Positions 1 to 64,000 of a DNA stretch of 64,000 nt are shown one piece after another; positions within the stretch are counted from its first letter, which is position 1, and every line of letters begins with the position of its first letter. Source of the DNA: Nisaea sediminum. GTDB taxonomy: Bacteria; Pseudomonadota; Alphaproteobacteria; Thalassobaculales; Thalassobaculaceae. The position numbers were made by a program, and so were the translations under genes. The notes under the pieces were generated by a model. The model was not told the origin of the DNA. It did no database searches and saw only the letters and a program-made list of their open reading frames with translations. The stretch covers positions 620,001 through 684,000 of the forward strand of contig NZ_JACZCQ010000003.1 in NCBI RefSeq assembly GCF_014904705.1, read 5' to 3'.

Positions 1-356
1 GCGACAGCATCGGCTACGGCGGCACGTACAAGGTGACCAAGGATGCGCGTATCGCCACGGTAGCCGTCGGCTATGCGGACGGTTATCTGCGCTGCCTTTC
101 GGGCAAGGGCGCGGCCTATATCGGCGACCAGCGCTTCCCCGTGGTCGGCCGGGTCTCGATGGACATGCTTGCCGTCGACGTCAGCCACGCGGATCCGACC
201 GAAGTCTATCCGGGCGGCTATATCGAGCTGCTCGGAGCGCATTACACGGTGAACGACGCGGCCGATGACGCGGGAACCATCGGTTATGAAATATTGACAG
301 CTCTCGGCCATCGCTATACCCGACGCTACATCGAAGCGGCGAGCGGAGAGTCCTGA
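1..356 (+). CDS. alr: Alanine racemase, C-terminal part (5' truncated by window edge)
   Basis: The frame is open from base 3 to the TGA at 356, so only the last ~117 residues are present. Alanine racemase interconverts L- and D-alanine with PLP for peptidoglycan. The fragment is the C-terminal beta domain: it shows the GYADGY stretch, the GRVSMDM motif typical of Alr and the GTIGYEILT-LGHR ending before the C-terminus. The PLP-lysine barrel domain lies outside the window. In alphaproteobacteria alr often precedes radA, which fits here with two mla-type genes inserted between. Confidence 0.93.
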   Translation, partial: DSIGYGGTYKVTKDARIATVAVGYADGYLRCLSGKGAAYIGDQRFPVVGRVSMDMLAVDVSHADPTEVYPGGYIELLGAHYTVNDAADDAGTIGYEILTALGHRYTRRYIEAASGES

Positions 357-402
357 TCATGCGTATCCCGATGCCCGGATCCCACGGGGGAAACGCCAGC
401 GC

Positions 403-1176
403 ATGACCTTCCTCGCAGCCGTGGGACGGACCTTCCTTGGGTTCCTTGCCGCAACCGGGCGGCTCACGATCTTTACCGGGATAACGCTCGGTCATTGCGT
501 CCGTCCTCCGCTTTACTGGCGCCTGCTCATGCGCCAGATCGTCGATATCGGCTATTACTCCCTGCCTGTGGTCGGACTGACCACGCTCTTCTCCGGCATG
601 GTTCTGGCACTTCAGAGCTATACGGGCTTCGCGCGGTTCAACGCAGAGAGCGCCGTCTCCACCGTCGTCGTGCTCTCCATGACGAGAGAACTCGGCCCGG
701 TACTGGCCGGCCTCATGGTCGCGGGCCGGATCGGCGCCTCGATGGCGGCCGAGATCGGCACGATGCGGGTGACCGAGCAGGTCGACGCGCTGACCACGCT
801 TTCGACCAATCCGTTCAAGTATCTCGTCGTCCCCCGGGTCCTGGCCGGCATGATCAGCCTGCCCTTCCTGGTGCTGATCGGCGACATCATCGGGGTTTTC
901 GGCGGCTATCTGGTCGGTGTGCACAAGCTTGGCTTCAATGCCGGGACTTACCTCAAGAGCACCTTCGAGTTCCTCGAGACACAGGACGTGGTCTCCGGCC
1001 TCGTGAAGGCGGCCGTCTTCGGTTTCCTGATCGCCGTCATGGGCTGCTATCATGGCTACCATTCGGGCCGCGGCGCCCAGGGGGTCGGCCGGGCGACGAC
1101 CAACGCGGTGGTATCGGCCTCCATTCTGATCCTGATATCGAACTACCTGATCACCGAACTCTTCTTCGCCCGCTAG
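403..1176 (+). CDS. mlaE: MlaE-type ABC transporter permease
   Basis: A 257-residue integral membrane permease of the MlaE/YrbE family, which with MlaF moves phospholipid between the inner membrane and a periplasmic MCE carrier. Several long hydrophobic segments alternate with the family's conserved cytoplasmic stretch (AGRIGASMAAEIGTMRVTEQ). The length matches the family. The gene ends 16 bases before mlaF on the same strand, so they are probably co-transcribed. No MlaD, MlaC or MlaB gene follows; the next gene is radA, so those partners must be encoded elsewhere. Confidence 0.9.
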   Translation: MTFLAAVGRTFLGFLAATGRLTIFTGITLGHCVRPPLYWRLLMRQIVDIGYYSLPVVGLTTLFSGMVLALQSYTGFARFNAESAVSTVVVLSMTRELGPVLAGLMVAGRIGASMAAEIGTMRVTEQVDALTTLSTNPFKYLVVPRVLAGMISLPFLVLIGDIIGVFGGYLVGVHKLGFNAGTYLKSTFEFLETQDVVSGLVKAAVFGFLIAVMGCYHGYHSGRGAQGVGRATTNAVVSASILILISNYLITELFFAR

Positions 1177-1192
1177 ACGGCTGGAAAGCGCG

Positions 1193-1981
1193 ATGGCCGA
1201 AACCACGGCGGCAAATCCCAAGATCCGGATCCGGGGCCTGCAAAAGTCCTTCGGCTCCAATCATGTGCTGCGCGGGCTCGACCTCGACATCGCGGCGGCG
1301 GAGTCCGTCGTCGTGATCGGCGGGTCCGGGACCGGCAAATCCGTTCTGATCAAAACCATCACCGGCCTGATGGAAGCTGACGGCGGCACGGTCGAGATCG
1401 ACGGCGTCGACGTACTCAAGCTGACTCCCTCCGAGCAGCACGGCATGATGAACCGCTTCGGCCTGCTGTTTCAGGCCGGCGCCCTCTTCGACTCGCTGAC
1501 CGTTCTGGAAAATGTCGCCTTCGGCCTGGTCGAGGCACAACGCATGCCCCGCGGAAAGGCGCACAAGCTGGCCCTCGACTTCATGGGCCAGGTCGGTCTG
1601 GAGCCAAGCGTCGGAGCGATGTATCCGGGAGAGATTTCCACCGGCATGCGGAAACGCGCCTCCCTCGCCCGCACCATTGCGACCCATCCCGACGTCGTGT
1701 TCTTCGACGAGCCGACCACGGGCCTCGACCCGATCATGGGCGACATCATCGACGAGTTGATCGTCAAATGCGTCAAGGACCTGAAGATCACCGCCCTCAC
1801 CATCACCCATGACATGGACAGCGCGCGCCGGGTCGGCGACCGGATCGCGATGCTTTACGACGGCAAGATCATCTGGCAGGGCCCGACCACCGAGATCGAC
1901 AATTCCGGAAATCCCTATGTGCACCAGTTCATCAACGGCCTCGAGGAAGGCCCGATCGAACTGGTGACGCGCCGGGCCTGA
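1193..1981 (+). CDS. mlaF: MlaF-type ABC transporter ATP-binding protein
   Basis: A 262-residue ABC ATPase. Visible are Walker A (GGSGTGKS, residues 43-50), the signature ISTGMRKR (148-155), Walker B VVFFDEP (168-174) and the switch histidine in ITHD (about 206). The STGM form of the signature and the C-terminal FINGL stretch are typical of MlaF rather than of sugar or metal importers. It presumably powers the MlaE-type permease encoded just upstream. radA starts 14 bases after its stop. Confidence 0.9.
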   Translation: MAETTAANPKIRIRGLQKSFGSNHVLRGLDLDIAAAESVVVIGGSGTGKSVLIKTITGLMEADGGTVEIDGVDVLKLTPSEQHGMMNRFGLLFQAGALFDSLTVLENVAFGLVEAQRMPRGKAHKLALDFMGQVGLEPSVGAMYPGEISTGMRKRASLARTIATHPDVVFFDEPTTGLDPIMGDIIDELIVKCVKDLKITALTITHDMDSARRVGDRIAMLYDGKIIWQGPTTEIDNSGNPYVHQFINGLEEGPIELVTRRA

Positions 1982-1995
1982 CGGGGCACGCGGCG

Positions 1996-3399
1996 ATGGC
2001 AAAATCCCAGTCCCGCTATGTCTGTCAGGAATGCGGCGGCGTGCAGCCCAAATGGGCCGGCAAATGCGATGCCTGCGGCGCCTGGAACACGCTGGTCGAG
2101 GAGGTGGTCGAGAAGAGCGCGCCGAAAGGCCTCAGCGGTGCCAAGGGCCGCCGGATCGAGTTCGTCGATCTCGCCGGCAGTTCCGAGAAACGCCCGCGCC
2201 GGGTGACGAAGATTGCCGAATTCGACCGGGTCGCCGGCGGCGGCCTCGTGCCCGGCTCGGTGATCCTGATCGGCGGCGATCCTGGTATCGGCAAATCCAC
2301 GCTGCTGCTGCAGGTTACGGCCAAGCTTTCGGAACATTGCCTCTGCGCCTATGTCTCGGGCGAAGAAGCGCTCGATCAGGTCCGGATGCGGGCCCAGCGG
2401 CTCGGCGTCGCCAAGGCGCCTGTCCAGCTCGCCGCGGCGACCAGCGTGCGCGATATCGTTACCACGCTCGAAAGCGAGGACCCACCGGACGTGCTGGTGA
2501 TCGACTCGATCCAGACCATGTATGTCGACGCCATCGACAGCGCGCCGGGCACCGTCTCCCAGGTCCGCGCCTCGGCCCAGGAGCTGATCCGTGTCGCCAA
2601 GCGCCGCGGCATCGTGCTGATGCTGGTCGGACACGTGACCAAGGAAGGCACCATCGCGGGCCCCCGCGTGCTGGAGCACATGGTCGACACGGTGCTCTAT
2701 TTCGAGGGCGAGCGGGGGCACCAGTTCCGCATCCTGCGCGGCGTGAAGAACCGCTTCGGGCCGACCGACGAGATCGGCGTCTTCGAGATGACCGAGGGCG
2801 GTCTTGCGGAGGTCACCAATCCCTCCGCCCTCTTCCTCGGCGACCGGCAGGAAAGCGTCTCCGGCGCCTGCGTCTTCGCCGGCATGGAAGGCACCCGCCC
2901 GCTTCTGGTCGAGATCCAGGCGCTTGTCGCGCCCTCGCCCTACGGCACGCCCCGGCGGGCGGTGATCGGATGGGATTCGGGCCGCCTCGCCATGGTGACG
3001 GCGGTGCTGGAAGCACGCTGCGGCGTGGTTCTCGCGGGCAGCGACGTCTTCCTCAATGTCGCGGGCGGCCTGAAGGTCGGTGAACCGGCGGCGGACCTGG
3101 CCGTCGCGGCAGCCCTGCTCTCCTCGCTGACCGGCAAGCCGGTTCCGTCCGATGCCGTGGTCTTCGGCGAGATCGGCCTCTCGGCCGAGATCCGTGCCGT
3201 CGCCCATGCCGAGGCGCGGCTGAAGGAAGCGGCCAAGCTCGGCTTCGGCCGCGCGATCCTGCCGGAGCTGCGGCGCAAGAAGGGCGAGAAGGCGTCGCGC
3301 AATGACGGCCTCTCTCTCGCCACGATCCGGCAGTTACATGATCTGGTGGCCATGTTTCAGGACGAGACGTCGGTCGGACGCAAAGCGGGAGAGGCCTGA
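1996..3399 (+). CDS. radA: DNA repair protein RadA
   Basis: A 467-residue RadA/Sms, the RecA-like ATPase that helps branch migration in recombinational repair. The N-terminal zinc finger has Cys10, Cys13, Cys24 and Cys27. Walker A (GGDPGIGKST) begins at about residue 93. The RadA-specific KNRFG motif lies near residue 250. The last ~170 residues form the Lon-protease-like domain. The TGA stop is three bases before the TTG start of the CvpA gene, suggesting co-transcription with cvpA and purF. Confidence 0.96.
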   Translation: MAKSQSRYVCQECGGVQPKWAGKCDACGAWNTLVEEVVEKSAPKGLSGAKGRRIEFVDLAGSSEKRPRRVTKIAEFDRVAGGGLVPGSVILIGGDPGIGKSTLLLQVTAKLSEHCLCAYVSGEEALDQVRMRAQRLGVAKAPVQLAAATSVRDIVTTLESEDPPDVLVIDSIQTMYVDAIDSAPGTVSQVRASAQELIRVAKRRGIVLMLVGHVTKEGTIAGPRVLEHMVDTVLYFEGERGHQFRILRGVKNRFGPTDEIGVFEMTEGGLAEVTNPSALFLGDRQESVSGACVFAGMEGTRPLLVEIQALVAPSPYGTPRRAVIGWDSGRLAMVTAVLEARCGVVLAGSDVFLNVAGGLKVGEPAADLAVAAALLSSLTGKPVPSDAVVFGEIGLSAEIRAVAHAEARLKEAAKLGFGRAILPELRRKKGEKASRNDGLSLATIRQLHDLVAMFQDETSVGRKAGEA

Positions 3400-3402
3400 G
3401 CT

Positions 3403-4071
3403 TTGGAAAACCTGCCCGTCAACGTGACGGATCTCGCGATCATCGCCGCCGTGCTGATCTCCGGCATTCTCGCCTTCGCCCGCGGCTTCTTCCGCGAGGT
3501 GCTGTCGATCGGCTCATGGGTCGCTGCCTTCTTCGCCGCGCTCTATCTCTACCCCGTCGTAACCCCGTATATCCGCCAGTTGCTGGGCTGGGGCGACATG
3601 GCCGACCTTGCCGCCGGGGTCGCCGTTTTCGTCGTCTCCGTGATTGTAATGTCGCTGTTCACCCACTATGTTGCAGCCGCATTACAGGGCAGCAGCCTGA
3701 GTGCGATCGACCGTTCTCTCGGGTTCCTTTTCGGGATCGCCCGGGGCGCGGTTCTGGTCTGCCTGCTCTATCTCGGACTGAATTGGCTGATCGAGGATGA
3801 TGGCTATCCGAAATGGGTAACCGAAGCCCGCACATTGCCCCTTGTTCAGCAGGGGGCGGAAACGCTTGTCAGTCTGGTCCCGCCGCATCTGCGCCCGCGG
3901 ATTCGCGACGCCGCCGGATCGGCGGAAACGAAAGCCCGCGAAGAAACCCAGAAACTGCTCTACGAACGCCTGATGAGCCCTCCGGCAAAATCCGATGCGC
4001 CGCAAGGCGGCGACGGGTATACTGCCGAGCAACGTCGGGATCTGGAGCGGGTCATCGAGAACACGCAGTAG
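3403..4071 (+). CDS. cvpA: CvpA family membrane protein
   Basis: A 222-residue protein of the CvpA (colicin V production) family. It has about four hydrophobic segments within the first ~135 residues, including the conserved RGFFREVLSIGSWVAAFF stretch, and a charged C-terminal tail. The start is a TTG at 3403, chosen because it follows the radA stop directly and gives the family's N-terminus. The radA-cvpA-purF order is widely conserved in alphaproteobacteria. The molecular role of CvpA is not settled; it has been linked to envelope stress tolerance. Confidence 0.88.
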   Translation: MENLPVNVTDLAIIAAVLISGILAFARGFFREVLSIGSWVAAFFAALYLYPVVTPYIRQLLGWGDMADLAAGVAVFVVSVIVMSLFTHYVAAALQGSSLSAIDRSLGFLFGIARGAVLVCLLYLGLNWLIEDDGYPKWVTEARTLPLVQQGAETLVSLVPPHLRPRIRDAAGSAETKAREETQKLLYERLMSPPAKSDAPQGGDGYTAEQRRDLERVIENTQ

Positions 4072-4120
4072 CGTGCTCATCCACATCGCCAAGATACGCC
4101 ACTGACGGGAGGGTGTCATT

Positions 4121-5602
4121 GTGACGGAGAAGGACAAACCGTTGGACCATTCCCATCAGCACGACGACGACCATCTGCACGAGGAGTGCGGGGTCTTCGG
4201 CATCTTCGGCGCTCCCGAATCCGCCGCTCTCACAGCCCTTGGCCTGCATTCCCTGCAGCATCGCGGACAGGAATCCTGCGGCATCGTCTCCTGGGACGGC
4301 GAGCATTTCCACGCCCACCGCGCGCTCGGCCATGTCGGCGAGAATTTCGGCGATGAGTCCGCCAAGATCGTGTCCCAGCTCAAGGGGCATGCTGCGATCG
4401 GCCATAACCGTTATGCGACCACTGGTGCGACCAACCTGCGCAACGTGCAGCCGCTGTTCGCCGATTTCGAATTCGGCGGCATGGCGCTCTGCCACAACGG
4501 CAACCTGACCAACGCGATCGACCTGCGCGACTCTCTGGTCCGCCAGGGCTGCCTCTTCCAGTCCACCTCCGACACCGAGACCATCATCCATCTCGTCGCC
4601 CGCAGCCCGCAGCAGACCGTGCTCGACCGGGTGATCGACGCGATGCAGAAGATCGTCGGCGCCTATTCCCTCGTCTGCCTGACCCGTGACGCGCTGATCG
4701 GCATCCGCGACCCGCACGGCGTGCGCCCGCTGTGCCTCGGCAAGGTCGGCGACGCGCATATCCTGACCTCGGAAACCTGTGCTCTCGACATCATCGGCGC
4801 CGACTTCGTGCGCGATATCGAGCCGGGCGAGGTCGTCATGATCACGAGTGACGGCATCAAGTCGCTGAAGCCCTTCGCGGCGAAGCCGAGCCGCTTCTGC
4901 ATCTTCGAATATATCTACTTCGCCCGCCCCGACAGCGTGATGGAAGGCAAGAGCGTCTATAACGCGCGCAAGGAAATCGGCGCCGTTCTGGCGAAGGAAA
5001 GCCACGTCGACGCCGATGTCGTCGTCCCGGTGCCGGACAGCGGCGTCCCGGCCGCGATCGGCTATGCCGCCGCGGCAGGCGTGCCTTTCGATCTCGGCAT
5101 CATCCGCAATCACTATGTCGGCCGTACCTTCATCGAGCCGACGGATCATGTCCGCCATCTCGGTGTGAAGCTGAAACACAATGCGAACACCGCCCAGCTC
5201 AAGGGCAAGCGCGTGGTCCTGGTCGACGATTCCATCGTCCGCGGCACCACCTCGACCAAGATCGTCGAAATGGTCCGCCAGGCAGGCGCCAAGGAAGTCC
5301 ACATGCGGATCGCCAGCCCGCCGACGACCCATTCCTGCTTCTACGGTGTCGACACGCCGCAGCGCGAGAAGCTGCTCGCGGCCCGCATGTCGGTCGAGGA
5401 GATGGCGGAACTGATCGGCGTCGACAGCCTCGCCTTCATCTCCCATGACGGGCTCTACAAAGCCGTCGGCGAAGCCGCCCGAAACAGTGAGCATCCGCAA
5501 TATTGCGATGCCTGTTTCACTGGCGACTATCCGATCGCGCTGATCGACCAGAATGACGGCTCCAATGTCCGGCAGCTGTCGCTCCTGGCCGAGGCCTCCT
5601 GA
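4121..5602 (+). CDS. purF: Amidophosphoribosyltransferase
   Basis: A 493-residue enzyme of the first committed purine step: PRPP plus glutamine gives phosphoribosylamine. The Ntn-glutaminase nucleophile is Cys23 (EECGVFGIFG), so a 22-residue propeptide is expected to be removed. That propeptide is unusually His/Asp-rich. The glutaminase domain fills the first half; the PRPP-binding motif LVDDSIVRGTT is near residues 366-376. The start is a GTG at 4121 with GGGAGG upstream. C-terminal cysteines (YCDAC) are typical of the Fe-S-containing PurF type. Confidence 0.96.
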   Translation: MTEKDKPLDHSHQHDDDHLHEECGVFGIFGAPESAALTALGLHSLQHRGQESCGIVSWDGEHFHAHRALGHVGENFGDESAKIVSQLKGHAAIGHNRYATTGATNLRNVQPLFADFEFGGMALCHNGNLTNAIDLRDSLVRQGCLFQSTSDTETIIHLVARSPQQTVLDRVIDAMQKIVGAYSLVCLTRDALIGIRDPHGVRPLCLGKVGDAHILTSETCALDIIGADFVRDIEPGEVVMITSDGIKSLKPFAAKPSRFCIFEYIYFARPDSVMEGKSVYNARKEIGAVLAKESHVDADVVVPVPDSGVPAAIGYAAAAGVPFDLGIIRNHYVGRTFIEPTDHVRHLGVKLKHNANTAQLKGKRVVLVDDSIVRGTTSTKIVEMVRQAGAKEVHMRIASPPTTHSCFYGVDTPQREKLLAARMSVEEMAELIGVDSLAFISHDGLYKAVGEAARNSEHPQYCDACFTGDYPIALIDQNDGSNVRQLSLLAEAS

Positions 5603-5627
5603 TCAGACCAATCTAGCTGAGAGTTTC

Positions 5628-6332
5628 ATGACCGGAAAACTCGAGGGCCGCATCGCGGTCATTACCGGCGCCTCCCGGGGCATCGGCGCGGCCGTCGCGA
5701 AAGCCTTCGCGCGGGAAGGCGCGCATGTCGTGCTCGTGGCCCGCACCGTCGGCGCGTTGGAGGAGGTGGACGACGAGATCCGCGCCGCCGGCGGAAGCGC
5801 CAGCCTGGTGCCGATGGATCTGAAGGACTCCGCCGCCATCGACCGCTTGGGCGCCGCGCTCTACGAGCGCTACGGCAAGATCGACATCCTGGTCGCGAAT
5901 GGCGGGATGCTCGGCACCCTGACGCCGATGCACCATTACGACCCTCAGCTCTGGGACGATGTCATCGCGGTCAACCTGACCGCCAACCAGCGGCTGGTGC
6001 GCAGCCTCGACCCGCTGCTCCGCCAGTCGGATGCCGGACGGGCGATCTTCGTCACCTGCGACGCCGCGCATGGCGAACGTCCTTTCTGGGGCGCCTATGC
6101 GGTCAGCAAGGCAGCACTGGAAGCGATGGTGCGCAGCTACGCGGCGGAGAACGCGCGCGGGACGATCCGGGCCAATCTGCTCAACCCAGGCGCCACCCGG
6201 ACCAAGATCCGCGCCACCGCCTATCCTGGCGAGGATCAGGCGAGTGTGCAGGCGCCGGAGGAACTGGTGCCGCTCTTCCTCGAACTCGCCTCGCCGGACT
6301 GCCTGCGCAATGGCGATCTCGTCGATGCGTAA
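5628..6332 (+). CDS. SDR family NAD(P)-dependent oxidoreductase
   Basis: A 234-residue short-chain dehydrogenase. It shows the cofactor motif TGASRGIG (residues 14-21), VANGG in place of NNAG, and YAVSK with the catalytic Tyr and Lys. The residue 13 before the Tyr, normally the catalytic Ser, is Cys (VTCDAAH). Start at ATG 5628, 25 bases after the purF stop. The SDR often found behind purF in alphaproteobacteria is of unknown substrate. Its last codons overlap the start of the next gene. Confidence 0.85.
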   Translation: MTGKLEGRIAVITGASRGIGAAVAKAFAREGAHVVLVARTVGALEEVDDEIRAAGGSASLVPMDLKDSAAIDRLGAALYERYGKIDILVANGGMLGTLTPMHHYDPQLWDDVIAVNLTANQRLVRSLDPLLRQSDAGRAIFVTCDAAHGERPFWGAYAVSKAALEAMVRSYAAENARGTIRANLLNPGATRTKIRATAYPGEDQASVQAPEELVPLFLELASPDCLRNGDLVDA

Positions 6333-7269
6333 GGCCGGGCGCAGCGCGCTTCTCGCCGCAGTTATGGTCGCAAGCATATCCGCATCTTCCGACGCGGTCG
6401 AAATTCAGGGACATCGCGGCGCTCGCGGCCTGTTGCCCGAAAATTCCCTGCCGGCATTCGCCAGGGCGCTGGATCTCGGCGTCGACGTTCTCGAACTGGA
6501 CACGGTGATTACCGCAGACGGAATCGCGGTTATCCATCACGACCGCGCACTGTCTCCGGAGCTCGCACGCAAGAACGGCTCCTGGATCGAGACCGAGGTG
6601 CCCCTGCGCGCGCTCACGTCGGAAGAACTCGCCGCATACGACATTGGCCGCATCCGGCCGGGCAGCCGCTACGAAAAGCGCTTTCCGGGCCAGCAGCCAG
6701 TCGACGGCACACGGGTCCCTCGACTCGCCGATCTGTTCCGCTTGATCAAGGACCGGGCCAACGTAAATGTCCGCTTCAATATCGAGACCAAGCGCTCGCC
6801 CCTGCATCCGTCCGACACACCGGATCCCGAGAGCTTCGCCCGCACCGTGATCGACACCGCGAGGGATGCCGGCATGGCGCACCGGGTCGCATTGCAGAGT
6901 TTCGACTGGTCGACGCTGATCGCGGCCAAGAGAATCGACCCGGCGATCCCGACCGTGTGCCTGACTGCCGAAGCCCGCTGGCTCGACAATCTGGAGATTG
7001 GCAAGGACGGCGCCTCGCCCTGGCTTGGCGGGCTGGATATCGACGATCACGGCGGCTCGGTGCAGAAAACGGCAAAAGCCGCCGGCTGCGCCGTCTGGTC
7101 GCCCTATTACCGCAATGTCACGAAAGAAGCTGTCGAAGCTGCTCATGCCGAAGGGTTGACGGTCGTGGTCTGGACGGTGAACGAGACCACCGACATGAAG
7201 CGGATGGTCGATCTGGGCGTCGATGGCATCATCACCGACTATCCGGACCGCGCAGCGGCCCTCAGGTAG
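6310..7269 (+). CDS. Glycerophosphodiester phosphodiesterase, exported
   Basis: About 319 residues, starting at ATG 6310 or 6325, both overlapping the end of the SDR gene. An N-terminal signal sequence (MRKAGRSALLAAVMVASIS) precedes the GDPD barrel. The family motif HRGARGLLPENS follows immediately, then the HHDRAL histidine site and an Asn/Glu metal site in RFNIETK. The enzyme hydrolyses glycerophosphodiesters to glycerol 3-phosphate and an alcohol, probably in the periplasm. The C-terminus (VDGIITDYPDRA) is the standard GDPD ending. Confidence 0.9.
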   Translation: MAISSMRKAGRSALLAAVMVASISASSDAVEIQGHRGARGLLPENSLPAFARALDLGVDVLELDTVITADGIAVIHHDRALSPELARKNGSWIETEVPLRALTSEELAAYDIGRIRPGSRYEKRFPGQQPVDGTRVPRLADLFRLIKDRANVNVRFNIETKRSPLHPSDTPDPESFARTVIDTARDAGMAHRVALQSFDWSTLIAAKRIDPAIPTVCLTAEARWLDNLEIGKDGASPWLGGLDIDDHGGSVQKTAKAAGCAVWSPYYRNVTKEAVEAAHAEGLTVVVWTVNETTDMKRMVDLGVDGIITDYPDRAAALR

Positions 7270-7347
7270 GAACGCCCCGGGATTGCCCGATTAGACGGCG
7301 AACCTATACTGGACGCGGGATAATCCTGAACGGGTTGGGGACGAGAG

Positions 7348-8337
7348 ATGAACACGGCTGATGGCGATGGCGGGCTGATTGCCGGTATCGGCCTGCCCCA
7401 GACCGGCTCCCACGTCGAACTCGACTGGAAAGACCTCGAAACCGGACGGCCGAAAGACCTTCGCCTCATCTGGCTCCATCTCGACCAGAAACAGGAAAGC
7501 GCACGGTCCTGGATCCGCGAGCGTTCGGGCATACCCGATGTCGCCGCCGAAGCCCTGATCGCGGAGGAGACACGGCCAAGGGTCCAGCGCTTCGATGATG
7601 GAACGCTGCTCGTGCTGCGCGGCGTCAACCTCAATCCCGGCGCCAACCCGGAAGACATGGTCAGTCTCAGGATCTGGATCGAGCCGGGCTTCATGATCAC
7701 GGTGCGAATGCGCCGGCTGCTCGCGGTGCAGGACACCGTCGATTCGATACGCACCGGCTATACACCGCAATCAGCGGACGAACTCCTGAGCACGATTGCC
7801 GACCGCCTGTTCAAGCGCATGGGACCGGTGATCGACGATCTGGAGGAGCGGATCGATACGGTCGACGAGGAACAGACCGTTGGCGATCTTCGCCAGCCGA
7901 CGCGGGAACTCCAGCTGCTTCGGCTCAGGACCATCATCCTCCGGCGCTATATCCTGCCGCAGCGGGACGCGCTCCGGCAACTGACCAACGACCCGCCCGC
8001 GTGGTTCAGCCGCCGAACCATCAGCGGCCTGACCGAGGCCGCGGATCGGGTGATCCGCTATGTCGAAAGTCTCGATGAAATCCGCGAGCGGGCGATGGTC
8101 ATCCAGGACACGATCCAGAACCGGAACAGCGAGGAGCTGAACCGGCGCCTCTATCTGCTCTCGGTGATTTCCGCCATCTGTCTGCCGCTCGGACTGCTGA
8201 CCGGCCTGCTTGGCATCAATGTCGCCGGCATGCCCGGCACGGAAACCGCGTGGGCCTTCTGGGCGGTCTCGCTTCTCATGATCGTCATCGTCGGTCTGGA
8301 ACTCTGGGCACTGAAAACGCTCAAATGGTTCAGATGA
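7348..8337 (+). CDS. zntB: CorA-superfamily transporter, ZntB type
   Basis: A 329-residue CorA-superfamily protein: a long cytoplasmic domain with acidic helices, then two C-terminal membrane segments. The loop motif between them is GINVAGMPG; GVN/GIN rather than GMN points to the ZntB branch, which moves Zn2+. ZntB was described first as an exporter and later as a proton-coupled importer, so direction is left open. The start has GGGGACGAGAG just upstream. A MscS channel gene follows 26 bases after the stop. Confidence 0.88.
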   Translation: MNTADGDGGLIAGIGLPQTGSHVELDWKDLETGRPKDLRLIWLHLDQKQESARSWIRERSGIPDVAAEALIAEETRPRVQRFDDGTLLVLRGVNLNPGANPEDMVSLRIWIEPGFMITVRMRRLLAVQDTVDSIRTGYTPQSADELLSTIADRLFKRMGPVIDDLEERIDTVDEEQTVGDLRQPTRELQLLRLRTIILRRYILPQRDALRQLTNDPPAWFSRRTISGLTEAADRVIRYVESLDEIRERAMVIQDTIQNRNSEELNRRLYLLSVISAICLPLGLLTGLLGINVAGMPGTETAWAFWAVSLLMIVIVGLELWALKTLKWFR

Positions 8338-8363
8338 TGCGAAAGGCCCGGTACGGGGAAAAC

Positions 8364-10859
8364 ATGCTGAAACGTCTCACTCTCATCGTCGCGGCTCTGG
8401 CGCTGACCGTCCTCTTCACTTCCGGGTTTCCCAGCGGCTCCTCTGCGCAGACGTCTCCGTCCGAGACCGGCCAGAATACGCAGACCGATCCGCTTCGGAA
8501 GATCGCGCCGGAACAGATCAAGGACCTCGTCTCCACCCTGAAGGACGAGCAGGAGCGCAACGCGCTGATTTCCAAGCTCGAGGCCCTGATCGCGGTTTCG
8601 GAAGACAATTCGGTCGAACAGGAGGTCGACACCGGACTCGCGACGGCGATGTCGGATGTGGTCAAGGCAATCAGCGATTTCCTTCAGGAGGCGGTGACCC
8701 GGCTGTCGGTGGCCGCCCTCGCCCTGACGAACGTGAAGAGCCTGCTCCCCCTCATCAACGACCTGATGGCCGACCCCAAAGGGCTGCTTGCACTGGGCGA
8801 GTGGATCGGGATCATCGGCGGGATCGTCGCCATCGGACTGGTTGCCGTCCATATTCTTGGTCGCATCATTCGCCGCCCTCTCGACCGGATCGAAGCCTGG
8901 TCCGCAGAGGGGTCTCTGCTGCATAGCGCCGCCGCCGCGGTCCCGCTGTTGCTGCTTCGGGCTCTGAGGCCTTTGGTATTTTTCGCCGTCACCCAGCTGA
9001 TTTTGACGACCGTCGATTCAAGCAACGTACAACTCGCCGGGCGCGCCTTCGTCTTTGCCGTAGCGTCTCACCTCGTTTGTCTCGCCGTCGTCCATACGCT
9101 TCTGAAACCGGCCGGACTGCTCAGCAGGGCGATGGAAATCTCGCCGGGAACCGGCGCCTATCTGGGCGTCTGGGTGAATCGCGTCCTGGCGACCGGCATC
9201 TACGGTATTCTCGGCCTTCAGAGCGGCTATATCCTCGGCTTACCCTATGCGACCTTCCTGTTCCTCGAGAAGGTGGTCTACGGCGTCCTCTGGATCCTCA
9301 TGATCGCCTTCATCCTGCAGAACAGGGCCAGCGTCGCCCGGACGATCTCACACCGCTCCGACGGAACGACCCGCAATCCCTTCTGGTCTCTGCTCTCCGC
9401 GATCTGGCACCTGATCGCCATCGCCTACGTCACCGCCGGGCTGATCATGCTCATCTCGATGGGCGACAGCGGGTTCGTCAGGCTTGCCGAGATCGCTGCC
9501 TTCATGGTCGTCATCGTGGTCGTCTGGCGCGTCGCCTGGCTCGCCATCGATACGATCGGCCTCCGGCTGTTCTCGATCTCACGGGAGCTGACGGATCGTT
9601 TCCCGTCGCTCGAGCAACGCGCGAACCGCTACGTGCCGCATGTTCTCGGCGGGGCCCGCATCCTGATCTCGATCGCCGCGATCGGCGCGCTTCTGGAGAT
9701 CTGGGGCCTTCAGCTCTCGGCCTTCCTTGCCTCGGACAACGGCAAGATCCTGATCCGTGCCTTGGCGACCGTCGTTCTTGTCGGCGGCGGCGCGCTCATC
9801 GTCTCCGAACTGGTCGGCCTCTTCGTCGAGCGCCGGCTCAAGGTTTCGGAGGAGAACGGAACCCTCAGCGGCCGCGAACGGACCCTTCTGCCGCTTCTGC
9901 GGCGCGCCGTCGCCATCATCCTCGGCGTGCTCGCGATATTCGTGATCCTGTCCGAGATCGGTGTCGATATCACCCCGCTCCTCGCCGGTGCCGGCGTCGT
10001 CGGCCTCGCTGTCGGTTTCGGCTCGCAATCTCTGGTGAAGGACGTGATCTCCGGCGTCTTCCTGCTGATCGAAGACACCCTCAATGTCGGCGACTATATC
10101 GATGTCGGCGGCAAGACCGGGACGGTCGAGGCACTCAGCATCCGCACACTCCGTTTGCGCGACGTCGCCGGCGATCTGCACACCATTCCCTTCGGCAGCG
10201 TCGACGTGATCACCAATATGACCAAGGATTTCGCCTTCGCCCTGGTCGATGTCGGGGTCGCCTACCGCGAAGATGCCGATCTGGTCATGAAGCTGCTGAA
10301 CGAGATCGGCAACGAGTTGGTCGAGGACGAGAAGATCAAGGACTCGATCATCGGTCCGTTCGAGGTCGTCGGCGTTCAGGATCTCGCGGATTCCAGCGTC
10401 AATATCCGCACGCGCGTCAGGACGAAACCCGGATCGCAGTGGAATGTGCGGCGTGAGTTCCTGCGCCGCGTGAAGCGGCGCTTCGATGCCGAAGGCGTCG
10501 AGATTCCGTTCCCGCATCAGACGCTCTATTTCGGCGTCGACAAGGAGGGCGCCGCCCCGCCAGCCTTCGTCAAGGTTTCCCAGCAGACGCGCGAGCGTAA
10601 GACGGACACGGACGGCGCGGAAACCGGCAAGGGCGCCAACGGCTATTTCGAAACGGCCAATCCCGAAATGGCCGACGCGCAGGAAGCCCGCAACGCGGAC
10701 AAGCAGAGCCAGGAGGCGGAACGCCGCAAACGCGAGGAGGAGCGCGCCAAGGCGGCCGAGGAGGTCAAGGAAGCACAGGAAGATCTCGCGCACGACGACC
10801 CGGCGAAAATGGACGAGGACGACAGCGCTCGCTCCTCCGACAGGAAAAAGCCCGAATAG
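8364..10859 (+). CDS. Large MscS-family mechanosensitive channel
   Basis: 831 residues from ATG 8364, chosen because it gives a signal sequence (hydrophobic to about residue 22, then SSAQT). A periplasmic N-terminal region is followed by many membrane segments and the MscS core near residues 545-640, with the pore helix GVVGLAVGFGSQSLVKDV and beta-domain segment GDYIDVGGKTGTVEAL. The last ~90 residues are a highly charged Glu/Lys/Arg-rich tail, probably helical. The size and architecture resemble the large MscM/YbiO-like channels that release solutes on hypo-osmotic shock. Confidence 0.9.
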   Translation: MLKRLTLIVAALALTVLFTSGFPSGSSAQTSPSETGQNTQTDPLRKIAPEQIKDLVSTLKDEQERNALISKLEALIAVSEDNSVEQEVDTGLATAMSDVVKAISDFLQEAVTRLSVAALALTNVKSLLPLINDLMADPKGLLALGEWIGIIGGIVAIGLVAVHILGRIIRRPLDRIEAWSAEGSLLHSAAAAVPLLLLRALRPLVFFAVTQLILTTVDSSNVQLAGRAFVFAVASHLVCLAVVHTLLKPAGLLSRAMEISPGTGAYLGVWVNRVLATGIYGILGLQSGYILGLPYATFLFLEKVVYGVLWILMIAFILQNRASVARTISHRSDGTTRNPFWSLLSAIWHLIAIAYVTAGLIMLISMGDSGFVRLAEIAAFMVVIVVVWRVAWLAIDTIGLRLFSISRELTDRFPSLEQRANRYVPHVLGGARILISIAAIGALLEIWGLQLSAFLASDNGKILIRALATVVLVGGGALIVSELVGLFVERRLKVSEENGTLSGRERTLLPLLRRAVAIILGVLAIFVILSEIGVDITPLLAGAGVVGLAVGFGSQSLVKDVISGVFLLIEDTLNVGDYIDVGGKTGTVEALSIRTLRLRDVAGDLHTIPFGSVDVITNMTKDFAFALVDVGVAYREDADLVMKLLNEIGNELVEDEKIKDSIIGPFEVVGVQDLADSSVNIRTRVRTKPGSQWNVRREFLRRVKRRFDAEGVEIPFPHQTLYFGVDKEGAAPPAFVKVSQQTRERKTDTDGAETGKGANGYFETANPEMADAQEARNADKQSQEAERRKREEERAKAAEEVKEAQEDLAHDDPAKMDEDDSARSSDRKKPE

Positions 10860-10877
10860 GGCCCGGCCGGAATCGAT

Positions 10878-12056
10878 ATGCGCAAGTTCGATTGCCTGAT
10901 CGTCGGCGCGGGCGCGGCCGGCATGATGTGCGCCGCCGAAGCGGGCCGGCGCGGCCGTTCGGTGCTGCTCGTCGACCACGCGAAGGCCCCGGGCGAAAAG
11001 ATCCGGATTTCCGGCGGCGGGCGCTGCAATTTCACCAACCTGCGGACGGCGCCGGAAAACTTCCTTTCCGCCAATCCGCGCTTCTGCATCTCGGCGCTCC
11101 GCCGCTATACCCAGCGCGACTTCATCGCCCTCGTGGAGCGATACGGTATCGCCTATCACGAGAAGACCCTGGGGCAGCTCTTCTGCGATGAGTCCTCCAA
11201 ACAGATCGTCGAGATGCTGACGACGGAACTGCGCCAGGCGGGCGCGCGGCTTGAGCTCTCGACGTCGGTCGCGAGCATCGCCCGTCTCGGCAGCGGGTTT
11301 CGCGTCGGGCTGTCCTCCGGCGAAGTGGAAGCGTCCTCGCTCGTCATTGCCACCGGCGGCAAATCGATCCCGAAGATGGGCGCGACGGGTTTCGCCTACG
11401 GCGTCGCGGAACAGTTCGGCATCAGGGTGGTGCCGACCCGCCCCGGCCTCGTCCCTCTCACCTTCGATCCGGATACGCTCGAGCACCTGAAAGCGCTCTC
11501 CGGCATCTCGGTCGAGGCCGAGGTCTCTTGCGGAAAGATCCGCTTCGCCGAAGGTCTACTCTTCACCCATCGCGGTCTCAGCGGCCCTTCGATCCTGCAG
11601 ATCTCCTCCTACTGGCGCGAAGGCGAGGAAATCAGGATCGATCTCGCCCCGGGTTCCGAAGTCTCGGAGGTCCTGTTGAAGGCGAAGACAGACAATCCGA
11701 AGCAGGCGGTCCAGACCGCTCTCGCCGGCCTGCTGCCGAAACGCCTTGCTCTAGCGATCGCGGAAGAAGCCGGGACCCTCCGCCCGCTCGGCGATACCGG
11801 CGACAAGGCGCTCAGGGCACTGGGCGAGCGGGTCAACCGCTGGCGCGTGAAACCGGCCGGCTCCGAAGGCTACCGCACCGCCGAGGTCACTCTCGGCGGC
11901 ATCGACACCGCCGCGCTCGACCAGAAGACGATGGAGGTGAAAGCTGTCCCAGGCCTCTTTTTCGTCGGCGAGGCGGTGGACGTCACCGGCTGGCTCGGCG
12001 GCTACAATTTTCAGTGGGCCTGGTCCAGCGGCTGGAGTGCTGGACAGGCGGTCTAG
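10878..12056 (+). CDS. BaiN/HI0933-type flavoprotein (NAD(P)/FAD-dependent oxidoreductase)
   Basis: A 392-residue flavoprotein. The dinucleotide motif VGAGAAG is at the N-terminus, followed by GEKIRISGGGRCNFTN, the hallmark of the HI0933/YhiN/BaiN family, and a C-terminal FAD motif with GEAVDVTGWLGGYNFQWAWSSG. Length is normal. The biochemical role of most members is unknown. It lies 18 bases after the MscS gene, so it may be read through with it. A possible promoter and operator for the next operon follow its stop. Confidence 0.87.
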   Translation: MRKFDCLIVGAGAAGMMCAAEAGRRGRSVLLVDHAKAPGEKIRISGGGRCNFTNLRTAPENFLSANPRFCISALRRYTQRDFIALVERYGIAYHEKTLGQLFCDESSKQIVEMLTTELRQAGARLELSTSVASIARLGSGFRVGLSSGEVEASSLVIATGGKSIPKMGATGFAYGVAEQFGIRVVPTRPGLVPLTFDPDTLEHLKALSGISVEAEVSCGKIRFAEGLLFTHRGLSGPSILQISSYWREGEEIRIDLAPGSEVSEVLLKAKTDNPKQAVQTALAGLLPKRLALAIAEEAGTLRPLGDTGDKALRALGERVNRWRVKPAGSEGYRTAEVTLGGIDTAALDQKTMEVKAVPGLFFVGEAVDVTGWLGGYNFQWAWSSGWSAGQAV

Positions 12057-12104
12057 GCCTCCAACGGTCGATCCGATACCTACACGGAAAAAGTGACGGA
12101 AAAC

Positions 12105-12143
12105 CGGAATACGTTTTGCGTATTCCGAATTACTTCTTATATT
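12105..12143 (+). promoter_or_regulatory. Candidate promoter with palindromic operator, upstream of pspA-like/yqiJ/flotillin operon
   Basis: A perfect inverted repeat CGGAATACG (12105-12113) and CGTATTCCG (12119-12127) is separated by TTTTG. A sigma-70-like promoter overlaps it: TTGCGT at 12116-12121 and TATATT at 12138-12143 with a 16-base spacer. The repeat covers the -35, as expected of a repressor site. It could instead form a stem-loop ending the upstream gene, but there is no T tract after it. The first codon of the operon is about 40 bases downstream of the -10. Confidence 0.5.
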
Positions 12144-12181
12144 CATGGCAGGGAATATAAAGGGTCCGGAGAATTCGCCTG

Positions 12182-13360
12182 ATGGTTCGGGACAACCAAC
12201 AAGCGGTACTGGCAATACTGAGACTGACAGCAAGCGAAAGCGCTTCCAAGGCATTTCGCGAATTGCGCCGCCGCATCGCTACAGGCGTTGCACGGGTCAT
12301 GAACGACCCGGTGATCGAACAGACACGCAGCCAGGTCCGCGTGCTTGGGGAAGTCTATCAAAGCCTGCGCGACTCCGGTGTCCCGTCCCAATATGCCGGC
12401 CCCTGCGTCGCCGTCGCCCTCAAGCGGCTGGCAAGTGGACTCGGCCCACCCGAGGAATCCGGTTTTTCCATTCCCCTCGATGCCAAGGGATTCGCGCTGA
12501 AGAGCGTCGACACGGTCTCCGTAGCGACCGTCGACGGGCGTGTCCTCTGCAGCTTTGTCCATGAGGGATACGAAAACAGTAATGCCGTGACGGTAGGGCG
12601 TGGAGAGCTCACCGAAATCGACGGCATCTGGTTCCTCAGACAGATCACCTCCATCGAAACAAAACATCTGCTTCAGCCAAGGAGTAACGACATGAGCGAG
12701 AACATGATGAGCCGGGTGAGCCGGCTGATTGCCGGCCTCGGATCCGCGGTCATCGACGCCGCGGAACAGAGCGCACCAATCGCAACCTTGCGCGAGAACG
12801 TTCGCCAGCTCGAGAAGGAACGGGAAAACGTTCGCAACGACGTCGGCCGCCTCGAAGCCGAGCGGGTCCGCATCCGTCGCAGGGTCGGACAGCTCGAAGC
12901 CGAGGATATGGCGCTGGACGAGAAGATCCGCGTCGCGATCGAGGAAGGGCGGGATGAGCTGGCGGCACGCGGCCTCGGACGTCAGGAAGATATCGTAGCC
13001 CAGCTCGATCCCTTGAAACTGCGTCAGGCCGAACTCGAAGCCGAGATTGAGGAAGGCAAGCGGGCCCTGAACGCCCTTGGTGCCACGATCCGCGATCTTG
13101 AGTCGGAAATCTCCGCTTTCGAGGCGAGCGAGCGCAGCGCCGGCGGTACAGACCAGGGAATGAGAACAAATCTCTCGCCGGCGCAGCGGGCCGAGCGGGC
13201 GGCCGACCGGGCGATGTCCGTGTCCGCACGCATCACGGGCGTACCCAAGGATAACGGGGCAAACGACACCGACCTCGCCGAACTTGACGACCTGGTTCGC
13301 AAGAAGCGCATTCAGGACAAGCTCGCTGCCCTCAAGAAAGACATCGCGGCGGGCTCATGA
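12182..13360 (+). CDS. PspA/IM30-like coiled-coil protein fused to an unrecognised N-terminal domain
   Basis: A 392-residue protein. Residues ~171-320 form a long, heptad-like, Glu/Arg-rich coiled coil typical of PspA/IM30 proteins, starting at MSENMMSRVSRLIAGLGS, which looks like a genuine PspA N-terminus. Residues 1-165 are a separate globular domain that I do not recognise. An in-frame ATG at 12692 has a perfect ribosome-binding site, so a 222-residue PspA-only product is likely as well. The stop overlaps the next gene's ATG (ATGA). The neighbours (YqiJ-like and flotillin) match the membrane-fluidity/stress operons in which PspA-like proteins occur. Confidence 0.8.
   Translation: MVRDNQQAVLAILRLTASESASKAFRELRRRIATGVARVMNDPVIEQTRSQVRVLGEVYQSLRDSGVPSQYAGPCVAVALKRLASGLGPPEESGFSIPLDAKGFALKSVDTVSVATVDGRVLCSFVHEGYENSNAVTVGRGELTEIDGIWFLRQITSIETKHLLQPRSNDMSENMMSRVSRLIAGLGSAVIDAAEQSAPIATLRENVRQLEKERENVRNDVGRLEAERVRIRRRVGQLEAEDMALDEKIRVAIEEGRDELAARGLGRQEDIVAQLDPLKLRQAELEAEIEEGKRALNALGATIRDLESEISAFEASERSAGGTDQGMRTNLSPAQRAERAADRAMSVSARITGVPKDNGANDTDLAELDDLVRKKRIQDKLAALKKDIAAGS
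12679..12694 (+). promoter_or_regulatory. Internal ribosome-binding site and in-frame start
   Basis: AAGGAG at 12679-12684 lies seven bases before an in-frame ATG at 12692, a much better site than the one preceding the long ORF's start at 12182. It would start translation exactly at the PspA-like part. It may be a relic of two formerly separate genes or a working second start. Confidence 0.6.
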
Positions 13361-14073
13361 ACTGGGAGCTGCTGCTCAGTCCCGAAGCGCGTCCCTTCGC
13401 CGTAACTCTTGGCATCGGATTGGGACTCTGCCTGATCGAGATCGTCACATTCTTCGTCGGCTTTTCGCTGTCGGAAATGGTGGAGGGCTTCTTCAGCGGC
13501 TCGCCGGATCTCGATATCGATGCGGATGTCGATGCAGATATCGACGCGGATGCGGACGGCACCGGGGGCGAGGGCATCATCTCCTCGGCCTTCGGCCTGC
13601 TCAATCCGAGCCGTGTGCCTTTCGGGATGTGGCTGATCCTGGCGTTGCTGTCGTATGGCACAGTCGGGTTCGTCGGGCAGTCCGTCTTCGCAGCCGTACT
13701 GGCCCCACTGCCTGCGCTCATCGCCGGTACGGCCGCGCTCTTCGCGGCGCTACCGGTGATCCGCATTCTTAGTCAGGGACTCGGAGCCATCCTGCCCGAC
13801 GATCACTCCGAAGCGATCACGCCTGGAGAGCTTGTCGGCCATGTCGGAACTCTATCCGTCGGGCCCGCCGAAGCCGCAAGCCCTGGACGCGCTGTTGTTC
13901 GCGACAAGTACGGAAACCCTCACAACGTCCGTGTCGTTCCCGCCGAGGACGGAACGGTGCTCCAGATCGCCGAACAGGTTCTGCTCGTCGACCTGCGCAG
14001 CGATGGTGTGTTTCGCGCCAGTCCGGCACCCGAACACCTGATCGACCGCAAGGCGTCCGATGCCGATAGATAA
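13357..14073 (+). CDS. YqiJ-like membrane protein with C-terminal OB fold
   Basis: A 238-residue protein with an N-terminal membrane segment, a strictly alternating acidic stretch (DIDADVDADIDADAD, about residues 54-68), a second hydrophobic block (about 85-140) and a soluble C-terminal OB-like/NfeD-type domain (about 150-225, with GHVGTL and VVRDKYGNPHNVRV). This is the layout of YqiJ, the partner of the flotillin YqiK. Its ATG overlaps the stop of the PspA-like gene. The acidic repeat might bind divalent cations, but that is inference. Confidence 0.78.
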   Translation: MNWELLLSPEARPFAVTLGIGLGLCLIEIVTFFVGFSLSEMVEGFFSGSPDLDIDADVDADIDADADGTGGEGIISSAFGLLNPSRVPFGMWLILALLSYGTVGFVGQSVFAAVLAPLPALIAGTAALFAALPVIRILSQGLGAILPDDHSEAITPGELVGHVGTLSVGPAEAASPGRAVVRDKYGNPHNVRVVPAEDGTVLQIAEQVLLVDLRSDGVFRASPAPEHLIDRKASDADR

Positions 14074-14125
14074 TTGGAATAACGCAGAAAATGACTTCAG
14101 TTGGGGACATTCAGAGGAACTCACA

Positions 14126-15862
14126 ATGGGAAGCATGATCGACTCCCTCATCAGCACTGCAACGCCAATCTTGGCCGGCATCGTCGTCGTCCTCGCCTTT
14201 GGCATCATGTTCACGCAATTTTACCGGCGCGCTTCCCCGGAACGGGCGTTCGTCCGCACCGGACTGAAAGGCGCCAAGGCGTTCATTTCCGGCGGCGGCC
14301 TGGTCCTGCCGATCATTCATGAAATCCGTTACGTCAATCTCCGCACTCTGAAGCTGCTGGTCGACCGGCGCGGCGGCGATGCGATGATCACCAACGACAA
14401 CCGGCGCGCCGACGTGCAGGCCGAGTTCTATGTCCGCGTCAGCCCGACCGACGATGCCGTGCGCACCGCCGCCCGGACGCTGGGCGAGCGCACGCTCGAG
14501 CCGGAACGGCTGAAGGAGCTGATCGAGGGCAAGTTCATCGACGGCCTCCGTTCCGTCGCCGCCACCATGTCCCTGCAGCAGCTGCACGAGAAGCGGACCG
14601 ATTTCGTCAAGGAGGTGCAGAACACCGTCGCGGCCGACCTCGAGCAGAACGGCCTCGAGCTGGAGAGTGTGTCCCTCACCTATCTCGACCAGACCGACAT
14701 CACCTTCCTTGATCCGAACAACACCTTCGACGCCAAGGGCCTGACGCTCCTGACAAAAGAAACCGAGGAGAAGAAGCGCGAACGCAACCAGATCGAGGAA
14801 ATGACGCGCGTCGATATCGCCAGCCGCAAGGCCGATGCCGACAAGCAGGAATTCACCATCAACCAGGACAGGGCCGAGGCCGAGGCCGCGGCTAAGGCGC
14901 AGATCGCGCGCAAGCAGTCCGAGGCCGACGCGACCGAAGCCGAGGCCAAGGCCGAAGCCGAGCGCCGCTCCCAGGAAGCCTCGGTGATGGCGAACCGGAA
15001 GATCAAGGCGGCGGAGATCGCCAGCCAGCAGGAAATCGAGGCGGCGGAAATCGCCAAGAAGCGCGAGATCGATATCGCCGAGCAAGAGGCGCAGATCACG
15101 CTGGCGGAAAAATCCAAGGCCGTGAGCCAGGCGGAAGCCGAAGCACAGATCGCGCGCGCCGAACAGGTGAAGGCCGAGGAAGCGGTGATCACCGAGCGGC
15201 AACGCGCCGAAGCCACCCGCGTCAAGGAGATCGCGGTCATCAAAGCGACCGAGGAAGCCGAGGTCCAGGCCACCGGCGTTCGCGTCTCCGCTCAAGCGGA
15301 GAAAGACGCCTCCGTCGACCTCGCCGATGCGATCCGGATCGAGACCGATGCGAAGGCCGGGCAGATCGAGCGCCTCGGTCAGGCCGAGAAGAGCCGCCTC
15401 TTGTCGGAGGCGGAAGGCCGCGAAGCCCAGATCCGGGCGGAAAACCAGCTTTCCTCGCAGATCATCGAATACCGTCTGCGCGAGGAAACCATCCGTGTCC
15501 TACCGGTCATCATGGCGGAAGCGGTCAAGCCGGCGGAGAAGATCTCCAACATCTCGATCGTCGACATGAACGGTCTTGGTGTCGGCGGCTCGGGCGGCGA
15601 GGCCGTCGCGGCGGGCGGCGGACTGCCCGACCAAGTTCTCGGAGCCGTACTGCGGCATCGCGCCTTTGCCCCCTTCGTCGACCATATGCTGAAGGAATCC
15701 GGGCTCTCGGTCGTCGGACCGGACGGAAGCCCTCTCGGCCTGCAGGAATTCCTCGAGAAGTCGGCTACGGCCGTCGCAGAGAAACCCGGCGACGCTCCGG
15801 TTCCGGCGATGCAGCCTGCGGCTCTCGACACCTCCGGCACCGCCGAAGCCGCACCGGAGTAA
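14126..15862 (+). CDS. Flotillin-family protein (YqiK type)
   Basis: 578 residues from ATG 14126, chosen because GAGGA sits just upstream; an upstream in-frame start would overlap the previous gene. One N-terminal membrane anchor is followed by an SPFH/band-7 domain (about 30-200), a long Ala/Glu/Lys-rich helical region (about 215-460) and a C-terminal flotillin tail with VLPVIMAEAVKPAEKI. Flotillins form membrane microdomain scaffolds. It is the last gene of the PspA-like/YqiJ-like operon and ends at a strong hairpin. Confidence 0.88.
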   Translation: MGSMIDSLISTATPILAGIVVVLAFGIMFTQFYRRASPERAFVRTGLKGAKAFISGGGLVLPIIHEIRYVNLRTLKLLVDRRGGDAMITNDNRRADVQAEFYVRVSPTDDAVRTAARTLGERTLEPERLKELIEGKFIDGLRSVAATMSLQQLHEKRTDFVKEVQNTVAADLEQNGLELESVSLTYLDQTDITFLDPNNTFDAKGLTLLTKETEEKKRERNQIEEMTRVDIASRKADADKQEFTINQDRAEAEAAAKAQIARKQSEADATEAEAKAEAERRSQEASVMANRKIKAAEIASQQEIEAAEIAKKREIDIAEQEAQITLAEKSKAVSQAEAEAQIARAEQVKAEEAVITERQRAEATRVKEIAVIKATEEAEVQATGVRVSAQAEKDASVDLADAIRIETDAKAGQIERLGQAEKSRLLSEAEGREAQIRAENQLSSQIIEYRLREETIRVLPVIMAEAVKPAEKISNISIVDMNGLGVGGSGGEAVAAGGGLPDQVLGAVLRHRAFAPFVDHMLKESGLSVVGPDGSPLGLQEFLEKSATAVAEKPGDAPVPAMQPAALDTSGTAEAAPE

Positions 15863-15882
15863 GCGGTACCTTTACCCGACAG

Positions 15883-15909
15883 GAGCCGGCTGCCTCAGGC
15901 AGCCGGCTC
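15883..15909. terminator. Bidirectional hairpin between convergent flotillin and MFS genes
   Basis: A perfect 12-base inverted repeat (GAGCCGGCTGCC / GGCAGCCGGCTC) has a TCA loop that is itself the stop codon of the MFS gene on the minus strand. There is no clear T tract on either side. The position between convergent genes supports a terminator role. Confidence 0.55.
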
Positions 15910-17142
15910 TTCCCGCATCACGCGGCGGATCACAAGCAGGCCTCCCGGCAGCGCCAGACAGATCCCCCTCAGCACCCAGAGGCTGGCCGTAAAGCCGCCT
16001 GTCACGTCGTGGATCACCCCGATCGCGACCGGGCCCGAGACCCCGCCGATCTCCGCCGCTGAGAAGAACAGCCCGCCAGCCGATCCCGCATTCTTTGAAC
16101 CAACGCCGCGCGCCTCGACGAGGAACAGAAGCGCGATGGTCATCATCGAACCGCGCGCGAGGCCCTGGCAGACCAGCGCGACGAAGAGCCCCGGCCCCTC
16201 GCCCAGCTGCAGCAGGAGGGTGCAGGCGCCCGCCAGCACGAAGAGGCCGCCGAGGATCGCAGCGCGCCGTTCCGGCGTCGCGAGGCGCGGGATGGTGAGC
16301 GAGCCGAAAACCCCGACCACCGTCGGCAAGGCTGCCCAGTAGCCGGCCTCGACCGCGCTCATGCCGCTCGATTTCAGAATTTCCGGCAGCCAGTTGTTGG
16401 TGCCGTGATTGAAGAAGAAGATACCGACGCTCATGGCAAGGATGATCCGCACCACCGGGTTCGCCATCAGGTCCTTGAAAACTTCGATCTGGGAGCGCCT
16501 CGGCGCCGCCTTTTCCGCCGCCTCGCGGGCGCGGGCCTCGGCATGCTGGGCGATCAGCAGCCAGATCAGGCCGGAAGCGGCGGTGATCAGGGCGTAGTCC
16601 GTCACCACCATGCGCCAGTCGCCACCGTGGAGCGGCAGCACCACGGCGTTGGTCAGGCTGAGCGAGAGGATGCCGCCCATCGCCGGCCCGGTGATGTAGA
16701 TCCCCATGGCGAAGCCGCGTTCCTTGCCCTCGAACCATTCGGCGATGATCTTCGGCGCGCCGATGGAGATCAGCGGGCCACCAAAACCGAAGATGCCGAC
16801 AGCGAGGAACAAGGTCAGGTGGTCGACGGCGGCCGCGCGCGCGAGGCCCGAGACCGCCATGATGACCGCCGCGAGCAGCAGCGCCTTCCGCGCGCCGATC
16901 CGGTCGAGCAGGATACCGCAGGGCACAGCGGCACCGATATAGACGAAGGGCCAGGCGCCCAGCACGGTTCCCATCGCGCCGTGGCTGAGGCCGAGATCGC
17001 TCGTGATCGGGCCGACCATCGGCGCCAACGCGCTGATCGTCAGGCCGAAGGCGAAATAGATCAGCCAGACGCCGAACAGCATGGCCCAGCGATAAGGATG
17101 CGGGGCCGGTGCCGCCTCGGCGGAGATATGGGGCTCTGACAC
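15895..17142 (-). CDS. MFS transporter
   Basis: A 415-residue major facilitator with twelve likely membrane segments in two halves around a short charged central loop (EARAREAAEKAAPRRSQ, about residue 200). Features such as LDRIGARKALL after helix 2 are usual for MFS. The start is a GTG at 17142. The arrangement resembles oxalate/formate or monocarboxylate-type carriers, but no substrate can be assigned. It stands alone, divergent from nothing obvious. Confidence 0.82.
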   Translation of the reverse strand: MSEPHISAEAAPAPHPYRWAMLFGVWLIYFAFGLTISALAPMVGPITSDLGLSHGAMGTVLGAWPFVYIGAAVPCGILLDRIGARKALLLAAVIMAVSGLARAAAVDHLTLFLAVGIFGFGGPLISIGAPKIIAEWFEGKERGFAMGIYITGPAMGGILSLSLTNAVVLPLHGGDWRMVVTDYALITAASGLIWLLIAQHAEARAREAAEKAAPRRSQIEVFKDLMANPVVRIILAMSVGIFFFNHGTNNWLPEILKSSGMSAVEAGYWAALPTVVGVFGSLTIPRLATPERRAAILGGLFVLAGACTLLLQLGEGPGLFVALVCQGLARGSMMTIALLFLVEARGVGSKNAGSAGGLFFSAAEIGGVSGPVAIGVIHDVTGGFTASLWVLRGICLALPGGLLVIRRVMREEPAA

Positions 17143-17223
17143 GGGATCGGGCTCAAGCGGCTGTGACTGCGACCGGTGAAGAGTACGGCGCGCTGCGGAA
17201 AGCGCACAAGTGCCCGAAAGGCT

Positions 17224-17541
17224 TCAGGTCCTGTCGAGAATCTTCTTCATTCCCTGCGCCGCGAGGCGGAGATTGCGGGCCATCTGCTCCATCTCCTTGC
17301 GCTGGCGGTAGGTCAGGTCGTCGAAGCGGAGCGCGAACTCGATGCCGTCCGCACGGTCCTCGAGCCGCTTCAGGCGCACGTCGTCCTGCACCACCTCGCG
17401 CTTGCGCTTGGCATTCAGCACCGGCGTCTCGACCTTCCAGCGCCGGTAATAGCGCTGTTTCTGGCTTTCCGAGAGCGTCTCGTAGAGAGCGGAGATGTCG
17501 TCTATCGAGAGCTGGTGGCGGGTGATGCGGCGGCGACTCAT
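17224..17541 (-). CDS. Conserved-looking hypothetical protein, charged and helical
   Basis: 105 residues from ATG 17541 (MSRRRITRHQL). An upstream frame extension exists but overlaps the amidase gene region and looks non-coding. The protein is rich in Arg, Lys and Glu and predicted mostly helical, with no cysteine cluster and no membrane segment. I do not recognise the family. It follows the amidase gene on the same strand, 88 bases after its stop, so it may be co-transcribed. Confidence 0.55.
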   Translation of the reverse strand: MSRRRITRHQLSIDDISALYETLSESQKQRYYRRWKVETPVLNAKRKREVVQDDVRLKRLEDRADGIEFALRFDDLTYRQRKEMEQMARNLRLAAQGMKKILDRT

Positions 17542-17629
17542 GGACGTGATTATGAGGCGGACATCGGCGCCCTCACAAGCGCCGATCCGCCCGTTGACGA
17601 ACTCGCGATCCGGCGTGAAGGGCGCCCCC

Positions 17630-19069
17630 TCAGCGCAGGCCCTTGCGGCGCCAGAGCTCGTGGATCTGGATCCCGTTCGCCCGTTCCAGGGCCTCGGCGG
17701 CATCCAGCGTCAGGTCCTCGCGGAAGCGGCGGCCGATGATCTGCACCGAGAGCGGCAGCCCCTCGTGATAGCCCGCCGGCGCGATGGAGGCAGGCAGGCC
17801 GAGGAAGTTGATCATCCAGCTGTAGACCGACGAGTCGAAGATATCGCGGGTTCCGGCGGAACTGTCCGCATCCTCGTTCCAGGTGAAGCCCGGCCGCATC
17901 ATGAAGGGCGTCAGGACCAGCGGATATTCCTCCAGGAAGAGGTTCCAAGCCCGGAGATAGCGCGTCCGCCGGGACATCGCCTTCAGGAGGCCGACCGCAT
18001 CGGTCGGCGGATAGTTCTCGAAATAATAGCCGAAGACCTTCTGGATATCGGCGCTGCCGTATTTCTTGATCGCCTCGCCGAGGAAGATCTCGCAATCTGC
18101 ATAGAGTGCCGGCAGGGTCTCCGCCGCCGCCTCGCGGATCATCGGCGGTGCCGCCTCCTCGATGACGTACCCGGCCTTCTCCAGCTCCGCCGCGGCGCCT
18201 TCCAGAGCCGACACGATCGCCGGATGGATGTTGTACCCGTTGGTCTCGCGGCAGAAGGCGACCTTGATCGGCTGGTCGACCGGCGGGCCGTCGAACGGGA
18301 CCGGCACCTGCAGCGGATCGCGCGGGTCCGGCTGCATCAGCACGCGGGTCGCGAGCCGGACATCCCGCACCTCGCGGGCGATGATGCCCTGCACGGACAT
18401 GAGCTGCGCCAGCAGCGAGCGTTCCTCCTTGCCCGAGGGATTGTAGGCCGGCACCCGGCCCTGGCCCGGCTTCACCGTCACGGCGCCGGTCTGGTAGGCA
18501 GGGAAGCGGAGCGAGCCGCCGATGTCGTTGCCATGCGCGATCGGGCAGAAACCGGCCGCGACGGCGGCCGAGGCGCCGCCCGAGGAGCCGCCCGCCGAGT
18601 GATTGTCGTCCCACGGATTGTAGGTCCGGCCATGCAGCTCGTTCACGGTCGTGGCGCGGAAGGAGAATTCAGGCGTGTTGCTGCGGCCGACGATGATCGC
18701 GCCCGCTTTCTTAAGATTGCTGACGACCGGCGCGTCGCCCGGCGCGATCACATCCTTGAAGGCGGTCACGCCGTTGCTGTTCGCGGTACCTTCCTGGTCG
18801 ACATTGATCTTGATTGCGACCGGAACCCCGTGCAGCGGACCGATCGGCCCGTCCTTTCGCAGAATCTCGTCATAGGCGGCGGCCTGTTCCAGCGCCGCCT
18901 CCGTCTGATCCACCACGATGGCGTTGATATGGCCGTTCTCCGCCTTGATTCGTCCGACGGCGGAGGCGACGGCGTCGGTGGCGCTGACCCGGCGGTCGCG
19001 GATGGCGCCGGATAGCTCGACGGCGCTCCATTGCCAAAGCGGAGCGGTGGTGCGTTTTTCGCTGGTCAT
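17630..19069 (-). CDS. Amidase (amidase-signature family)
   Basis: A 479-residue amidase-signature hydrolase. The Ser-cisSer-Lys triad is visible: Lys87 in GVPVAIKINVD, the GGSSGG loop and the nucleophile Ser in NDIGGSLRFPA. Length is typical. Family members cleave carboxamides, including GatA homologues; there is no GatB/GatC nearby, so this is a free-standing amidase of unknown substrate. It is divergent from the alcohol dehydrogenase gene across a 145-base gap. Confidence 0.87.
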   Translation of the reverse strand: MTSEKRTTAPLWQWSAVELSGAIRDRRVSATDAVASAVGRIKAENGHINAIVVDQTEAALEQAAAYDEILRKDGPIGPLHGVPVAIKINVDQEGTANSNGVTAFKDVIAPGDAPVVSNLKKAGAIIVGRSNTPEFSFRATTVNELHGRTYNPWDDNHSAGGSSGGASAAVAAGFCPIAHGNDIGGSLRFPAYQTGAVTVKPGQGRVPAYNPSGKEERSLLAQLMSVQGIIAREVRDVRLATRVLMQPDPRDPLQVPVPFDGPPVDQPIKVAFCRETNGYNIHPAIVSALEGAAAELEKAGYVIEEAAPPMIREAAAETLPALYADCEIFLGEAIKKYGSADIQKVFGYYFENYPPTDAVGLLKAMSRRTRYLRAWNLFLEEYPLVLTPFMMRPGFTWNEDADSSAGTRDIFDSSVYSWMINFLGLPASIAPAGYHEGLPLSVQIIGRRFREDLTLDAAEALERANGIQIHELWRRKGLR

Positions 19070-19214
19070 TGCGGATCCTCAATTGGAAAGGCGGTCTCGG
19101 AAGGGAGGTTAATGATGTCCCGTCCGACGCCGCTTGCCAAGGGGACTGGTGAACTGGAGGGAACGCGGGCTATAGATGCCGCCCGACCGACCCACCCCGT
19201 TCCGGGAGCCACCG

Positions 19215-20255
<1,041 letters not shown>

Positions 20256-20268
20256 GACCGGGTGGGGC

Positions 20269-21684
20269 CTACTCGTCCTTCACGTAGGGGTTCTTGCTGC
20301 CGCGCAGGTAGAAGCGGATCGGCACCGCCGAGAGCTTGAACATCTCGCGCAGCCCGTTCACCAGGTAGCGGATATAGGCTTCCGGCAGTTCGGTCGGCTG
20401 GCTGACGAAAGCGGCGAAGGTCGGCGGCCGCGTCTTGATCTGCGTCATGTAGCGCAGCTTGATCCGACGGCCCTTGGCGAGCGGCGGCGGATGCATCTCC
20501 GTCATGTCCTGCAGCCAGCGGTTCAGGCGTGAAGTGGAGACCCGGCGGTTCCAGGTATCGTAGGTCTCGACCACCGCCTTCAGCAGCTTGTCGAGATTGC
20601 GCCCGCGCTCGGCCGAGATGGTGATGTAGGGAATGCCCTTCACCTGCGGCAGCGAAGTCTGCAAGCGGTCGCGCAGATGGCCGAGCGCCTTCTCCCGGTT
20701 CTCGACGATGTCCCACTTGTTGGCCGCGATGACGAGGGCACGACCCTCCTCGATCACCATACGGGCGATGGTGAGGTCCTGCTTCTCCAGCATCGTGCTC
20801 GCGTCCAGCATCAGCACCACGACATGGGCGAACTGGATGGCGCGTCTCGTGTCCTCGCCGGAGAGATATTCAAGCCGCTGGACCACCCTGGAGCGCCGGC
20901 GCAGGCCTGCCGTGTCGAACAGCTTGAAAGGCCGGCCCTCGAACTCCCAGTCACTCTCGATCGCATCCCGGGTGATACCAGCCTCGGGACCGGTCAGCAT
21001 CCGGTCCTCGCCGAGCAACGCGTTCACGAAAGTAGACTTGCCGACATTCGGCCGACCGACGATGGCGAGCCGGATCGTGTCCGGAATCTTCGCGTCGATC
21101 CAGGTCTCCGCGCCGTCCGGGGACTCCTCGATGATGTCGTCCGGTTCCTCGGCGTCCGCAGCGAGGGCTTCGTAATCGTCATGCGCCTCTTCCGGCGCGA
21201 ATGCGTCGAGCGCGTCGTAGAGCTCGCCCAGCCCTTCGCCATGCTCGGCCGAGAGCGGCACCGGATCGCCGAGGCCGAGCCCAAAGGCTTCGTAGAGGCC
21301 CGGCGCTCCGGCCCTGCCCTCGCATTTGTTGGCGACGAGGATCACCTTGTCCTTCACGCGCCTGAGCCAGCGGGCGAAATGATCGTCCAGCGGCGTCACG
21401 CCGGCGCGGGCATCGATCACGAAGAGCACGGCATCGGCCTCGGCGACGGCCGCCTCGGTCTGCAGGCGCATACGACCTTCGAGGCTCTCGTTCTCGGCAT
21501 CCTCGAGACCGGCGGTATCGAACAGCCGGAAGGTCAGGTCGCCGACCCGGCCCTCGCCCTCGCGGCGGTCGCGCGTGACCCCGGGCTGGTCGTCGACGAT
21601 GGCAATCCGCTTACCGACAAGCCGGTTGAACAGGGTCGATTTGCCGACATTGGGACGGCCGATGATGGCGACTGTAAAACTCAT
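20269..21684 (-). CDS. der: Ribosome biogenesis GTPase Der (EngA)
   Basis: A 471-residue GTPase with two tandem G domains: P-loops [14 protein letters not shown] (near residue 8) and [16 protein letters not shown] (near residue 213), separated by an acidic linker ([19 protein letters not shown]). A C-terminal KH-like domain ends with [11 protein letters not shown]. Der matures the 50S subunit. The gene is the last of the minus-strand yfgM-bamB-der group, a common proteobacterial arrangement. Confidence 0.96.
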
Positions 21685-21764
21685 GGCTGTTCCGTAGTCC
21701 CGGCATGCCCTTCAGATCAAGCAATCTTGCGGCATGGCCGCCATGCAGCAGTGCAGCCCGAAGA

Positions 21765-23108
21765 CTAGCGGAATGCTTCGAGATCGCCGTCGTCGGTCAG
21801 AAAATACACCGTTCCTCCGGCCACCACCGGCGGAACGAAGACAGCGGATCCTATGTCGATCTTGCCGAGGACCTTTCCGGTATAGGGCGAGATCGCATAG
21901 ACCTCCCCGGTCGAGGATCCGACCAGCAGACGGTCGCTGACCAGCACCGGACCGGAATAGGTGATCAGGCCTTCCTTGTCGTCCGGGTTCTCGAAGACCG
22001 GAAGCTGCTGGATCCAGTGGATCCGCCCCCGCGACTTGGTCAGGGCCAGCACCTCGCCGAGATTGGAGACGACGAAGATATAGTCTCCGGCGACCCACGG
22101 CGTCTGATCCCCGCCGACGCGGGCTTCCCAGACCCGGCGGCCGGAATTCAGGTCGGTGGCGATGAGCCGTCCCGACTGGCTGATGGCGATGACGAGGTCG
22201 TCGTCGACCACCGGGTTGCCGCGAATGTCCGACAGCTTGGACACCGCATTGATGCCCCGTACCGAGCTCAGATTGTCGTTCCAGAGCAGCCGGCCGTTCT
22301 CGACCCGGAGCACGAACAGCTCGCCCGAGGTATAAGGAACGATCGCAGAGCCGCCGCTGACCGCAACGCTTGCGTTTCCAAGCAGTGCGGATTCCTCGGC
22401 GATCCCTGTATGGGACCAGATCCGCGTGCCGTCGTTCAGATCGAGCGCGAATGCCTGGTTCCCGAGAATGGTCACGAAGACCCTTCCGTCGGCGACGGTC
22501 GGCGCCCCCCGGGCGGGGCCGGGCAGCCGGCTGCGCCAGAGTTCCGCACCGCTCTTCAGATCGAAGGCGATGACTTCGCTGTAGCCGGTCGCCGCGACAA
22601 GCTTGCCGCCGCCGGCCGCAAGCGCGCCCGGATAGATCGTCTCGTCCTCGTCATCCGGCTGCGTCTCCGCCGACCAGACACGTTCGCCGTTAACGGTCTT
22701 GAGAGCGGAGACCTCCCCTTCGGCGTCCATCGCGTAGATCATGCCGTCCACGACGATCGGGCTCGCGATCAGCTGGGTTTCGTCATCCGAACCGCTGCCG
22801 ATATCCGTCGTCCAGACGCGGCGCAGCACGTCGCCGGCGGCGAGATGATGCATCGCATGCACGGCGTTTCCGCCGGGTTGCGGCCAGTCGGCATTCTCCA
22901 CAGGACGCGGCAGGATCACCCGTTGCTCGGCAAGATTCGGGTCCGGTACGAGGCTCTTCTCCAGCGCCAGGATCGGCAGCCGCTCGCCCGGAAGCGGCGG
23001 GCCTTCCTTCTCTTCACCAAAGAACAGTCCGTCGCTGCAGCCCTGGAGCACCAGGAATCCGGCGAGAAGTGCAAAATGCGGAAGCCGCCCCAAGTGCCGA
23101 CCGGTCAT
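21765..23108 (-). CDS. bamB: Outer membrane assembly lipoprotein BamB (PQQ-like beta-propeller)
   Basis: 447 residues from ATG 23108. The signal peptide ends in a lipobox (LVLQGC), so it is a lipoprotein. Repeated blades with W-x-x-x-L and G-x-V-x-A-x-d motifs (for example SGEVYAISPYTGKVLGKI) form an eight-bladed propeller. BamB supports BamA in outer membrane protein insertion. It starts 13 bases after yfgM and precedes der, the conserved order that supports BamB over other PQQ-repeat proteins. Confidence 0.9.
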   Translation of the reverse strand: MTGRHLGRLPHFALLAGFLVLQGCSDGLFFGEEKEGPPLPGERLPILALEKSLVPDPNLAEQRVILPRPVENADWPQPGGNAVHAMHHLAAGDVLRRVWTTDIGSGSDDETQLIASPIVVDGMIYAMDAEGEVSALKTVNGERVWSAETQPDDEDETIYPGALAAGGGKLVAATGYSEVIAFDLKSGAELWRSRLPGPARGAPTVADGRVFVTILGNQAFALDLNDGTRIWSHTGIAEESALLGNASVAVSGGSAIVPYTSGELFVLRVENGRLLWNDNLSSVRGINAVSKLSDIRGNPVVDDDLVIAISQSGRLIATDLNSGRRVWEARVGGDQTPWVAGDYIFVVSNLGEVLALTKSRGRIHWIQQLPVFENPDDKEGLITYSGPVLVSDRLLVGSSTGEVYAISPYTGKVLGKIDIGSAVFVPPVVAGGTVYFLTDDGDLEAFR

Positions 23109-23121
23109 GAAACGCTCCCGA

Positions 23122-23766
23122 TCACTCGCTGCCGATGGCATTTAGCAGCTCGGTCGCCCGCGCGCGCAGCTGGCCGGGCGTCTCGGCGTCCGCAGTCAGT
23201 CCCTCGAGAATTTCCCGCGCCTTTGCCTTGTCGCCGGCTTTCAGCGCGATCAGCGCCTCGGCTTCGCGGGCGAGCGGGCGCCACGGTCCGGTCGTGTTCG
23301 CAAGCGCCGCGATCTCGCGGGAAAGCTCGGCAGGGTCGCCGCTGTCGATCCGGTGGGTCACCGAAAGCAGACGGGCGAGTTCCCGGAACAGGGTCGGAGT
23401 GCCCTGATCCTCGGCCAGTTTCTTGTAGGTGATGATTGCGGCTTCGAGGTCGCCGGCTTCCACCAGCGCCGCGGCCTGCCGGAGCGCGGCAAGCGCCGCG
23501 TATCCCTTGTTGCCGTCCCGGGCGAGCGCGCCGAAGGCTTCCGCCGCCCCTGCCGGGTCCTCCGCGAGGGCACTTGCCGCGGCCTCGTAGCGGGCCGACT
23601 CCGCCGCTTTCTGCTTCGCGTCATAGGAGAGCCAGAAGCGATAGCCACCGACTCCGAGGACGATCAGAACGGCGAGCGCGATGACATAGGGCCCGTACCG
23701 CTTCCAAAGCTTTGCGGCCTTCTCCTGCTGGAGTTCCTCGTCGATCTCGCGAAAAATATCTGCCAC
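23122..23766 (-). CDS. yfgM: YfgM-like TPR membrane protein
   Basis: 214 residues from a GTG at 23766 (VADIFREIDEELQQEK), chosen because GGAG lies six bases upstream and this is the family's standard N-terminus; an upstream in-frame start gives an unrelated extension. One membrane segment (about 27-47) follows a charged N-terminus; the rest is periplasmic tetratricopeptide-like helices. YfgM is an ancillary SecYEG/periplasmic chaperone-network factor. It leads the bamB-der group. Confidence 0.85.
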   Translation of the reverse strand: MADIFREIDEELQQEKAAKLWKRYGPYVIALAVLIVLGVGGYRFWLSYDAKQKAAESARYEAAASALAEDPAGAAEAFGALARDGNKGYAALAALRQAAALVEAGDLEAAIITYKKLAEDQGTPTLFRELARLLSVTHRIDSGDPAELSREIAALANTTGPWRPLAREAEALIALKAGDKAKAREILEGLTADAETPGQLRARATELLNAIGSE

Positions 23767-23978
23767 GCCTGTCTCCGTTGCGAAGCGCCGGCCCGGCAGT
23801 CCGGTCCGGCCACGTTTCACCCGCTTCAGCGGAAGAGCGCAACCTACATGGCGCGCCCCCCGAAATCAAACCGCTCTCGCAGCCCCGGGCGGTTTGATGA
23901 ACGCGGACTTTACGCCGGTGGTTTTTTCAGGAAAACTGCATGTCATGAACTGGCAAGAAATCCGTAGGTGAGTGGCCC

Positions 23979-24317
23979 ATGGCGGACCTGATTCGGCTCA
24001 AGAAAAGCCGGTCGCCGCAGCGCGGTCTCTTCTTCACAAAAAAGGAACTCGGCCAGCTCCTTTCCCTCTATTCCAGCCGGGTCATCTCCGGCGAATGGCG
24101 CGATTACGCGATCGACCATACCGACGACGGGGTCGCCTTCTCGATCTTCCGGCACAGCCACGAAATGCCGCTCTTCTCGGTCTCCAAGAAACAGCGCAAA
24201 GGGCAGCGCCAGCCGACCTTCGAGCTGACCTCCGGATACAAAAAGCTCGCTTCCTCCGCCTCCTTGGTGGACGTTATCTCCCGTTTCGAAAAGCTCCCCC
24301 GCCTCGTTACCGGCTAG
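23979..24317 (+). CDS. DUF2794 family protein
   Basis: A 112-residue protein recognised as the alphaproteobacterial DUF2794 family by GLFFTKKELGQLLSLYSSRV and GEWRDYAIDH. Function unknown. It has no membrane segment and is basic. It is followed four bases later by the CaiB-family gene, possibly as a two-gene unit. It is divergent from yfgM; the 212 bases between them probably hold both promoters. Confidence 0.85.
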   Translation: MADLIRLKKSRSPQRGLFFTKKELGQLLSLYSSRVISGEWRDYAIDHTDDGVAFSIFRHSHEMPLFSVSKKQRKGQRQPTFELTSGYKKLASSASLVDVISRFEKLPRLVTG

Positions 24318-24321
24318 AACC

Positions 24322-25707
24322 ATGTCATCGCTTTCGTACTTCCTCTCCGAAATCCGGAAAGCCGCGCGGCTGCCCGAACGGCCAGCGCCCCTCTTCGCCG
24401 AGCCTGGCGCCCTGCCCTCGGTCTACGCCGTCTCCGATCTCGCGGCCGCATCCATCGCCGTCGCCGGAGAAGCGCTCGCGGACCTGATCGCGGCGCGACA
24501 CGGCACGCCAGCCGAGGTCGCGGTCGACCGCAGGCTCGCATCCTTCTGGTTCAAGAGCTCGCTCCGCCCCGACGGCTGGGAGCTGCCGCCGGTCTGGGAT
24601 CCCGTGGCTGGCGACTATCACACCGGCGACGGCTGGATCCGCCTCCACACCAATGCGCCGCACCACCGCAGGGCGGCGCTTTCCGTCCTCGGGATACGCG
24701 ATGACGACACCGCCGACCGGACCAAGGTCGCCGCCGCGGTCGCCGAATGGGACGGCGCACCGCTCGAGGACGCCGTCGTGGCGGCCGGCGGCTGCGCCGG
24801 GGAAATGCGCTCCGCCGAAGCCTGGGCCGCCCATCCGCAAGGTCAGGCGGTGGCCGCCGAACCGCTGTTGCGGCACGAAAGCTTTGCCGGCCCCGACTCC
24901 GCCTCCTGGGACATCGTCCCCTCCCAGCCACTCGCCGGGATCAGGGTGCTTGACCTGACGCGTGTGCTCGCCGGACCGACCGCGACGCGATTCCTCGCCG
25001 GCTACGGCGCCGACGTGCTGCGGATCGATCCTCCATCGGACCTCTGGAGCGAGGCGCTGGAGGAGGAAATGCTGCTCGGCAAGCGTTCCGCCGTGCTCGA
25101 CCTGCGCACCAACGACGGGATGGAGCGCCTGAAGGAGCTGATCGCGGGCGCCGACGTGATGGTGCATGGCTATCGCTCGGACGCGCTCGCCGGTTTCGGG
25201 CTCGATGCCGCCCGGCGCCGCGCGCTCAATCCGGGCCTGGTCGATGTCGCACTCTGTGCCTACGGCTGGAGCGGCCCCTGGGCGAAGCGGCGCGGCTTCG
25301 ACAGCATCGTGCAGATGAGCAGCGGGATCGCCGAGACCGGGATGCGCCACTACAAGAAGGACAGGCCGACCCCCCTGCCCGTGCAGGCGCTGGACTACGC
25401 GACCGGCTTCATTCTCGCCGCCGCGGCCCTCAGCGGCCTCGCCGAACGCGTTCGCAGCGGTGCCGGCTCCAGTTTCCGCACCTCCCTCGCCCGCACCGCG
25501 GCACTCCTGGAAGGCCGTTTCGAGGATCCGGGCGCCCCCGCCTTCGCGCCCGAGACTGCGGCCGATCTCGCACCACAGGTTGAGAACACGCACTGGGGCC
25601 CGGCCCACCGCCTCGCCAGTCCGGTCGAACTCTCGACGACCCCGGTTTTCTGGGACTTTCCGGCCGGTCCGGTCGGCACCTTCGACCCCGTCTGGCGCTC
25701 CCGCTAG
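24322..25707 (+). CDS. CaiB/BaiF-family CoA transferase-like protein with permuted layout
   Basis: 461 residues. The usual N-terminal motif of the family (PLAGIRVLDLTRVLAGP) appears only at about residue 203, and the conserved active-site Asp (ALDYATG) at about 358, a normal spacing. The first ~200 residues (with GWIRLHTNAPHHR and HPQGQAVAAEP) look like the small C-terminal domain normally found at the other end. Only ~100 residues follow the Asp. Class III CoA transferases exchange CoA between carboxylic acids; activity here is uncertain. Confidence 0.75.
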   Translation: MSSLSYFLSEIRKAARLPERPAPLFAEPGALPSVYAVSDLAAASIAVAGEALADLIAARHGTPAEVAVDRRLASFWFKSSLRPDGWELPPVWDPVAGDYHTGDGWIRLHTNAPHHRRAALSVLGIRDDDTADRTKVAAAVAEWDGAPLEDAVVAAGGCAGEMRSAEAWAAHPQGQAVAAEPLLRHESFAGPDSASWDIVPSQPLAGIRVLDLTRVLAGPTATRFLAGYGADVLRIDPPSDLWSEALEEEMLLGKRSAVLDLRTNDGMERLKELIAGADVMVHGYRSDALAGFGLDAARRRALNPGLVDVALCAYGWSGPWAKRRGFDSIVQMSSGIAETGMRHYKKDRPTPLPVQALDYATGFILAAAALSGLAERVRSGAGSSFRTSLARTAALLEGRFEDPGAPAFAPETAADLAPQVENTHWGPAHRLASPVELSTTPVFWDFPAGPVGTFDPVWRSR

Positions 25708-25756
25708 GTCCCGAGCCTCGCCCCGCAAATGACGTAATCCGTTATGGCGGGGATGC

Positions 25757-25786
25757 TTGTCCACCTTAAATGTTCTTGTTATGTTC
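25757..25786 (+). promoter_or_regulatory. Candidate LexA (SOS) box and promoter for the zinc-ribbon gene
   Basis: GTTC-N7-GTTC at 25772-25786 matches the alphaproteobacterial SOS box. A plausible promoter (TTGTCC at 25757, TATGTT at 25780, 17-base spacer) puts the box over the -10. Nearly the same 20-base context recurs at 57865 upstream of another gene. Confidence 0.6.
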
Positions 25787-25817
25787 TCATTCGATCGGTG
25801 GAATGGGAACAGGGTGG

Positions 25818-26099
25818 ATGGGACGCTTCAAGGACAGGGCATTGCAGCGGGACGAACAGCGCAACCGTCCGGCCACCCTCGCGGACCTCGCCCGCGCCGG
25901 GATCGGCGTCTTCTGCTGGTGCAACCGCTGCGGACACAATGCCGAGGCGGCGACGGCAATGCTGATCTCGCAGCTCGGCCCGGACTTCCCGGTGCCGGAA
26001 GTCGGCACCCGGATGCGCTGCAGCTCCTGCGCCTCGAAGGACGTCGCGACCCGCCCGGCCTGGCCGACCCGCGACCAGGTCGTGGCCCGGCACAGCTAG
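25818..26099 (+). CDS. Small double-CxxC zinc-ribbon protein, probably SOS-regulated
   Basis: 93 residues from ATG 25818 (MGRFKDRALQ). Two cysteine pairs, CNRC and CSSC, about 40 residues apart, predict a zinc ribbon. The protein is otherwise short, Arg-rich and without membrane segments. I do not recognise a function. The SOS-type box over its promoter suggests induction by DNA damage. Longer in-frame starts exist but would begin inside or before the predicted promoter. Confidence 0.7.
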   Translation: MGRFKDRALQRDEQRNRPATLADLARAGIGVFCWCNRCGHNAEAATAMLISQLGPDFPVPEVGTRMRCSSCASKDVATRPAWPTRDQVVARHS

Positions 26100-26259
26100 A
26101 GATTAAGACCGGGGCCAGGACAGGCGGCAGAATGGGTCCGGCAGATCTTGCCGCGGCCCTTGGGCAAACCGGCGAAAACCGCCTCCCATGGGACTTTCGA
26201 GGGTTCGGAGCCCGTTCGTTAAGATCGGTAAAGAAAGGTTTTCGGGCACTTGCCGGAAG

Positions 26260-26276
26260 TGGCACGGGGGTTGCTT
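26260..26276 (+). promoter_or_regulatory. Sigma-54 (RpoN) promoter
   Basis: TGGCACGGGGGTTGCTT matches the RpoN consensus: GG at 26261-26262 and GC at 26273-26274 are separated by exactly 10 bases, with the full TGGCAC and TTGCT boxes. Transcription would start near 26287, about 70 bases before the PilZ-like gene. Confidence 0.8.
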
Positions 26277-26355
26277 AAAGGAACGGCATCACCCGCGGAG
26301 TGCGCCAGAAAGGGCGCTGCCGCCAAGAAAACCCGAAGACAGAACGAGGCCGCCC

Positions 26356-26724
26356 ATGCCGCAGTCCCCAGAACAGTCCCCCGCCTCTTCCGGGCAAAAA
26401 GGACACGAACGCCGCCGCGCGCCGCGCGCCACCGCGCCGATGACGGCGGTCGTCGGATCGACGCCCTACACGATCGACGACTGGAACACGCTCGGCATCA
26501 AGATCGTCGGGTACTACGGCAACCTGAAACCGAACGACCGTGCCGAGCTGCGCGTCCTGGTGCCGACCGCCGGCCCCGGCGCCCTCTTCGCTGCCAAGAC
26601 CTCGGTCCGGCGCTACGACGAGGAGACAGCCGCCCTCACCCTGCTGTTCGATCCTGTCGAGCCTGTTGCAACCGTCACCCTGAACCGCTACTTGCATGAA
26701 ATGGTGGCGCAGGGATGCGCCTGA
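26356..26724 (+). CDS. PilZ-like domain protein
   Basis: 122 residues from ATG 26356. The segment ERRRAPRATAPMTAVV resembles the PilZ RxxxR c-di-GMP motif; the second motif, usually D/NxSxxG, appears as DDWNTLG, so binding is not certain. A beta-rich domain follows. The sigma-54 promoter ahead suggests control with flagellar, nitrogen or surface genes. It ends 10 bases before the next gene, so the two may form an operon. Confidence 0.65.
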   Translation: MPQSPEQSPASSGQKGHERRRAPRATAPMTAVVGSTPYTIDDWNTLGIKIVGYYGNLKPNDRAELRVLVPTAGPGALFAAKTSVRRYDEETAALTLLFDPVEPVATVTLNRYLHEMVAQGCA

Positions 26725-26734
26725 GACCCGACGG

Positions 26735-27352
26735 ATGAACAGTTTCACGGGAGCGCGACGCCTGATGGCCGATGACCGGACGCCGGCGGTGTTCGATCTG
26801 CGACGCGACGCTTCTGCCGACGAGAAGAACGAGCGCGCATCGGACTCGCCGTTCGCCAGCCTGAAACGCCGCCCCGCCGAGGAGCGGGCGAACGCGATCG
26901 TCGAGGACCTGAAAGAGGTGATCCTCAATCCGGGCCGCGGCGAGGGTAAGACCGGCATGTATGTCGGCGACTGGACCAAGCTCGCCCGCAAGGACATCAC
27001 GCGCGCGATCCGCGACGCGGAGACCAGCGCCGCCTTCCGCGAGCTCATGTCTGCCAACCGTATCGGCGGACTCTGCCTGCGCATCGGCTTCCTTCTGCTC
27101 GCTTCCGTCGCCTCCTTCGCCGCGTTCTGGTGGGGGATCGTCGTCATCGGCCGGGAATACGGCCCACTCTGGGGCTTTGGCGCCACCATGTCCGCGCTCG
27201 GCCTTTCCCTCGCCTTCGTCATCGCCGGCCTCGTCTACGGCCACGAGGGGCACGAGAAGGCCCTCGACAAGGCGATGAAGAAGCACACCGAGGACGAAGA
27301 CCGCGAGCTGGAAGCCCGCATAAAACGGGTGTTGGAAAAGAAACGACGCTAG
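26735..27352 (+). CDS. Hypothetical membrane protein with two membrane segments
   Basis: 205 residues from ATG 26735 (an alternative ATG is 26765). A charged cytoplasmic N-terminal half is followed by two hydrophobic segments (about residues 107-130 and 140-165) and a basic, charged C-terminal helix ending in KRVLEKKRR. Family not recognised. Close spacing to the PilZ-like gene suggests co-expression from the same sigma-54 promoter. Confidence 0.65.
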   Translation: MNSFTGARRLMADDRTPAVFDLRRDASADEKNERASDSPFASLKRRPAEERANAIVEDLKEVILNPGRGEGKTGMYVGDWTKLARKDITRAIRDAETSAAFRELMSANRIGGLCLRIGFLLLASVASFAAFWWGIVVIGREYGPLWGFGATMSALGLSLAFVIAGLVYGHEGHEKALDKAMKKHTEDEDRELEARIKRVLEKKRR

Positions 27353-27433
27353 GATTAACCAAGGCGCACTTGCTGCAGCTCGGGTTTCTGACGAAACTTC
27401 CCCACTGTCATTTTCGTGCTTCGCGGTACCCAG

Positions 27434-29440
27434 ATGTATTTCAGCAAACACATTCCCATATTTTTTGTATCGTTAATTACCTTCTGCGCCTTCTCTGCGG
27501 GCGCGTCCGCCGAGCCGGTCACAGAGATCGGAAGCACAACCTCCGCGACAGCGCTCTTGCCGCGCACCATCCTGTTCGACACCGACGGCTCACTCACCCC
27601 CGCCCAGGCACTCGACCGCCTGACAACTCCCGGCGCCGCGGAAGAGACCCGGGTGTTCAGCCACGGCTATATCCCCGACACACTCTGGGCCCGGATCGTG
27701 CTGCAGGTCGCGCCGGACGCGGCCGGCCTCTGGTATCTCAGCCTCGAACTGCCGAACTTCGACCGGCTCCAGGTCTTCCGCGTGCCCGAGGACGGCGTGC
27801 CGGTTCCCTTCGTCGAGCTTGGTGACCATGCGACGCCGGTCACCGACATCCGCACCCGCTATCACATTGCCCCCATGGAAATCGCCGAGGGGAGGACGGT
27901 CCTGCTGGTCCGAGGCAGGACAAGCAGCACGGTGACCCTCGACCTGAAACTCCGCAGGCTCGACCAGCTTCTCGAGGCGGAGCAGGACTATTTCGCGGTA
28001 CAGGCCTTCTACCTCGGCATTGCGGCCGTCTTTGCCCTTTCGGCGCTCGGACTCTTTGCCTATACCCGCCAGGCCATCTACCTGGTCTATCTCTTCAATC
28101 TGATCGCCCATTCGGGTGTCTGGCTGCTGATCAACGGAACCGGCCCCGGTCATCTCTGGCCGGAGTTCGCCAAGACATATTCGGTCGACCCGCATTTCTT
28201 CGTCGCGATGACCATCGTCGGGACCGCCGCTTTCGCGGCGATCTTCCTCTCGACGGCGCGGATCCCCCAGACCGTCCGACTGATGATCTGGGTCGTTGCC
28301 GCAACAGGCCTCGCCCTGATGGCGCTCTGCGCACTTGTCCCGGAGGACCAGCGCTACTGGGCAAACAGCCTGGTCAGCACGATTGTCCTGCCGGGCGCCG
28401 GCATCCTCTTCATGCTGACGGCGGTCGGCCTGTTCCGCGGCGAACCGGCCGCCCGCCCCCTGATGCTGACCTGGACGGGCCTCGGCGCCGCCGTCGCCCT
28501 CGCCACCATGCGTGACCTCGGCGTGATCCCGAGCAATGCCCTCACCCTGACCGGGGCACAATTGGGGTCGGTCTTCGAAATGATCGTCTTCGCCTACATG
28601 CTGCTGCAGCGCCTCGGCCGGGTGCAGAGCGAGAAGGAAGACATCCAGCGCGAGGCGCTGGCCGCGGCCCGGGAGCAAGAGAAGGTTCTCGAACGCAGGG
28701 TCACCGAACGGACATCGGAGCTCGATGCCGCGATCGAGCGTGAACGGGATGCGCGCCGGTTGCAGCAGCAGTTCGTCGCCATGGTCAGTCACGAGTTCCG
28801 CAATCCGCTCGCGATCATCGACTCAGCCGCGCAGAATCTGACGACGCGCGAGCCGGAGGATAGCGGGCGGCTGGACAAGATCCGCGCCTCGGTGCGGCGT
28901 CTCAGGCGGATGATCGACACCTGCCTGATCGACGAGAGGATCGAAGGCGGCGCGATGCTGCTGCAGGCAGAACGTCTCGAGATCTGCGAGCTGGTCGAGG
29001 ATGCGGCCGAAATGCTGAAGACCGCGAACCAGGACCGTCCGTTCGACCTTGACCTTCCGGAGACGCCCGTCATCCTGACCGCCGACCCCCGCCTTCTGGA
29101 AGTAGCGATCTCGAACGTGCTCGACAATGCGGTCAAATACGCTCCGTCCGGGACACCGATCAACGTCTCGGTCACCTCAGACGAGAACTCTGCCGAGATC
29201 ACAGTTACGGACCAGGGCCCCGGAATAGTCGCATCCGAAAGGGAGCGGATCTTCGAACGTTACTATCGCTCGGAGGAAAACGCCCGGGGCACGCGCGGCG
29301 CCGGTCTCGGTCTTCACCTTGTCCGCTCGATTGTGACCGCGCACGGCGGCACGGTTCGTTGCGATGGGGGTTCATCGGGTGGTACCCGCTTCCTCATCCG
29401 CCTGCCCCTCACCTCTTCAATGACGGACCTCTCCGCATGA
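27434..29440 (+). CDS. 7TMR-DISM sensor histidine kinase
   Basis: About 668 residues from ATG 27434, which gives a signal sequence (a GTG at 27416 is possible). Domains in order: periplasmic 7TMR-DISMED2-like sensor (about 30-185), seven membrane helices (about 190-400), a coiled coil, the HisKA dimerisation domain with the phospho-accepting His in VSHEFRNPLA (about 453) and an ATPase domain (NVLDNAVKYAP, DQGPGI, GAGLGL). DISM sensors are thought to detect carbohydrates or other small ligands. Its stop overlaps the regulator's start (ATGA). Confidence 0.9.
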   Translation: MYFSKHIPIFFVSLITFCAFSAGASAEPVTEIGSTTSATALLPRTILFDTDGSLTPAQALDRLTTPGAAEETRVFSHGYIPDTLWARIVLQVAPDAAGLWYLSLELPNFDRLQVFRVPEDGVPVPFVELGDHATPVTDIRTRYHIAPMEIAEGRTVLLVRGRTSSTVTLDLKLRRLDQLLEAEQDYFAVQAFYLGIAAVFALSALGLFAYTRQAIYLVYLFNLIAHSGVWLLINGTGPGHLWPEFAKTYSVDPHFFVAMTIVGTAAFAAIFLSTARIPQTVRLMIWVVAATGLALMALCALVPEDQRYWANSLVSTIVLPGAGILFMLTAVGLFRGEPAARPLMLTWTGLGAAVALATMRDLGVIPSNALTLTGAQLGSVFEMIVFAYMLLQRLGRVQSEKEDIQREALAAAREQEKVLERRVTERTSELDAAIERERDARRLQQQFVAMVSHEFRNPLAIIDSAAQNLTTREPEDSGRLDKIRASVRRLRRMIDTCLIDERIEGGAMLLQAERLEICELVEDAAEMLKTANQDRPFDLDLPETPVILTADPRLLEVAISNVLDNAVKYAPSGTPINVSVTSDENSAEITVTDQGPGIVASERERIFERYYRSEENARGTRGAGLGLHLVRSIVTAHGGTVRCDGGSSGGTRFLIRLPLTSSMTDLSA

Positions 29441-30156
29441 CGAGCAGCACCACCGGTTCCACAATCTCCGTCATCGTCGTGGAGGACGAACGGGAACTCC
29501 TCGAAGAGGTCGTCGCCTTCCTGACAGCGCGCGGCATGGATGTCCGCAGCGCTTCAGACGGTCGCACTTTCTGGCAACATTTCGAGGAGCGGGTGCCGGA
29601 CGTGGTGGTGCTGGATCTCGGGCTGGCCGCAGAGAGCGGCGCGGAAATCGCCGCGGCGGCACGTGCACGCGAGCCGTCTCTCGGGATCGTCATGGCAACG
29701 GCACGCGGATCGGTGCAGGACCGGATTGACGGCTACGAAACCGGCGCGAACGTGTATCTGGTAAAGCCGGTCGACCTCGGCGAACTTGCGGCGGCCGTGC
29801 AATCGATCCAGCGACAGCGCGAACGCAACGTTCCAAGAGACCGCCAGGAGAGCTCGTCCTGGAACCTGAACCTGCTCTCATGGCAGCTGACCGCGCCGGA
29901 CGGTCAGTCCATACAATTGACGCGGGCGGAATCCCAGCTCCTCGACTGTCTGACGGAGGCCCCCGGAAAACCGGTTTCCCGTTTCGAGATCGGCAGGCGC
30001 ATGGGGAAGTCCGAGTATCTTGAGGACCATCGCTTCGTCGATCAGGTGATCCGGCGCTTGCGGCGCAAGATCGAGGCCCAGCTCGGGACGGACGCGCCGA
30101 TCGGCTCGGCACACGGACAGGGTTACTACTTTATGCAATCGGTGATCCGCGGGTAG
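29437..30156 (+). CDS. OmpR-family response regulator
   Basis: 239 residues. The receiver domain has acidic residues at 16-17, the phosphorylated Asp60 (VVVLDLG) and Lys in YLVKPVD. A winged-helix DNA-binding domain fills the last ~95 residues (ending GSAHGQGYYF, the typical wing). It is translationally coupled to the upstream histidine kinase. The next gene encodes a large secreted RTX protein, whose upstream region carries a 10-base-spaced direct repeat, so it may be a target. Confidence 0.9.
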   Translation: MTSSTTGSTISVIVVEDERELLEEVVAFLTARGMDVRSASDGRTFWQHFEERVPDVVVLDLGLAAESGAEIAAAARAREPSLGIVMATARGSVQDRIDGYETGANVYLVKPVDLGELAAAVQSIQRQRERNVPRDRQESSSWNLNLLSWQLTAPDGQSIQLTRAESQLLDCLTEAPGKPVSRFEIGRRMGKSEYLEDHRFVDQVIRRLRRKIEAQLGTDAPIGSAHGQGYYFMQSVIRG

Positions 30157-30283
30157 GGATCCGTCACCTCCACGCGAAGCAGTCGCCCGATTAACCGCAA
30201 TGAGTTTACGTTCATAAATGAACCTTTGATAATTTCTTTCACATTCCCCGTTAACCTCAATAATCGCTTTAAAACAAATAGTT

Positions 30284-30298
30284 GTCACAAATCGTCAC
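30284..30298. promoter_or_regulatory. Direct repeat upstream of the RTX protein gene
   Basis: GTCAC recurs at 30284-30288 and 30294-30298, exactly 10 bases apart, in an AT-rich 237-base gap between the response regulator and the RTX gene. OmpR-family regulators bind such one-turn direct repeats. A short repeat like this can arise by chance. Confidence 0.3.
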
Positions 30299-30393
30299 TT
30301 TTGCATCGTTGACGAAGATCAATCTTGTCTCAACCATAAATGCTCTGAGTTCAAACATCTTTTCGGCATCTTCCGGTGCCGGGGGTTCCAGAT

Positions 30394-33300
30394 ATGAGCA
30401 GAACAGTTGCGGCACCGTCCTGCGGATCCGCCGGCAAGCGATATGGTATTGCGACACCGTCGAGCGTTTCAGCCCGGCAGAGCGAAAACGGGCTGATTGC
30501 GACGGGACGAAGCGTCGCCATTGTCGACCCTCGGGCCGTGGCGGATCGGGGATCCCCAAGACAGCTGTTTCCCGCAGCCGATCTCAGGTTCATTGACCCT
30601 TCGCGCGACGGGTTGCGGCAGATCGCCGAAATCCTCGGCTCATTCGGTCCCCTCGACGCCCTCTACATCATGGCCCATGGCGCGCCGGGGCAAATCCAGC
30701 TGGGCGCTTTTCCGATCGACGCAGCTGCGCTCGCCTCGGCGGCCGACACGGTCGGCGCAATCCGTGCACGTCTCGCGGGCGCGGATGTCAGGCTCATCGC
30801 CTGCGAAAGCGGCAAGGGAAGAACCGGACGGGCCTTCCTCGAGGCTCTCGCCTGCAGCTTCGGAGCGCCGGTTTCCGCCTTTGAGGATCGCGTCGGCGCC
30901 GGCAATGACGGCGGCCGCCTATATGTCGCAGGCGGCCAGATGCGCCATATGCCGGGTGTAACCCGGGGCGCCCTCGCCAGCCATCCCGGCGCCTTGGGGA
31001 CCAATTTCAATGCCCCCTCCTCCAGCGGGAGTTCAAGCACCCTCAACAGCTTCGGCCAAATCTGGGCTGACGAGAATCCCGGCGACGCAGACGCCATCCG
31101 GCTCGGTTCGAGCGTCACGTCGATCGACCTGACAACCGGGGTCACCATCACCAGTTCGGCCGCGAACTATTCCGCCTCGAGCAGCACGGTCACGATCTCG
31201 AGCAGCACGGCCCAGACGATTACAGTCTCCTCGGGCGCGAAATTCACCATCGGCAAGACCGGGGAGTCCGGTCAGACATTCGTCATCTCGGCCAAGATCA
31301 CCGGCGCCGGCGGCGTCGCGTCCAACAATGCGACGCTGACCCTCTCCGGCTCGAACGATTTCTCAGGCGGCCTCACGATCACCGGCGGCGGTTCGGCAAG
31401 CGTGAGCACTGCCGGCGCGCTCGGCAGCGGAACGATCACCCTCGACAACGGCACGCTCGTCAAAACCGGCAACAACGTTACATCGGCAAACGCATTCACC
31501 GTCGGGTCTGGCGGCGGCACGATCAAGGTCGACGAGAATCTCTTCTTTCATAACGGCACCATATCGGACGGCAGCGCCGGCTATGCACTGACAAAATCCG
31601 GGGACGGCACCGCCCTGATCCAGGGTGTGAGCACCGACTTCACCGGCACGGTGAACATCACCGGGGGCACCCTTGTCCTGAACGCCTCGGATGCGGACAG
31701 CGCACTCGCCAAGGCAACGTTCAATCCGACCACCGGCACTCTGCAGACCAGCAGCGAAGAGACGATCGGCGGGCTGAAGGGTTCCGGGTCGGTTGCCCTG
31801 CCGGCCGGCAATCTGACGATCAACCAGAGCGCCGACACGACCTTCAGCGGGGTTATCAGCGGCTCGCGCGGCGTCATAAAGAGCGGTGACGGAACGCTGG
31901 TTCTGACCGGGAGCAACACCTATAGCGGGAGCGACGGCACAACCGTTTCCGGCGGCACACTCGTGGTCAATGGCTCGATCGGCAATACAAATGCGGTAAA
32001 GGTCGAGTCCGGAGGAAAGCTCGCCGGCAACGGGACCGTGACCGGCTCCCTCTCCCTGAAAGACGGGGCGCAGTTCGGACGGGCCGGCGAGGTCGACGGC
32101 GGGCTGACCGTCAACGGTAACAAGACAATCGGCGTCGCCGGGGGAAGTACCACGACCTTCCACGTCGACGTGAAGACCGACGGCAATGGCAGTTTCACCT
32201 ACGACGTCCTGAAAGGCGGTGGCACCTATACGATCTCGGATGCCACCCTGACCGTCGCCTCCGACGGCAGCACGAAGCAGGGCGATGTCCTCACGGTTAT
32301 CGACAATACCGGCACCGGCGCCATAACCGGTACTTTCACGGATCTCGCCGAAGGCGCCACCTTCAGCTCCGGCGGGCGAACCTACAAGATCAGCTATGTC
32401 GGCGGCACCGGCAACGACGTGACCCTGACGGATTTTGTCGCGCCGGCCACCGGCAGCGGCAGCTCATCCGGCGGGAGTTCCGGCAGCGGCCTTACCGTGA
32501 CGAACCAGTCCACCGCCGACACCGCCGGCACAGCCACCAGCCGGACGCTGGTCAACAGTTCGGGTGGCAAGGCGACCGGCGCACTGGTCGAGAATACCGG
32601 CAACGGCAACCTCGTCACCGCGACCCTGCCGTCCGGCGTCTCGCTGACGAACAGGGGGACGTCCTCCGCCGAAGTCAGCAGTACCGCGAGCACCACGCTG
32701 ACCGGCGAGATCCGGAGCACCGAACCCTCCTCGACGGACCAGAGTTTTCTCGACGGGCATGGTCAGACCTTTCTGGCCAAGAATTCCGGTATGTCGATGG
32801 ATATCCGCTCGATCAGCTTCTCGAGCACGGGAACCGAGGCACAGACGGTACAGATCACCGGCGAATCCACGAACGGCGGCGAGGCTTTCGTCATCGACAC
32901 CGGCGGCCTGCCGGTGGGCTCGACCCTGCAGATCGACAATATCGAGTTCGCGGCGATCGTGGGCAATGCGACGGTCACCGGCGGCGCGGGTCAGAACTAT
33001 GTCGTCGGTGACGATGCGACCCAGTTCATCTCCTGCGGCGACGAGGACGACACACTGGCCGGTGGCGGTGGGAACGACACGGTCGGCTCGGGCTGGGGCG
33101 AGGATATCGTCTACGGCAACCAGGGCACCGACTATGTCTTCGGCGGCGGCGGCATGGACACGCTCTATGGCGGCCAGGACACGGACACGGTGTTCGGCGG
33201 CAACGACAACGATGTGCTCTACGGCAACAAAGGCGCGGACACGCTGTCGGGCGGCGAGAACGCGGACCTGCTGTTCGGCGGCCAGGACAACGACATCGTC

Positions 33301-33669
33301 TACGGCAATACCGGCAATGACAGCCTTTCCGGCAATTTCGGCGACGACACGCTCTATGGCGGACAGGGGAACGACCTGATCTCCGGCAGCGAAGGCAACG
33401 ACTTCATCGCCGGCAATCGCGGCGACGATACGCTTGTCGGCGGAGACGGAGCGGACAGCTTCATCTTCGAGTTCGGCGGCGGCAACGACACGGTCGCGGA
33501 CTTCACAGCCGGAACCGACGCCCTGGTGCTGCGGAGCGGTCTCACGGTCGCAAGCGGAACGGAAACAGCCGGCAACACCGTGGTCACCTTCTCCGACGGC
33601 GGCACAGTCACCGTCATCGGGGTCTCCAAGACAGATCTCGCCGCCTCCACCGGCTGGGAATTCGGCTAG
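30394..33669 (+). CDS. Large secreted DUF4347 / beta-strand-repeat / RTX protein
   Basis: About 1091 residues from ATG 30394. Residues ~35-195 match DUF4347 (YIMAHGAPGQIQLG, RLIACESGKGRTGRAFLEAL). The middle (about 210-670) holds autotransporter-associated beta-strand repeats rich in Ser, Thr and Gly (for example SGGLTITGGG, NTYSGSDGTTVSGGTLVVNG). Residues ~885-1030 are RTX Ca2+-binding nonapeptides (GGQGNDLIS type). No N-terminal signal peptide is evident, so type I secretion is expected; no type I exporter is in the window. Probable surface adhesin or matrix protein. Confidence 0.85.
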   Translation: MSRTVAAPSCGSAGKRYGIATPSSVSARQSENGLIATGRSVAIVDPRAVADRGSPRQLFPAADLRFIDPSRDGLRQIAEILGSFGPLDALYIMAHGAPGQIQLGAFPIDAAALASAADTVGAIRARLAGADVRLIACESGKGRTGRAFLEALACSFGAPVSAFEDRVGAGNDGGRLYVAGGQMRHMPGVTRGALASHPGALGTNFNAPSSSGSSSTLNSFGQIWADENPGDADAIRLGSSVTSIDLTTGVTITSSAANYSASSSTVTISSSTAQTITVSSGAKFTIGKTGESGQTFVISAKITGAGGVASNNATLTLSGSNDFSGGLTITGGGSASVSTAGALGSGTITLDNGTLVKTGNNVTSANAFTVGSGGGTIKVDENLFFHNGTISDGSAGYALTKSGDGTALIQGVSTDFTGTVNITGGTLVLNASDADSALAKATFNPTTGTLQTSSEETIGGLKGSGSVALPAGNLTINQSADTTFSGVISGSRGVIKSGDGTLVLTGSNTYSGSDGTTVSGGTLVVNGSIGNTNAVKVESGGKLAGNGTVTGSLSLKDGAQFGRAGEVDGGLTVNGNKTIGVAGGSTTTFHVDVKTDGNGSFTYDVLKGGGTYTISDATLTVASDGSTKQGDVLTVIDNTGTGAITGTFTDLAEGATFSSGGRTYKISYVGGTGNDVTLTDFVAPATGSGSSSGGSSGSGLTVTNQSTADTAGTATSRTLVNSSGGKATGALVENTGNGNLVTATLPSGVSLTNRGTSSAEVSSTASTTLTGEIRSTEPSSTDQSFLDGHGQTFLAKNSGMSMDIRSISFSSTGTEAQTVQITGESTNGGEAFVIDTGGLPVGSTLQIDNIEFAAIVGNATVTGGAGQNYVVGDDATQFISCGDEDDTLAGGGGNDTVGSGWGEDIVYGNQGTDYVFGGGGMDTLYGGQDTDTVFGGNDNDVLYGNKGADTLSGGENADLLFGGQDNDIVYGNTGNDSLSGNFGDDTLYGGQGNDLISGSEGNDFIAGNRGDDTLVGGDGADSFIFEFGGGNDTVADFTAGTDALVLRSGLTVASGTETAGNTVVTFSDGGTVTVIGVSKTDLAASTGWEFG
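33060..33480 (+). repeat. RTX nonapeptide repeat coding array
   Basis: About 15 tandem Gly/Asp-rich nonapeptides (G-G-x-G-x-D-x-h-x), imperfect at DNA level, encoding the Ca2+-binding beta-roll of the secreted protein. Such DNA is prone to repeat-number change. Confidence 0.8.
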
Positions 33670-33792
33670 CGTCAGCTTCGAAAACAACGCTGTTCGGAAC
33701 CAATCCCGCTCCATTTTCGCTGCTGCCGCAGTGCAGCAATCCAGCTATAGTCGCCCCTCCAAGAGAAACAAATCCGACTTTGGGGGGTAACA

Positions 33793-34569
33793 ATGCAGCT
33801 CGATCTCACGGGCAAGCGCGCACTCATCACCGCAGGCGCCGGCGGTCTCGGCCGCCGCACAGCGGAGCTGTTCAGCAATGCCGGCGCGAAAGTGTTCATC
33901 TGCGACATCGACCAGGACCAGCTCGAGAGTGCCCGGGACAAGATCCCGAATCTCGACGGCATGGTGACGGACGTGTCCGACCGAGATGCGCTGAAGACGA
34001 TGTTCGAGACCGGCCTCGACTATCTCGGCGGGCTGGACATCCTCGTGAACAATGCGGGCACCGCCGGGCCGACCGGGCCGGTCGAAGGCGTCGACATCAA
34101 TGACTGGATGGCCTGCATCGAGATCAACCTGACCTGCACCTTCCTGATGACCCAGATGGCCGTTCCCCATCTGCGTGAGGCCGGTGGCGGCGCGATCGTC
34201 AACCTGTCCTCGGCGGCCGGCAAGTTCGGCTTCCCGATGCGGAGCCCCTATTCGGCGGCCAAGTGGGGCATCGTCGGCTTCACCCGGACCGTCGCGATGG
34301 AACTCGGACCGGACAAAATCCGCTGCAACTGCGTGCAGCCGGGCCCCGTCGAGGGCGACCGTATCGACCGCGTCATCAAGGCGAAGGCGGCGGCGGCGAA
34401 CATCTCCGAGAACCAGATGCGCAGCGAGATGACCTCGATCGCCTCGCTCAAAGAGTTCGTCACGGCCGACGATATCGCCTCCATGATCCTGTTCCTCTGC
34501 TCGAGTGCCGGCAAACATATCACCGGACAGTCGATCAGTGTCGATGGCGGCCTGGAAGGACTGGTCTAA
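33793..34569 (+). CDS. SDR family oxidoreductase
   Basis: A 258-residue classical SDR: cofactor motif TAGAGGLG (residues ~13-20), NNAG, the catalytic Ser in NLSSAAGKFG and YSAAK, and the C-terminal GQSISVDGGLEGLV. GGGGGG lies eight bases before the ATG. The DMT transporter gene starts immediately after the stop, so they form a two-gene unit. Substrate unknown; the pairing with a transporter suggests a small polar metabolite. Confidence 0.87.
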   Translation: MQLDLTGKRALITAGAGGLGRRTAELFSNAGAKVFICDIDQDQLESARDKIPNLDGMVTDVSDRDALKTMFETGLDYLGGLDILVNNAGTAGPTGPVEGVDINDWMACIEINLTCTFLMTQMAVPHLREAGGGAIVNLSSAAGKFGFPMRSPYSAAKWGIVGFTRTVAMELGPDKIRCNCVQPGPVEGDRIDRVIKAKAAAANISENQMRSEMTSIASLKEFVTADDIASMILFLCSSAGKHITGQSISVDGGLEGLV

Positions 34570-35478
34570 GTGAAAACCGGAGCGCTCTCGAACAACCTGC
34601 AGGGAGCGCTCTGGATCCTCGCCTCTTGCCTCGCGGCAACGGTAATGACCGTCGGGGTCAAGATCTCCTCCGACGGTCTGGCCTCGACGCAGATCGTCTT
34701 TGTGCGCTGCGTCCTTTCGCTCGCCATGACGATCCCGTTCCTGATCGGCTCCGGCAAACGCGTGCTGTTCAGCCGGCGCTGGAAAATGCATCTGCTCCGA
34801 GGCGCGATCGGCGCGATTTCGATGAATGCGGGCTTCTACGCGCTCGGCGCGCTGCCGATCACGACCGCCTCGGTGCTGTTCTTCTCGACCCCGCTCTTCA
34901 TGACGGCGCTGGCCGGGCCGATGCTCGGCGAGAAAGTAGGCATCCACCGCTGGGGCGCCACCCTCGTCGGCTTCGCCGGGATCGTCGTGGTGGTCGATCC
35001 GGGCCTTGAGGGGCTGCAGTTCGCCATGCTCTCCGCCCTCGTCAGCGCGGCGCTCTTCGCCGTCATGCTGATCCAGGGCAAAACCCTCTCGAAGGACGAT
35101 CCGCCGGGCACGCTGATGGTCTATTTCATGGTGATCAGTACGCTCGCCAGCATGCCGCCGGCGCTCTCCCACTGGGAATGGCCGGACACAGACCTCTGGA
35201 TCGTCCTCGTCGTGCTCAGCGTCGGCGCCACCGCGCGCGTCTATTTCGACATCAAGGCCTACGCCGTCGGGGAGGCGAGCGCGATTTCGGTGTTCCAGTA
35301 CCTGCGCCTGATCACCATCGCCTTCGCCGGGTATCTCGTCTTCGCGGAGATCCCCGACGAACGCACGATCGTCGGCGCCGGGCTCATCGTCGCCAGCACG
35401 CTCTATATCGCCCAGCGCGAGGCGCTCCGTCAGAGACGGGCGCGCGCCGAGGCGCAAGCGGCGGAATCAGCCGACTGA
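34570..35478 (+). CDS. EamA/DMT-family transporter
   Basis: A 302-residue transporter with ten predicted membrane helices in two EamA repeats (the second begins near GLQFAMLSALVSAALFAV). The start is a GTG directly after the SDR stop codon. DMT carriers export or import small metabolites; substrate cannot be assigned. It converges on the amidase gene with 10 bases between. Confidence 0.85.
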   Translation: MKTGALSNNLQGALWILASCLAATVMTVGVKISSDGLASTQIVFVRCVLSLAMTIPFLIGSGKRVLFSRRWKMHLLRGAIGAISMNAGFYALGALPITTASVLFFSTPLFMTALAGPMLGEKVGIHRWGATLVGFAGIVVVVDPGLEGLQFAMLSALVSAALFAVMLIQGKTLSKDDPPGTLMVYFMVISTLASMPPALSHWEWPDTDLWIVLVVLSVGATARVYFDIKAYAVGEASAISVFQYLRLITIAFAGYLVFAEIPDERTIVGAGLIVASTLYIAQREALRQRRARAEAQAAESAD

Positions 35479-35488
35479 AGTTCCAGGA

Positions 35489-36811
35489 TCAGCCCGCGAG
35501 TTCGCGATCGAGCCAGCGGGCGGTGCGCAGCAGCTTGCCATCCTCACCCGGCTTGCCGACCAGTTGCACGCCGAGCGGCAGACCGTCGAGGCTCAGCCGC
35601 GGCAGGGCCACGCAGGGCACGCCGAGATAGGTCCAGAGACCGTTGAAGATGGGATTGCCGGTCGAGCCGAGGCCTTTCGGCGCCGCGCCGGGTGCCGGAA
35701 GACACAGCACCGCGTCATAGCGATCCAGCAATGCTGCCAGCGCGCCGTTGATCGCTCCGCGCGCCAGTTGCGCTTCGACATAATCGCCGGCACGAACATT
35801 GCGGGCCGCGACCAAACGCGCTTTCAGCAGATCGCTGACCTTGCCCGGGCTGGCCTCGGCATCCGGTCCGTAATAGGTCAGCATTTCCGCCGCCATGACC
35901 GTGGCGTGGAAGTCGAGGATGCGATCGAACGGGGACGGCAGGCTCTCCCTGACGCAGCGCGCGCCGAGACCGTCGACCACACGTTCGATGGCATCGCGCG
36001 CGCCCGCATCCGCCTGCGCCCAGGCCGGCGTCTCGAGAAAGGCGAACCTGGGCGCCGGGGTTTCGAGATTGAGATCGGCGGTAAGGCTGGAACGGCGGCC
36101 GCCGAAGCTGAAGGCATCCGACGCATCGAACGCCGCCATGCTGTCCGTGATCAGCGCCAGGTCCTCCACCGAACGGCCATAAACCCCGACCGTGTCGAGT
36201 GTGTGTGACTGCATCAGCACGCCTTCGCGCGGGATCAGTCCAAGCGACGGCTTCAGGGCATGGATGCCGTTGAACGAGCCGGGCCGGATGACCGAGCCCG
36301 CGGTCTGGGTTCCGAGCGCCAGCATAACCTGGAAATCCGCGACCGCGGCCGCCGAGCCGGCGGAGGATCCGCCCGGCGTATGCTCCGGATTGTGCGGATT
36401 GCGGGTCTTGCTGGGACAGGTGTTCGCGAGCTCGGTGGTCACCGTCTTGCCCATGATCACCGCACCGGCATTGCGCAGCCGGGCGACGCACTCGGCGTCG
36501 CGTCCGGTCCGCTGCCCCCGGTAGAGGTCCGAGCCGTTCTCGGTCGGCATGTCGGCGGTCTCGATGATGTCCTTGATGCCCACCGGCAGGCCGTGCAATG
36601 GGCCGCGCGAGTTGCCCGCCTTGCGATGCCGGTCCGCGGCCCGCGCGCTGGCGAGCGCCAGTTCGGGATCGAGGAAAGCCCAGGCCCGGACGGTTTCGTC
36701 GCGCGCGGCGACGCGGTCCAGGCAGGCGCGCATCATGTCCTCGGCCGAGGCCTCCCCGGAGGCCAGAACCCTGGCGGCTTCGGACGCGGTCAGCTCGTTC
36801 AGTTCGGTCAT
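35489..36811 (-). CDS. Amidase (amidase-signature family)
   Basis: A 440-residue amidase. Lys in GLPVGIKDIIETADMPTENGS, the HTPGGSSAGSAAA loop and nucleophile Ser in TAGSVIRPGSF give the full Ser-cisSer-Lys triad. It lies 49 bases downstream of the GlnT-type ligase on the same strand and may be the last gene of that operon; an enzyme that hydrolyses an amide beside a gamma-glutamyl-amide-forming ligase would make chemical sense, but this is inference. Confidence 0.85.
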   Translation of the reverse strand: MTELNELTASEAARVLASGEASAEDMMRACLDRVAARDETVRAWAFLDPELALASARAADRHRKAGNSRGPLHGLPVGIKDIIETADMPTENGSDLYRGQRTGRDAECVARLRNAGAVIMGKTVTTELANTCPSKTRNPHNPEHTPGGSSAGSAAAVADFQVMLALGTQTAGSVIRPGSFNGIHALKPSLGLIPREGVLMQSHTLDTVGVYGRSVEDLALITDSMAAFDASDAFSFGGRRSSLTADLNLETPAPRFAFLETPAWAQADAGARDAIERVVDGLGARCVRESLPSPFDRILDFHATVMAAEMLTYYGPDAEASPGKVSDLLKARLVAARNVRAGDYVEAQLARGAINGALAALLDRYDAVLCLPAPGAAPKGLGSTGNPIFNGLWTYLGVPCVALPRLSLDGLPLGVQLVGKPGEDGKLLRTARWLDRELAG

Positions 36812-36860
36812 CGGAGGTCCCTCAAAGGCTTGGCAGAATTCTATCAGGGCATCCCGATTT

Positions 36861-38168
36861 TCAAATGTCGAGCGTGGTTTCGCGTTCCCATTCGGTCAGA
36901 TGCGAGGTGTAGCTGTTCCACTCGCCGGTCTTGAGCTTCACATAGGCCGCGGAGAATTCCTTGCCCATCGCCGCGGTCAGCCCTTTGTCCGCCTCGAAGG
37001 TCCGGATCGCGTCCAGGAGGTTCAGAGGCAGCTTCGGCGCGTCGGCGGCGAGCGCGGGTTCGGCATACATGTCGTGGTCGTAGCGCTTGCCCGGATCGGC
37101 CTTGGCCGCCAGCCCGTCGAGACCGGCCGCGATCACCACCGCCTGCAGCAGGTAGGGATTGGCCGCGCCGTCCGGCAGACGCAGCTCGAACCGTCCCGGT
37201 CCCGGCACGCGCACCATGTGGGTGCGGTTGTTGCCGGACCAGGTGACCGAGTTCGGCGCCCAGGTCGCGCCGGAGAGCGTGCCGGCGGCATTGATCCGCT
37301 TGTAGGAATTCACCGTCGGGTTGGTGATCGCGGCGAGGGCCCGCGCATGGCTCATGATACCGCCGAGGAAGTGCATCCCGTCCTTCGAAAGACCGAGCTC
37401 GTCCTTCTTGTCGGCGAAGACGTTCTCCTTGCCCTTCTTGTCCCAGACCGAGACATGGCAATGGCAACCATTGCCGGTCAGGTGGCTGAAGGGCTTCGGC
37501 ATGAAGGTCGCCCGCAACCCGTGCTTCTCGGCGACCGACTTGACCATGAACTTGAAGAAGGAATGCTTGTCCGCCGTCTTCAGCACGTCGTCGAATTCCC
37601 AGTTCATCTCGAACTGGCCGTTCGCATCCTCATGATCGTTCTGGTACGGCCCCCAGCCGAGCTCCAGCATGTAGTCGCAGATCTCGGAGATGACGTCGTA
37701 GCGCCGCATCACTGCCTGCTGGTCGTAGCAGGGTTTCACCGCGGTATCGCGCGGATCGGAGATCTCGGAGCCGTCCGGCAGGATCAGGAAGTATTCCGCC
37801 TCGACGCCGGTCTTGACGCGCAGGCCCTTCTTCGCCGCGGCGTCGACCAGACGCAGAAGCGTGTTGCGCGGCGCCTGCGCGACCGGTTTTTCCTCCATGA
37901 AGCAATCGGCCGCGACCCAGGCGACGTCCTTCTTCCAGGGCAGCTGGATCACCGAGGACGGATCGGGGACCGCGAAGAGATCCGGATGGGCCGGCGTCAT
38001 GTCGAGCCAGGCGGCAAAGCCGGCGAAGCCCGCGCCCTCCTTCTGCATGTCCGCGATGGCGGCGGCCGGGACCAGCTTGGCGCGCTGGGCGCCGAACAGG
38101 TCGGTGAAGGAGATCATGAAGTACTTGACCCCCTTCTCTTTCGCAAAGGCTGCGAGATCCTTCGTCAT
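36861..38168 (-). CDS. glnT: Type III glutamine-synthetase-like ligase (GlnT / GmaS type)
   Basis: A 435-residue glutamine-synthetase-fold ligase. Metal and substrate motifs seen are GVEAEYFLI, the HEDANGQFEMNW stretch, LTGNGCHCHVS, NPTVNSYKR and RFELRLPDGAANPYL. GGAGGG lies directly before the ATG. GlnT makes glutamine; the closely related GmaS makes gamma-glutamylmethylamide from methylamine. The presence of the GlxBCD/MgsABC-type trio upstream fits both, and sequence reading alone cannot decide. Confidence 0.85.
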   Translation of the reverse strand: MTKDLAAFAKEKGVKYFMISFTDLFGAQRAKLVPAAAIADMQKEGAGFAGFAAWLDMTPAHPDLFAVPDPSSVIQLPWKKDVAWVAADCFMEEKPVAQAPRNTLLRLVDAAAKKGLRVKTGVEAEYFLILPDGSEISDPRDTAVKPCYDQQAVMRRYDVISEICDYMLELGWGPYQNDHEDANGQFEMNWEFDDVLKTADKHSFFKFMVKSVAEKHGLRATFMPKPFSHLTGNGCHCHVSVWDKKGKENVFADKKDELGLSKDGMHFLGGIMSHARALAAITNPTVNSYKRINAAGTLSGATWAPNSVTWSGNNRTHMVRVPGPGRFELRLPDGAANPYLLQAVVIAAGLDGLAAKADPGKRYDHDMYAEPALAADAPKLPLNLLDAIRTFEADKGLTAAMGKEFSAAYVKLKTGEWNSYTSHLTEWERETTLDI

Positions 38169-38237
38169 GAACCCTCCTAAGTCCCCAGTTCTCCCTGTCG
38201 ATGCGCACGGCGTTCGGCGCCGCGTCGTTCGGCGTGT

Positions 38238-39566
38238 TCAGAGCCCGGTCTTGCCGGGTATCCAGTCGGTGCCTGCGAGCGGCACGCCTGCCATGGCCGA
38301 AGCCTCGATGGTCAGCGCGCAGAGATCCTCCGGCTCGAGATTATGCACATGGCTCTTGCCGCAGGCGCGCGCGATGGTCTGCGCCTCCAGCGTCATCACC
38401 TTGAGATAGTTGGCGAGCCGACGCCCGGCGGCGACCGGGTCGACCCGCTTCATCAGCTCCGGATCCTGGGTCGAGATGCCCGCCGGGTCGCGTCCCTCGT
38501 GCCAGTCGTCATAGGCCCCGGCCGTGGTCCCGAGCTTATTGTAATCCGCTTCCCATTTCGGATCGTTGTCGCCGATCGCGACCAGCGCCGCCGTGCCGAT
38601 GGAGACGGCGTCCGCGCCGAGCGCCAGCGCCTTTGCCACATCGGCGCCGCTGCGCACGCCGCCGGAGACGACGAGCTGGACCTTGCGGTGCATGCCGAGT
38701 TCCTGCAGCGCCGCGACCGCCGGCCGGATGCAGGCGAGCGTCGGCAGGCCGACATGTTCGATGAAGACCTCCTGGGTCGCCGCCGTACCGCCCTGCATAC
38801 CGTCGAGCACCACCACATCGGCGCCGGATTTCACCGCAAGGGCGGTATCGTAATAGGGCCGCGCGCCGCCGACCTTGACGTAGATCGGCTTCTCCCAATC
38901 GGTGATCTCGCGCAGCTCCTGGATCTTGATCTCAAGATCGTCCGGCCCGGTCCAGTCCGGATGGCGGCAGGCGGAGCGCTGGTCGATGCCTTCCGGCAGG
39001 GTGCGCATCGCGGCCACCCGCTCGGAAATCTTCTGCCCGAGCAGCATGCCCCCGCCGCCCGGCTTTGCGCCCTGCCCGACCACGACCTCGATCGCGTCGG
39101 CCCGGCGCAGGTCGCGCGGGTTCATGCCATAGCGCGACGGCAGGTACTGGTAGACGAGGATCTCGGAATGGCCGCGCTCCTCCTCCGTCATGCCGCCGTC
39201 GCCGGTCGTCGTGGAGGTCCCGGCGAGGGTCGCGCCGCGGCCGAGCGCCTCCTTGGCGGGCCCGGAGAGCGAGCCGAAGCTCATGCCGGCGATGGTGATC
39301 GGGATCTTCAGCTCGATCGGCTTCTTCGCGAAGCGGGTGCCGAGCACCACGTTGGTGCCGCAGGCCTCGCGGTAGCCCTCCAGCGGATAGCGCGAGATCG
39401 AGGCGCCGAGGAACAGCAGGTCGTCGAAATGCGGCACCTTGCGCTTCGCCCCGCCGCCCCGGATGTCGTAGATCCCGGTCGCCGCGGCGCGGCGGATCTC
39501 GGAGAGCGTATAATCGTCGAAAGTGGCGGACTGACGCGGGACGGTCGGGGGATTGGTATAGGTCAT
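38238..39566 (-). CDS. glxD: FMN-binding glutamate synthase-like protein (GlxD/MgsC type)
   Basis: A 442-residue stand-alone version of the central FMN domain of glutamate synthase. Typical segments are ITIAGMSFGSLSGPAKEALG, VVVGQGAKPGGGGMLLG, PIYVKVGGARPYYD and the barrel end VSGGVRSGADVAKALALGADAVSIGTAAL. It lies 11 bases after glxC. In N-methylglutamate synthase this subunit reduces 2-oxoglutarate-derived intermediate with methylamine; in GlxD its role is less clear. Confidence 0.87.
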   Translation of the reverse strand: MTYTNPPTVPRQSATFDDYTLSEIRRAAATGIYDIRGGGAKRKVPHFDDLLFLGASISRYPLEGYREACGTNVVLGTRFAKKPIELKIPITIAGMSFGSLSGPAKEALGRGATLAGTSTTTGDGGMTEEERGHSEILVYQYLPSRYGMNPRDLRRADAIEVVVGQGAKPGGGGMLLGQKISERVAAMRTLPEGIDQRSACRHPDWTGPDDLEIKIQELREITDWEKPIYVKVGGARPYYDTALAVKSGADVVVLDGMQGGTAATQEVFIEHVGLPTLACIRPAVAALQELGMHRKVQLVVSGGVRSGADVAKALALGADAVSIGTAALVAIGDNDPKWEADYNKLGTTAGAYDDWHEGRDPAGISTQDPELMKRVDPVAAGRRLANYLKVMTLEAQTIARACGKSHVHNLEPEDLCALTIEASAMAGVPLAGTDWIPGKTGL

Positions 39567-39576
39567 CTGTCCGTCC

Positions 39577-40263
39577 TCAATAGGCGTCGGCGTTGTCGAT
39601 GTTGAAATTGTAGAGCTGGCGGGCGGAGCCGTAGCGGGTGAACTCCTCCGGCTTGACGTCGGTGATCCCGGCGCGTTTCAGGAGTTCCGCCAGAAGCTCG
39701 AGATGCTTCGGCTTCATCTTCTTTTTCACGCAGTCGGCCCCGAGGCTTTTCACCTTGCCGCGCACGAAAAGCTTCGCCTCGTAGAGCGAGTCGCCGAGCG
39801 CGTCCCCCGCATCGCCGAGCACGACCAGCGTGCCGGCCTGGGCCATGAAGGCGGACATGTGGCCGATATTGCCCTTCACGACGATGTCGATGCCCTTCAT
39901 GGAGATGCCGCAGCGCGAGGAGGCATTACCCTCGATCACCAGCAGGCCGCCATGGCCGGTGGCGCCCGCATACTGGCTCGCATCGCCCTTCACCACGACG
40001 GTGCCCGACATCATGTTCTCGGCGACGCCCGGCCCGACGCTGCCATGCACGGTGATAGTCGCCTCGGCATTCATGCCGGCACAGTAATAGCCGCAGTTCC
40101 CGCGCACATCGACATTCACCGGCGCGTCGATCCCGACCGCGACCGCATGGGCGCCGCGCGGGTTCAGCACCTCGAAATCCATTTCGTTCGTGCCGGCGGT
40201 CACGTTGTGCAGCGCCTGGTTCAGCTCGCGCAGCGGCACCTTCGCCAGATCGAAGCTCGGCAT
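39577..40263 (-). CDS. glxC: Glutamate synthase C-terminal-domain-like protein (GlxC/MgsB type)
   Basis: A 228-residue protein made of the beta-helix (GXGXG) domain found at the C-terminus of large-subunit glutamate synthase, recognisable from repeated turns such as VNVDVRGNCGYYC, GTVVVKGDASQYAG and VVKGNIGHMSAFMA. It is structural and links subunits. It begins three bases after the stop of the amidotransferase gene, indicating translational coupling. Confidence 0.87.
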   Translation of the reverse strand: MPSFDLAKVPLRELNQALHNVTAGTNEMDFEVLNPRGAHAVAVGIDAPVNVDVRGNCGYYCAGMNAEATITVHGSVGPGVAENMMSGTVVVKGDASQYAGATGHGGLLVIEGNASSRCGISMKGIDIVVKGNIGHMSAFMAQAGTLVVLGDAGDALGDSLYEAKLFVRGKVKSLGADCVKKKMKPKHLELLAELLKRAGITDVKPEEFTRYGSARQLYNFNIDNADAY

Positions 40264-40266
40264 TCC

Positions 40267-41163
40267 TCAATGCTCCCAGAAATAGACGGTGGCCGGCTCG
40301 GGCTCCCAGACGCGTGCGTTCTCGATCCCGGGCAGGCCGACCAGCGCTCGGTATTCCGAGCCGAAGGCGACATACTCGTCGGTCTCGGCCATCACCGCCG
40401 GCTTGCAGGCGATCGGGTCGCGCAGCACGCCGAATCCGGACTTGGTGCCGACGACGAAGGTGTAGAAGCCGTCGAGATCGCTGAGGCCGCTTTCCAGTGC
40501 ATGACCGAGATTCTGCCCCTCCGCCAGCTTGTGGCTGAGATAGGCCGCCGCGACCTCGGTGTCGTTTTCGGTCTCGAAACGGAGCCCCGCCTTGATCAGC
40601 TCGCGGCGGAGGTTGTTGTGGTTGGAGAGCGAGCCGTTATGCACGAGACACTGGTCCGGCCCGGTCGAGAACGGATGCGCGCCAAAGGTGGTCACGGCGG
40701 ATTCCGTCGCCATCCGCGTATGGCCGATGCCATGGGTGCCGCTCATCTTGCCGATGCCGAAACGCTCGGCCACGTCTTTCGGCAGCCCGACCTCCTTGAA
40801 GATCTCGACGCTCTCGCCCCGTCCCATGACGGTGATGCCCGGCCGAAGTTCCGTCAGCGCGTCGCGCGCCGCATCGAGTTTGTCCACCGCGAGCGAGATC
40901 ACCGCATGGGTCGCCCGCACATCGACGGAGACTTCCGTGCCGATCTTCTTCGACAACGCTGCGCCAAGCCCCTTGAAGTCGCTTTTCGGATCGGCTGACT
41001 GGACGGTGATCTTGCCCGCGCCTTTCGCGGACGGGCCGTAGATCGCGATACCCGCGCTGTCCGGCCCTCGGTCGGTCATGGTGATCAGCATGTCCGAGAG
41101 CAGCGCGCCGAGCCGCGGCTCCAGCGCCTTGTCCTTCAGGAACAATCCAACGATGCCGCACAT
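40267..41163 (-). CDS. glxB: Class II glutamine amidotransferase (GlxB/MgsA type)
   Basis: 298 residues. The start is ATG 41163 because a class II amidotransferase needs Cys as residue 2 (MCGIVGLF), exposed when Met is removed; GGAGG lies nine bases upstream. Motifs HTRMATES, HNGSLSNHNNLR and ENDTEVAA are standard for glutamine binding. It supplies ammonia or the equivalent gamma-glutamyl transfer for the GlxCD/MgsBC partners. First gene of the split glutamate-synthase operon, downstream of a palindromic operator. Confidence 0.88.
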   Translation of the reverse strand: MCGIVGLFLKDKALEPRLGALLSDMLITMTDRGPDSAGIAIYGPSAKGAGKITVQSADPKSDFKGLGAALSKKIGTEVSVDVRATHAVISLAVDKLDAARDALTELRPGITVMGRGESVEIFKEVGLPKDVAERFGIGKMSGTHGIGHTRMATESAVTTFGAHPFSTGPDQCLVHNGSLSNHNNLRRELIKAGLRFETENDTEVAAAYLSHKLAEGQNLGHALESGLSDLDGFYTFVVGTKSGFGVLRDPIACKPAVMAETDEYVAFGSEYRALVGLPGIENARVWEPEPATVYFWEH

Positions 41164-41237
41164 GGCCGGCAACCTCCGTTTCTTGATCTCGAACGGACGT
41201 TAGCAGGCGGCTCGGGCGAGCACAATTGAGAAGAATA

Positions 41238-41260
41238 AAATATTCCTCAGGAGAATATTT
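41238..41260 (-). promoter_or_regulatory. Candidate operator ahead of the glx operon
   Basis: AAATATTC (41238-41245) and GAATATTT (41253-41260) form an 8-base inverted repeat with a seven-base spacer in an AT-rich gap, between the XRE-cupin regulator gene and the first glx gene. It is the best candidate binding site for that regulator. Confidence 0.5.
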
Positions 41261-41263
41261 CGT

Positions 41264-41938
41264 TCACTCGGAACCGGACCGTTGTGGATAGGAGATAATC
41301 GAGAGATAGCGGATCGGCCGGGAGATCAGGTCCTCGGGACCGTGCGGCGCGTCCGCGTCGAAGAACAGGCTATCTCCCGGTAGCATGCGGTAAGTCGCAT
41401 CCCCGTGCCGGTAGAGCAGTTCCCCTTCCAGCATGTAGATCAGCTCGGTGCCGGGATGCTGGAAGGTCGGGAAGACGTCGGAATCCTCCGTCAGCGTGAT
41501 CAGGTAGGGTTCGACCAGCACGCCGCTGGTATTGCCCTCGAGATAGCCGAGCAGGTTGTACTGGTGTCCGGCTCGGGTCCCCCGGCGCTCCACCTGGACG
41601 CCCTCGCCCGCCTTCACGAACACCGCGTTGCGCGGCTCCTCGAAGCGCCGGAATAGGTCGGTGATCGGAACGCCGAGCGCGCGGGCGACCGATTGCAGGG
41701 TGGTCAGCGACGGCGAGATCGCCCCATTCTCGATCTTGGAGAGCATGCCGACGGAAAGCCCGGTCGTGCTCGCAAGGTCCGCCACCGTGATACCGAGCGC
41801 CTTGCGGAACTCCCGGACCTCGCGGCCGATGGCCAGTTCGAGGTTGTTCTCCGCCGGCTCCTTGACCGCATGCGGGTCCTGCGCGAGCGCCAGCTTCCGC
41901 TCCTTCGCCTTTCCCGGCTTTCCTGATTGCGATGCCAT
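41264..41938 (-). CDS. XRE-family regulator with C-terminal cupin
   Basis: A 224-residue regulator: an Arg/Lys-rich N-terminus, a helix-turn-helix of XRE type (about 30-90: TVADLASTTGLSVGMLSKIENG) and a cupin sensor domain (about 120-215, LITLTEDSDVFPTFQHPGTELIYMLEG). PuuR-like XRE-cupin regulators often control amine or amino-acid catabolic genes. It sits between nucleoside hydrolase and the glx operon on the same strand, so it probably controls the glx-glnT genes. Confidence 0.88.
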   Translation of the reverse strand: MASQSGKPGKAKERKLALAQDPHAVKEPAENNLELAIGREVREFRKALGITVADLASTTGLSVGMLSKIENGAISPSLTTLQSVARALGVPITDLFRRFEEPRNAVFVKAGEGVQVERRGTRAGHQYNLLGYLEGNTSGVLVEPYLITLTEDSDVFPTFQHPGTELIYMLEGELLYRHGDATYRMLPGDSLFFDADAPHGPEDLISRPIRYLSIISYPQRSGSE

Positions 41939-41944
41939 GGTGCC

Positions 41945-42856
41945 TCAGGAATACCGCGCGAGGCGGTCGAGCAGGCGGGAAAGAAATTCGGGCGCGTCGA
42001 TCTCCATGATCACCGTCGCGTTCGGAGCCCCGCCGCCCGCCGGATGCACGATGCTGCGGCCTGCCTCCTCGCCCTCGGTGACGATTTCCACCCGACGCTC
42101 CTCGCCGGAGAAAAGTTCCGGCCAGAGCAGGTATCCGACCGTCAGCACGTCGTGCAGGGCGGGATCGTTGTCGAAATCGTAGAAGGTGAGCATTCCGGCC
42201 GCGGTATCGCCGACCCTCGTGCCGAGCGCCCGGAGCGCGGCGATCCAGTCGGCCTTCGCCCTCACCTGATGTGTGACGTTGAGACCGTGCATGACGATCG
42301 GCGCGCCGCTCTCGAAGACGATGCGGGCGGCATGCGGGTCGACATGGAAATTGAATTCGGCATGGGGCGTGATGTTCCCCCGTCCCGTAGTCCCGCCCAT
42401 CAGCACGATGGAGGAGACCTCATCCGCCAGTTCCGGACGCGCGACCAGGGCATGCGCGACATTGGTCAGCGGCCCGACCGGCAGCAGCTTGATCGCTCCC
42501 GGAGCGCCGCCGATCATTTGCCGTAGGACGTCGGCGCCATGACCGTCCGCCAGCGAGGAGGCAGGATCCGGCAACCCGCTGCCGTCGAGGCCGGTCTTGC
42601 CGTGCACGTCGTCCGCCGTCACCAGCGGCTTCAGCAGCGGGCGCGGACAGCCGGCATGGATCGGGATCTCGTGACGGCCGGCAAGGTCCCGGATTCGGCG
42701 GGCGTTTGCCTCGGTCCGGTGCAGCGGCACGTTGCCGGCGACGGTGGTGATCGCCTTCAGGTCGATCTCGTCCGGGCTGGCGAAGGCGAGCAGCAGAGCC
42801 ACCGCGTCGTCAATTCCCGGATCGCAGTCAATGATGATAGAATCGCGCTGTGTCAT
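41945..42856 (-). CDS. Nucleoside hydrolase
   Basis: A 303-residue member of the inosine-uridine nucleoside N-ribohydrolase family. The metal-binding N-terminal motif DCDPGIDDA is at residues ~10-18 and the second site VLMGGTTGRGNITPHAEFNF near 165. It cleaves nucleosides into base and ribose. It is separated from the regulator gene by only six bases, so the two are likely co-transcribed. Why it is beside a glutamate-synthase-like operon is unclear. Confidence 0.88.
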   Translation of the reverse strand: MTQRDSIIIDCDPGIDDAVALLLAFASPDEIDLKAITTVAGNVPLHRTEANARRIRDLAGRHEIPIHAGCPRPLLKPLVTADDVHGKTGLDGSGLPDPASSLADGHGADVLRQMIGGAPGAIKLLPVGPLTNVAHALVARPELADEVSSIVLMGGTTGRGNITPHAEFNFHVDPHAARIVFESGAPIVMHGLNVTHQVRAKADWIAALRALGTRVGDTAAGMLTFYDFDNDPALHDVLTVGYLLWPELFSGEERRVEIVTEGEEAGRSIVHPAGGGAPNATVIMEIDAPEFLSRLLDRLARYS

Positions 42857-42970
42857 GCAGCGGAAGATAGGCGCGCGCAGAAAAGACCGGCAAGCGCTTT
42901 CACCCGAACGCCTTGAACCGGAGCGCCGGTTCGGCTATTCCCGACGGCTCAACGAACAAAGGGGTCACCC

Positions 42971-43180
42971 GTGAACAAAAGCGAAATCGAGAAAGTCCAG
43001 CGCTACCTGCGCCGCACCTTCGGCAATCACGGCATCACCATCGACAGCCGTCCCAATAAGGACGATTCGGCCGAGGTCTCGCTCGACGGGGAATTCATCG
43101 GCGTCATCTTCAAGGACGATGAAGAGGGCGACGTTTCCTATGATTTTCATATGACTATTCTGGAAATGGACCTCGATTGA
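42971..43180 (+). CDS. DUF3126 family protein
   Basis: A 69-residue acidic protein starting at GTG 42971, recognised as DUF3126 (EIEKVQRYLRRTFGN...GVIFKDDEEGDVSYDFHMTILEMDLD). Function unknown; widely conserved in alphaproteobacteria. It is divergent from the nucleoside hydrolase gene. Confidence 0.82.
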   Translation: MNKSEIEKVQRYLRRTFGNHGITIDSRPNKDDSAEVSLDGEFIGVIFKDDEEGDVSYDFHMTILEMDLD

Positions 43181-43217
43181 GGGGTCCGTTCTCCGCCCGC
43201 CCGGAAACTCCACAAAA

Positions 43218-43257
43218 TTGACATCGCGGATGTGTCATGCTGTTCCGGCAACGGAAC
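43218..43257 (+). promoter_or_regulatory. Candidate promoter and small inverted repeat
   Basis: A perfect -35 (TTGACA, 43218-43223) is followed by GTTCCG-GCAA-CGGAAC (43242-43257), which ends just before the GGAGG of the next small gene. The -10 is weak. The repeat could fold at the ribosome-binding site. Confidence 0.35.
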
Positions 43258-43269
43258 GGAGGACGCGGC

Positions 43270-43461
43270 ATGCGTCTCGATGACATGGTTACGGTGACCT
43301 GCACCGATACCGACAAGACCGAAAAGGGCAAGGTGGTGCGCCTCGGACGCGACCGGGCCGACATCATGATCGGTCCGGCGGTGATTTCCTTTCGAATGAC
43401 GAAGCCCGGCCTTTATGTCGGCAACCTGCACGGGCTTGAGTTCACAATGAAAACGGGCTGA
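43270..43461 (+). CDS. Small hypothetical protein, beta-rich
   Basis: 63 residues from ATG 43270, preceded by GGAGG. The sequence (MRLDDMVTVTCTDTDKTEKG ...) suggests a small beta-barrel with alternating hydrophobic residues. I do not recognise a family. The good ribosome-binding site and a clear promoter element support its being real. It converges on the TonB-receptor gene. Confidence 0.6.
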   Translation: MRLDDMVTVTCTDTDKTEKGKVVRLGRDRADIMIGPAVISFRMTKPGLYVGNLHGLEFTMKTG

Positions 43462-43481
43462 GGCAACCCGGCCCCAGCCCG
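43454..43481. terminator. Hairpin between convergent small gene and TonB receptor
   Basis: CGGGCTG / CAGCCCG (7 base pairs, 14-base loop) starts inside the end of the small gene and lies 25 bases before the receptor's stop. No T tract. Confidence 0.35.
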
Positions 43482-43506
43482 CTCCGTTCGTCAGTTCGAA
43501 CAGCGA

Positions 43507-45687
43507 TCAGAATTTCGCGGTCATGGTCAGCATGAAGGTCCGTGGGCGGCCCTGGATCAGGTAATTCGCCCCCGGATAGCCTCCGGTCGAGGCCCAGTAG
43601 GATTCGTCCGTCACATTGTCGACTCGACCACGGAAGGTCACCGGCACCTCGTAGAGATGGGCGACATACCGCACCCCGAGATCGAGCGTCGCCCAGCTGT
43701 CGAGCTCGACCGTATTCGCCTCGTTCACATATTGCTCGCCGGTGTAGGTCACCCGGCCGTCGAGGGTCAGACCCTCGACATAGGGAAGATCCCATTCGGC
43801 GAGGAAGGTGCCCTGGAACTCCGGCACGCCGATCGCCTTGTTGCCTTCGTTGGTGCCCCCCTCGGTCTTCTCCAGCTCGGCATCGATGAAGGTGACGCCG
43901 CCGAGCAGGCGGACGCCCTCCATTGGCTCGCCGAAGACGGTGAGTTCGATGCCCTGATTGCGCTGTTCGCCGTTGGCCTTGTAGGCCTGGTTCTCGACGA
44001 TCGCGTTCTGCTGGGTGATGGAGAAGACACTCGCCGTCGCCCCGAAGGTCCCGAGGTCGTATTTCACGCCGATCTCGATCTGTTCGCTCTTGAACGGTTC
44101 CAGAGCCTCGCCGGCATTGCTGATCGCCGTCCCTCCGCTGGTCGCCGGCGCGATCTCGCCCGGCTGCAGCGCCTCGGCGTAATTGCCGTAGAGCGAGAGG
44201 TTCGGCATCGCCTTGTAGACGATCCCGAGCGCCGGAGTGATCGCCTCGTCCGAATATGAAGAAGCTTCGGCGCCCGTGTTGTAGTCGAATGTCTTGGTCT
44301 CGATCTGCTGGTAGCGCACGCCGAGCGTGGTCAGCAGCCGGTCATCGAAGAAGCTGAGCGTGTCGGCAAGCGCGACGCTCGAGTTCGTCGTCTCCTCGGT
44401 TTTCAACGGATTATCGAGATCCCCGCCGGTGAAGAAGGTCGCGTCCGGCGCCGCGACATCAACCGGGTTGTAGAGATTGCTGGAGAAGCCGGAGAAGCTG
44501 GAAAAGGCATAGGCATTCTTGCTCTCCAGATGGGTCGCCGAGACCGAGGCCACGACCCGGTGCCCGACCGGGCCCGTGCGGAACTCGCCGCGCATCCCCG
44601 CATCGCCGGAGACGACCGAGTCCTCGCGGGTATTGTCGAAACGGTAGGCGGTCAAGCTGCCGTCCGCCGCCGCGCTGGGATTGGCGAGCACGTTCGCCTC
44701 GTCGCCGTCCCGCACACCCCCGGCGAGCCAGACGGTCACATGGTCGGTCACGTCGAGCTCGCCGCGGACCGCGCCGAAGAGCTGCCGCTCGTCCGTGTAG
44801 GTCCAGTCCTGGCCATAATTGGTCGTGCTGTCCGGCGCGTCCGGCACGTCGCCAAGCGGCGTCACCTGCGGGCGCGGGGAATCGATGCGGTTGTCCTGGT
44901 AGCCGAGATCTACGGAGAAGCGGAAACGCTCACCCGCGAAATCAGTGCCGAGCGAGGTCGCGAGCAGGCTACGCTCCTCGTCGTCGATCGCGGTCTCTCC
45001 GTCGCGGCCGACCGCATTGAAGCGGAGGCCCCATTCCTTCGACGGGCCAAAGCGCTCGCCCAGATCGAGTGCGCCAAGGAACTGGCTGTCGCTCTCGACG
45101 CCACCGGTGATGCTGCGGATCCCCTCGTCCGGCGCCCGCTTCGGCACCAGATTCACGGTTCCGCCGACCGCACTGCCGCCGGGGGCCGCACCGTTGATGA
45201 AGGCATTGGCGCCGCGAAACACCTCGACCCGCTCCATCAAACCGGCGGAGACGAACTGGCGCGGCAGGATGCCGTAGAGGCCGTTCAGGGTGATGTCGTC
45301 CGAATAGACCGGGAAGCCGCGGATGACATAGACCTCCTGGAAGTTGCCGAAGCCCTTGGCGACGCGCACGGTCGGGTCGTTCTTCAGCACGTCGCCGATG
45401 CTGTCCGCCTGCTGGTTCTCGATCAGCTCCTGAGTATAGGCGCTGCCGCTGAAGGGAGATTCGAGGAAGTCGAGATTCCCGAGCAGGCCCGCCCGGCCGC
45501 CGGTCGCGACCTGTCCGCCGGCATAGGTCTCCGTCAGTTCGACCTGTGAGCCTTCGACCACGATCGGCTTCAGTGTCTCGGTCGCTGACTGGTTCGAACT
45601 GTCCTGCGCCCTCGCGGCACCATGCGCCAGAATCGCCGTCGCCGCCGCGAAGAGAAGCGTGACCTTCCCGCTCTTAACTTTCCACAT
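43507..45687 (-). CDS. TonB-dependent outer membrane receptor, siderophore type
   Basis: About 726 residues from ATG 45687 (a GTG two codons upstream is possible). A signal peptide ends near ARAQD. The plug domain shows VRVAKGFGNFQEVYVIRGFPV and RVEVFRGANAFINGAAPGGS; the 22-strand barrel ends in Phe (MLTMTAKF), as expected. The plug motifs are those of FhuA/FpvA-type ferri-siderophore receptors. A Fur-like palindrome lies 45 bases upstream, pointing to iron control. Confidence 0.9.
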   Translation of the reverse strand: MWKVKSGKVTLLFAAATAILAHGAARAQDSSNQSATETLKPIVVEGSQVELTETYAGGQVATGGRAGLLGNLDFLESPFSGSAYTQELIENQQADSIGDVLKNDPTVRVAKGFGNFQEVYVIRGFPVYSDDITLNGLYGILPRQFVSAGLMERVEVFRGANAFINGAAPGGSAVGGTVNLVPKRAPDEGIRSITGGVESDSQFLGALDLGERFGPSKEWGLRFNAVGRDGETAIDDEERSLLATSLGTDFAGERFRFSVDLGYQDNRIDSPRPQVTPLGDVPDAPDSTTNYGQDWTYTDERQLFGAVRGELDVTDHVTVWLAGGVRDGDEANVLANPSAAADGSLTAYRFDNTREDSVVSGDAGMRGEFRTGPVGHRVVASVSATHLESKNAYAFSSFSGFSSNLYNPVDVAAPDATFFTGGDLDNPLKTEETTNSSVALADTLSFFDDRLLTTLGVRYQQIETKTFDYNTGAEASSYSDEAITPALGIVYKAMPNLSLYGNYAEALQPGEIAPATSGGTAISNAGEALEPFKSEQIEIGVKYDLGTFGATASVFSITQQNAIVENQAYKANGEQRNQGIELTVFGEPMEGVRLLGGVTFIDAELEKTEGGTNEGNKAIGVPEFQGTFLAEWDLPYVEGLTLDGRVTYTGEQYVNEANTVELDSWATLDLGVRYVAHLYEVPVTFRGRVDNVTDESYWASTGGYPGANYLIQGRPRTFMLTMTAKF

Positions 45688-45731
45688 GAACACTCACCCC
45701 CGGAAAAGAAACTTGAGGGCTTGTAAATGCG

Positions 45732-45744
45732 AATGATTTTCATT
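45732..45744 (-). promoter_or_regulatory. Fur-like box upstream of the TonB receptor
   Basis: AATGA-TTT-TCATT is a perfect short palindrome equal to the core of the Fur box, in AT-rich DNA about 45 bases ahead of the receptor start. Outer bases match the 19-base consensus only partly (about 12 of 19). Confidence 0.5.
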
Positions 45745-45806
45745 TCAAGTCGCAGAATGCGGCGTGACGATGCCGCGTAGATCGTTTCTGCGAAGAGGAT
45801 GCCTGG

Positions 45807-47213
45807 TCAGAAGAGCGAGAAATACTCCCGCTCTTCCCACTCCGAGACCGCCTGCGCGTAGCGGTCCCACTCCGCCTGCTTGATGCGGGCATAGTAATCG
45901 ACATAGGCATCGCCGAGCGCGGCGCGGAAGAAGGCGCTCCCGCGGAACAGGGCGAGCGCCTGGTCGAGACTGGTGGGAAGGCGCGCGGCATCGTTCTCAT
46001 AGGGCCGTTCGACCGGCTCTGGCGCCTCAAGTCCGCGCTCGATGCCGTCGAGGCCGGCAAGGATCTGCGAGGCGATGTAGAGATAGGGATTGGCCGCCGG
46101 CTCGCCGATGCGGTTCTCGACCCGGCTGGCACCGTCGCCCGGCCGGGCGAGCGCGCGGATCATCGCGCCCTTGTTGTCCCGTCCCCACTGCACCCGGTCG
46201 GGCGCGAGGGTGAAGGGACGGTAGCGCTTGTAGCCGTTCACTGTCGGCGTCGAGAGCAGGCAACCCTCGGCGGCATGGTCGAGCAGGCCCGCGACCCAGC
46301 TCCGGCCGAGCTTCGAAAGCGCCTCGCCCTCTTCCGGCACCATCAGATTGTCGCCGCTCTCGAGATCGACCAGCGACTGGTGCAGATGCCAACCGCTCGC
46401 CATCGCGTCCTTGAATTTCGGCCGACACATGAAGGTCGCGTGCAGACCTTCACGGCGACAGACCTGCTTCACCATGGAGCGGAAGAGCACCATGTTGTCC
46501 GCATGCTCCATCGCGGAGGCCGGATGGAAGGTGACCTCGCACTGGCTCGGCCCGAACTCGGTTTCAAAGGAACGCACCGGCAGGCCGAGCGCAACCGCGT
46601 TGCGGCGAACGAGATCGAAGACCTCCTCCAGCCGGTCGTAGCGGTCCTCGGTGAGGTACTGGTAACCGTGGGAGAGAAGCTCCGTCTGCGGCGGCGTCTC
46701 CGGCTGGCCCGTATCCTCGTGACCAAGTTTCGGATCGGTCACACGCAGGACGTGGAACTCGACCTCAAGCCCGGTGACGAGATCGTAGCCCTGCGCGTTC
46801 AGCTTCTCCACAGCGCGGCGGAGAATGCCGCGGGAGCAGACTTCAAGCGGCGTGCCGTCGGTGTCCGCGAGATCCGCCTGCATCCACCCCGAATGCGGCG
46901 ACCAGGGCAGGGTTTTGAATGTCGTGGGATCCGGCAGCATCAGCACGTCGCCCGCCCCGGTGAGGCGGCCGGCACCGAAACCCGCATCCTCCTGCCAGAC
47001 AGGGAAGACCGTGCGGTGAGAGGTATCCTTCAGCAGCAGGGTCGAGGTCATGGCGATGCCGGAGCGGAAGGCGCTCTCCAGCGCGTCCGCCATGATGGTC
47101 TTGCCGCGCAGGATACCGTGCTGATCGGCGAAGGAGATCCGGACGACTTCCAGCCCCTCTTCCGCGACCTGCTTCAGAACGGCGTCGATCACGGCCTGTC
47201 TTTCACCGGACAT
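45807..47213 (-). CDS. Glutamine-synthetase-family ligase (gamma-glutamyl-amine/anilide synthetase-like)
   Basis: 468 residues from ATG 47213, which overlaps the region just after the Rieske gene stop. Glutamine-synthetase motifs: GLEVEFHVL, FETEFGPSQCEVTF, MASGWHLHQSL, TPTVNGYKRYRP and RVENRIGEPAANPYLY. The sequence is of the PuuA-like branch, whose members link glutamate to amines, rather than the GlnA branch. It is the third gene of a ferredoxin-Rieske oxygenase operon, recalling gamma-glutamylanilide synthase of aniline dioxygenase clusters. True substrate unknown. Confidence 0.85.
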   Translation of the reverse strand: MSGERQAVIDAVLKQVAEEGLEVVRISFADQHGILRGKTIMADALESAFRSGIAMTSTLLLKDTSHRTVFPVWQEDAGFGAGRLTGAGDVLMLPDPTTFKTLPWSPHSGWMQADLADTDGTPLEVCSRGILRRAVEKLNAQGYDLVTGLEVEFHVLRVTDPKLGHEDTGQPETPPQTELLSHGYQYLTEDRYDRLEEVFDLVRRNAVALGLPVRSFETEFGPSQCEVTFHPASAMEHADNMVLFRSMVKQVCRREGLHATFMCRPKFKDAMASGWHLHQSLVDLESGDNLMVPEEGEALSKLGRSWVAGLLDHAAEGCLLSTPTVNGYKRYRPFTLAPDRVQWGRDNKGAMIRALARPGDGASRVENRIGEPAANPYLYIASQILAGLDGIERGLEAPEPVERPYENDAARLPTSLDQALALFRGSAFFRAALGDAYVDYYARIKQAEWDRYAQAVSEWEEREYFSLF

Positions 47214-47215
47214 GT

Positions 47216-48538
47216 TCACGAGAGCGCCGCGTCCCAGCTGCAGGCGGCGCGGCGGCCGGCATCGCGGTCCGTCCAGACCGTCTCCCAAGCTTCTGTCGGT
47301 CCGATGGCGTCGATCGAGATCGGTCCCTTCACCTGCTCGGCGGCGGCCTCGTCCAGCACGAGCGGCAGCGCACCCTCGCCCTCCTTGACACTCTTGATCG
47401 CGGACCGGAGCAGACGCCGATAGCGCACGATGGCGGCATCCGAGGACGCCAGATGCTCGCGCCGCCGGTCCTGGACCGCTCCCATGGATTCGACCGCCCA
47501 CTGGTCATGCACGTTGATGTCGAGCCCCATGCCGGTGTAGGTCAGCGTCTTCTGCTCTTCCGGATCGTAGCCGTACTGGTTCGTCTTGTTGCGGATCGGC
47601 GCGAAATCCGGCAGCCGGTGCTCCTTGATCCGCTGCTCCCACATCTTCTTCTTGTCGACCGGCGTGCCGAAGCTGGTGAAGACCGAGTACCAGTAGCAAT
47701 GGGTGTCGTCGATCGGCACATGCCACTGGGTGATGGTCATCTCGTTCGACAGCGGGATGGTGATGGCGCAGGGGAAGACCTGGTTGGTCACCCGGACATG
47801 GCGCTGTCCGTTGCCGAGATCGCGCAGCGCGATGATGCGGAGACCGTACTCGGTCTCCTCCACCTTCAGTTCCGGATTTGCGAATTCGCGCAGCACCTTG
47901 GTCATCGGCATGTCGCTCTGCGCCGCCTTGTCGCGGAACTGCTTGCCGTAGCCGTCCGCCGGGTCCTCGTCCTGGAGGAAGCGGTGCAAGAAGGAGGCGT
48001 GCGCCGGATCGATACCGATCTCCAGCGCCTGCAGCCAGTTGCATTCCCAGAGCCCCTTGAACGCAAAAACGTGGCTGTCCGGCGCACGGAAACAGTCGAG
48101 CGCCGGAAAAGCCGGCGGCTCGCCCGGCCCCATATAGGTCCAGATGACGCCGGCCTTCTCCACCACGGGATAGCTGGAGATCTTGATCCGCTCATGCATG
48201 CGCGATCCGTCGGGCTCGGCCGGCTGTTCCGTGCATTGTCCGGTTTGGTCGAAATGCCAGCCGTGGAAGGGGCAGCGGATGCCGCCATCCTCAAGCCGGC
48301 CGTAGCAGAGATCGACGCCGCGGTGCGGGCAGAAACGGCTCATCAGGCCGAGCGTGTCGTCCTCGCGCCGGAACAGCACCAGATCCTCGCCCATCAGGCG
48401 GACCGGCACCACCGGGCGCGGGCCCTCCTCAAGCTCCACGGCGAGCGCAGCCGGCATCCAGTACCGGCGCAGCACTTGGCCCGCCGGTTGATCGGCGCCG
48501 ACCAGTGTAATCTCGTCGTTCTTTTCCTGGCTCATCAT
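47216..48538 (-). CDS. Rieske non-heme iron oxygenase, alpha subunit
   Basis: A 440-residue oxygenase. The Rieske 2Fe-2S ligands are CPHRG...CPFHGWH (about residues 70-92). The mononuclear iron site is EIGIDPAHASFLHRF (about 172-186) with a further Asp later. It resembles the phthalate 4,5-dioxygenase/demethylase type that works without a beta subunit. AAGGAG precedes the start. The ferredoxin gene lies upstream and a glutamine-synthetase-like gene starts right after the stop. No reductase gene is present nearby. Confidence 0.88.
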   Translation of the reverse strand: MMSQEKNDEITLVGADQPAGQVLRRYWMPAALAVELEEGPRPVVPVRLMGEDLVLFRREDDTLGLMSRFCPHRGVDLCYGRLEDGGIRCPFHGWHFDQTGQCTEQPAEPDGSRMHERIKISSYPVVEKAGVIWTYMGPGEPPAFPALDCFRAPDSHVFAFKGLWECNWLQALEIGIDPAHASFLHRFLQDEDPADGYGKQFRDKAAQSDMPMTKVLREFANPELKVEETEYGLRIIALRDLGNGQRHVRVTNQVFPCAITIPLSNEMTITQWHVPIDDTHCYWYSVFTSFGTPVDKKKMWEQRIKEHRLPDFAPIRNKTNQYGYDPEEQKTLTYTGMGLDINVHDQWAVESMGAVQDRRREHLASSDAAIVRYRRLLRSAIKSVKEGEGALPLVLDEAAAEQVKGPISIDAIGPTEAWETVWTDRDAGRRAACSWDAALS

Positions 48539-48578
48539 GGCGGAAGTCTCCTTCGTCGAAGACGCGGATGAAAGGCGG

Positions 48579-48911
48579 CTAGTACTGGGTCTCCGGAATG
48601 GTGACGGTAAGGCCGTCCATCTCCGGGGTCAGCTTGATCTGGCAGGAGAGCCGGCTGGTCTCGCGCCGTTCGGCGGCCGCGTCCTCCAGCATTGCGAGCT
48701 CATCCTCCTGCGCCGGCGGCGCGAGCTTCATGCCTGCGTCATCGAGATAGACGTGGCAGGTGGCGCAGACGCAGCTTCCGCCGCATTCGGCCTCGATGCC
48801 CTCGACATCGTTGAAGACGGCGGCCTGCATGACGGACTCGCCGGTCTCGGCCTCGACGGTTTCCCGCGCGCCGTCCGGCTTCACGAAGGTTACGGAGATT
48901 TTCTCTCCCAC
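48579..48911 (-). CDS. 2Fe-2S ferredoxin (adrenodoxin type)
   Basis: A 110-residue ferredoxin from a GTG start with AAGGAGAG upstream. The cluster ligands are CGGSCVCATC with a further Cys near SRLSCQIKL. This is the vertebrate-type/adrenodoxin family that passes electrons to P450s and Rieske oxygenases, so it likely feeds the Rieske oxygenase encoded 40 bases downstream. Confidence 0.9.
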   Translation of the reverse strand: MGEKISVTFVKPDGARETVEAETGESVMQAAVFNDVEGIEAECGGSCVCATCHVYLDDAGMKLAPPAQEDELAMLEDAAAERRETSRLSCQIKLTPEMDGLTVTIPETQY

Positions 48912-48964
48912 GGCAGATCTCTCCTTGCAGGCCCTGACAGGACGCCGGACCCGCTGTTCCGTTT

Positions 48965-49014
48965 GACCGATTATCGAACATTCGGTCTATTATTGATCAA
49001 AGACAAAATAGACC
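48965..49014. promoter_or_regulatory. Overlapping inverted repeats between ferredoxin operon and IclR gene
   Basis: Two repeats overlap: GACCGA (48965-48970) / TCGGTC (48982-48987), and GGTCTATT (48984-48991) / AATAGACC (49007-49014). They lie in the AT-rich divergent promoter region, 37-86 bases before the IclR start, and are the natural candidates for its operators. Confidence 0.55.
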
Positions 49015-49050
49015 GCAGCCGCAGGGCTCGGTCAAGCCCATGGGAGCACC

Positions 49051-49848
49051 ATGACCGTCCAAGTGCCAGAGAAAGCCGCTCCGCTCTCCACGGAGATCGC
49101 CGACAAGGACATTTCGCTGACCTTCGCGAAAGGTATGGAAGTGCTGGAGGCCTTCGAAAGCGCGGCCGCTCCCCTGACCATTCCCGATCTCGCCCGCCGG
49201 ACCGGCATCAACCGCTCGGTGACGCGCCGACTGGTCCTGACCCTCGTGCGCCTCGGCTATCTGACGGAAGCGAACCGCTCCTATGCACCGAGCCCCCGCG
49301 TGCTCCGGCTCGCCAGCGGATATCTGAGGGAGCGCCAGTTCGGCCGGACGGTGCAGCCCGTCATGGCGTCCTATTCGAAACAGCTCGGCGACGCGATCTC
49401 GCTCGCGGTCCGGGACGGAGCCGACGCGATCTATGTCGCCTACTCGCCTGGCGACCCGGCGCTGATTACCTCCGGCTTCGGCATCGGCTCGCGTCTCCCG
49501 CTGACCGCAACCGCAATCGGCCGCGCCCTCCTGGCCTTCGCCGAAGAGGAGGTCATCGACGAACTGCTTGCCGCTCCGCTGCCCGCCTACACGGCCACGA
49601 CCAAGACCGACCCAGCCGCACTCCGGTCCGACCTCGGCGAAACGCGCGCACGCGGCTACGCGCTCGTCACGGGTGAGTATGAACCGGGCGTCACGTCCAT
49701 CGCGGTTCCGATCCTTGACGGCCGTGGCAAAGCCAAGGCCGCACTCGGCATCGTCGGTCCGGCGGCACGGTTCGAGGAAATCGCGGTCTGCACGCAAAAA
49801 GCGGTAATGCTGCGGGACTGCGCGGAAACGCTGGCAAGCTTCGTCTGA
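49051..49848 (+). CDS. IclR-family transcriptional regulator
   Basis: A 265-residue regulator. The N-terminal winged helix (about 25-85, LTIPDLARRTGINRSVTRRLVLTLVRLGYL) is followed by the IclR effector domain (about 100-260, with GFGIGSRLPLTATAIGRALLA and SIAVPILDGRGKAKAALGI). It is of the PcaR/PobR branch that controls aromatic acid degradation. It is divergent from the ferredoxin/Rieske/ligase operon and probably controls it. Confidence 0.9.
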   Translation: MTVQVPEKAAPLSTEIADKDISLTFAKGMEVLEAFESAAAPLTIPDLARRTGINRSVTRRLVLTLVRLGYLTEANRSYAPSPRVLRLASGYLRERQFGRTVQPVMASYSKQLGDAISLAVRDGADAIYVAYSPGDPALITSGFGIGSRLPLTATAIGRALLAFAEEEVIDELLAAPLPAYTATTKTDPAALRSDLGETRARGYALVTGEYEPGVTSIAVPILDGRGKAKAALGIVGPAARFEEIAVCTQKAVMLRDCAETLASFV

Positions 49849-49873
49849 CGGTCTCTCATCCTGAAGCGGCGAA

Positions 49874-49891
49874 CCGGGGCTTGCGCCCCGG
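49874..49891 (+). terminator. Hairpin after the IclR gene
   Basis: CCGGGGC-TTGC-GCCCCGG, a perfect 7-base stem 25 bases after the IclR stop. No T tract follows, so termination may be weak or rho-assisted. The rest of the ~240-base gap up to the phosphatase gene shows no gene. Confidence 0.45.
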
Positions 49892-50088
49892 CCCGCCTAT
49901 CCCGAGCCGGTCCCATTCGGCCGCGAGAATTCACAAAGATCTTTCCGGTGAAGATCGGCTGACGGTCGTTTGCCCGTACGGGCGGATGTCATTTTCAGGA
50001 AGTTGTGAAGGACTGCGGGGCAAACCATACACTGGTATTCAGCGGCCCAGCAAGAAATTCGCGCCATTCGCGAATTGCGAGAATCCGC

Positions 50089-50697
50089 TTAGGAATTGTG
50101 ATATCCGAGCCAGGGTTCTAGGGCTTCGAAACTTCGGTCCATCGCCCAAGCTCCCGCCCCGGGCAGCGAGATATGGCCGTAGCGAAGGGAGATCTGCGAC
50201 TCGGCACTCTCTTCGTCTCGATGCGCGATCGCCGCGAGATAGAGCGCGGCCACCAGCCCACTCCGGTCCGCGCCAGCCTTGCAGTGGATCAGGATCGGTT
50301 TTTCCGCCGCGGCGAGGAGCTTCACAAGGTCCGCTGCCTCGTCCTGCGACAGATCCTCCGATGCGGACATCGGGAAATCGATATGTGCAATTCCCAGCTT
50401 CCTCGCTTCGGCGATCTCGGTCTCGTACCAAGCCGAATTTCCGCCCGTCCCACGCAGATTGACGATCGTCTGGATACCGTACGCGCTCTGATATGACGCT
50501 ATGTCGCCGGCCGCCGGTTGCGCTGAACGGTATATCTCGCCGACGATCACCGGATGGAAATTGCCGGATAGCTGGAGTCCGCCGATATAGATCGCTGTCA
50601 CCAGCAGGGCAGCAACGCCAGCGCAGATGCATTCCCGCACCGCGCGCCGATATTTCATGAAGAACGCCCTGACCATCTGCATGTCGCTTTCCGACAC
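50089..50697 (-). CDS. Tyrosine/dual-specificity phosphatase with N-terminal membrane anchor
   Basis: 202 residues from GTG 50697 (ATGs at 50682 and 50676 are alternatives). A membrane segment (about 22-42) precedes a phosphatase domain with the CX5R active site HCKAGADRSG (about 140) and the general-acid loop MSASEDLS upstream. It resembles bacterial dual-specificity-type phosphatases of unknown substrate. It stands alone between the IclR gene and an SDR. Confidence 0.82.
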   Translation of the reverse strand: MSESDMQMVRAFFMKYRRAVRECICAGVAALLVTAIYIGGLQLSGNFHPVIVGEIYRSAQPAAGDIASYQSAYGIQTIVNLRGTGGNSAWYETEIAEARKLGIAHIDFPMSASEDLSQDEAADLVKLLAAAEKPILIHCKAGADRSGLVAALYLAAIAHRDEESAESQISLRYGHISLPGAGAWAMDRSFEALEPWLGYHNS

Positions 50698-50776
50698 CGA
50701 TCTATGCCGTCAATGCTCCATATGCCGTTCAGCGACGCCGCCGGACGAGTCGCGAAATGTCGCAGGCCCCGACCAG

Positions 50777-51547
50777 TCACTCGCTTCGAAAGCTCGGCAG
50801 GCCGATCCCGGTCGCGTCGAAGCCGCCGTCGACCGCGAGATACTGGCCGTTGATGTAGCTCGCCCGGTCGCTGCAGAGGAAGAAGATCGCCTCCGCCAAC
50901 TCCTCTTCCAGCCCGTAGCGATTCAGCGGGATCGCGTCGTGATAGTCGGCGCGGATGTCGGGCGTGTGAACCTTCTTCGCCATGGCGGTGTCCACCGGTC
51001 CCGGTGCGACGGCATTGACCCGGATCCCGAGATTCCCGAGTTCGGCGGCCTGCTGCTTGGTCAGGTGCAGCACCGCGGCCTTGCTGGTGCCGTAGGCGAC
51101 ACGGAGCAGGCTTGCCCGGAGGCCCGAGATCGAGGCGATATTGACCACCGCGCCGCCGCCGGTTTTCAGCATCACCGGCGCCGCCGCGTTGGTGCAGAGA
51201 AACGGGCCGTTAAGATTGGTCGCCATGATCTCCGACCATTCCTCGAAGCTGGTTTCCAGCACCGGCTTGAAAGTCGCCACGCCGGCATTGTTGACCAGCG
51301 CGTCGAGGCGCCCGAAGGCCGCCTCCGTCTCCTCGACCGCACGCCGCACCTGCTCCGGATCCGAGACATCGGCGAAGACCGGCATGGCGCCGTTTCGCTG
51401 CCCGAGATCCTCCACCGCCCGCTTCAGCGTGTCCGTGTCCCGATCGAGCAGGGCCACGCGCCAGCCCTCGTCGAGGAACTTCCTCGCCGCGGCGAGGCCG
51501 ATCCCCCGGGCCGCGCCGGTGATCAGGGCTACTTTCGACTCTGTCAT
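50777..51547 (-). CDS. SDR family oxidoreductase
   Basis: A 256-residue classical SDR with GAARGIG, NNAG, NIASISGLRASLLRVAYGTSK (catalytic Ser, Tyr, Lys) and the C-terminal INGQYLAVDGGFDATG. It starts eight bases after the metA stop, so it may be read from the metA promoter. Substrate unknown. Confidence 0.86.
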   Translation of the reverse strand: MTESKVALITGAARGIGLAAARKFLDEGWRVALLDRDTDTLKRAVEDLGQRNGAMPVFADVSDPEQVRRAVEETEAAFGRLDALVNNAGVATFKPVLETSFEEWSEIMATNLNGPFLCTNAAAPVMLKTGGGAVVNIASISGLRASLLRVAYGTSKAAVLHLTKQQAAELGNLGIRVNAVAPGPVDTAMAKKVHTPDIRADYHDAIPLNRYGLEEELAEAIFFLCSDRASYINGQYLAVDGGFDATGIGLPSFRSE

Positions 51548-51554
51548 CGCGCCC

Positions 51555-52496
51555 TCACCCGGCCTGCCGGCGATCGCGCACCGTTCCGATCTCCGAGAGA
51601 TCGAACGGCGTCGTCTGGTAGATCTCGTTGATCCAGTTGGCGAACAGCAGATGGGCGTGGCTGCGCCAGCGGTTCAGCGGCGGATGGGTCGGATCGTCGT
51701 CGGTGAAATAACTGTGCGGAAGTTCCGGATTCATGCCGCGCCCGAGGTCGCGCTGATACTCCTCACCGAGAGAATCCGAGTCGTACTCGATGTGGTTGAA
51801 CATGTAGAGCGCGCTTTTTGCGCGGTCTTCCATCAGGCACGGTCCCATCTCCGGCGAGTCCATCAGGACTTGAACCCCGGCGGACGACGGAACGTCGGCC
51901 ACGCGCGTTTCCGTCCAGCGCGAGACCGGGATCGAGAAATCGTCGGAAAAACCGCGCAGATAGCCCGAGGCCGGCGCCAGATTGCGGTGCCGGTAGACGC
52001 CGAAGGCCTTCTTCGGCAGCTCGTGCTTTGGCACGCCGTGGAAATGGTGCAGCGCGGCCTGTGCCGCCCAGCAGATCATCAGGCTGGAATGCACATGGGT
52101 CTGCGTCCAGTCGAAGATCTCGCAGAGTTCCGACCAGTAGGAAACCTCCTCGAACGGCAGCCGCTCGACCGGTGCTCCGGTGACGACGAGGCCGTCGAAC
52201 TTCCGCTCGCGCAGATCGCTCCACGGCTCGTAGAACGAGATCATATGCTCCTGCGGCACATTCTTCGGCACGTGGTCGGTCATCTTGATCAGCGTCAGCT
52301 CGACCTGCAGCGGGCTGGCGCCGAGCAGGCGCGCGATCTGGGTCTCAGTGCGGATCTTGTTGGGCATCAGATTGAGGAGCCCGATCTGGAGCGGCCTGAT
52401 ATCCTGACGCACCGCGTCCGCCTCGCGCATGACCATGACACCCTCGGCCTCGAGTGCGGCGAAGGCGGGAAGGTCATTCGGTATCCTGATCGGCAT
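51555..52496 (-). CDS. metA: Homoserine O-acyltransferase MetA, probably acetyl-CoA-specific
   Basis: 313 residues from ATG 52496 ([12 protein letters not shown], the family's N-terminus). It makes O-acylhomoserine, the first step of methionine synthesis. The nucleophile Cys142 ([10 protein letters not shown]) and the HIE motif (FNHIEYD) are present. Residue 111 is Glu (GAPVER), not Gly as in E. coli MetA; Glu111 is known to favour acetyl-CoA over succinyl-CoA. A structured leader that resembles a SAM riboswitch lies directly upstream. Confidence 0.93.
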
Positions 52497-52520
52497 GTTC
52501 AAACCCTCTGCAGTTACAGG

Positions 52521-52644
52521 CATCAAGCAGAGCGGGCATTTCGGCGGGACCCGTTTGGTTGCCGTCTGGCCACATCCTCCGCGACAGGAGCGCCACCTTG
52601 CTCGGGGAGCAGGTTGGCGTTGAGCGTCCGCTCAACTCTTGATG
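52521..52644 (-). promoter_or_regulatory. Structured metA leader, candidate S-box (SAM-I/SAM-IV-like) riboswitch
   Basis: On the minus strand the ends CAUCAAG and CUUGAUG close a long-range stem. Just inside is AUCAAGAG, as in S-box P1/J1-2. Then come a 7-base hairpin (GUUGAGC/GCUCAAC) and an 11-base hairpin (GCCAACC.../...GGUGGC). GGAGGAU...GGCC...GGCAACC follows, matching the S-box core order, and GCCGAAAUGCC precedes the closing stem. It ends 24 bases before the metA ATG. The P2 arm departs from standard SAM-I, so the class is uncertain. Confidence 0.5.
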
Positions 52645-52713
52645 TCCGGGATTGTCTACTTGATCCGGAGCCGGTTGGCAATTCCCTCCGCGCTGGGTGG
52701 AGCCTCGAGACTG

Positions 52714-53322
52714 TCAGGGTGTCGAGCGCGGCAGAGAAACCGGCGGAATCGGCTCCGGCAGGAGCGAGAGATCGGGCACGCCGGCGCCGATATCGATGAA
52801 CCGGTTGTCATCCCCGACCGGGTTCTTCTCGGGATTGAGCTGCGGAAATTGCATGGACACGTTTCGCAGCGGCTGACGGATTGTGAAGAGCTGGACCGGT
52901 GCGCCAGGAGCGTTCGGAAATACCGGAAGGCAGAGATATTCCGACACGGCGTCCTCGCCGACGCTGTATCTGAACTTGGCGCGGAAGGTGATCCCGCAGG
53001 GCTGCGCCGCCATGGCCTCGTTGACCCTGGACCGGGCGGGCCAGTCCTCGGATCGGGAAAGCTCCTTCAGTGTGGTTCCGGTCAGCTCGCGGCCCCGGGC
53101 TTCGTTGATCTGCGTGCCGACCAGACGGAACACCTGCTCCTCGCGCGAGCGGATCTCGAGCACGCTCAGCAGCGAGAGCCAGCGGGCGATCTCCTCGAGA
53201 CGGATGTCGGCCCGCTTCGGCGCAACCGCCGCTCCACGCCAGCGGTTCCAGGCTTCGGCAAAGTCGCGGCAACAGGGCGTTTCCAATATCGACAGCAGCA
53301 GATCGGACATCGGGTCATCCAT
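52714..53322 (-). CDS. PAS-domain protein (PAS_5 type)
   Basis: 202 residues from ATG 53322 with GGAG seven bases upstream. The core (WLSLLSVLEIRSREEQVFRLVGTQINEARGRELTG) is the PAS_5 pattern common in Rhodospirillales. No output domain is present. Ligand and role are unknown. It follows the intradiol dioxygenase gene on the same strand. Confidence 0.75.
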   Translation of the reverse strand: MDDPMSDLLLSILETPCCRDFAEAWNRWRGAAVAPKRADIRLEEIARWLSLLSVLEIRSREEQVFRLVGTQINEARGRELTGTTLKELSRSEDWPARSRVNEAMAAQPCGITFRAKFRYSVGEDAVSEYLCLPVFPNAPGAPVQLFTIRQPLRNVSMQFPQLNPEKNPVGDDNRFIDIGAGVPDLSLLPEPIPPVSLPRSTP

Positions 53323-53368
53323 AGGGATACTCCGCCGGCGCGCGGCAGGAGCGGGAACGCCGAATTTA

Positions 53369-54229
53369 TTAGTCTGCAATGGTTAACGATTGGCTAGCCG
53401 GGGTCAGAATGAAATCGTAGCGCGACCGCCAGAGCGTATCCCCATCTATCCGCTCGAACGGCGCGACTAGGCTCTCCTTGACGCCGAAGACCGCGTCGGA
53501 GGTCAGATAGGGATCGCCTTCCACGAAAGTATGCGTGACGAGCTTCTCGAAGCCCGGCGCGGTGATCAGGAAATGCATGTGTGCCGGTCGCCAGGCATGA
53601 CGGCCGAGCGCCTTCAGCATGTCGCCGACCGGCCCGTCTTCCGGGATCGGATAGGAGACCGGCTTGATGCCGGTGAAATTGTAGGCACCGTCGGGCCCGG
53701 TCACGAAGATCCCCCGGTTGTTCCATTTCGGCTGCTCGTCCGGCTGCTGCACCGAATAGAACCCGTCGGCATTGTCGGACCAGACGTCGATCCGCGCGCC
53801 TTCGACGGGCTTTCCGTCCAGATCGATCACCCGGCCCTCGAAACGGCAGCTCTCGCCCTTGCCGTCGAGCGAGATCGTCTCGCCCATCTCCCGGACCGGT
53901 GCCCCGGCGACATGGAAGGGTCCGAAGACGGTATTCTCCGTCGCGCTCTCCGGGCGGCGATTGTTGATCGCATCGACCAGCATGGAAAAGCCGAGCACGT
54001 CGGAGAGCAGGATGAACTCCTGACGCTCGCCGGAGCATTTCTGCCCGGTCGCGGTCAGGAAGGCGATCGCCTGTTCCCATTCCTCCTGGGTGAGACCGGT
54101 CTCCTTGGCGAAGGCGTGCAGGTGCTTCACCAGCGACGTCATGAGTTCCGCCACGCGCGGGTTCGCGGTCCCGGCCGTCCGGCCGTTGACCACCGCGGCG
54201 GAAGAATCCTCGGTGAAATATCCGCTCAT
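53369..54229 (-). CDS. Intradiol ring-cleavage dioxygenase (hydroxyquinol/catechol 1,2-dioxygenase type)
   Basis: A 286-residue intradiol dioxygenase. The N-terminal linker helix domain has EEWEQAIAFLTATGQKC; Fe3+ ligands are the Tyr residues near 160 and 195 (YSVQ..., YPIPEDGPVG) and His residues in HAWRPAHMHF. The N-terminal pattern (LGFSMLVDAINNRRPESATENTVFGPF) is that of hydroxyquinol 1,2-dioxygenases. GGAGACGGAC precedes the ATG. It likely opens a trihydroxy- or dihydroxybenzene to a maleylacetate or muconate. Confidence 0.88.
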   Translation of the reverse strand: MSGYFTEDSSAAVVNGRTAGTANPRVAELMTSLVKHLHAFAKETGLTQEEWEQAIAFLTATGQKCSGERQEFILLSDVLGFSMLVDAINNRRPESATENTVFGPFHVAGAPVREMGETISLDGKGESCRFEGRVIDLDGKPVEGARIDVWSDNADGFYSVQQPDEQPKWNNRGIFVTGPDGAYNFTGIKPVSYPIPEDGPVGDMLKALGRHAWRPAHMHFLITAPGFEKLVTHTFVEGDPYLTSDAVFGVKESLVAPFERIDGDTLWRSRYDFILTPASQSLTIAD

Positions 54230-54245
54230 GTCCGTCTCCTTCGGT

Positions 54246-55454
54246 TCACCCGGTCTGCTTGCGGAAACCCGCCGTATTGCGATAGCTGGCAGCGACCTCC
54301 TCGAGTTCCTCCGCCGAGATGAGATCCTCGATCCTGTCCTCGGGCCCCGTCACGCGGGCGGCCGCGATGTCGAGGACCCGCTCGGGACCGGACCGGCGGT
54401 TGGCCAGAACAATCTCCGCCGTCGCCGGGCGCCGCGCAGCCTCGTAGGCGAGCAGACCTTCCGGTCCCGGCATGTCGGCCAGCGTATCGGCGAGACACCG
54501 GCCGTCAATGATCGCCTGCGAGGCGCCGTTGGCGCCGATCGGATACATCGGGTGCGCCGCATCGCCGAGCAGGGTCACGCGGCCGACGGTCCAGAAATCG
54601 ATCGGGTCGCGATCGACCATCGGAAACTCGGTGATCGTCCCGGTCTCTTCCATCAGGCGCACGATGTCCATGTCCGGCATCTTGAAGCCCCTGAAGGACT
54701 CAATGAATTCACGCGTTCCCTCACGGGTCCAGTCCGCGTCCTCGATATCGCGCGGCCGGTCGCGCCGCAGCTCTGCGACCCAGTTGGTGAGCGCCCGTCC
54801 CTTCCGCCGCACCCGCTCGCTGATCGGATAGGTGACGAACTTCACATCGTGATCGCCCGCGATGACCATGGTCCTTCCGTCGCCGATCACCCCGGAGGAG
54901 ACGGCGCCGCGCCACATCATCGTGCCTTCGTAATGCAGAGGTCCCTCGCCCGGATGGATTTGCGCGCGGACCGCCGAATGCAAACCGTCTGCGCCGATCA
55001 GAAGGTCATGCCTGCCGGAAGAGCCGTCGGCGAAGAAGATCCGCACCCCCTCCTCGTCCTGCTCGAACCGAAGGACCGCCTTTCCCGGCAGGACGGCATC
55101 GGCTCCAAGCCGCTCGCGCACCGTTTCCAGAAGCAGGAACTGCAGCTCTCCGCGATGCACGGAATATTGCGGCGCCGCGAAACCCGCCTCGACATTCCGC
55201 GGATCTGACTGGATCAGGTGACCATAGCGCGTCCGGTATTCGACGCAGCGTGTCCGGATCGCCATCTCGTCGAGCGCCTCGGCAAGCCCAAGTCCGTGCA
55301 GGATGGTCGAAGCCGACGGCATCAGGTTGATGCCGACACCCAGCGGCCGGAGTTCGTCCACCGCCTCCAAGACCCGGACACGCATGCCCCGCTCGGCGAG
55401 GCAGAGGGCCGCCGTCAGTCCCCCGATTCCGGCCCCGGCAATCGCAACATACAT
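54246..55454 (-). CDS. FAD-dependent aromatic monooxygenase (salicylate hydroxylase-like)
   Basis: 402 residues from ATG 55454 (MYVAIAGAGIGGLTAAL, the FAD-binding GxGxxG); an upstream start adds unlikely sequence. The DG motif (LLIGADGLHSAVRAQI) and GD motif (VTLLGDAAHPMYPIGANGASQAI) of class A flavin hydroxylases are present. It probably makes a hydroxylated ring for the intradiol dioxygenase encoded 16 bases downstream. No maleylacetate reductase is in the window. Confidence 0.87.
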   Translation of the reverse strand: MYVAIAGAGIGGLTAALCLAERGMRVRVLEAVDELRPLGVGINLMPSASTILHGLGLAEALDEMAIRTRCVEYRTRYGHLIQSDPRNVEAGFAAPQYSVHRGELQFLLLETVRERLGADAVLPGKAVLRFEQDEEGVRIFFADGSSGRHDLLIGADGLHSAVRAQIHPGEGPLHYEGTMMWRGAVSSGVIGDGRTMVIAGDHDVKFVTYPISERVRRKGRALTNWVAELRRDRPRDIEDADWTREGTREFIESFRGFKMPDMDIVRLMEETGTITEFPMVDRDPIDFWTVGRVTLLGDAAHPMYPIGANGASQAIIDGRCLADTLADMPGPEGLLAYEAARRPATAEIVLANRRSGPERVLDIAAARVTGPEDRIEDLISAEELEEVAASYRNTAGFRKQTG

Positions 55455-55574
55455 CGGCTTCCCCTTCCCGGCTCGACTGCCGCGGTTTCCTGGCGTCCGC
55501 GAAAGTCCGCCCGAGAAGGTCGGGCCCATTCCCGCCGCAATCAAGCCCTTCCTGTGAAATCCGCAAATCCGCTC

Positions 55575-56489
55575 CTAGGACGGCCGGCGGAGCGAGATGA
55601 GCAGTCCGAGCGTCGCTACGGCCAGTCCGGCCCATTGCAACGCGGTCGGAAACTCGCCGACGACGGGAATAGCGATCAGGATCGCCATCGACGGCGCCAG
55701 CGCCGGAAAGACGGCGGCCCGGCCGGGCCCGAGATGGTGGACGGCGCGGGCGAATGCGAAGAGCGCGACGACGGCGGAAAGGATGCCCTGCACGACGACC
55801 TGTTCGAGGAGCACGGCGGGAGAGGCGGAGAGGAGCGCGCCGGGACCGCGAAGCGCGAGGTAGGCCGGCCCGAGCATGAGGCCGGAGAGCACCGAGACGA
55901 TGGCGGTCGAGGTCCAGGCCCCGATCCTCCAGCGCCGGACAAGGATCGTGTAAGCGGCAAACATCGTTCCCGCGGCGGCGAAGAGAAGGTCGCCGCGCCA
56001 GGCGCCGGCCTCGCCGCCGAGCAGTCCCGGACCGGCGATGGTCGCGAGGCCGGCGACGAGAATGAGCACCCCGGCGAGCCGCGCCGGATTCATCCGCTCC
56101 CCGAAGAGCAGGGTCGCGGCGCAGACGCTCGCCAGCGTCATTGCCCCCGGCTGGATAACCGCGGCATGGGCGGCCGGCGCGAAATAGAATCCGCTCGCCC
56201 CGACGATGATGAAGAGCGGTCCGGCGAGAGCTGCCAGGACCAGCGGCTTGAACCAGCCGAGCGCGGCAAGCTCCTTCCGGACCGAACGCCGCAGAAACAG
56301 CGGGAGCATGACCAGCCCGGCGGACACGTAACGCAGAAAGGCGATATCGACCGCCTCCAGACCGACAACCACACCCCGTCGAGAGTAGGCAAGAAAGCCG
56401 CCCCAGATCACGGCCGCGAGCAACCCGAAGACGATGCCGACACGCGGCGATTCCGCTCCCGCGGCGGGAGAGATGACGGTGGTTGGCAT
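55575..56489 (-). CDS. EamA/DMT-family transporter
   Basis: A 304-residue carrier with ten predicted membrane helices in two EamA repeats. Not similar enough to the other DMT gene in the window (34570) to suggest duplication. It is 120 bases upstream of the flavin monooxygenase and may belong to the aromatic operon; substrate unknown. Confidence 0.83.
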   Translation of the reverse strand: MPTTVISPAAGAESPRVGIVFGLLAAVIWGGFLAYSRRGVVVGLEAVDIAFLRYVSAGLVMLPLFLRRSVRKELAALGWFKPLVLAALAGPLFIIVGASGFYFAPAAHAAVIQPGAMTLASVCAATLLFGERMNPARLAGVLILVAGLATIAGPGLLGGEAGAWRGDLLFAAAGTMFAAYTILVRRWRIGAWTSTAIVSVLSGLMLGPAYLALRGPGALLSASPAVLLEQVVVQGILSAVVALFAFARAVHHLGPGRAAVFPALAPSMAILIAIPVVGEFPTALQWAGLAVATLGLLISLRRPS

Positions 56490-56695
56490 GAGCTATCCGG
56501 ACGCGACTTGAAGTGTCAGGCAGATAATTGCAGGACGACGAACCCGGAGGAAGCCGGAGGTCGACGGCCCGATCTACGGATATAGCCGGAGCCGGTATCC
56601 AGGCGACAATCCGAATGCGCCATGCTCATGCACAAGTGATTGCAGGGTCCAGGTGCGGATCTTGTCGGGCATCCGATCGAGCTACCCGATATGGA

Positions 56696-57124
56696 TCAGC
56701 CGGCCGCCGGTTTCTCGGACTCCGCGTCGCTCATCAGCCACGCGAGGGCCTCGTCCTCGGTCGCGACTATCTTGAACTCGCGGCCGGGAATTTTTTGCTC
56801 CTCCATCAGCACCGCGTAGATGCTGAGGGCGAGCTGATCCGGACCGGGTCTCGCGACGAAAGCCGCCTTGTAGCCAGCTTGCCTGGCCTCGGGCGCCTGC
56901 GTGACGGCGGCGACGATCTTCTGAGAATCGGCAAACTGCAATTCGGAGAGATCGGCATCCAGATAGTTCCACAGCACGCGGTTCCAGCGCGTGATATCCG
57001 GCCGGTTCCGGACTTCCTGCAGAATAATCTCCGCCGTGAGGGTCCCGCTCAGCGTCGTCTTGACCAGGTTCGCATCCGCGAAATATTCGCGCCTGGCTTC
57101 GCCAAGTTTGGGCATGCTGACCAT
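56696..57124 (-). CDS. Hypothetical protein, SpoIIAA/STAS-like
   Basis: 142 residues (or 139 from ATG 57115). The alternating pattern (TTLSGTLTAEIILQEVRNRPDI..., WNYLDADLSELQF) resembles the SpoIIAA-like/STAS small alpha-beta domain of unknown role. No membrane segment. A possible -10 (TATATA, 57156-57161 plus-strand coordinates) lies upstream. The ~200 bases between it and the EamA gene show no gene. Confidence 0.6.
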   Translation of the reverse strand: MVSMPKLGEARREYFADANLVKTTLSGTLTAEIILQEVRNRPDITRWNRVLWNYLDADLSELQFADSQKIVAAVTQAPEARQAGYKAAFVARPGPDQLALSIYAVLMEEQKIPGREFKIVATEDEALAWLMSDAESEKPAAG

Positions 57125-57258
57125 GGAACTACACTATCTGATTTCTACCCACCCCTATATACCATGGTGTTCTTGTCACATCCCAATACCTTCCCATGGT
57201 CACGACGACTGGCGAACAGGCCGCCTTCGCCGAAATAGTCGCGCCTCCGCGCCCGCGC

Positions 57259-57852
57259 TCATCCGCCGCGCAAGGTCCAGCGTGCGAGCTCGACCTGCCG
57301 ACTTCGGCCGATCAGGCTGCGCACGAGCACGAACTCTTCGACCTCCCAACCGATCGGCGCCTCGAGACGCGTTTCCGGAACCCTATTCCGGTCCCAGAAT
57401 AGCGTGACATGGGGCTGAAATTGCGTAATGCCCGGGCAAAGCCCGGCCTTCGCCAGCTCCTTCCGTAACAGGCTTCGAAGCGCTGTGACGGCAGACGCAT
57501 CGTCGTCGCAGCGCAGCACCACCGGACGCTTGTCGCGGCCGCCGAACGTACAGAGCCGGTCGAACCTCAGGGTGAAAGGGTTGATCCTGATACGGGCTGC
57601 CGCACCGCAGGCCGCCTCCACGTCACACCGCCTGAAACCGCTCCGGGACACCGCCGGCACGAGGGACAGATGCAGCCGGTCCGGCCCGTAGAGCCGCGCC
57701 GAACTCCCGCAGCGCGCCCGGCACAGCTTGCCGACCTCCGTCATTTCCCGCGCAGCCCGGGCATCCGGCCGCAGAGCGAAGAAAGAGATCGCCGCCGGCG
57801 CCGGCGACCCGAATGCGAGCGACAATTGCTCTCCCACCGTCACGCTCCCCAT
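57259..57852 (-). CDS. 2H phosphoesterase (2'-5' RNA ligase/LigT-like), probably SOS-regulated
   Basis: About 197 residues from ATG 57852; an ATG at 57870 would lie inside the regulatory box, so the shorter start is preferred. The two HxS/T motifs are HLSLVPAV and HVTLFWD, defining the 2H superfamily. Such enzymes act on 2',3'-cyclic or 2'-5' RNA ends. A GTTC-N7-GTTC SOS-type box overlaps the likely promoter. Confidence 0.78.
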   Translation of the reverse strand: MGSVTVGEQLSLAFGSPAPAAISFFALRPDARAAREMTEVGKLCRARCGSSARLYGPDRLHLSLVPAVSRSGFRRCDVEAACGAAARIRINPFTLRFDRLCTFGGRDKRPVVLRCDDDASAVTALRSLLRKELAKAGLCPGITQFQPHVTLFWDRNRVPETRLEAPIGWEVEEFVLVRSLIGRSRQVELARWTLRGG

Positions 57853-57864
57853 GCAATGCATTTT

Positions 57865-57879
57865 GTTCATGTTATGTTC
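57865..57879 (-). promoter_or_regulatory. Candidate LexA (SOS) box upstream of the 2H phosphoesterase
   Basis: GTTC-N7-GTTC read on the plus strand, GAAC-N7-GAAC on the gene's strand. The flanks share GTTC-x-TGTTATGTTCTCAT with the box at 25772. A -35-like TTGCAC and a TATGAA place it over the -10. Confidence 0.6.
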
Positions 57880-57991
57880 TCATATCGAGTTGTGACATTC
57901 CAGTGCAATCCGCCTCCGGACGCGTGCATCGACGATAGTTTGCGGAAACCGGCGGACCTGTTGCGGAAAAGAGAGAGGCGCCCTGAGGGCC

Positions 57992-58281
57992 TCACTCCCA
58001 CTCGATGGCTCCCGGGGGCTTCGAGGTGATATCGTAGGTCACCCTGTTGATGCCCCTGCACTCATTGATGATCCGGGTGGAAACCCGGCTCAGGAGCTCG
58101 TGATCGAAGTGGAAATAGTCCGCCGTCATGCCCTCAGCCGAGCTCGCGGACCTCGTCCTTGAAGAGTTCGCACAGCGGCTCGACCAGCTTCTGGTTCATC
58201 CGTTCCGGCAGGCCGCCGACATTGTGGTGGCTCTTGATCGTGACGTTCGGGCCGCCGGAGACGCTCTCGATCACGTCCGGA
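57992..58281 (-). pseudogene. guaA: Decayed copy of the guaA 3' end
   Basis: Two segments closely match the real guaA at 63351 onward. 57992 to about 58135 matches the last ~145 bases including the stop (EWE then TGA). About 58138-58281 matches ~150 bases lying 270 bases further into the gene ([23 protein letters not shown]). The 270 bases between are deleted, six more are missing near 58256, and there are many substitutions. It cannot encode a GMP synthase. It marks one edge of an accessory segment ending at the intact guaA. Confidence 0.88.
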
Positions 58282-58359
58282 CGAGCTTTGCGGCCACGTC
58301 CCGCGCGGGTACAATGCAATGAATACGTCACATCCATCCTTTAACGTGATTCTTCCGAA

Positions 58360-58992
58360 ATGGCCGAGCGCCGCCCCCCCACGATCTCCTCCCGAAAGCA
58401 ACCGAAACAGGCCCGCTCCGCCGAGCTGGTCGCGGCCATTCTCGAAGCCGCCCTCCAGGTCCTGGCGAAGGAAGGCGCGCACCGCTTCACGACCGCCCGG
58501 GTTGCGGAAAAGGCCGGGGTTAGCGTCGGGTCGCTCTACCAGTATTTCCCGAACAATGCCGCGATCCTCTTCCGCCTGCAGAGCGACGAATGGCGAGAGA
58601 CCACCGGCATGCTGCGGGAGATTCTGGAGGATCTCTGCATGCCGCCGCTCGAGCGCTTGCGCATGCTGGTTCACGTCTTCCTCCGCTCCGAATGCGAGGA
58701 GGCCGAGGTGCGCGTCGCGCTGAACGACGCCGCTCCGCTCTACCGGGACGCGCCGGAAGCCCGAGAGGCAAGAGAGACGATCGACGACACCTTCCGCGCC
58801 TTCATGCGCGAAACCCTGCCGGAAGCGACCCGCGACCTCGCCGGCGAGCTGGTCATGAATGCCTTCAGTACCCTCGGGAAGGAATTCTCCGAAAGCCCCC
58901 GCGCGGAGGCGGAGATCGAAACCTATGGCAACGCCATGGCCGACATGCTCTGCGCCTATCTCGAAAGCCTTGGGGCGAAGCGGACAGGCTGA
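58360..58992 (+). CDS. TetR-family regulator
   Basis: A 210-residue regulator with a standard N-terminal helix-turn-helix (about 22-65: KEGAHRFTTARVAEKAGVSVGSLYQYFPNN) and a variable C-terminal ligand domain. Its gene lies upstream of an O-methyltransferase gene on the same strand; a palindrome between them is a likely binding site. Ligand unknown. Confidence 0.88.
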   Translation: MAERRPPTISSRKQPKQARSAELVAAILEAALQVLAKEGAHRFTTARVAEKAGVSVGSLYQYFPNNAAILFRLQSDEWRETTGMLREILEDLCMPPLERLRMLVHVFLRSECEEAEVRVALNDAAPLYRDAPEAREARETIDDTFRAFMRETLPEATRDLAGELVMNAFSTLGKEFSESPRAEAEIETYGNAMADMLCAYLESLGAKRTG

Positions 58993-59120
58993 CGTTGGGC
59001 GCCAAAAACCTGAACAGCCGCCCCCGGCACCTCCCAGATTTAGCCGCCAGCCCCCGCCGCAGGCCTCCCAATAAACTGATTTCACGACATTTTTGATCAC
59101 TCCGCTCCCAGCTTGCCCGA

Positions 59121-59155
59121 ATGCGAATAGAAAATGCGAATGTTCATTCGCATTT
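59121..59155 (+). promoter_or_regulatory. Palindromic operator with extra half-site
   Basis: AAATGCGAATG-TT-CATTCGCATTT (59132-59155) is a perfect 11-base inverted repeat; a further ATGCGAAT half-site lies at 59121-59128 in direct orientation. It sits about 45 bases before the methyltransferase ATG, downstream of the TetR gene. Confidence 0.65.
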
Positions 59156-59198
59156 CTAAACCGGCTTCCAGACACACCTGAACCGGAACGGAAATCCC

Positions 59199-59852
59199 AT
59201 GCCCCTGTTGACCCAATCGCCGCTCGCCCCCCTGCTCGACCGCTTGTTCGCCGAAGCCGAAATGGCCTCGCCGTCGGTCCGCGCGATCTTCTCGGAGACC
59301 AATGGCGAGGAAACCGACCGCATGATGCGGAGCAAGACCGCTTATCTCGATCTCTACGGCAAGCTGAAGGACATCGCGCTCCCGGTCTCGCGCGAAACCG
59401 GAACGCTGCTCCACATGCTTGCCCGCAGCAGCCGCGCACAGTCGGTCGTCGAATTCGGAACCTCGACGCTCTATCTCGCTGCGGCCCTCCGGGAGAATGG
59501 CGGCGGCCTGCTGATCACCAGCGAGTTCGAACCCTCCAAGCTCGCCCGCGCCCGCGCCAACCTGACCGAGGCCGGGCTCGCCGACCTCGTCGAGTTCCGC
59601 GAGGGCGATGCTCTCGAGACCCTGGCGAGCGACCTGCCCGATACTATCGATCTTCTGCTGCTCGACGGTGCCAAATCGCTCTATCCCGAGGTGCTCGACC
59701 TCGTCGAACCCCATCTCCGGCACGGCGCCTTTGTCGTCGCCGACAATGCCGACTATTGCCCCGACTATCTTGACCATGTGCGCAATCCCGCCAACGGTTA
59801 CCTCTCCCAGCCGTTCAACGTGGATGTCGAGCTTTCGCTCTATGTCCCCTGA
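59199..59852 (+). CDS. Class I SAM-dependent methyltransferase (O-methyltransferase type)
   Basis: A 217-residue methyltransferase. SAM motif I is VVEFGTSTLYLAAAL (about 85-99), motif II SEFEPSKL and the acidic DLLLLDGAKSLYPEVL metal/substrate site. The layout resembles plant-CCoAOMT-type bacterial O-methyltransferases. A strong palindromic operator lies upstream, next to a TetR gene. Substrate unknown. Confidence 0.85.
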   Translation: MPLLTQSPLAPLLDRLFAEAEMASPSVRAIFSETNGEETDRMMRSKTAYLDLYGKLKDIALPVSRETGTLLHMLARSSRAQSVVEFGTSTLYLAAALRENGGGLLITSEFEPSKLARARANLTEAGLADLVEFREGDALETLASDLPDTIDLLLLDGAKSLYPEVLDLVEPHLRHGAFVVADNADYCPDYLDHVRNPANGYLSQPFNVDVELSLYVP

Positions 59853-60014
59853 TCGCCACGGGCGCCGCACAGTCCTGCATCACTGATCTATCGGAGAATT
59901 TATCCTATGCTTCAATCCTCCGGGCGAGATCCCGCGCAGCTTCGCCTGCTGCTGGCCGGTGTCCTCGTCTTCTCCTATCTCCGGCCTCCGCGGCGCTCAC
60001 GTCCGGCAAAGCGC

Positions 60015-61317
60015 ATGAACGGGAAGACGCGAGACGGGTGGAGGGACGAGGCCGCCTCGTGGATGTCAGGACTGGTGCGCGCCCTCCTGTTTCTCTGCCT
60101 CGCCGCCGGCCTCATGGTCAGCGGTACCTGGGCGAAGGCTGCCGACGATCCGCGTCTCCTTCCATCGAAAACCGCGCCCGCCACGACGGCTCGCGGAGGA
60201 GATTTCCGGACGTATCTGCGCGATACGAGACGCCGCGTTGCAACCGCCCTGGCGGTGTCGCCCAGCCTCGACCGGGACAAGGCTCTCGAGGCGGCGCTGC
60301 CGTTCGAACTCCCGCCGGGCCGGACATTGCAAGCCTCAGGCGGGAGCACGGCCGTCGCGCGGCATTCTGTTGATCCACGGGCTTTCGGACACGCCCTTCT
60401 CGATGCGCGATCTCGCGGTCGCGCTGTCCGAAGAGTGCTTTCTGGTGCGCGCCATATTGCTCCCCGGACACGGCACACGCCCCGGAGATCTGCTTGCGGT
60501 GACCAGGGAAGACTGGCTGGAATCCGCGCGCTTCGGCATCTCGACGCTGGCAGGAGACGTCTCCGAAATCTATGTCGCGGGCGTGTCTCTGGGCGGCCTC
60601 ATCGCAGCGGAGATCGGCCTGACCGATCCCCGGATCAGAGGCATCATCGCGCTCTCGCCGGCGTTCAGCATTGAACGCGCCGCTTGGGTCGGCCAGTCCG
60701 TGTGGCTGAGACATCTGGTCACCTGGGCGGACACGGAAGCGTCGGAGGATTACGCCCGCTACGAGGCCATGCCGTTCAATGCGCTGGCCGAGACCTTCCT
60801 GCTATCGCACGACCTGCAGGCGATGCTCCGGACGCGCGGCTACGTTGAGACCCCGCTTTTCCTTGCGCAGAGCGCCGACGACGGAACCATCGACATCTTC
60901 GAGAACTTGCGGATCTTTCGGCACCATTTCCGTTCGCCGTTGAGCCGTCTGCTGATCTATGAGCGGGCTCCGGACAGCCCGACAATGCCGGACGAGCCCC
61001 GGGTCCTCCGTCTCGACAGCCTCCATCCCGAGCAGCGGATCTACGGCTATTCGCATCTCGCCCTGCATGTCTCGCCGCGAAATCCGCATTACGGACGAAA
61101 CGGCGACTACAGGGATTGCGGCGCGACCGCCGACCGACCGCCCGACGCGGTCGAGCGCTGCCTCTCCGCTCCGCAACCGCTCCGCGGCGAGACCTTCGCC
61201 CGGGCTGAGATACCCGGAATCGACATGCAGGCCATGGCCCGCCTCACGTTCAATCCGAACTTCGCCCGACTCGTGGAACGGATCCTCGCCTTCGCGAACG
61301 CCGTGTCGGCTTCCTGA
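60015..61317 (+). pseudogene. Alpha/beta hydrolase, frameshifted
   Basis: The N-terminal part (signal-like segment from an ATG at 60015 or 60063, then ...LEAALPFELPPGRTLQ) is in one frame. The hydrolase core (RGILLIHGLSDTPFSMRDL, nucleophile GVSLGGL, later ESTCR-like C-terminus ending in FANAVSAS) is in the next. The change of frame falls at about 60330-60360 and equals one extra base or two missing. Joined, it would be ~430 residues, a plausible exported esterase. It may be a real lesion or a sequencing error. Another start with a good ribosome-binding site lies at 59907. Confidence 0.75.
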
Positions 61318-61330
61318 GTCTGCCGGGAAA

Positions 61331-62383
61331 TCAGCCGCGGCTTGCCGCCGCGCTCTCGCTTTCGTCCGCGGCGGACCGATAATGCGATGAGCGGAGCAGC
61401 CAGCCCCGTTCGACAAAGCGCCAGGAGAGGAACGCCAGACCGAAAGTGGCGAGAATGGCGACCGCAAGGCCGAGATGGGCATCGACACGAAAGAGCCCGA
61501 GACGGGTGACAAGCTGAAGGGTGGGGAAATGGAACAGATAGACGCCGTAAGAGAGGTCGCCTATCCGGCCAACGCCAAAACTCAGAGCTCCGATCCGGGA
61601 CAGGCCGATGACGAAGGCCGGATACATGGCCATGTTCAGCAGCTCCGCCGCCGGTCCGGAGACGTCAAATGCGAGATAGACGACGGAGATCCCGAGGAGG
61701 CCGAGCATGACCTTGCGGCCCGGCTCCGCCACGGCAAGGAAGCTGCCGATGGCGAAAAAGGGAAGCTGCCCCGGGAACTGACGCGCGATCACCGCCCCCA
61801 ACGGGTGGTCGAAACCGAAGCTGAAATAGGCGTACCACGCAACGCCGAACAACAGCGCCAGAGCCAGTCCGGCAGCGTGTCCTAAACGTCCGTAGAGCAG
61901 GAACAGCACCGGCAGGACGCAATAGAGCATGAGTTCGACCTTGATGGTCCAGAGCGCCCCGTTCATCGCCGCGACGGGATTCTCGGCAAAGACGCCCGGC
62001 AAAGTCGGCTGAAAGAAGTTCAGGAAAGCGAGATTCGCGCCGAGATAGCGGTAGGTCACGGGGTCCGTCAGGAAGGCCGTCGTCCCGAGATCGGTCGCGA
62101 ACAGTCCGACGAGGAAGCAATAGAGAATGACGAGCGCATAGGCCGGGACGATCCGGCGCACCCGCTTCTCGAAATACTCACGTCCGGTCCGGCTTGAGAG
62201 AAAGCTCTTTGAGACGAGATAACCGCTGATCGCGAAGAAGCCCTTTACCGCGAAATCGGCATCGAACCAGTTCGCCATCCACGCCAGCGCGCCGGCGCCG
62301 GAGAGCTCGTGCGCATGTGCGAAGAGGACGATGCAGGCCAGCGCGAGCCGGATCTCGTCGAAACAGTTCCGCTCGGCGTGCAT
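61331..62383 (-). CDS. Acyltransferase-3 family membrane protein
   Basis: A 350-residue protein with about ten membrane helices. The family motif (FDEIRLALACIVLFAHAHELSG with its conserved His, and FFAISGYLVSKSFL) is at the N-terminus. Such proteins acylate surface sugars, lipids or antibiotics. It lies inside the segment between the two guaA ends, convergent with the broken hydrolase gene. Confidence 0.85.
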   Translation of the reverse strand: MHAERNCFDEIRLALACIVLFAHAHELSGAGALAWMANWFDADFAVKGFFAISGYLVSKSFLSSRTGREYFEKRVRRIVPAYALVILYCFLVGLFATDLGTTAFLTDPVTYRYLGANLAFLNFFQPTLPGVFAENPVAAMNGALWTIKVELMLYCVLPVLFLLYGRLGHAAGLALALLFGVAWYAYFSFGFDHPLGAVIARQFPGQLPFFAIGSFLAVAEPGRKVMLGLLGISVVYLAFDVSGPAAELLNMAMYPAFVIGLSRIGALSFGVGRIGDLSYGVYLFHFPTLQLVTRLGLFRVDAHLGLAVAILATFGLAFLSWRFVERGWLLRSSHYRSAADESESAAASRG

Positions 62384-62759
62384 CCGGTCCCTACGAAACT
62401 GAGATGAAAAGGAAAACGATCAGGAAGATCACTCCCCTTCAACCACAGTAAGTGAACAAGCAGTTCATTTTTATTATTTTTTAATCTCCCAACGACTTCC
62501 GGGTTCTTAGCGACGATTAAAAATCGCACCAGAACCAGAACGTCATTTTCTTATCAACCGCTTAGCAATTCAGCAATGCGAAACCGTCCAACCAGAACAT
62601 ACACGTTTCACATGGCCCGCATCGCCAACTCTTTCAAACAAGCATTTTTCATACAAAATCGCGCAATGCACTGATCTAACTATTATTTCATACTTAAAAT
62701 TTCTATAAACTAAAACTTATCATTTTTATATTATATGCCCATAACTATTTTACTTTTCA
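62384..62759. other. AT-rich gap without genes
   Basis: 376 bases of strongly AT-rich DNA (many A/T runs, stops in all frames) in a high-GC genome. I see no gene, tRNA or clear repeat. It looks like foreign or decayed sequence. Confidence 0.6.
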
Positions 62760-63191
62760 TTATTTCATAAATCTTTGCATTGTCACACCGCTTATTTCGT
62801 AATTACATTTTTTATAAAACTCCACATTATGCTCTTGGCATTGAAGAGCAACTTTGTGGCAACCGCTGGCTTTTGCTACATCGAACAATGCATCCAGAAT
62901 AGCCTTACCTATTCCTTTTTTTCGATAATTTGGGTGGGAAACGATATCTTCAATATGTCCCATTTTTCCGCCTCTAATTTTTATTTCAAATACAACGGAG
63001 CCGTACCCCACAATATTTTCATCAATAATTGCCACTATTGAATGAACATTGGTTTGCCGGCACAAATTTTCCCATATATGGGGGTAATCATTTATTGGCG
63101 GCCTGAACTCTGACATCGACTGCAAGAGTTCAATAACATCAGCCATATCGGCTTGTTCAAGCTTTCTTATCGAAATGCTCTCGTCGCCCAT
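62760..63191 (-). CDS. GNAT acetyltransferase, AT-rich gene
   Basis: A 143-residue N-acetyltransferase. Motif A, IVSHPNYRKKGIGKAIL (acetyl-CoA site), and VEFYKKCNYEISG near the C-terminus follow the eukaryotic-type glucosamine-6-phosphate acetyltransferase (GNA1) pattern. Codon use is very AT-rich (Lys, Ile and Asn codons with A/T), unlike all neighbours, indicating recent transfer. It is flanked by AT-rich DNA. Confidence 0.82.
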   Translation of the reverse strand: MGDESISIRKLEQADMADVIELLQSMSEFRPPINDYPHIWENLCRQTNVHSIVAIIDENIVGYGSVVFEIKIRGGKMGHIEDIVSHPNYRKKGIGKAILDALFDVAKASGCHKVALQCQEHNVEFYKKCNYEISGVTMQRFMK

Positions 63192-63350
63192 TATTCAATC
63201 CATTTATACATTCTGCGTAACAGTTGCCATGCCGTCTACTGCCTCTAGTATTGTAGACGAAAAGCAAGTTACGGCAACCAAAACGGGGCCGACTTCCAAC
63301 CACTTCCAAACTTGTAAATTTATATATATCAAATAGTTAAGAGATGAGAC

Positions 63351-64000
63351 CTATTCCCACTCGATGGTTCCCGGGGGCTTCGAGGTGATGTCGTAGGTCA
63401 CCCGGTTGATGCCCTTGCACTCATTGATGATCCGGGTCGAGACCCGGCTCAGGAATTCGTGGTCGAAGTGGAAATAGTCCGCCGTCATGCCGTCGGTCGA
63501 GGTGACGGCGCGGAGCGCGCAGGCATAGTCGTAGGTCCGGTAATCGCCCATCACCCCGACCGTGCGCACCGGCAGCAGGACCGCGAAGGCCTGCCAGATC
63601 GCGTCGTAGAGGCCGGCATTGCGGATCTCTTCCAGATAGATCGCGTCCGCCTTGCGCAGGATGTCGAGCTTCTCGCGGGTGATGTCGCTGCCCGGAATGC
63701 GGATGGCGAGGCCCGGCCCCGGGAACGGGTGGCGGCCGACCAGGCTTTCCGGCAGGCCGAGCTCGCGGCCGAGCTCGCGGACCTCGTCCTTGAAGAGTTC
63801 GCGCAGCGGCTCGACCAGCTTCAGGTTCATGCGCTCGGGCAGGCCGCCGACATTGTGGTGGCTCTTGATCGTGACGCTCGGGCCGCCGGTGAAGGAGACA
63901 CTCTCGATCACGTCCGGATAGAGCGTGCCCTGGGCGAGGAACTCGGCGCCCTCGATCTTATTCGCCTCTTCCTGGAAGACGTCGATGAAGAGCCGGCCGA
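63351..64000 (-). CDS. guaA: GMP synthase (glutamine-hydrolysing), C-terminal part (5' truncated by window edge)
   Basis: The frame runs from the window edge to the TAG at 63351, giving ~216 C-terminal residues. GMP synthase aminates XMP using ATP and glutamine. Visible are [40 protein letters not shown] and the C-terminal KPPGTIEWE, which forms the dimerisation domain. Its 3' end is a known insertion hotspot for genomic islands. Confidence 0.95.

What the first reader, a model, noticed from the sequence alone, without database searches (positions are those of the whole stretch)
12182..13360. PspA-like protein fused to an unknown domain, with a working-looking internal start
The 392-residue ORF joins an unrecognised ~165-residue domain to a PspA/IM30-like coiled coil. 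A perfect ribosome-binding site (AAGGAG, 7-base gap) precedes an in-frame ATG at 12692 exactly at the PspA N-terminus. One gene may therefore make two proteins, fused and free PspA, that co-assemble. Alternatively two genes fused recently. The operon context (YqiJ-like, flotillin) points to membrane stress.
Basis: partly seen in the sequence, partly recalled or inferred. Interest (0 to 1): 0.65.

Follow-up and report, generated by a model that had tools for sequence, protein, structure and literature searches.

The report
TnpB recognition lobe fused to PspA
A bacterial membrane-stress protein carries, fused to its front end, the DNA- and guide-recognition half of a transposon-encoded CRISPR-ancestor nuclease (TnpB), with a conserved second start signal that should also make the stress protein on its own; the operon has a private DNA palindrome at its promoter, so the fused piece may be a repurposed switch for its own operon.

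Summary
The ORF (12182-13360, 392 aa) is real. Residues 171-392 are a PspA/IM30-like coiled coil. The "unrecognised" residues 1-170 are the recognition lobe (WED+REC) of a TnpB/Cas12-type nuclease, cut off just before the first RuvC motif: HMM E 4.5e-11 to a full-length TnpB; profile-profile E 2.8e-19 with negative shuffled controls; AlphaFold model whose 50 listed structural matches are all Cas12/TnpB/Fanzor (best Z 13.4). The fusion is not recent: 96 of 96 homologous loci examined carry it in one open frame, always followed by YqiJ-like OB and flotillin genes where flank allowed. The internal PspA start is conserved: Met in 96 of 96, GGAG in 94 of 96, while the long-form start has no Shine-Dalgarno in 95 of 96 (only the window has one) and mostly abuts a promoter-like element, looking leaderless. 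A palindrome at the promoter is unique to this operon in each genome with a match. Sister operons without the TnpB part carry instead a separate RHH-like gene and a different palindrome, unique in both genomes tested. Best reading: TnpB lobe = repurposed operon-specific regulator tied to a membrane-stress sensor; internal start = free PspA. Homology and dual starts are strong; DNA binding and repression are inferred.

The parts
12106..12126 (.). Palindrome GGAATACG-TTTTG-CGTATTCC, putative operator
   Evidence: Only perfect match in the 5.02-Mb genome, one other place at 2 mismatches; also flagged terminator-like by the scan
12116..12143 (+). Possible promoter TTGCGT-16-TATATT
   Evidence: By eye; the E. 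coli-type sigma70 scan found none
12138..12159 (.). Second inverted repeat TATATTC-N8-GAATATA
12168..12171 (+). GGAG, Shine-Dalgarno of the long form (10-base gap)
   Evidence: window is the only 1 of 96 with a strong SD at the long-form start
12182..12691 (+). N-terminal domain, residues 1-170: TnpB/Cas12 recognition lobe (WED strand, REC helices, WED barrel), no RuvC
12679..12684 (+). AAGGAG, Shine-Dalgarno of the internal start
12692..13360 (+). PspA/IM30-like domain; internal ATG at 12692 should give a free 222-aa product
13357..14073 (+). YqiJ-like membrane protein with OB fold; start overlaps the pspA stop
   Evidence: Pfam YqiJ_N 2.1e-21, YqiJ_OB 2.1e-13
14060..15862 (+). Flotillin (SPFH/Band 7 + Flot)
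   Evidence: Pfam Flot 2.9e-26, Band_7 1.1e-8

Best explanation
The gene encodes a fusion of a captured TnpB recognition lobe (WED+REC, without RuvC nuclease, zinc ribbon or evident guide RNA) to a PspA/IM30 membrane-stress protein, first gene of a PspA-YqiJ-flotillin operon. Two proteins are made: the long form from the first start (leaderless-looking in most relatives, with a Shine-Dalgarno in the window) and free PspA from a conserved SD-led internal start. Proposed working: the lobe, which in TnpB grips the TAM DNA duplex, now binds the palindrome over the promoter of its own operon and represses it. When PspA units oligomerise on stressed membrane together with the free PspA, the long form is drawn off the DNA and the operon is induced. 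Shown by computation: homology, domain limits, conserved fusion, conserved internal start, operon-private palindrome, swap of the lobe for a separate RHH-like gene with a different palindrome. Inferred: DNA binding, repression, release at the membrane, co-assembly.
For: TnpB identity: profile of 10 domains hits full-length TnpB L135 at E 4.5e-11, the only hit outside the fused family with E below 1e-3 among 299 genomes; L135 has OrfB_IS605 and Cas12f1-like_TNB domains. hhalign of 31 domains to 6 TnpBs E 2.8e-19, domain 13-157 to TnpB 8-172, ending before RuvC-I; reversed and 10 shuffled controls best E 0.016. Model pLDDT 80, pTM 0.75; Foldseek ranks 1-15 all Cas12/TnpB/Fanzor; VIA-align Cas12f1 Z 13.4 over 153 residues (rmsd 3.0), ISDra2 TnpB 8bf8 Z 12.1 over 147 (rmsd 3.2). 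In ISDra2 TnpB the TAM duplex lies in the WED-REC cleft (PMC10097598, passages). Two products: 96 of 96 Met, 94 of 96 GGAG, 0 of 96 stops, long-form SD in 1 of 96. Operator: AAAGCAC-N7-GTGCTTTA has one place per genome in 8 of 12 genomes without mismatch and in 10 of 11 with up to one mismatch, each beside this operon (places compared); window palindrome unique; perfect 7+7 inverted repeats in 76 of 96 loci against 1-3 of 96 shuffled. Regulator slot: 10 of 11 operons of this PspA group without the lobe have an upstream RHH-like gene; its palindrome occurs once in each of 2 genomes tested.
Against: No DNA binding is shown. The lobe is near neutral (mean net charge -1.6, pI 6.7 over 90 proteins) whereas four bacterial TnpB lobes from the NTD-related group were +4 to +17, so nucleic-acid contacts may be weakened; two haloarchaeal ones were -4 and -10. 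The 7+7 test picked unrelated repeats in several loci (e.g. L046, L063, L084) and found no AAAGCAC-type repeat in L005 or, by that test, in L006/L007. A WED-REC lobe alone is not known to me to bind DNA without guide RNA. The promoter scan found no E. coli-type promoter in the window or in L039 and calls the palindromes terminator-like.
Confidence: 0.55

Rival explanations
1. The TnpB lobe has lost nucleic-acid binding and is a protein-interaction or oligomerisation cap on PspA (its WED part is an OB-type barrel), setting filament growth or docking to the YqiJ/flotillin scaffold; the palindrome is read by another, operon-specific regulator elsewhere in the genome.
For: Near-neutral charge of the lobe; the long form always sits before YqiJ and flotillin genes (92 of 92 and 87 of 87 loci with enough flank); SPFH protein YdjI recruits PspA to the membrane in B. 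subtilis (PMC8581546, abstract).
Against: Palindrome private to the operon is easiest if the regulator is encoded in it; sister operons hold an RHH-like gene in that slot.
Confidence: 0.27
2. The lobe still works with RNA: a TldR-like or RNA-binding regulator using a guide or structured RNA supplied in trans.
For: TnpB-derived nuclease-dead TldRs are RNA-guided repressors (PMC13418256, passages); WED contacts omega-RNA in TnpB (PMC10097598, passages).
Against: RuvC, which carries much of the omega-RNA contact, is absent; no Rfam match at E up to 1 in window 11800-16200.
Confidence: 0.08
3. The palindrome is a terminator or attenuator hairpin for transcripts from upstream, not an operator; expression is controlled otherwise.
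For: The scan calls it terminator-like in the window and L039.
Against: Base-level conservation of AAAGCAC/GTGCTTT between a CTTGAA and a TTTATAT element at fixed distance from the ATG, one copy per genome, weak T tail.
Confidence: 0.1
4. Only the fusion is made; the internal SD+ATG is a relic without function.
For: The two halves are always in one open frame (96 of 96).
Against: SD kept in 94 of 96 while residues differ (KEAS, REAT, RMEEN, EEKT, GEHT, PRSND); in the window and L005 the GGAG lies in other codon phases.
Confidence: 0.05

Closest known systems
TnpB (IS200/IS605 OrfB) and Cas12f
   Same: WED+REC lobe: same order of strands and helices, colinear from TnpB residue ~8 to ~172; Z 10-13 to solved structures
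   Different: No RuvC, zinc ribbon, transposon or evident guide RNA; C-terminal half replaced by PspA; near-neutral charge
TldR, TnpB-like nuclease-dead repressors (PMC13418256, passages seen)
   Same: TnpB part reused for gene control next to a non-transposon gene
   Different: TldRs keep an inactivated RuvC and a guide RNA; here RuvC is gone and PspA is fused on
PspA/IM30 (E. coli PspA, Vipp1/IM30)
   Same: PspA_IM30 domain above the Pfam cut-off; helical hairpin in the model
   Different: Long N-terminal extension from TnpB; divergent (37-39 bits); the genes around it are YqiJ-like and flotillin, not pspBC
PspA-flotillin-YqiJ operons of the PSP survey (PMC11237479, passages seen)
   Same: PspA with flotillin and YqiJ/YuaF-like genes
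   Different: Survey passages seen list CesT/Tir partners and PspA fusions to NlpC/P60 and PspAA, no TnpB part
Genes with an internal start giving a C-terminal isoform, e.g. Shigella spa33 (PMC6925163, search listing only)
   Same: One gene, full-length and C-terminal product
   Different: Unrelated protein; here the two starts appear to use different initiation modes

Membership tests
TnpB/Cas12 recognition lobe (WED+REC) | Sequence homology to the TnpB N-terminal region | tested here: met
   HMM E 4.5e-11; hhalign E 2.8e-19, controls negative. Only to one TnpB subgroup: 4 TnpBs picked by PF12323 or neighbourhood gave no match (E 0.23)
TnpB/Cas12 recognition lobe (WED+REC) | Fold: strand, REC helices, WED barrel | tested here: met
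TnpB nuclease | RuvC D-E-D triad and zinc ribbon | tested here: not met
   Homology stops before RuvC-I; PspA follows
TnpB nuclease | Associated omega-RNA / transposon ends | tested here: inconclusive
   No Rfam match in 11800-16200; transposon ends not searched
TldR | Inactivated RuvC retained, with guide RNA | tested here: not met
   No RuvC segment at all
PspA/IM30 | PspA_IM30 domain | tested here: met
   38.8 bits vs cut-off 33.9 for residues 171-392
PspA/IM30 | Membrane binding and rod/ring assembly | not testable with these tools
   -
Self-regulating DNA-binding protein | Operon-private palindrome at the promoter | tested here: met
Self-regulating DNA-binding protein | Protein binds that palindrome and represses | not testable with these tools

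The most novel reading that the evidence does not exclude
A TnpB recognition lobe stripped of nuclease and guide RNA has become a guide-free, palindrome-reading transcription-factor domain, joined to PspA to give a one-protein membrane-stress switch, with the effector (free PspA) made from an internal start of the same gene. It would be a new class of regulator derived from the CRISPR-Cas12 ancestor.
Probability: 0.42. Interest if true: 0.92.

Novelty: new variant of a known kind. Interest (0 to 1): 0.77.

Why it matters
Known reuse of TnpB keeps the RuvC half (Cas12, Fanzor, TldR). Here only the recognition lobe survives, fixed in a housekeeping-type stress operon across Hyphomicrobiales and relatives. 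If the lobe reads DNA without a guide, it shows what the Cas12 PAM-reading module can do alone and where regulators can come from. The operon also gives a compact test of how a PspA protein could sense membrane stress and set its own dose, and of a gene whose long product seems to start leaderless while the short one starts from a strong ribosome-binding site.

Tried and rejected
Recent fusion of two genes: rejected, 0 of 96 loci has the halves apart and the fused proteins are 26-33% identical to the window's. Note that the 80 loci were found by the N-terminal domain and are the best 80 of 140, so they say nothing of how often PspA lacks it; answers that: of 385 class genomes 51 have a PspA match, and of the 15 genomes with E below 1e-50 six have the fusion and nine do not.

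First scan of genome contigs with the window protein alone found nothing; N-terminal domain against PDB sequences gave only designed proteins and its 10-member profile gave none; Pfam on 10 members gave HTH_OrfB_IS605 once at E 0.24. CesT/Tir chaperone as identity of the domain: considered from the PSP survey, dropped because the fold search gave Cas12/TnpB throughout the listed rows.

Regulon idea (palindrome read by a global regulator): rejected, one place per genome. Sigma70 promoter by the E. coli pattern: none found; my -35/-10 reading is by eye and the alphaproteobacterial consensus is recalled. RHH identity of the upstream family: by eye; no Pfam match over cut-off, a single weak DUF6290 hit (E 0.012) and other weak hits of no sense; no PDB match. 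Tree of 49 PspA domains: RHH-linked ones (plus L182) form one clade (95/98), fused ones need 1-2 changes, the window is a long branch of unsure place. L120, the Rhodothermus TnpB, is of another subgroup (net +30) and was left out of the +4 to +17 statement.

Full report
What was checked. ORF 12182-13360 is a 392-residue frame; Pfam finds PspA_IM30 at residues 176-339 above the curated cut-off and nothing usable in residues 1-170. The ribosome-binding site and ATG at 12692 are as described. The next two genes overlap slightly and encode a YqiJ-like OB-fold membrane protein and a flotillin.

The fusion is old and common. A search with the N-terminal domain in the class gave one clear and several weak hits in frames of 389-399 residues, and plasmid records of Bosea, Shinella, Agrobacterium and Rhizobium show the same gene annotated 'PspA/IM30 family protein' before an OB-fold and a flotillin gene. 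An alignment of ten such domains found 140 relatives in genome contigs, 80 kept, in Shinella, Rhizobium, Agrobacterium, Bosea, Labrys, Bradyrhizobium, Ensifer and other genera. All 80 have both halves in one frame. With 16 further loci, the total of 96 has 0 in-frame stops, an OB gene in 92 of 92 and a flotillin in 87 of 87 loci with enough flank.

The internal start. Met is present in 96 of 96 and GGAG in 94 of 96; the two misses are L077 (AGGGAA) and L118 (GAGG). The gap GGAG-ATG is 6 in 87 of the 94. In 92 of 94 the GGAG has one codon phase; in two it differs (window and L005 by inspection), so the bases rather than the residues are kept. Other in-frame ATGs reach -6 kcal/mol in 5.4% of 409 cases, the internal start in 98% of 89. 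The long-form start reaches it in 1 of 96, the window alone. In 69 of 84 loci where the element was recognised, the ATG lies 9-11 nt after CTTTA; read by eye as a -10 element this puts the transcript start at or next to the ATG, i.e. a leaderless long form. That is inference from sequence; some starts were chosen automatically and a few (L047, L118, L134) are probably misplaced.

What the N-terminal domain is. After the fused family, many of the next tblastn matches are TnpBs/transposases of haloarchaea, Allomeiothermus, Deinococcus and Bacteroides, weak singly (E 0.02-10) but colinear from near the TnpB start; unrelated proteins are among the weak matches too. The profile search over 299 genomes of the phylum gave one more strong hit, E 4.5e-11, in L135, a full-length TnpB with RuvC and zinc-ribbon motifs. 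Profile-profile comparison gave E 2.8e-19 over 145 columns; the reversed profile and ten shuffles gave at best 0.016, and comparisons with the unrelated RHH-like alignment gave nothing. The TnpB alignment was made from NTD-related TnpBs, so it is selected; TnpBs picked without regard to the NTD gave no sequence match, which means the domain belongs near one TnpB subgroup. The structure test is free of that choice: the model (pLDDT 80, pTM 0.75) matches Cas12f, ISDra2 TnpB, ISFba1 TnpB, Cas12k, Fanzor2 and others, and all 50 listed rows are of this superfamily. The match runs from model residue ~5 to ~160 and TnpB 1-177, i.e. the recognition lobe without nuclease.

The palindrome. Dereplicated upstream regions show CTTGAAAGCAC-N7-GTGCTTTATAT before the ATG. 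Perfect 7+7 inverted repeats occur in 76 of 96 loci, against 1-3 of 96 after shuffling; compensated variants include AAAACAC/GTGTTTT (L134). The exact element has one place in each of 8 of 12 genomes and none in the other four, G000 among them; with one mismatch, one place in each of 10 of 11 genomes, all at this promoter, with a reversed-pattern control of 0-1 per strand. The window has another palindrome, GGAATACG-N5-CGTATTCC, again alone in its genome. A palindrome private to one operon points to a regulator encoded in that operon.

The regulator slot. In the same PspA group, operons without the TnpB lobe were read in 11 genomes: 10 have, directly before pspA, a ~170-residue protein with an RHH-like N-terminus (alignment; G007 lacks it). 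Their upstream regions hold TGNATACA repeats, and the two-half site of G157 and G260 occurs once in each of those 2 genomes, at that gene. So one operon type has a separate putative DNA-binding protein with its own private site, the other has the TnpB lobe with a different private site. This is the main argument for the lobe being a DNA-reading regulator; it is comparative, not direct.

Mechanism and limits. In TnpB the TAM duplex is held in the WED-REC cleft (PMC10097598, passages). PspA proteins are known to report membrane stress and, in E. coli, to hold back the activator PspF (recalled). A long form that both reads the operator and carries a PspA unit would be released when PspA assembles on the membrane; free PspA from the internal start would supply the effector and could titrate the long form. 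Against: neutral charge of the lobe, no example known to me of a WED-REC lobe binding DNA without RNA, and no experiment.

Literature. TnpB with PspA: 5 papers hold both words, by title none relevant (listing). Other searches: (listings). Passages read: PMC11237479, PMC13418256, PMC10097598, PMC8987985; abstract and outline: PMC8581546. None of what I saw describes this fusion. The library is open-licence papers only, so absence is weak evidence.

Noticed in passing
L119:4938-5528 (Thermobacillus composti plasmid pTHECO01): A free-standing ~176-197-aa 'hypothetical' protein resembling the same TnpB lobe (tblastn E 4e-4), between Flp/Tad-type and S-layer genes: perhaps another RuvC-less TnpB lobe put to use.
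   Followed up: partly
L120:4001-4381 (Rhodothermus marinus pRMAR01) and L121:4007-4534 (Allomeiothermus silvanus pMESIL01): Lobe-like stretches, one unannotated, one ending right at the RuvC-I motif; probably decayed TnpBs.
   Followed up: partly
L173-L181 and L188, gene before pspA: Unnamed RHH-like protein family (alignment A8) tied to PspA-YqiJ-flotillin operons, with TGNATACA repeats upstream.
   Followed up: partly
window 12145-12564 (+): A 139-aa ORF in another frame overlaps the start of the gene; its ATG lies 1 base after the possible -10 element. Probably not coding, but its start sits where the relatives' leaderless ATG sits.
   Followed up: no
L188 (G244), about 2993-3724 of the + strand: pspA of this genome reads as two overlapping pieces in different frames (99 and 181 aa): frameshift or sequencing error.
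   Followed up: no
L182 (G007): PspA-YqiJ-flotillin operon with neither the TnpB lobe nor the RHH-like gene; a divergent ORF lies upstream.
   Followed up: no
genus of the window genome, G001-G004: None of the four congeners searched has the fusion, so the window's operon may have been gained horizontally or lost in the others.
   Followed up: no

Follow-up and report, generated by a model that had tools for sequence, protein, structure and literature searches.

The sad operon of Hydrogenophaga intermedia PBC was found by transposon mutagenesis and converts 4-aminobenzenesulfonate to 4-sulfocatechol (PMC5632844). It encodes a 4-aminobenzenesulfonate 3,4-dioxygenase system that is conserved in the genus Hydrogenophaga, in which SadA is the oxygenase, SadB a glutamine-synthetase-like protein and SadD a ferredoxin; what the original substrate of the dioxygenase was is a question raised in that work (PMC5632844). 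NpaA1 of Pseudomonas sp. JS3066 is a 1-naphthylamine gamma-glutamyl ligase that binds the amine with E232 and E234 and requires F75, a residue of its amine tunnel, for aniline (PMC11335346). The GoaS proteins are ligases of organic amines; they have typically lost the ammonia-site residues of glutamine synthetase (GS) and carry an extra N-terminal loop (PMC11335346).

We analyzed a stretch of 64,000 nucleotides from Nisaea sediminum, referred to here as the window. A first-pass annotation had read three of its genes, for a ferredoxin, a Rieske oxygenase and a GS-like ligase (GSL), as one operon without a small subunit or amidotransferase partner and with an alpha subunit of the phthalate dioxygenase type. 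This description held up. Pfam searches confirm the three genes, which run on the minus strand from 48911 to 45807 in the order ferredoxin, Rieske, GSL, with 40 bp between the first two and a 4-bp overlap between Rieske and GSL (Table 1). The oxygenase carries Rieske and LigXa_C domains, and the ferredoxin has the cluster motif CGGSCVCATC. No gene for a beta subunit, an amidotransferase or a ferredoxin reductase lies beside the trio; a type-1 glutamine amidotransferase-like homologue is present elsewhere in the genome and occurs nearby in a few relatives. GSL may start at the GTG at 47219, which overlaps the Rieske stop, or at an ATG at 47213. A longer reading frame of 564 amino acids reaching 47501 was rejected as an over-extension.

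Table 1. Features of the operon and of the other window genes discussed in the text
Feature	Position in window	Strand	Evidence or remark
[2Fe-2S] ferredoxin (plant/putidaredoxin-type, SadD-like)	48579..48911	minus	GTG start, operon gene 1; Pfam Fer2 E 2e-10
Rieske non-haem iron oxygenase alpha subunit (SadA-like, phthalate-dioxygenase type)	47216..48538	minus	Pfam Rieske E 1e-19, LigXa_C E 1e-32
Glutamine-synthetase-like gamma-glutamyl ligase, GSL (SadB-like, GoaS family)	45807..47219	minus	Pfam Gln-synt_C E 1e-85
IclR-family regulator, divergent	49051..49848	plus	Pfam IclR_C, HTH_IclR
Candidate IclR operator region, between divergent genes	48963..49035		Inverted-repeat scan
Intradiol dioxygenase (catechol/hydroxyquinol-type)	53369-54229	minus	Under equivalog cut-offs
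Flavin monooxygenase, PRK07538-type	54246-55544	minus	Domain/profile search
TonB-dependent siderophore receptor	43507-45693	minus	Just downstream of ligase; profile score
GmaS-like type III GS with MgsC, MgsB, MgsA (glutamate-synthase-like)	36861-41172	minus	TIGR03105 670 bits (GmaS-like)

The divergent IclR product is probably the regulator of the operon, and an IclR gene lies inside 56 of the 103 GSL loci that we collected (see below). An inverted-repeat scan of the intergenic region returned CGGTCTATT-N15-AATAGACCG at 48983-49015, GACCGA-N11-TCGGTC at 48965-48987, and the pair TTGACCGA/TCGGTCAA at 48963-48970 and 49028-49035. These repeats could be the IclR operator. The promoter and terminator scan gave no signal above chance.

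The nearest solved relative of GSL in a PDB sequence search was NpaA1 (8wwu; E 8e-130, 437 bits), against 188 bits (E 2e-54) for the next entries, which are ordinary GS. GSL fell well under the curated NCBIfam cut-offs for GS (TIGR00653, 224 against 429; TIGR03105, 239 against 470). We take Asp50 and the flap residue Glu327 (Salmonella GS numbering) to be the ammonia-handling residues of GS; in an alignment to solved relatives they are replaced in GSL by Thr and Leu. GSL aligns without gaps to the N-terminal loop of GoaS (motif 15) and keeps, as E216 and E218, the equivalents of NpaA1 E232 and E234. Nearer to NpaA1 and AtdA1 than to GS, with the loop present and the ammonia residues gone, it shows the features of GoaS membership. 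In the ligase tree the aniline and naphthylamine ligases form the sister group of the GSL clade. Hence, the analogy to aniline dioxygenase drawn in the first-pass annotation is borne out for the ligase, which is sister to these enzymes, lacks the ammonia-site residues and has its gene in tight linkage with that of a Rieske oxygenase.

The position of the tunnel residue F75 differs between the two groups. It is Phe or another uncharged residue in the aniline-type ligases, and an invariant Lys (K61 in GSL) throughout the Sad-type ligase clade, in most cases with a conserved Arg (R66) after it. The nearest solved structures to the Rieske protein are the isophthalate (9ina) and phthalate (7fjl) dioxygenases of Comamonas testosteroni KF1. 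In these enzymes IPDO R234 and PDO R244 bind the ring carboxylate, and changing R234 abolished IPDO activity (PMC12445078). Both align with R249 of the window's Rieske protein, a residue conserved, like the ligands of the Rieske cluster and of the iron, in at least 97% of 103 Rieske sequences. The second carboxylate-binding residues, PDO R207 and IPDO H257, are not kept in the clade, where the H257 position is an invariant Gln271; of the two carboxylate-binding residues of these dioxygenases, only the first Arg is present. Together, ligase K61 and Rieske R249 suggest that the substrate is an arylamine with an acidic, negatively charged group.

To compare the operon with sad, we used a Hydrogenophaga reference operon (locus L173) from a strain taken as sp. 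PBL-H3, not PBC itself. Its chromosome carries Rieske, GSL and ferredoxin genes in the sad order, with products 54, 47 and 49% identical to those of the window. A Rieske protein of this type, with 53-59% identity, occurs in most genomes of Hydrogenophaga, and their other full-length Rieske proteins reach at most 42%. This survey is consistent with the stated conservation of sad across the genus (PMC5632844). Trees of the ligase and of the Rieske protein each place the Hydrogenophaga sequences within the window's clade (SH-aLRT 99 for the ligase, 100 for the Rieske protein). That clade is distinct from the aniline ligases in the one tree and from the remaining phthalate-type Rieske enzymes in the other. 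In a 2012 study by the group that described the sad operon, removal of sadB reportedly abolished activity in E. coli. The window's own sub-branch consists mainly of marine Alphaproteobacteria with some Gammaproteobacteria and is separate from the branch that holds Hydrogenophaga and Novosphingobium resinovorum SA1, so its substrate may differ from theirs. Judged by its sequence, the window operon belongs to the known sad kind as a divergent example, and its arrangement has already been described. The first-pass annotation had raised the possibility of a distinct amine-activating oxygenase pathway. The system is distinct from aniline dioxygenase, with an alpha-only oxygenase, a separate ferredoxin and an aniline-type beta subunit in none of the 103 collected loci, but it is not a new kind, given the described operon of Hydrogenophaga (PMC5632844).

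How general is the pairing of the two enzymes? We collected 103 GSL loci: 12 came from the window's own family, 11 from plasmids and 80 from named genomes. A Rieske gene was present in 102; the one locus without it, L091, ends at a contig edge. In 91 of the 102 paired loci the Rieske gene lies directly upstream of GSL on the same strand. A ferredoxin gene was near the pair in 17 of the 103 loci, and a reductase gene in 18. Within the window's own family, GSL occurred in 13 of 36 genomes at the chosen cut-off, with the Rieske gene adjoining in all 13. Because a collection of best hits is biased, we also sampled 397 Pseudomonadota genomes evenly across the phylum. This sample held 26 GSL-type genes in 25 genomes, 24 of them with the window's Rieske type nearby, one itself of the aniline type and one with no Rieske gene nearby. 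Rieske-GSL linkage is far beyond chance. Of the trio whose conservation the first-pass annotation had named as the point to survey, the pair is conserved (102/103 and 24/26), whereas the ferredoxin accompanies it in only 17 of 103 loci. We conclude that the Rieske-GSL system is a widespread, little-noticed relative of the sulfanilate-degrader system.

Some loci depart from this layout or add to it. At L180 (G150:C1:2877640-2879016) a Sad-type ligase stands with an IclR gene and no Rieske gene near, a combination seen just once in the phylum sample. On a Streptomyces tendae plasmid (L124:5965-9159) a GoaS ligase gene adjoins genes for a type-1 glutamine amidotransferase and a carbon-nitrogen hydrolase, and no Rieske gene was found nearby. 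A small gene for a CHMI-like tautomerase lies near the ligase gene, mostly directly after it, in 13 of the 103 loci (among them L045:9414, L046:9575, L050:9411, L036:13512 and L033:13347), including that of the sulfanilate degrader N. resinovorum SA1. The tautomerase possibly handles the oxygenase product.

We consider it likely, from the family of each protein, that these genes specify an arylamine dioxygenase of the Sad type that depends on glutamylation, in which the ring of an acidic aromatic amine is oxidized after tagging with glutamate. The ligase would link glutamate through its gamma-carboxyl, with consumption of ATP, to the amino group of the acid-bearing amine. The Rieske enzyme would then add O2 across the nitrogen-bearing ring carbon and its neighbor, and the product would collapse to a catechol with release of glutamine, as in the aniline route (PMC11335346). 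Electrons would pass through the operon's ferredoxin from a ferredoxin reductase encoded elsewhere; the genome has one of the right family (AndAa/HcaD-type) at G000:C1:307686-308882. The catechol would be cleaved by dioxygenases also encoded elsewhere. If it is protocatechuate, it could be cleaved by the genome's own PcaHG pair (G000:C3:753082-754262), both members of which score over curated cut-offs and which lies about 84 kb from the operon.

Neighboring genes in other genomes suggest an aminobenzoate as the substrate. A PnbB 4-hydroxylaminobenzoate lyase and nitroreductases are encoded near the pair in Caballeronia, Methylobacterium and probably Cupriavidus, and Palleronia has protocatechuate 3,4-dioxygenase (pcaHG) and other beta-ketoadipate genes there. 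Benzoate-CoA ligase is encoded near the ligase gene in Bradyrhizobium and, with BoxA-C, downstream of the pair in Amylibacter, whose ligase is close to that of the window. 4-Aminobenzoate, which would give protocatechuate, is the simplest natural match; it or a close analogue is most likely what the system acts on in nature. More tentatively, and with less than even confidence, the whole clade may be a widespread natural 4-aminobenzoate-degrading system, running from 4-aminobenzoate through gamma-glutamyl-4-aminobenzoate to protocatechuate plus glutamine, with the sulfanilate activity of Hydrogenophaga sad as a by-product. A literature search, largely of papers outside the subscription journals, turned up no account of a route that glutamylates 4-aminobenzoate.

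In an Amylibacter metagenome-assembled genome (L044:3332-13984) the pair runs, operon-like, into genes for benzoate-CoA ligase, BoxC, BoxB, BoxA and a BoxR-type regulator; box genes after the pair do not simply fit a catechol product. In N. resinovorum SA1 the plasmid that bears the Rieske-ligase pair also has an intradiol pair, about 40 kb distant, and no sulfocatechol genes were found within 25 kb of the Rieske-ligase pair.

Might the same chemistry instead serve a neutral, aniline-like amine, giving a catechol that the window's intradiol dioxygenase cleaves? The first-pass annotation had suggested that the window's ring-cleavage genes may complete the pathway. The aniline ligases are indeed the sister group, and the intradiol dioxygenase and flavin monooxygenase genes (53369-55544), about 5 kb off, stay near the pair within the genus (L021, L022 and L023). 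However, genes for a phosphatase, an SDR, a homoserine O-succinyltransferase and a PAS protein stand in between, and beyond the genus the neighborhood is not conserved, save for one intradiol match (L074). We rejected these genes as part of the operon; they are better taken as a separate cluster with housekeeping genes between, and the suggestion that they complete the route is not supported. With Lys at the F75 position across the whole clade and a Rieske protein of the carboxylate-binding phthalate type also against it, we regard a neutral amine as quite unlikely.

A different possibility is that the ligase acts on an aliphatic or benzylic amine and that the Rieske enzyme, instead of dioxygenating a ring, carries out an N-dealkylation or hydroxylates a benzylic position. 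GoaS relatives use isopropylamine and putrescine (PMC11335346), the LigXa/VanA-like domain matches include O-demethylases, and the Amylibacter benzoate-CoA ligase and box genes would fit a route that forms benzoate. Yet the nearest functional relatives, sad and the aniline systems, attack aromatic rings, and the nearest Rieske structures are isophthalate and o-phthalate dioxygenases. This alternative is improbable in our judgment. We also rejected an ordinary glutamine synthetase (GlnA or type III) as the identity of GSL: the GS models were missed, the ammonia residues are replaced and the gene is paired with a Rieske gene. The broader proposal that an ordinary or regulatory GS lies in the operon by chance, with the Rieske enzyme using a free substrate, can point to the Gln-synt_C domain, but it must contend with five further GS-family genes in the genome, scores far under the curated cut-offs, the loss of the ammonia site and the near-universal Rieske pairing in the clade. 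We hold it to be very improbable.

Other window genes lie close to the operon. It is doubtful that the TonB receptor gene belongs to it: an iron-box-like AATGAAAATCATTCGCATT stretch precedes its start, and some relatives have other genes in its place. The intradiol dioxygenase gene overlaps a PAS_5 gene. The GmaS-Mgs genes, which are accompanied by an amidase and a cupin regulator, are probably a second amine-activating set, for the gamma-glutamylmethylamide/N-methylglutamate pathway of methylamine use.

The chief interest lies in the breadth of the Rieske-GSL pair and in a natural substrate narrowed enough to test. If glutamylation-dependent oxidation of acidic arylamines is the correct reading, glutamate tagging before ring oxidation is a common pathway rather than a rare pollutant trick, present in marine, soil and root-nodule Pseudomonadota with an oxygenase subunit type unlike that of aniline dioxygenase. 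4-Aminobenzoate is a testable candidate both for the natural sad substrate and for turnover of this folate building block. If the clade is indeed a natural 4-aminobenzoate-degrading system, with the sulfanilate activity as a by-product, this would answer what the sad dioxygenase originally acted on (PMC5632844).

Among known systems, the sad operon shares with the window an alpha-only Rieske oxygenase, a GS-like ligase and a [2Fe-2S] ferredoxin, the first two of which fall in the same clades, and the same Lys/Arg loop signature in the ligase. The two differ in gene order (ferredoxin-Rieske-ligase in the window, Rieske-ligase-ferredoxin in sad), in regulator (IclR against GntR-like) and in branch, the window belonging to a separate, mostly alphaproteobacterial sub-branch. 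The aniline dioxygenases (AtdA1-A5, TdnQ, DcaQ) and NpaA1-A5 likewise activate the amine with a homologous GS-like ligase before a Rieske enzyme acts. However, they have their own alpha-plus-beta oxygenase of another Rieske type, an adjoining amidotransferase-like hydrolase, their own reductase and an aromatic residue (F75) in the ligase tunnel, where the window's clade has Lys; we rejected membership of the window operon in the aniline dioxygenase family, as it has no beta subunit and another Rieske type. PDO-KF1 and IPDO-KF1 are Rieske enzymes of the same alpha-only type and have the key Arg that binds a carboxylate, but they act on free diacids with no ligase, and their R207 and H257 are absent from the window's Rieske protein. 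Finally, GmaS, of which the window has a copy at 36861-38168, is also a GS-fold ligase for an organic amine; it is about 29% identical to GSL, belongs to a separate clade and has Mgs genes alongside instead of a Rieske gene.
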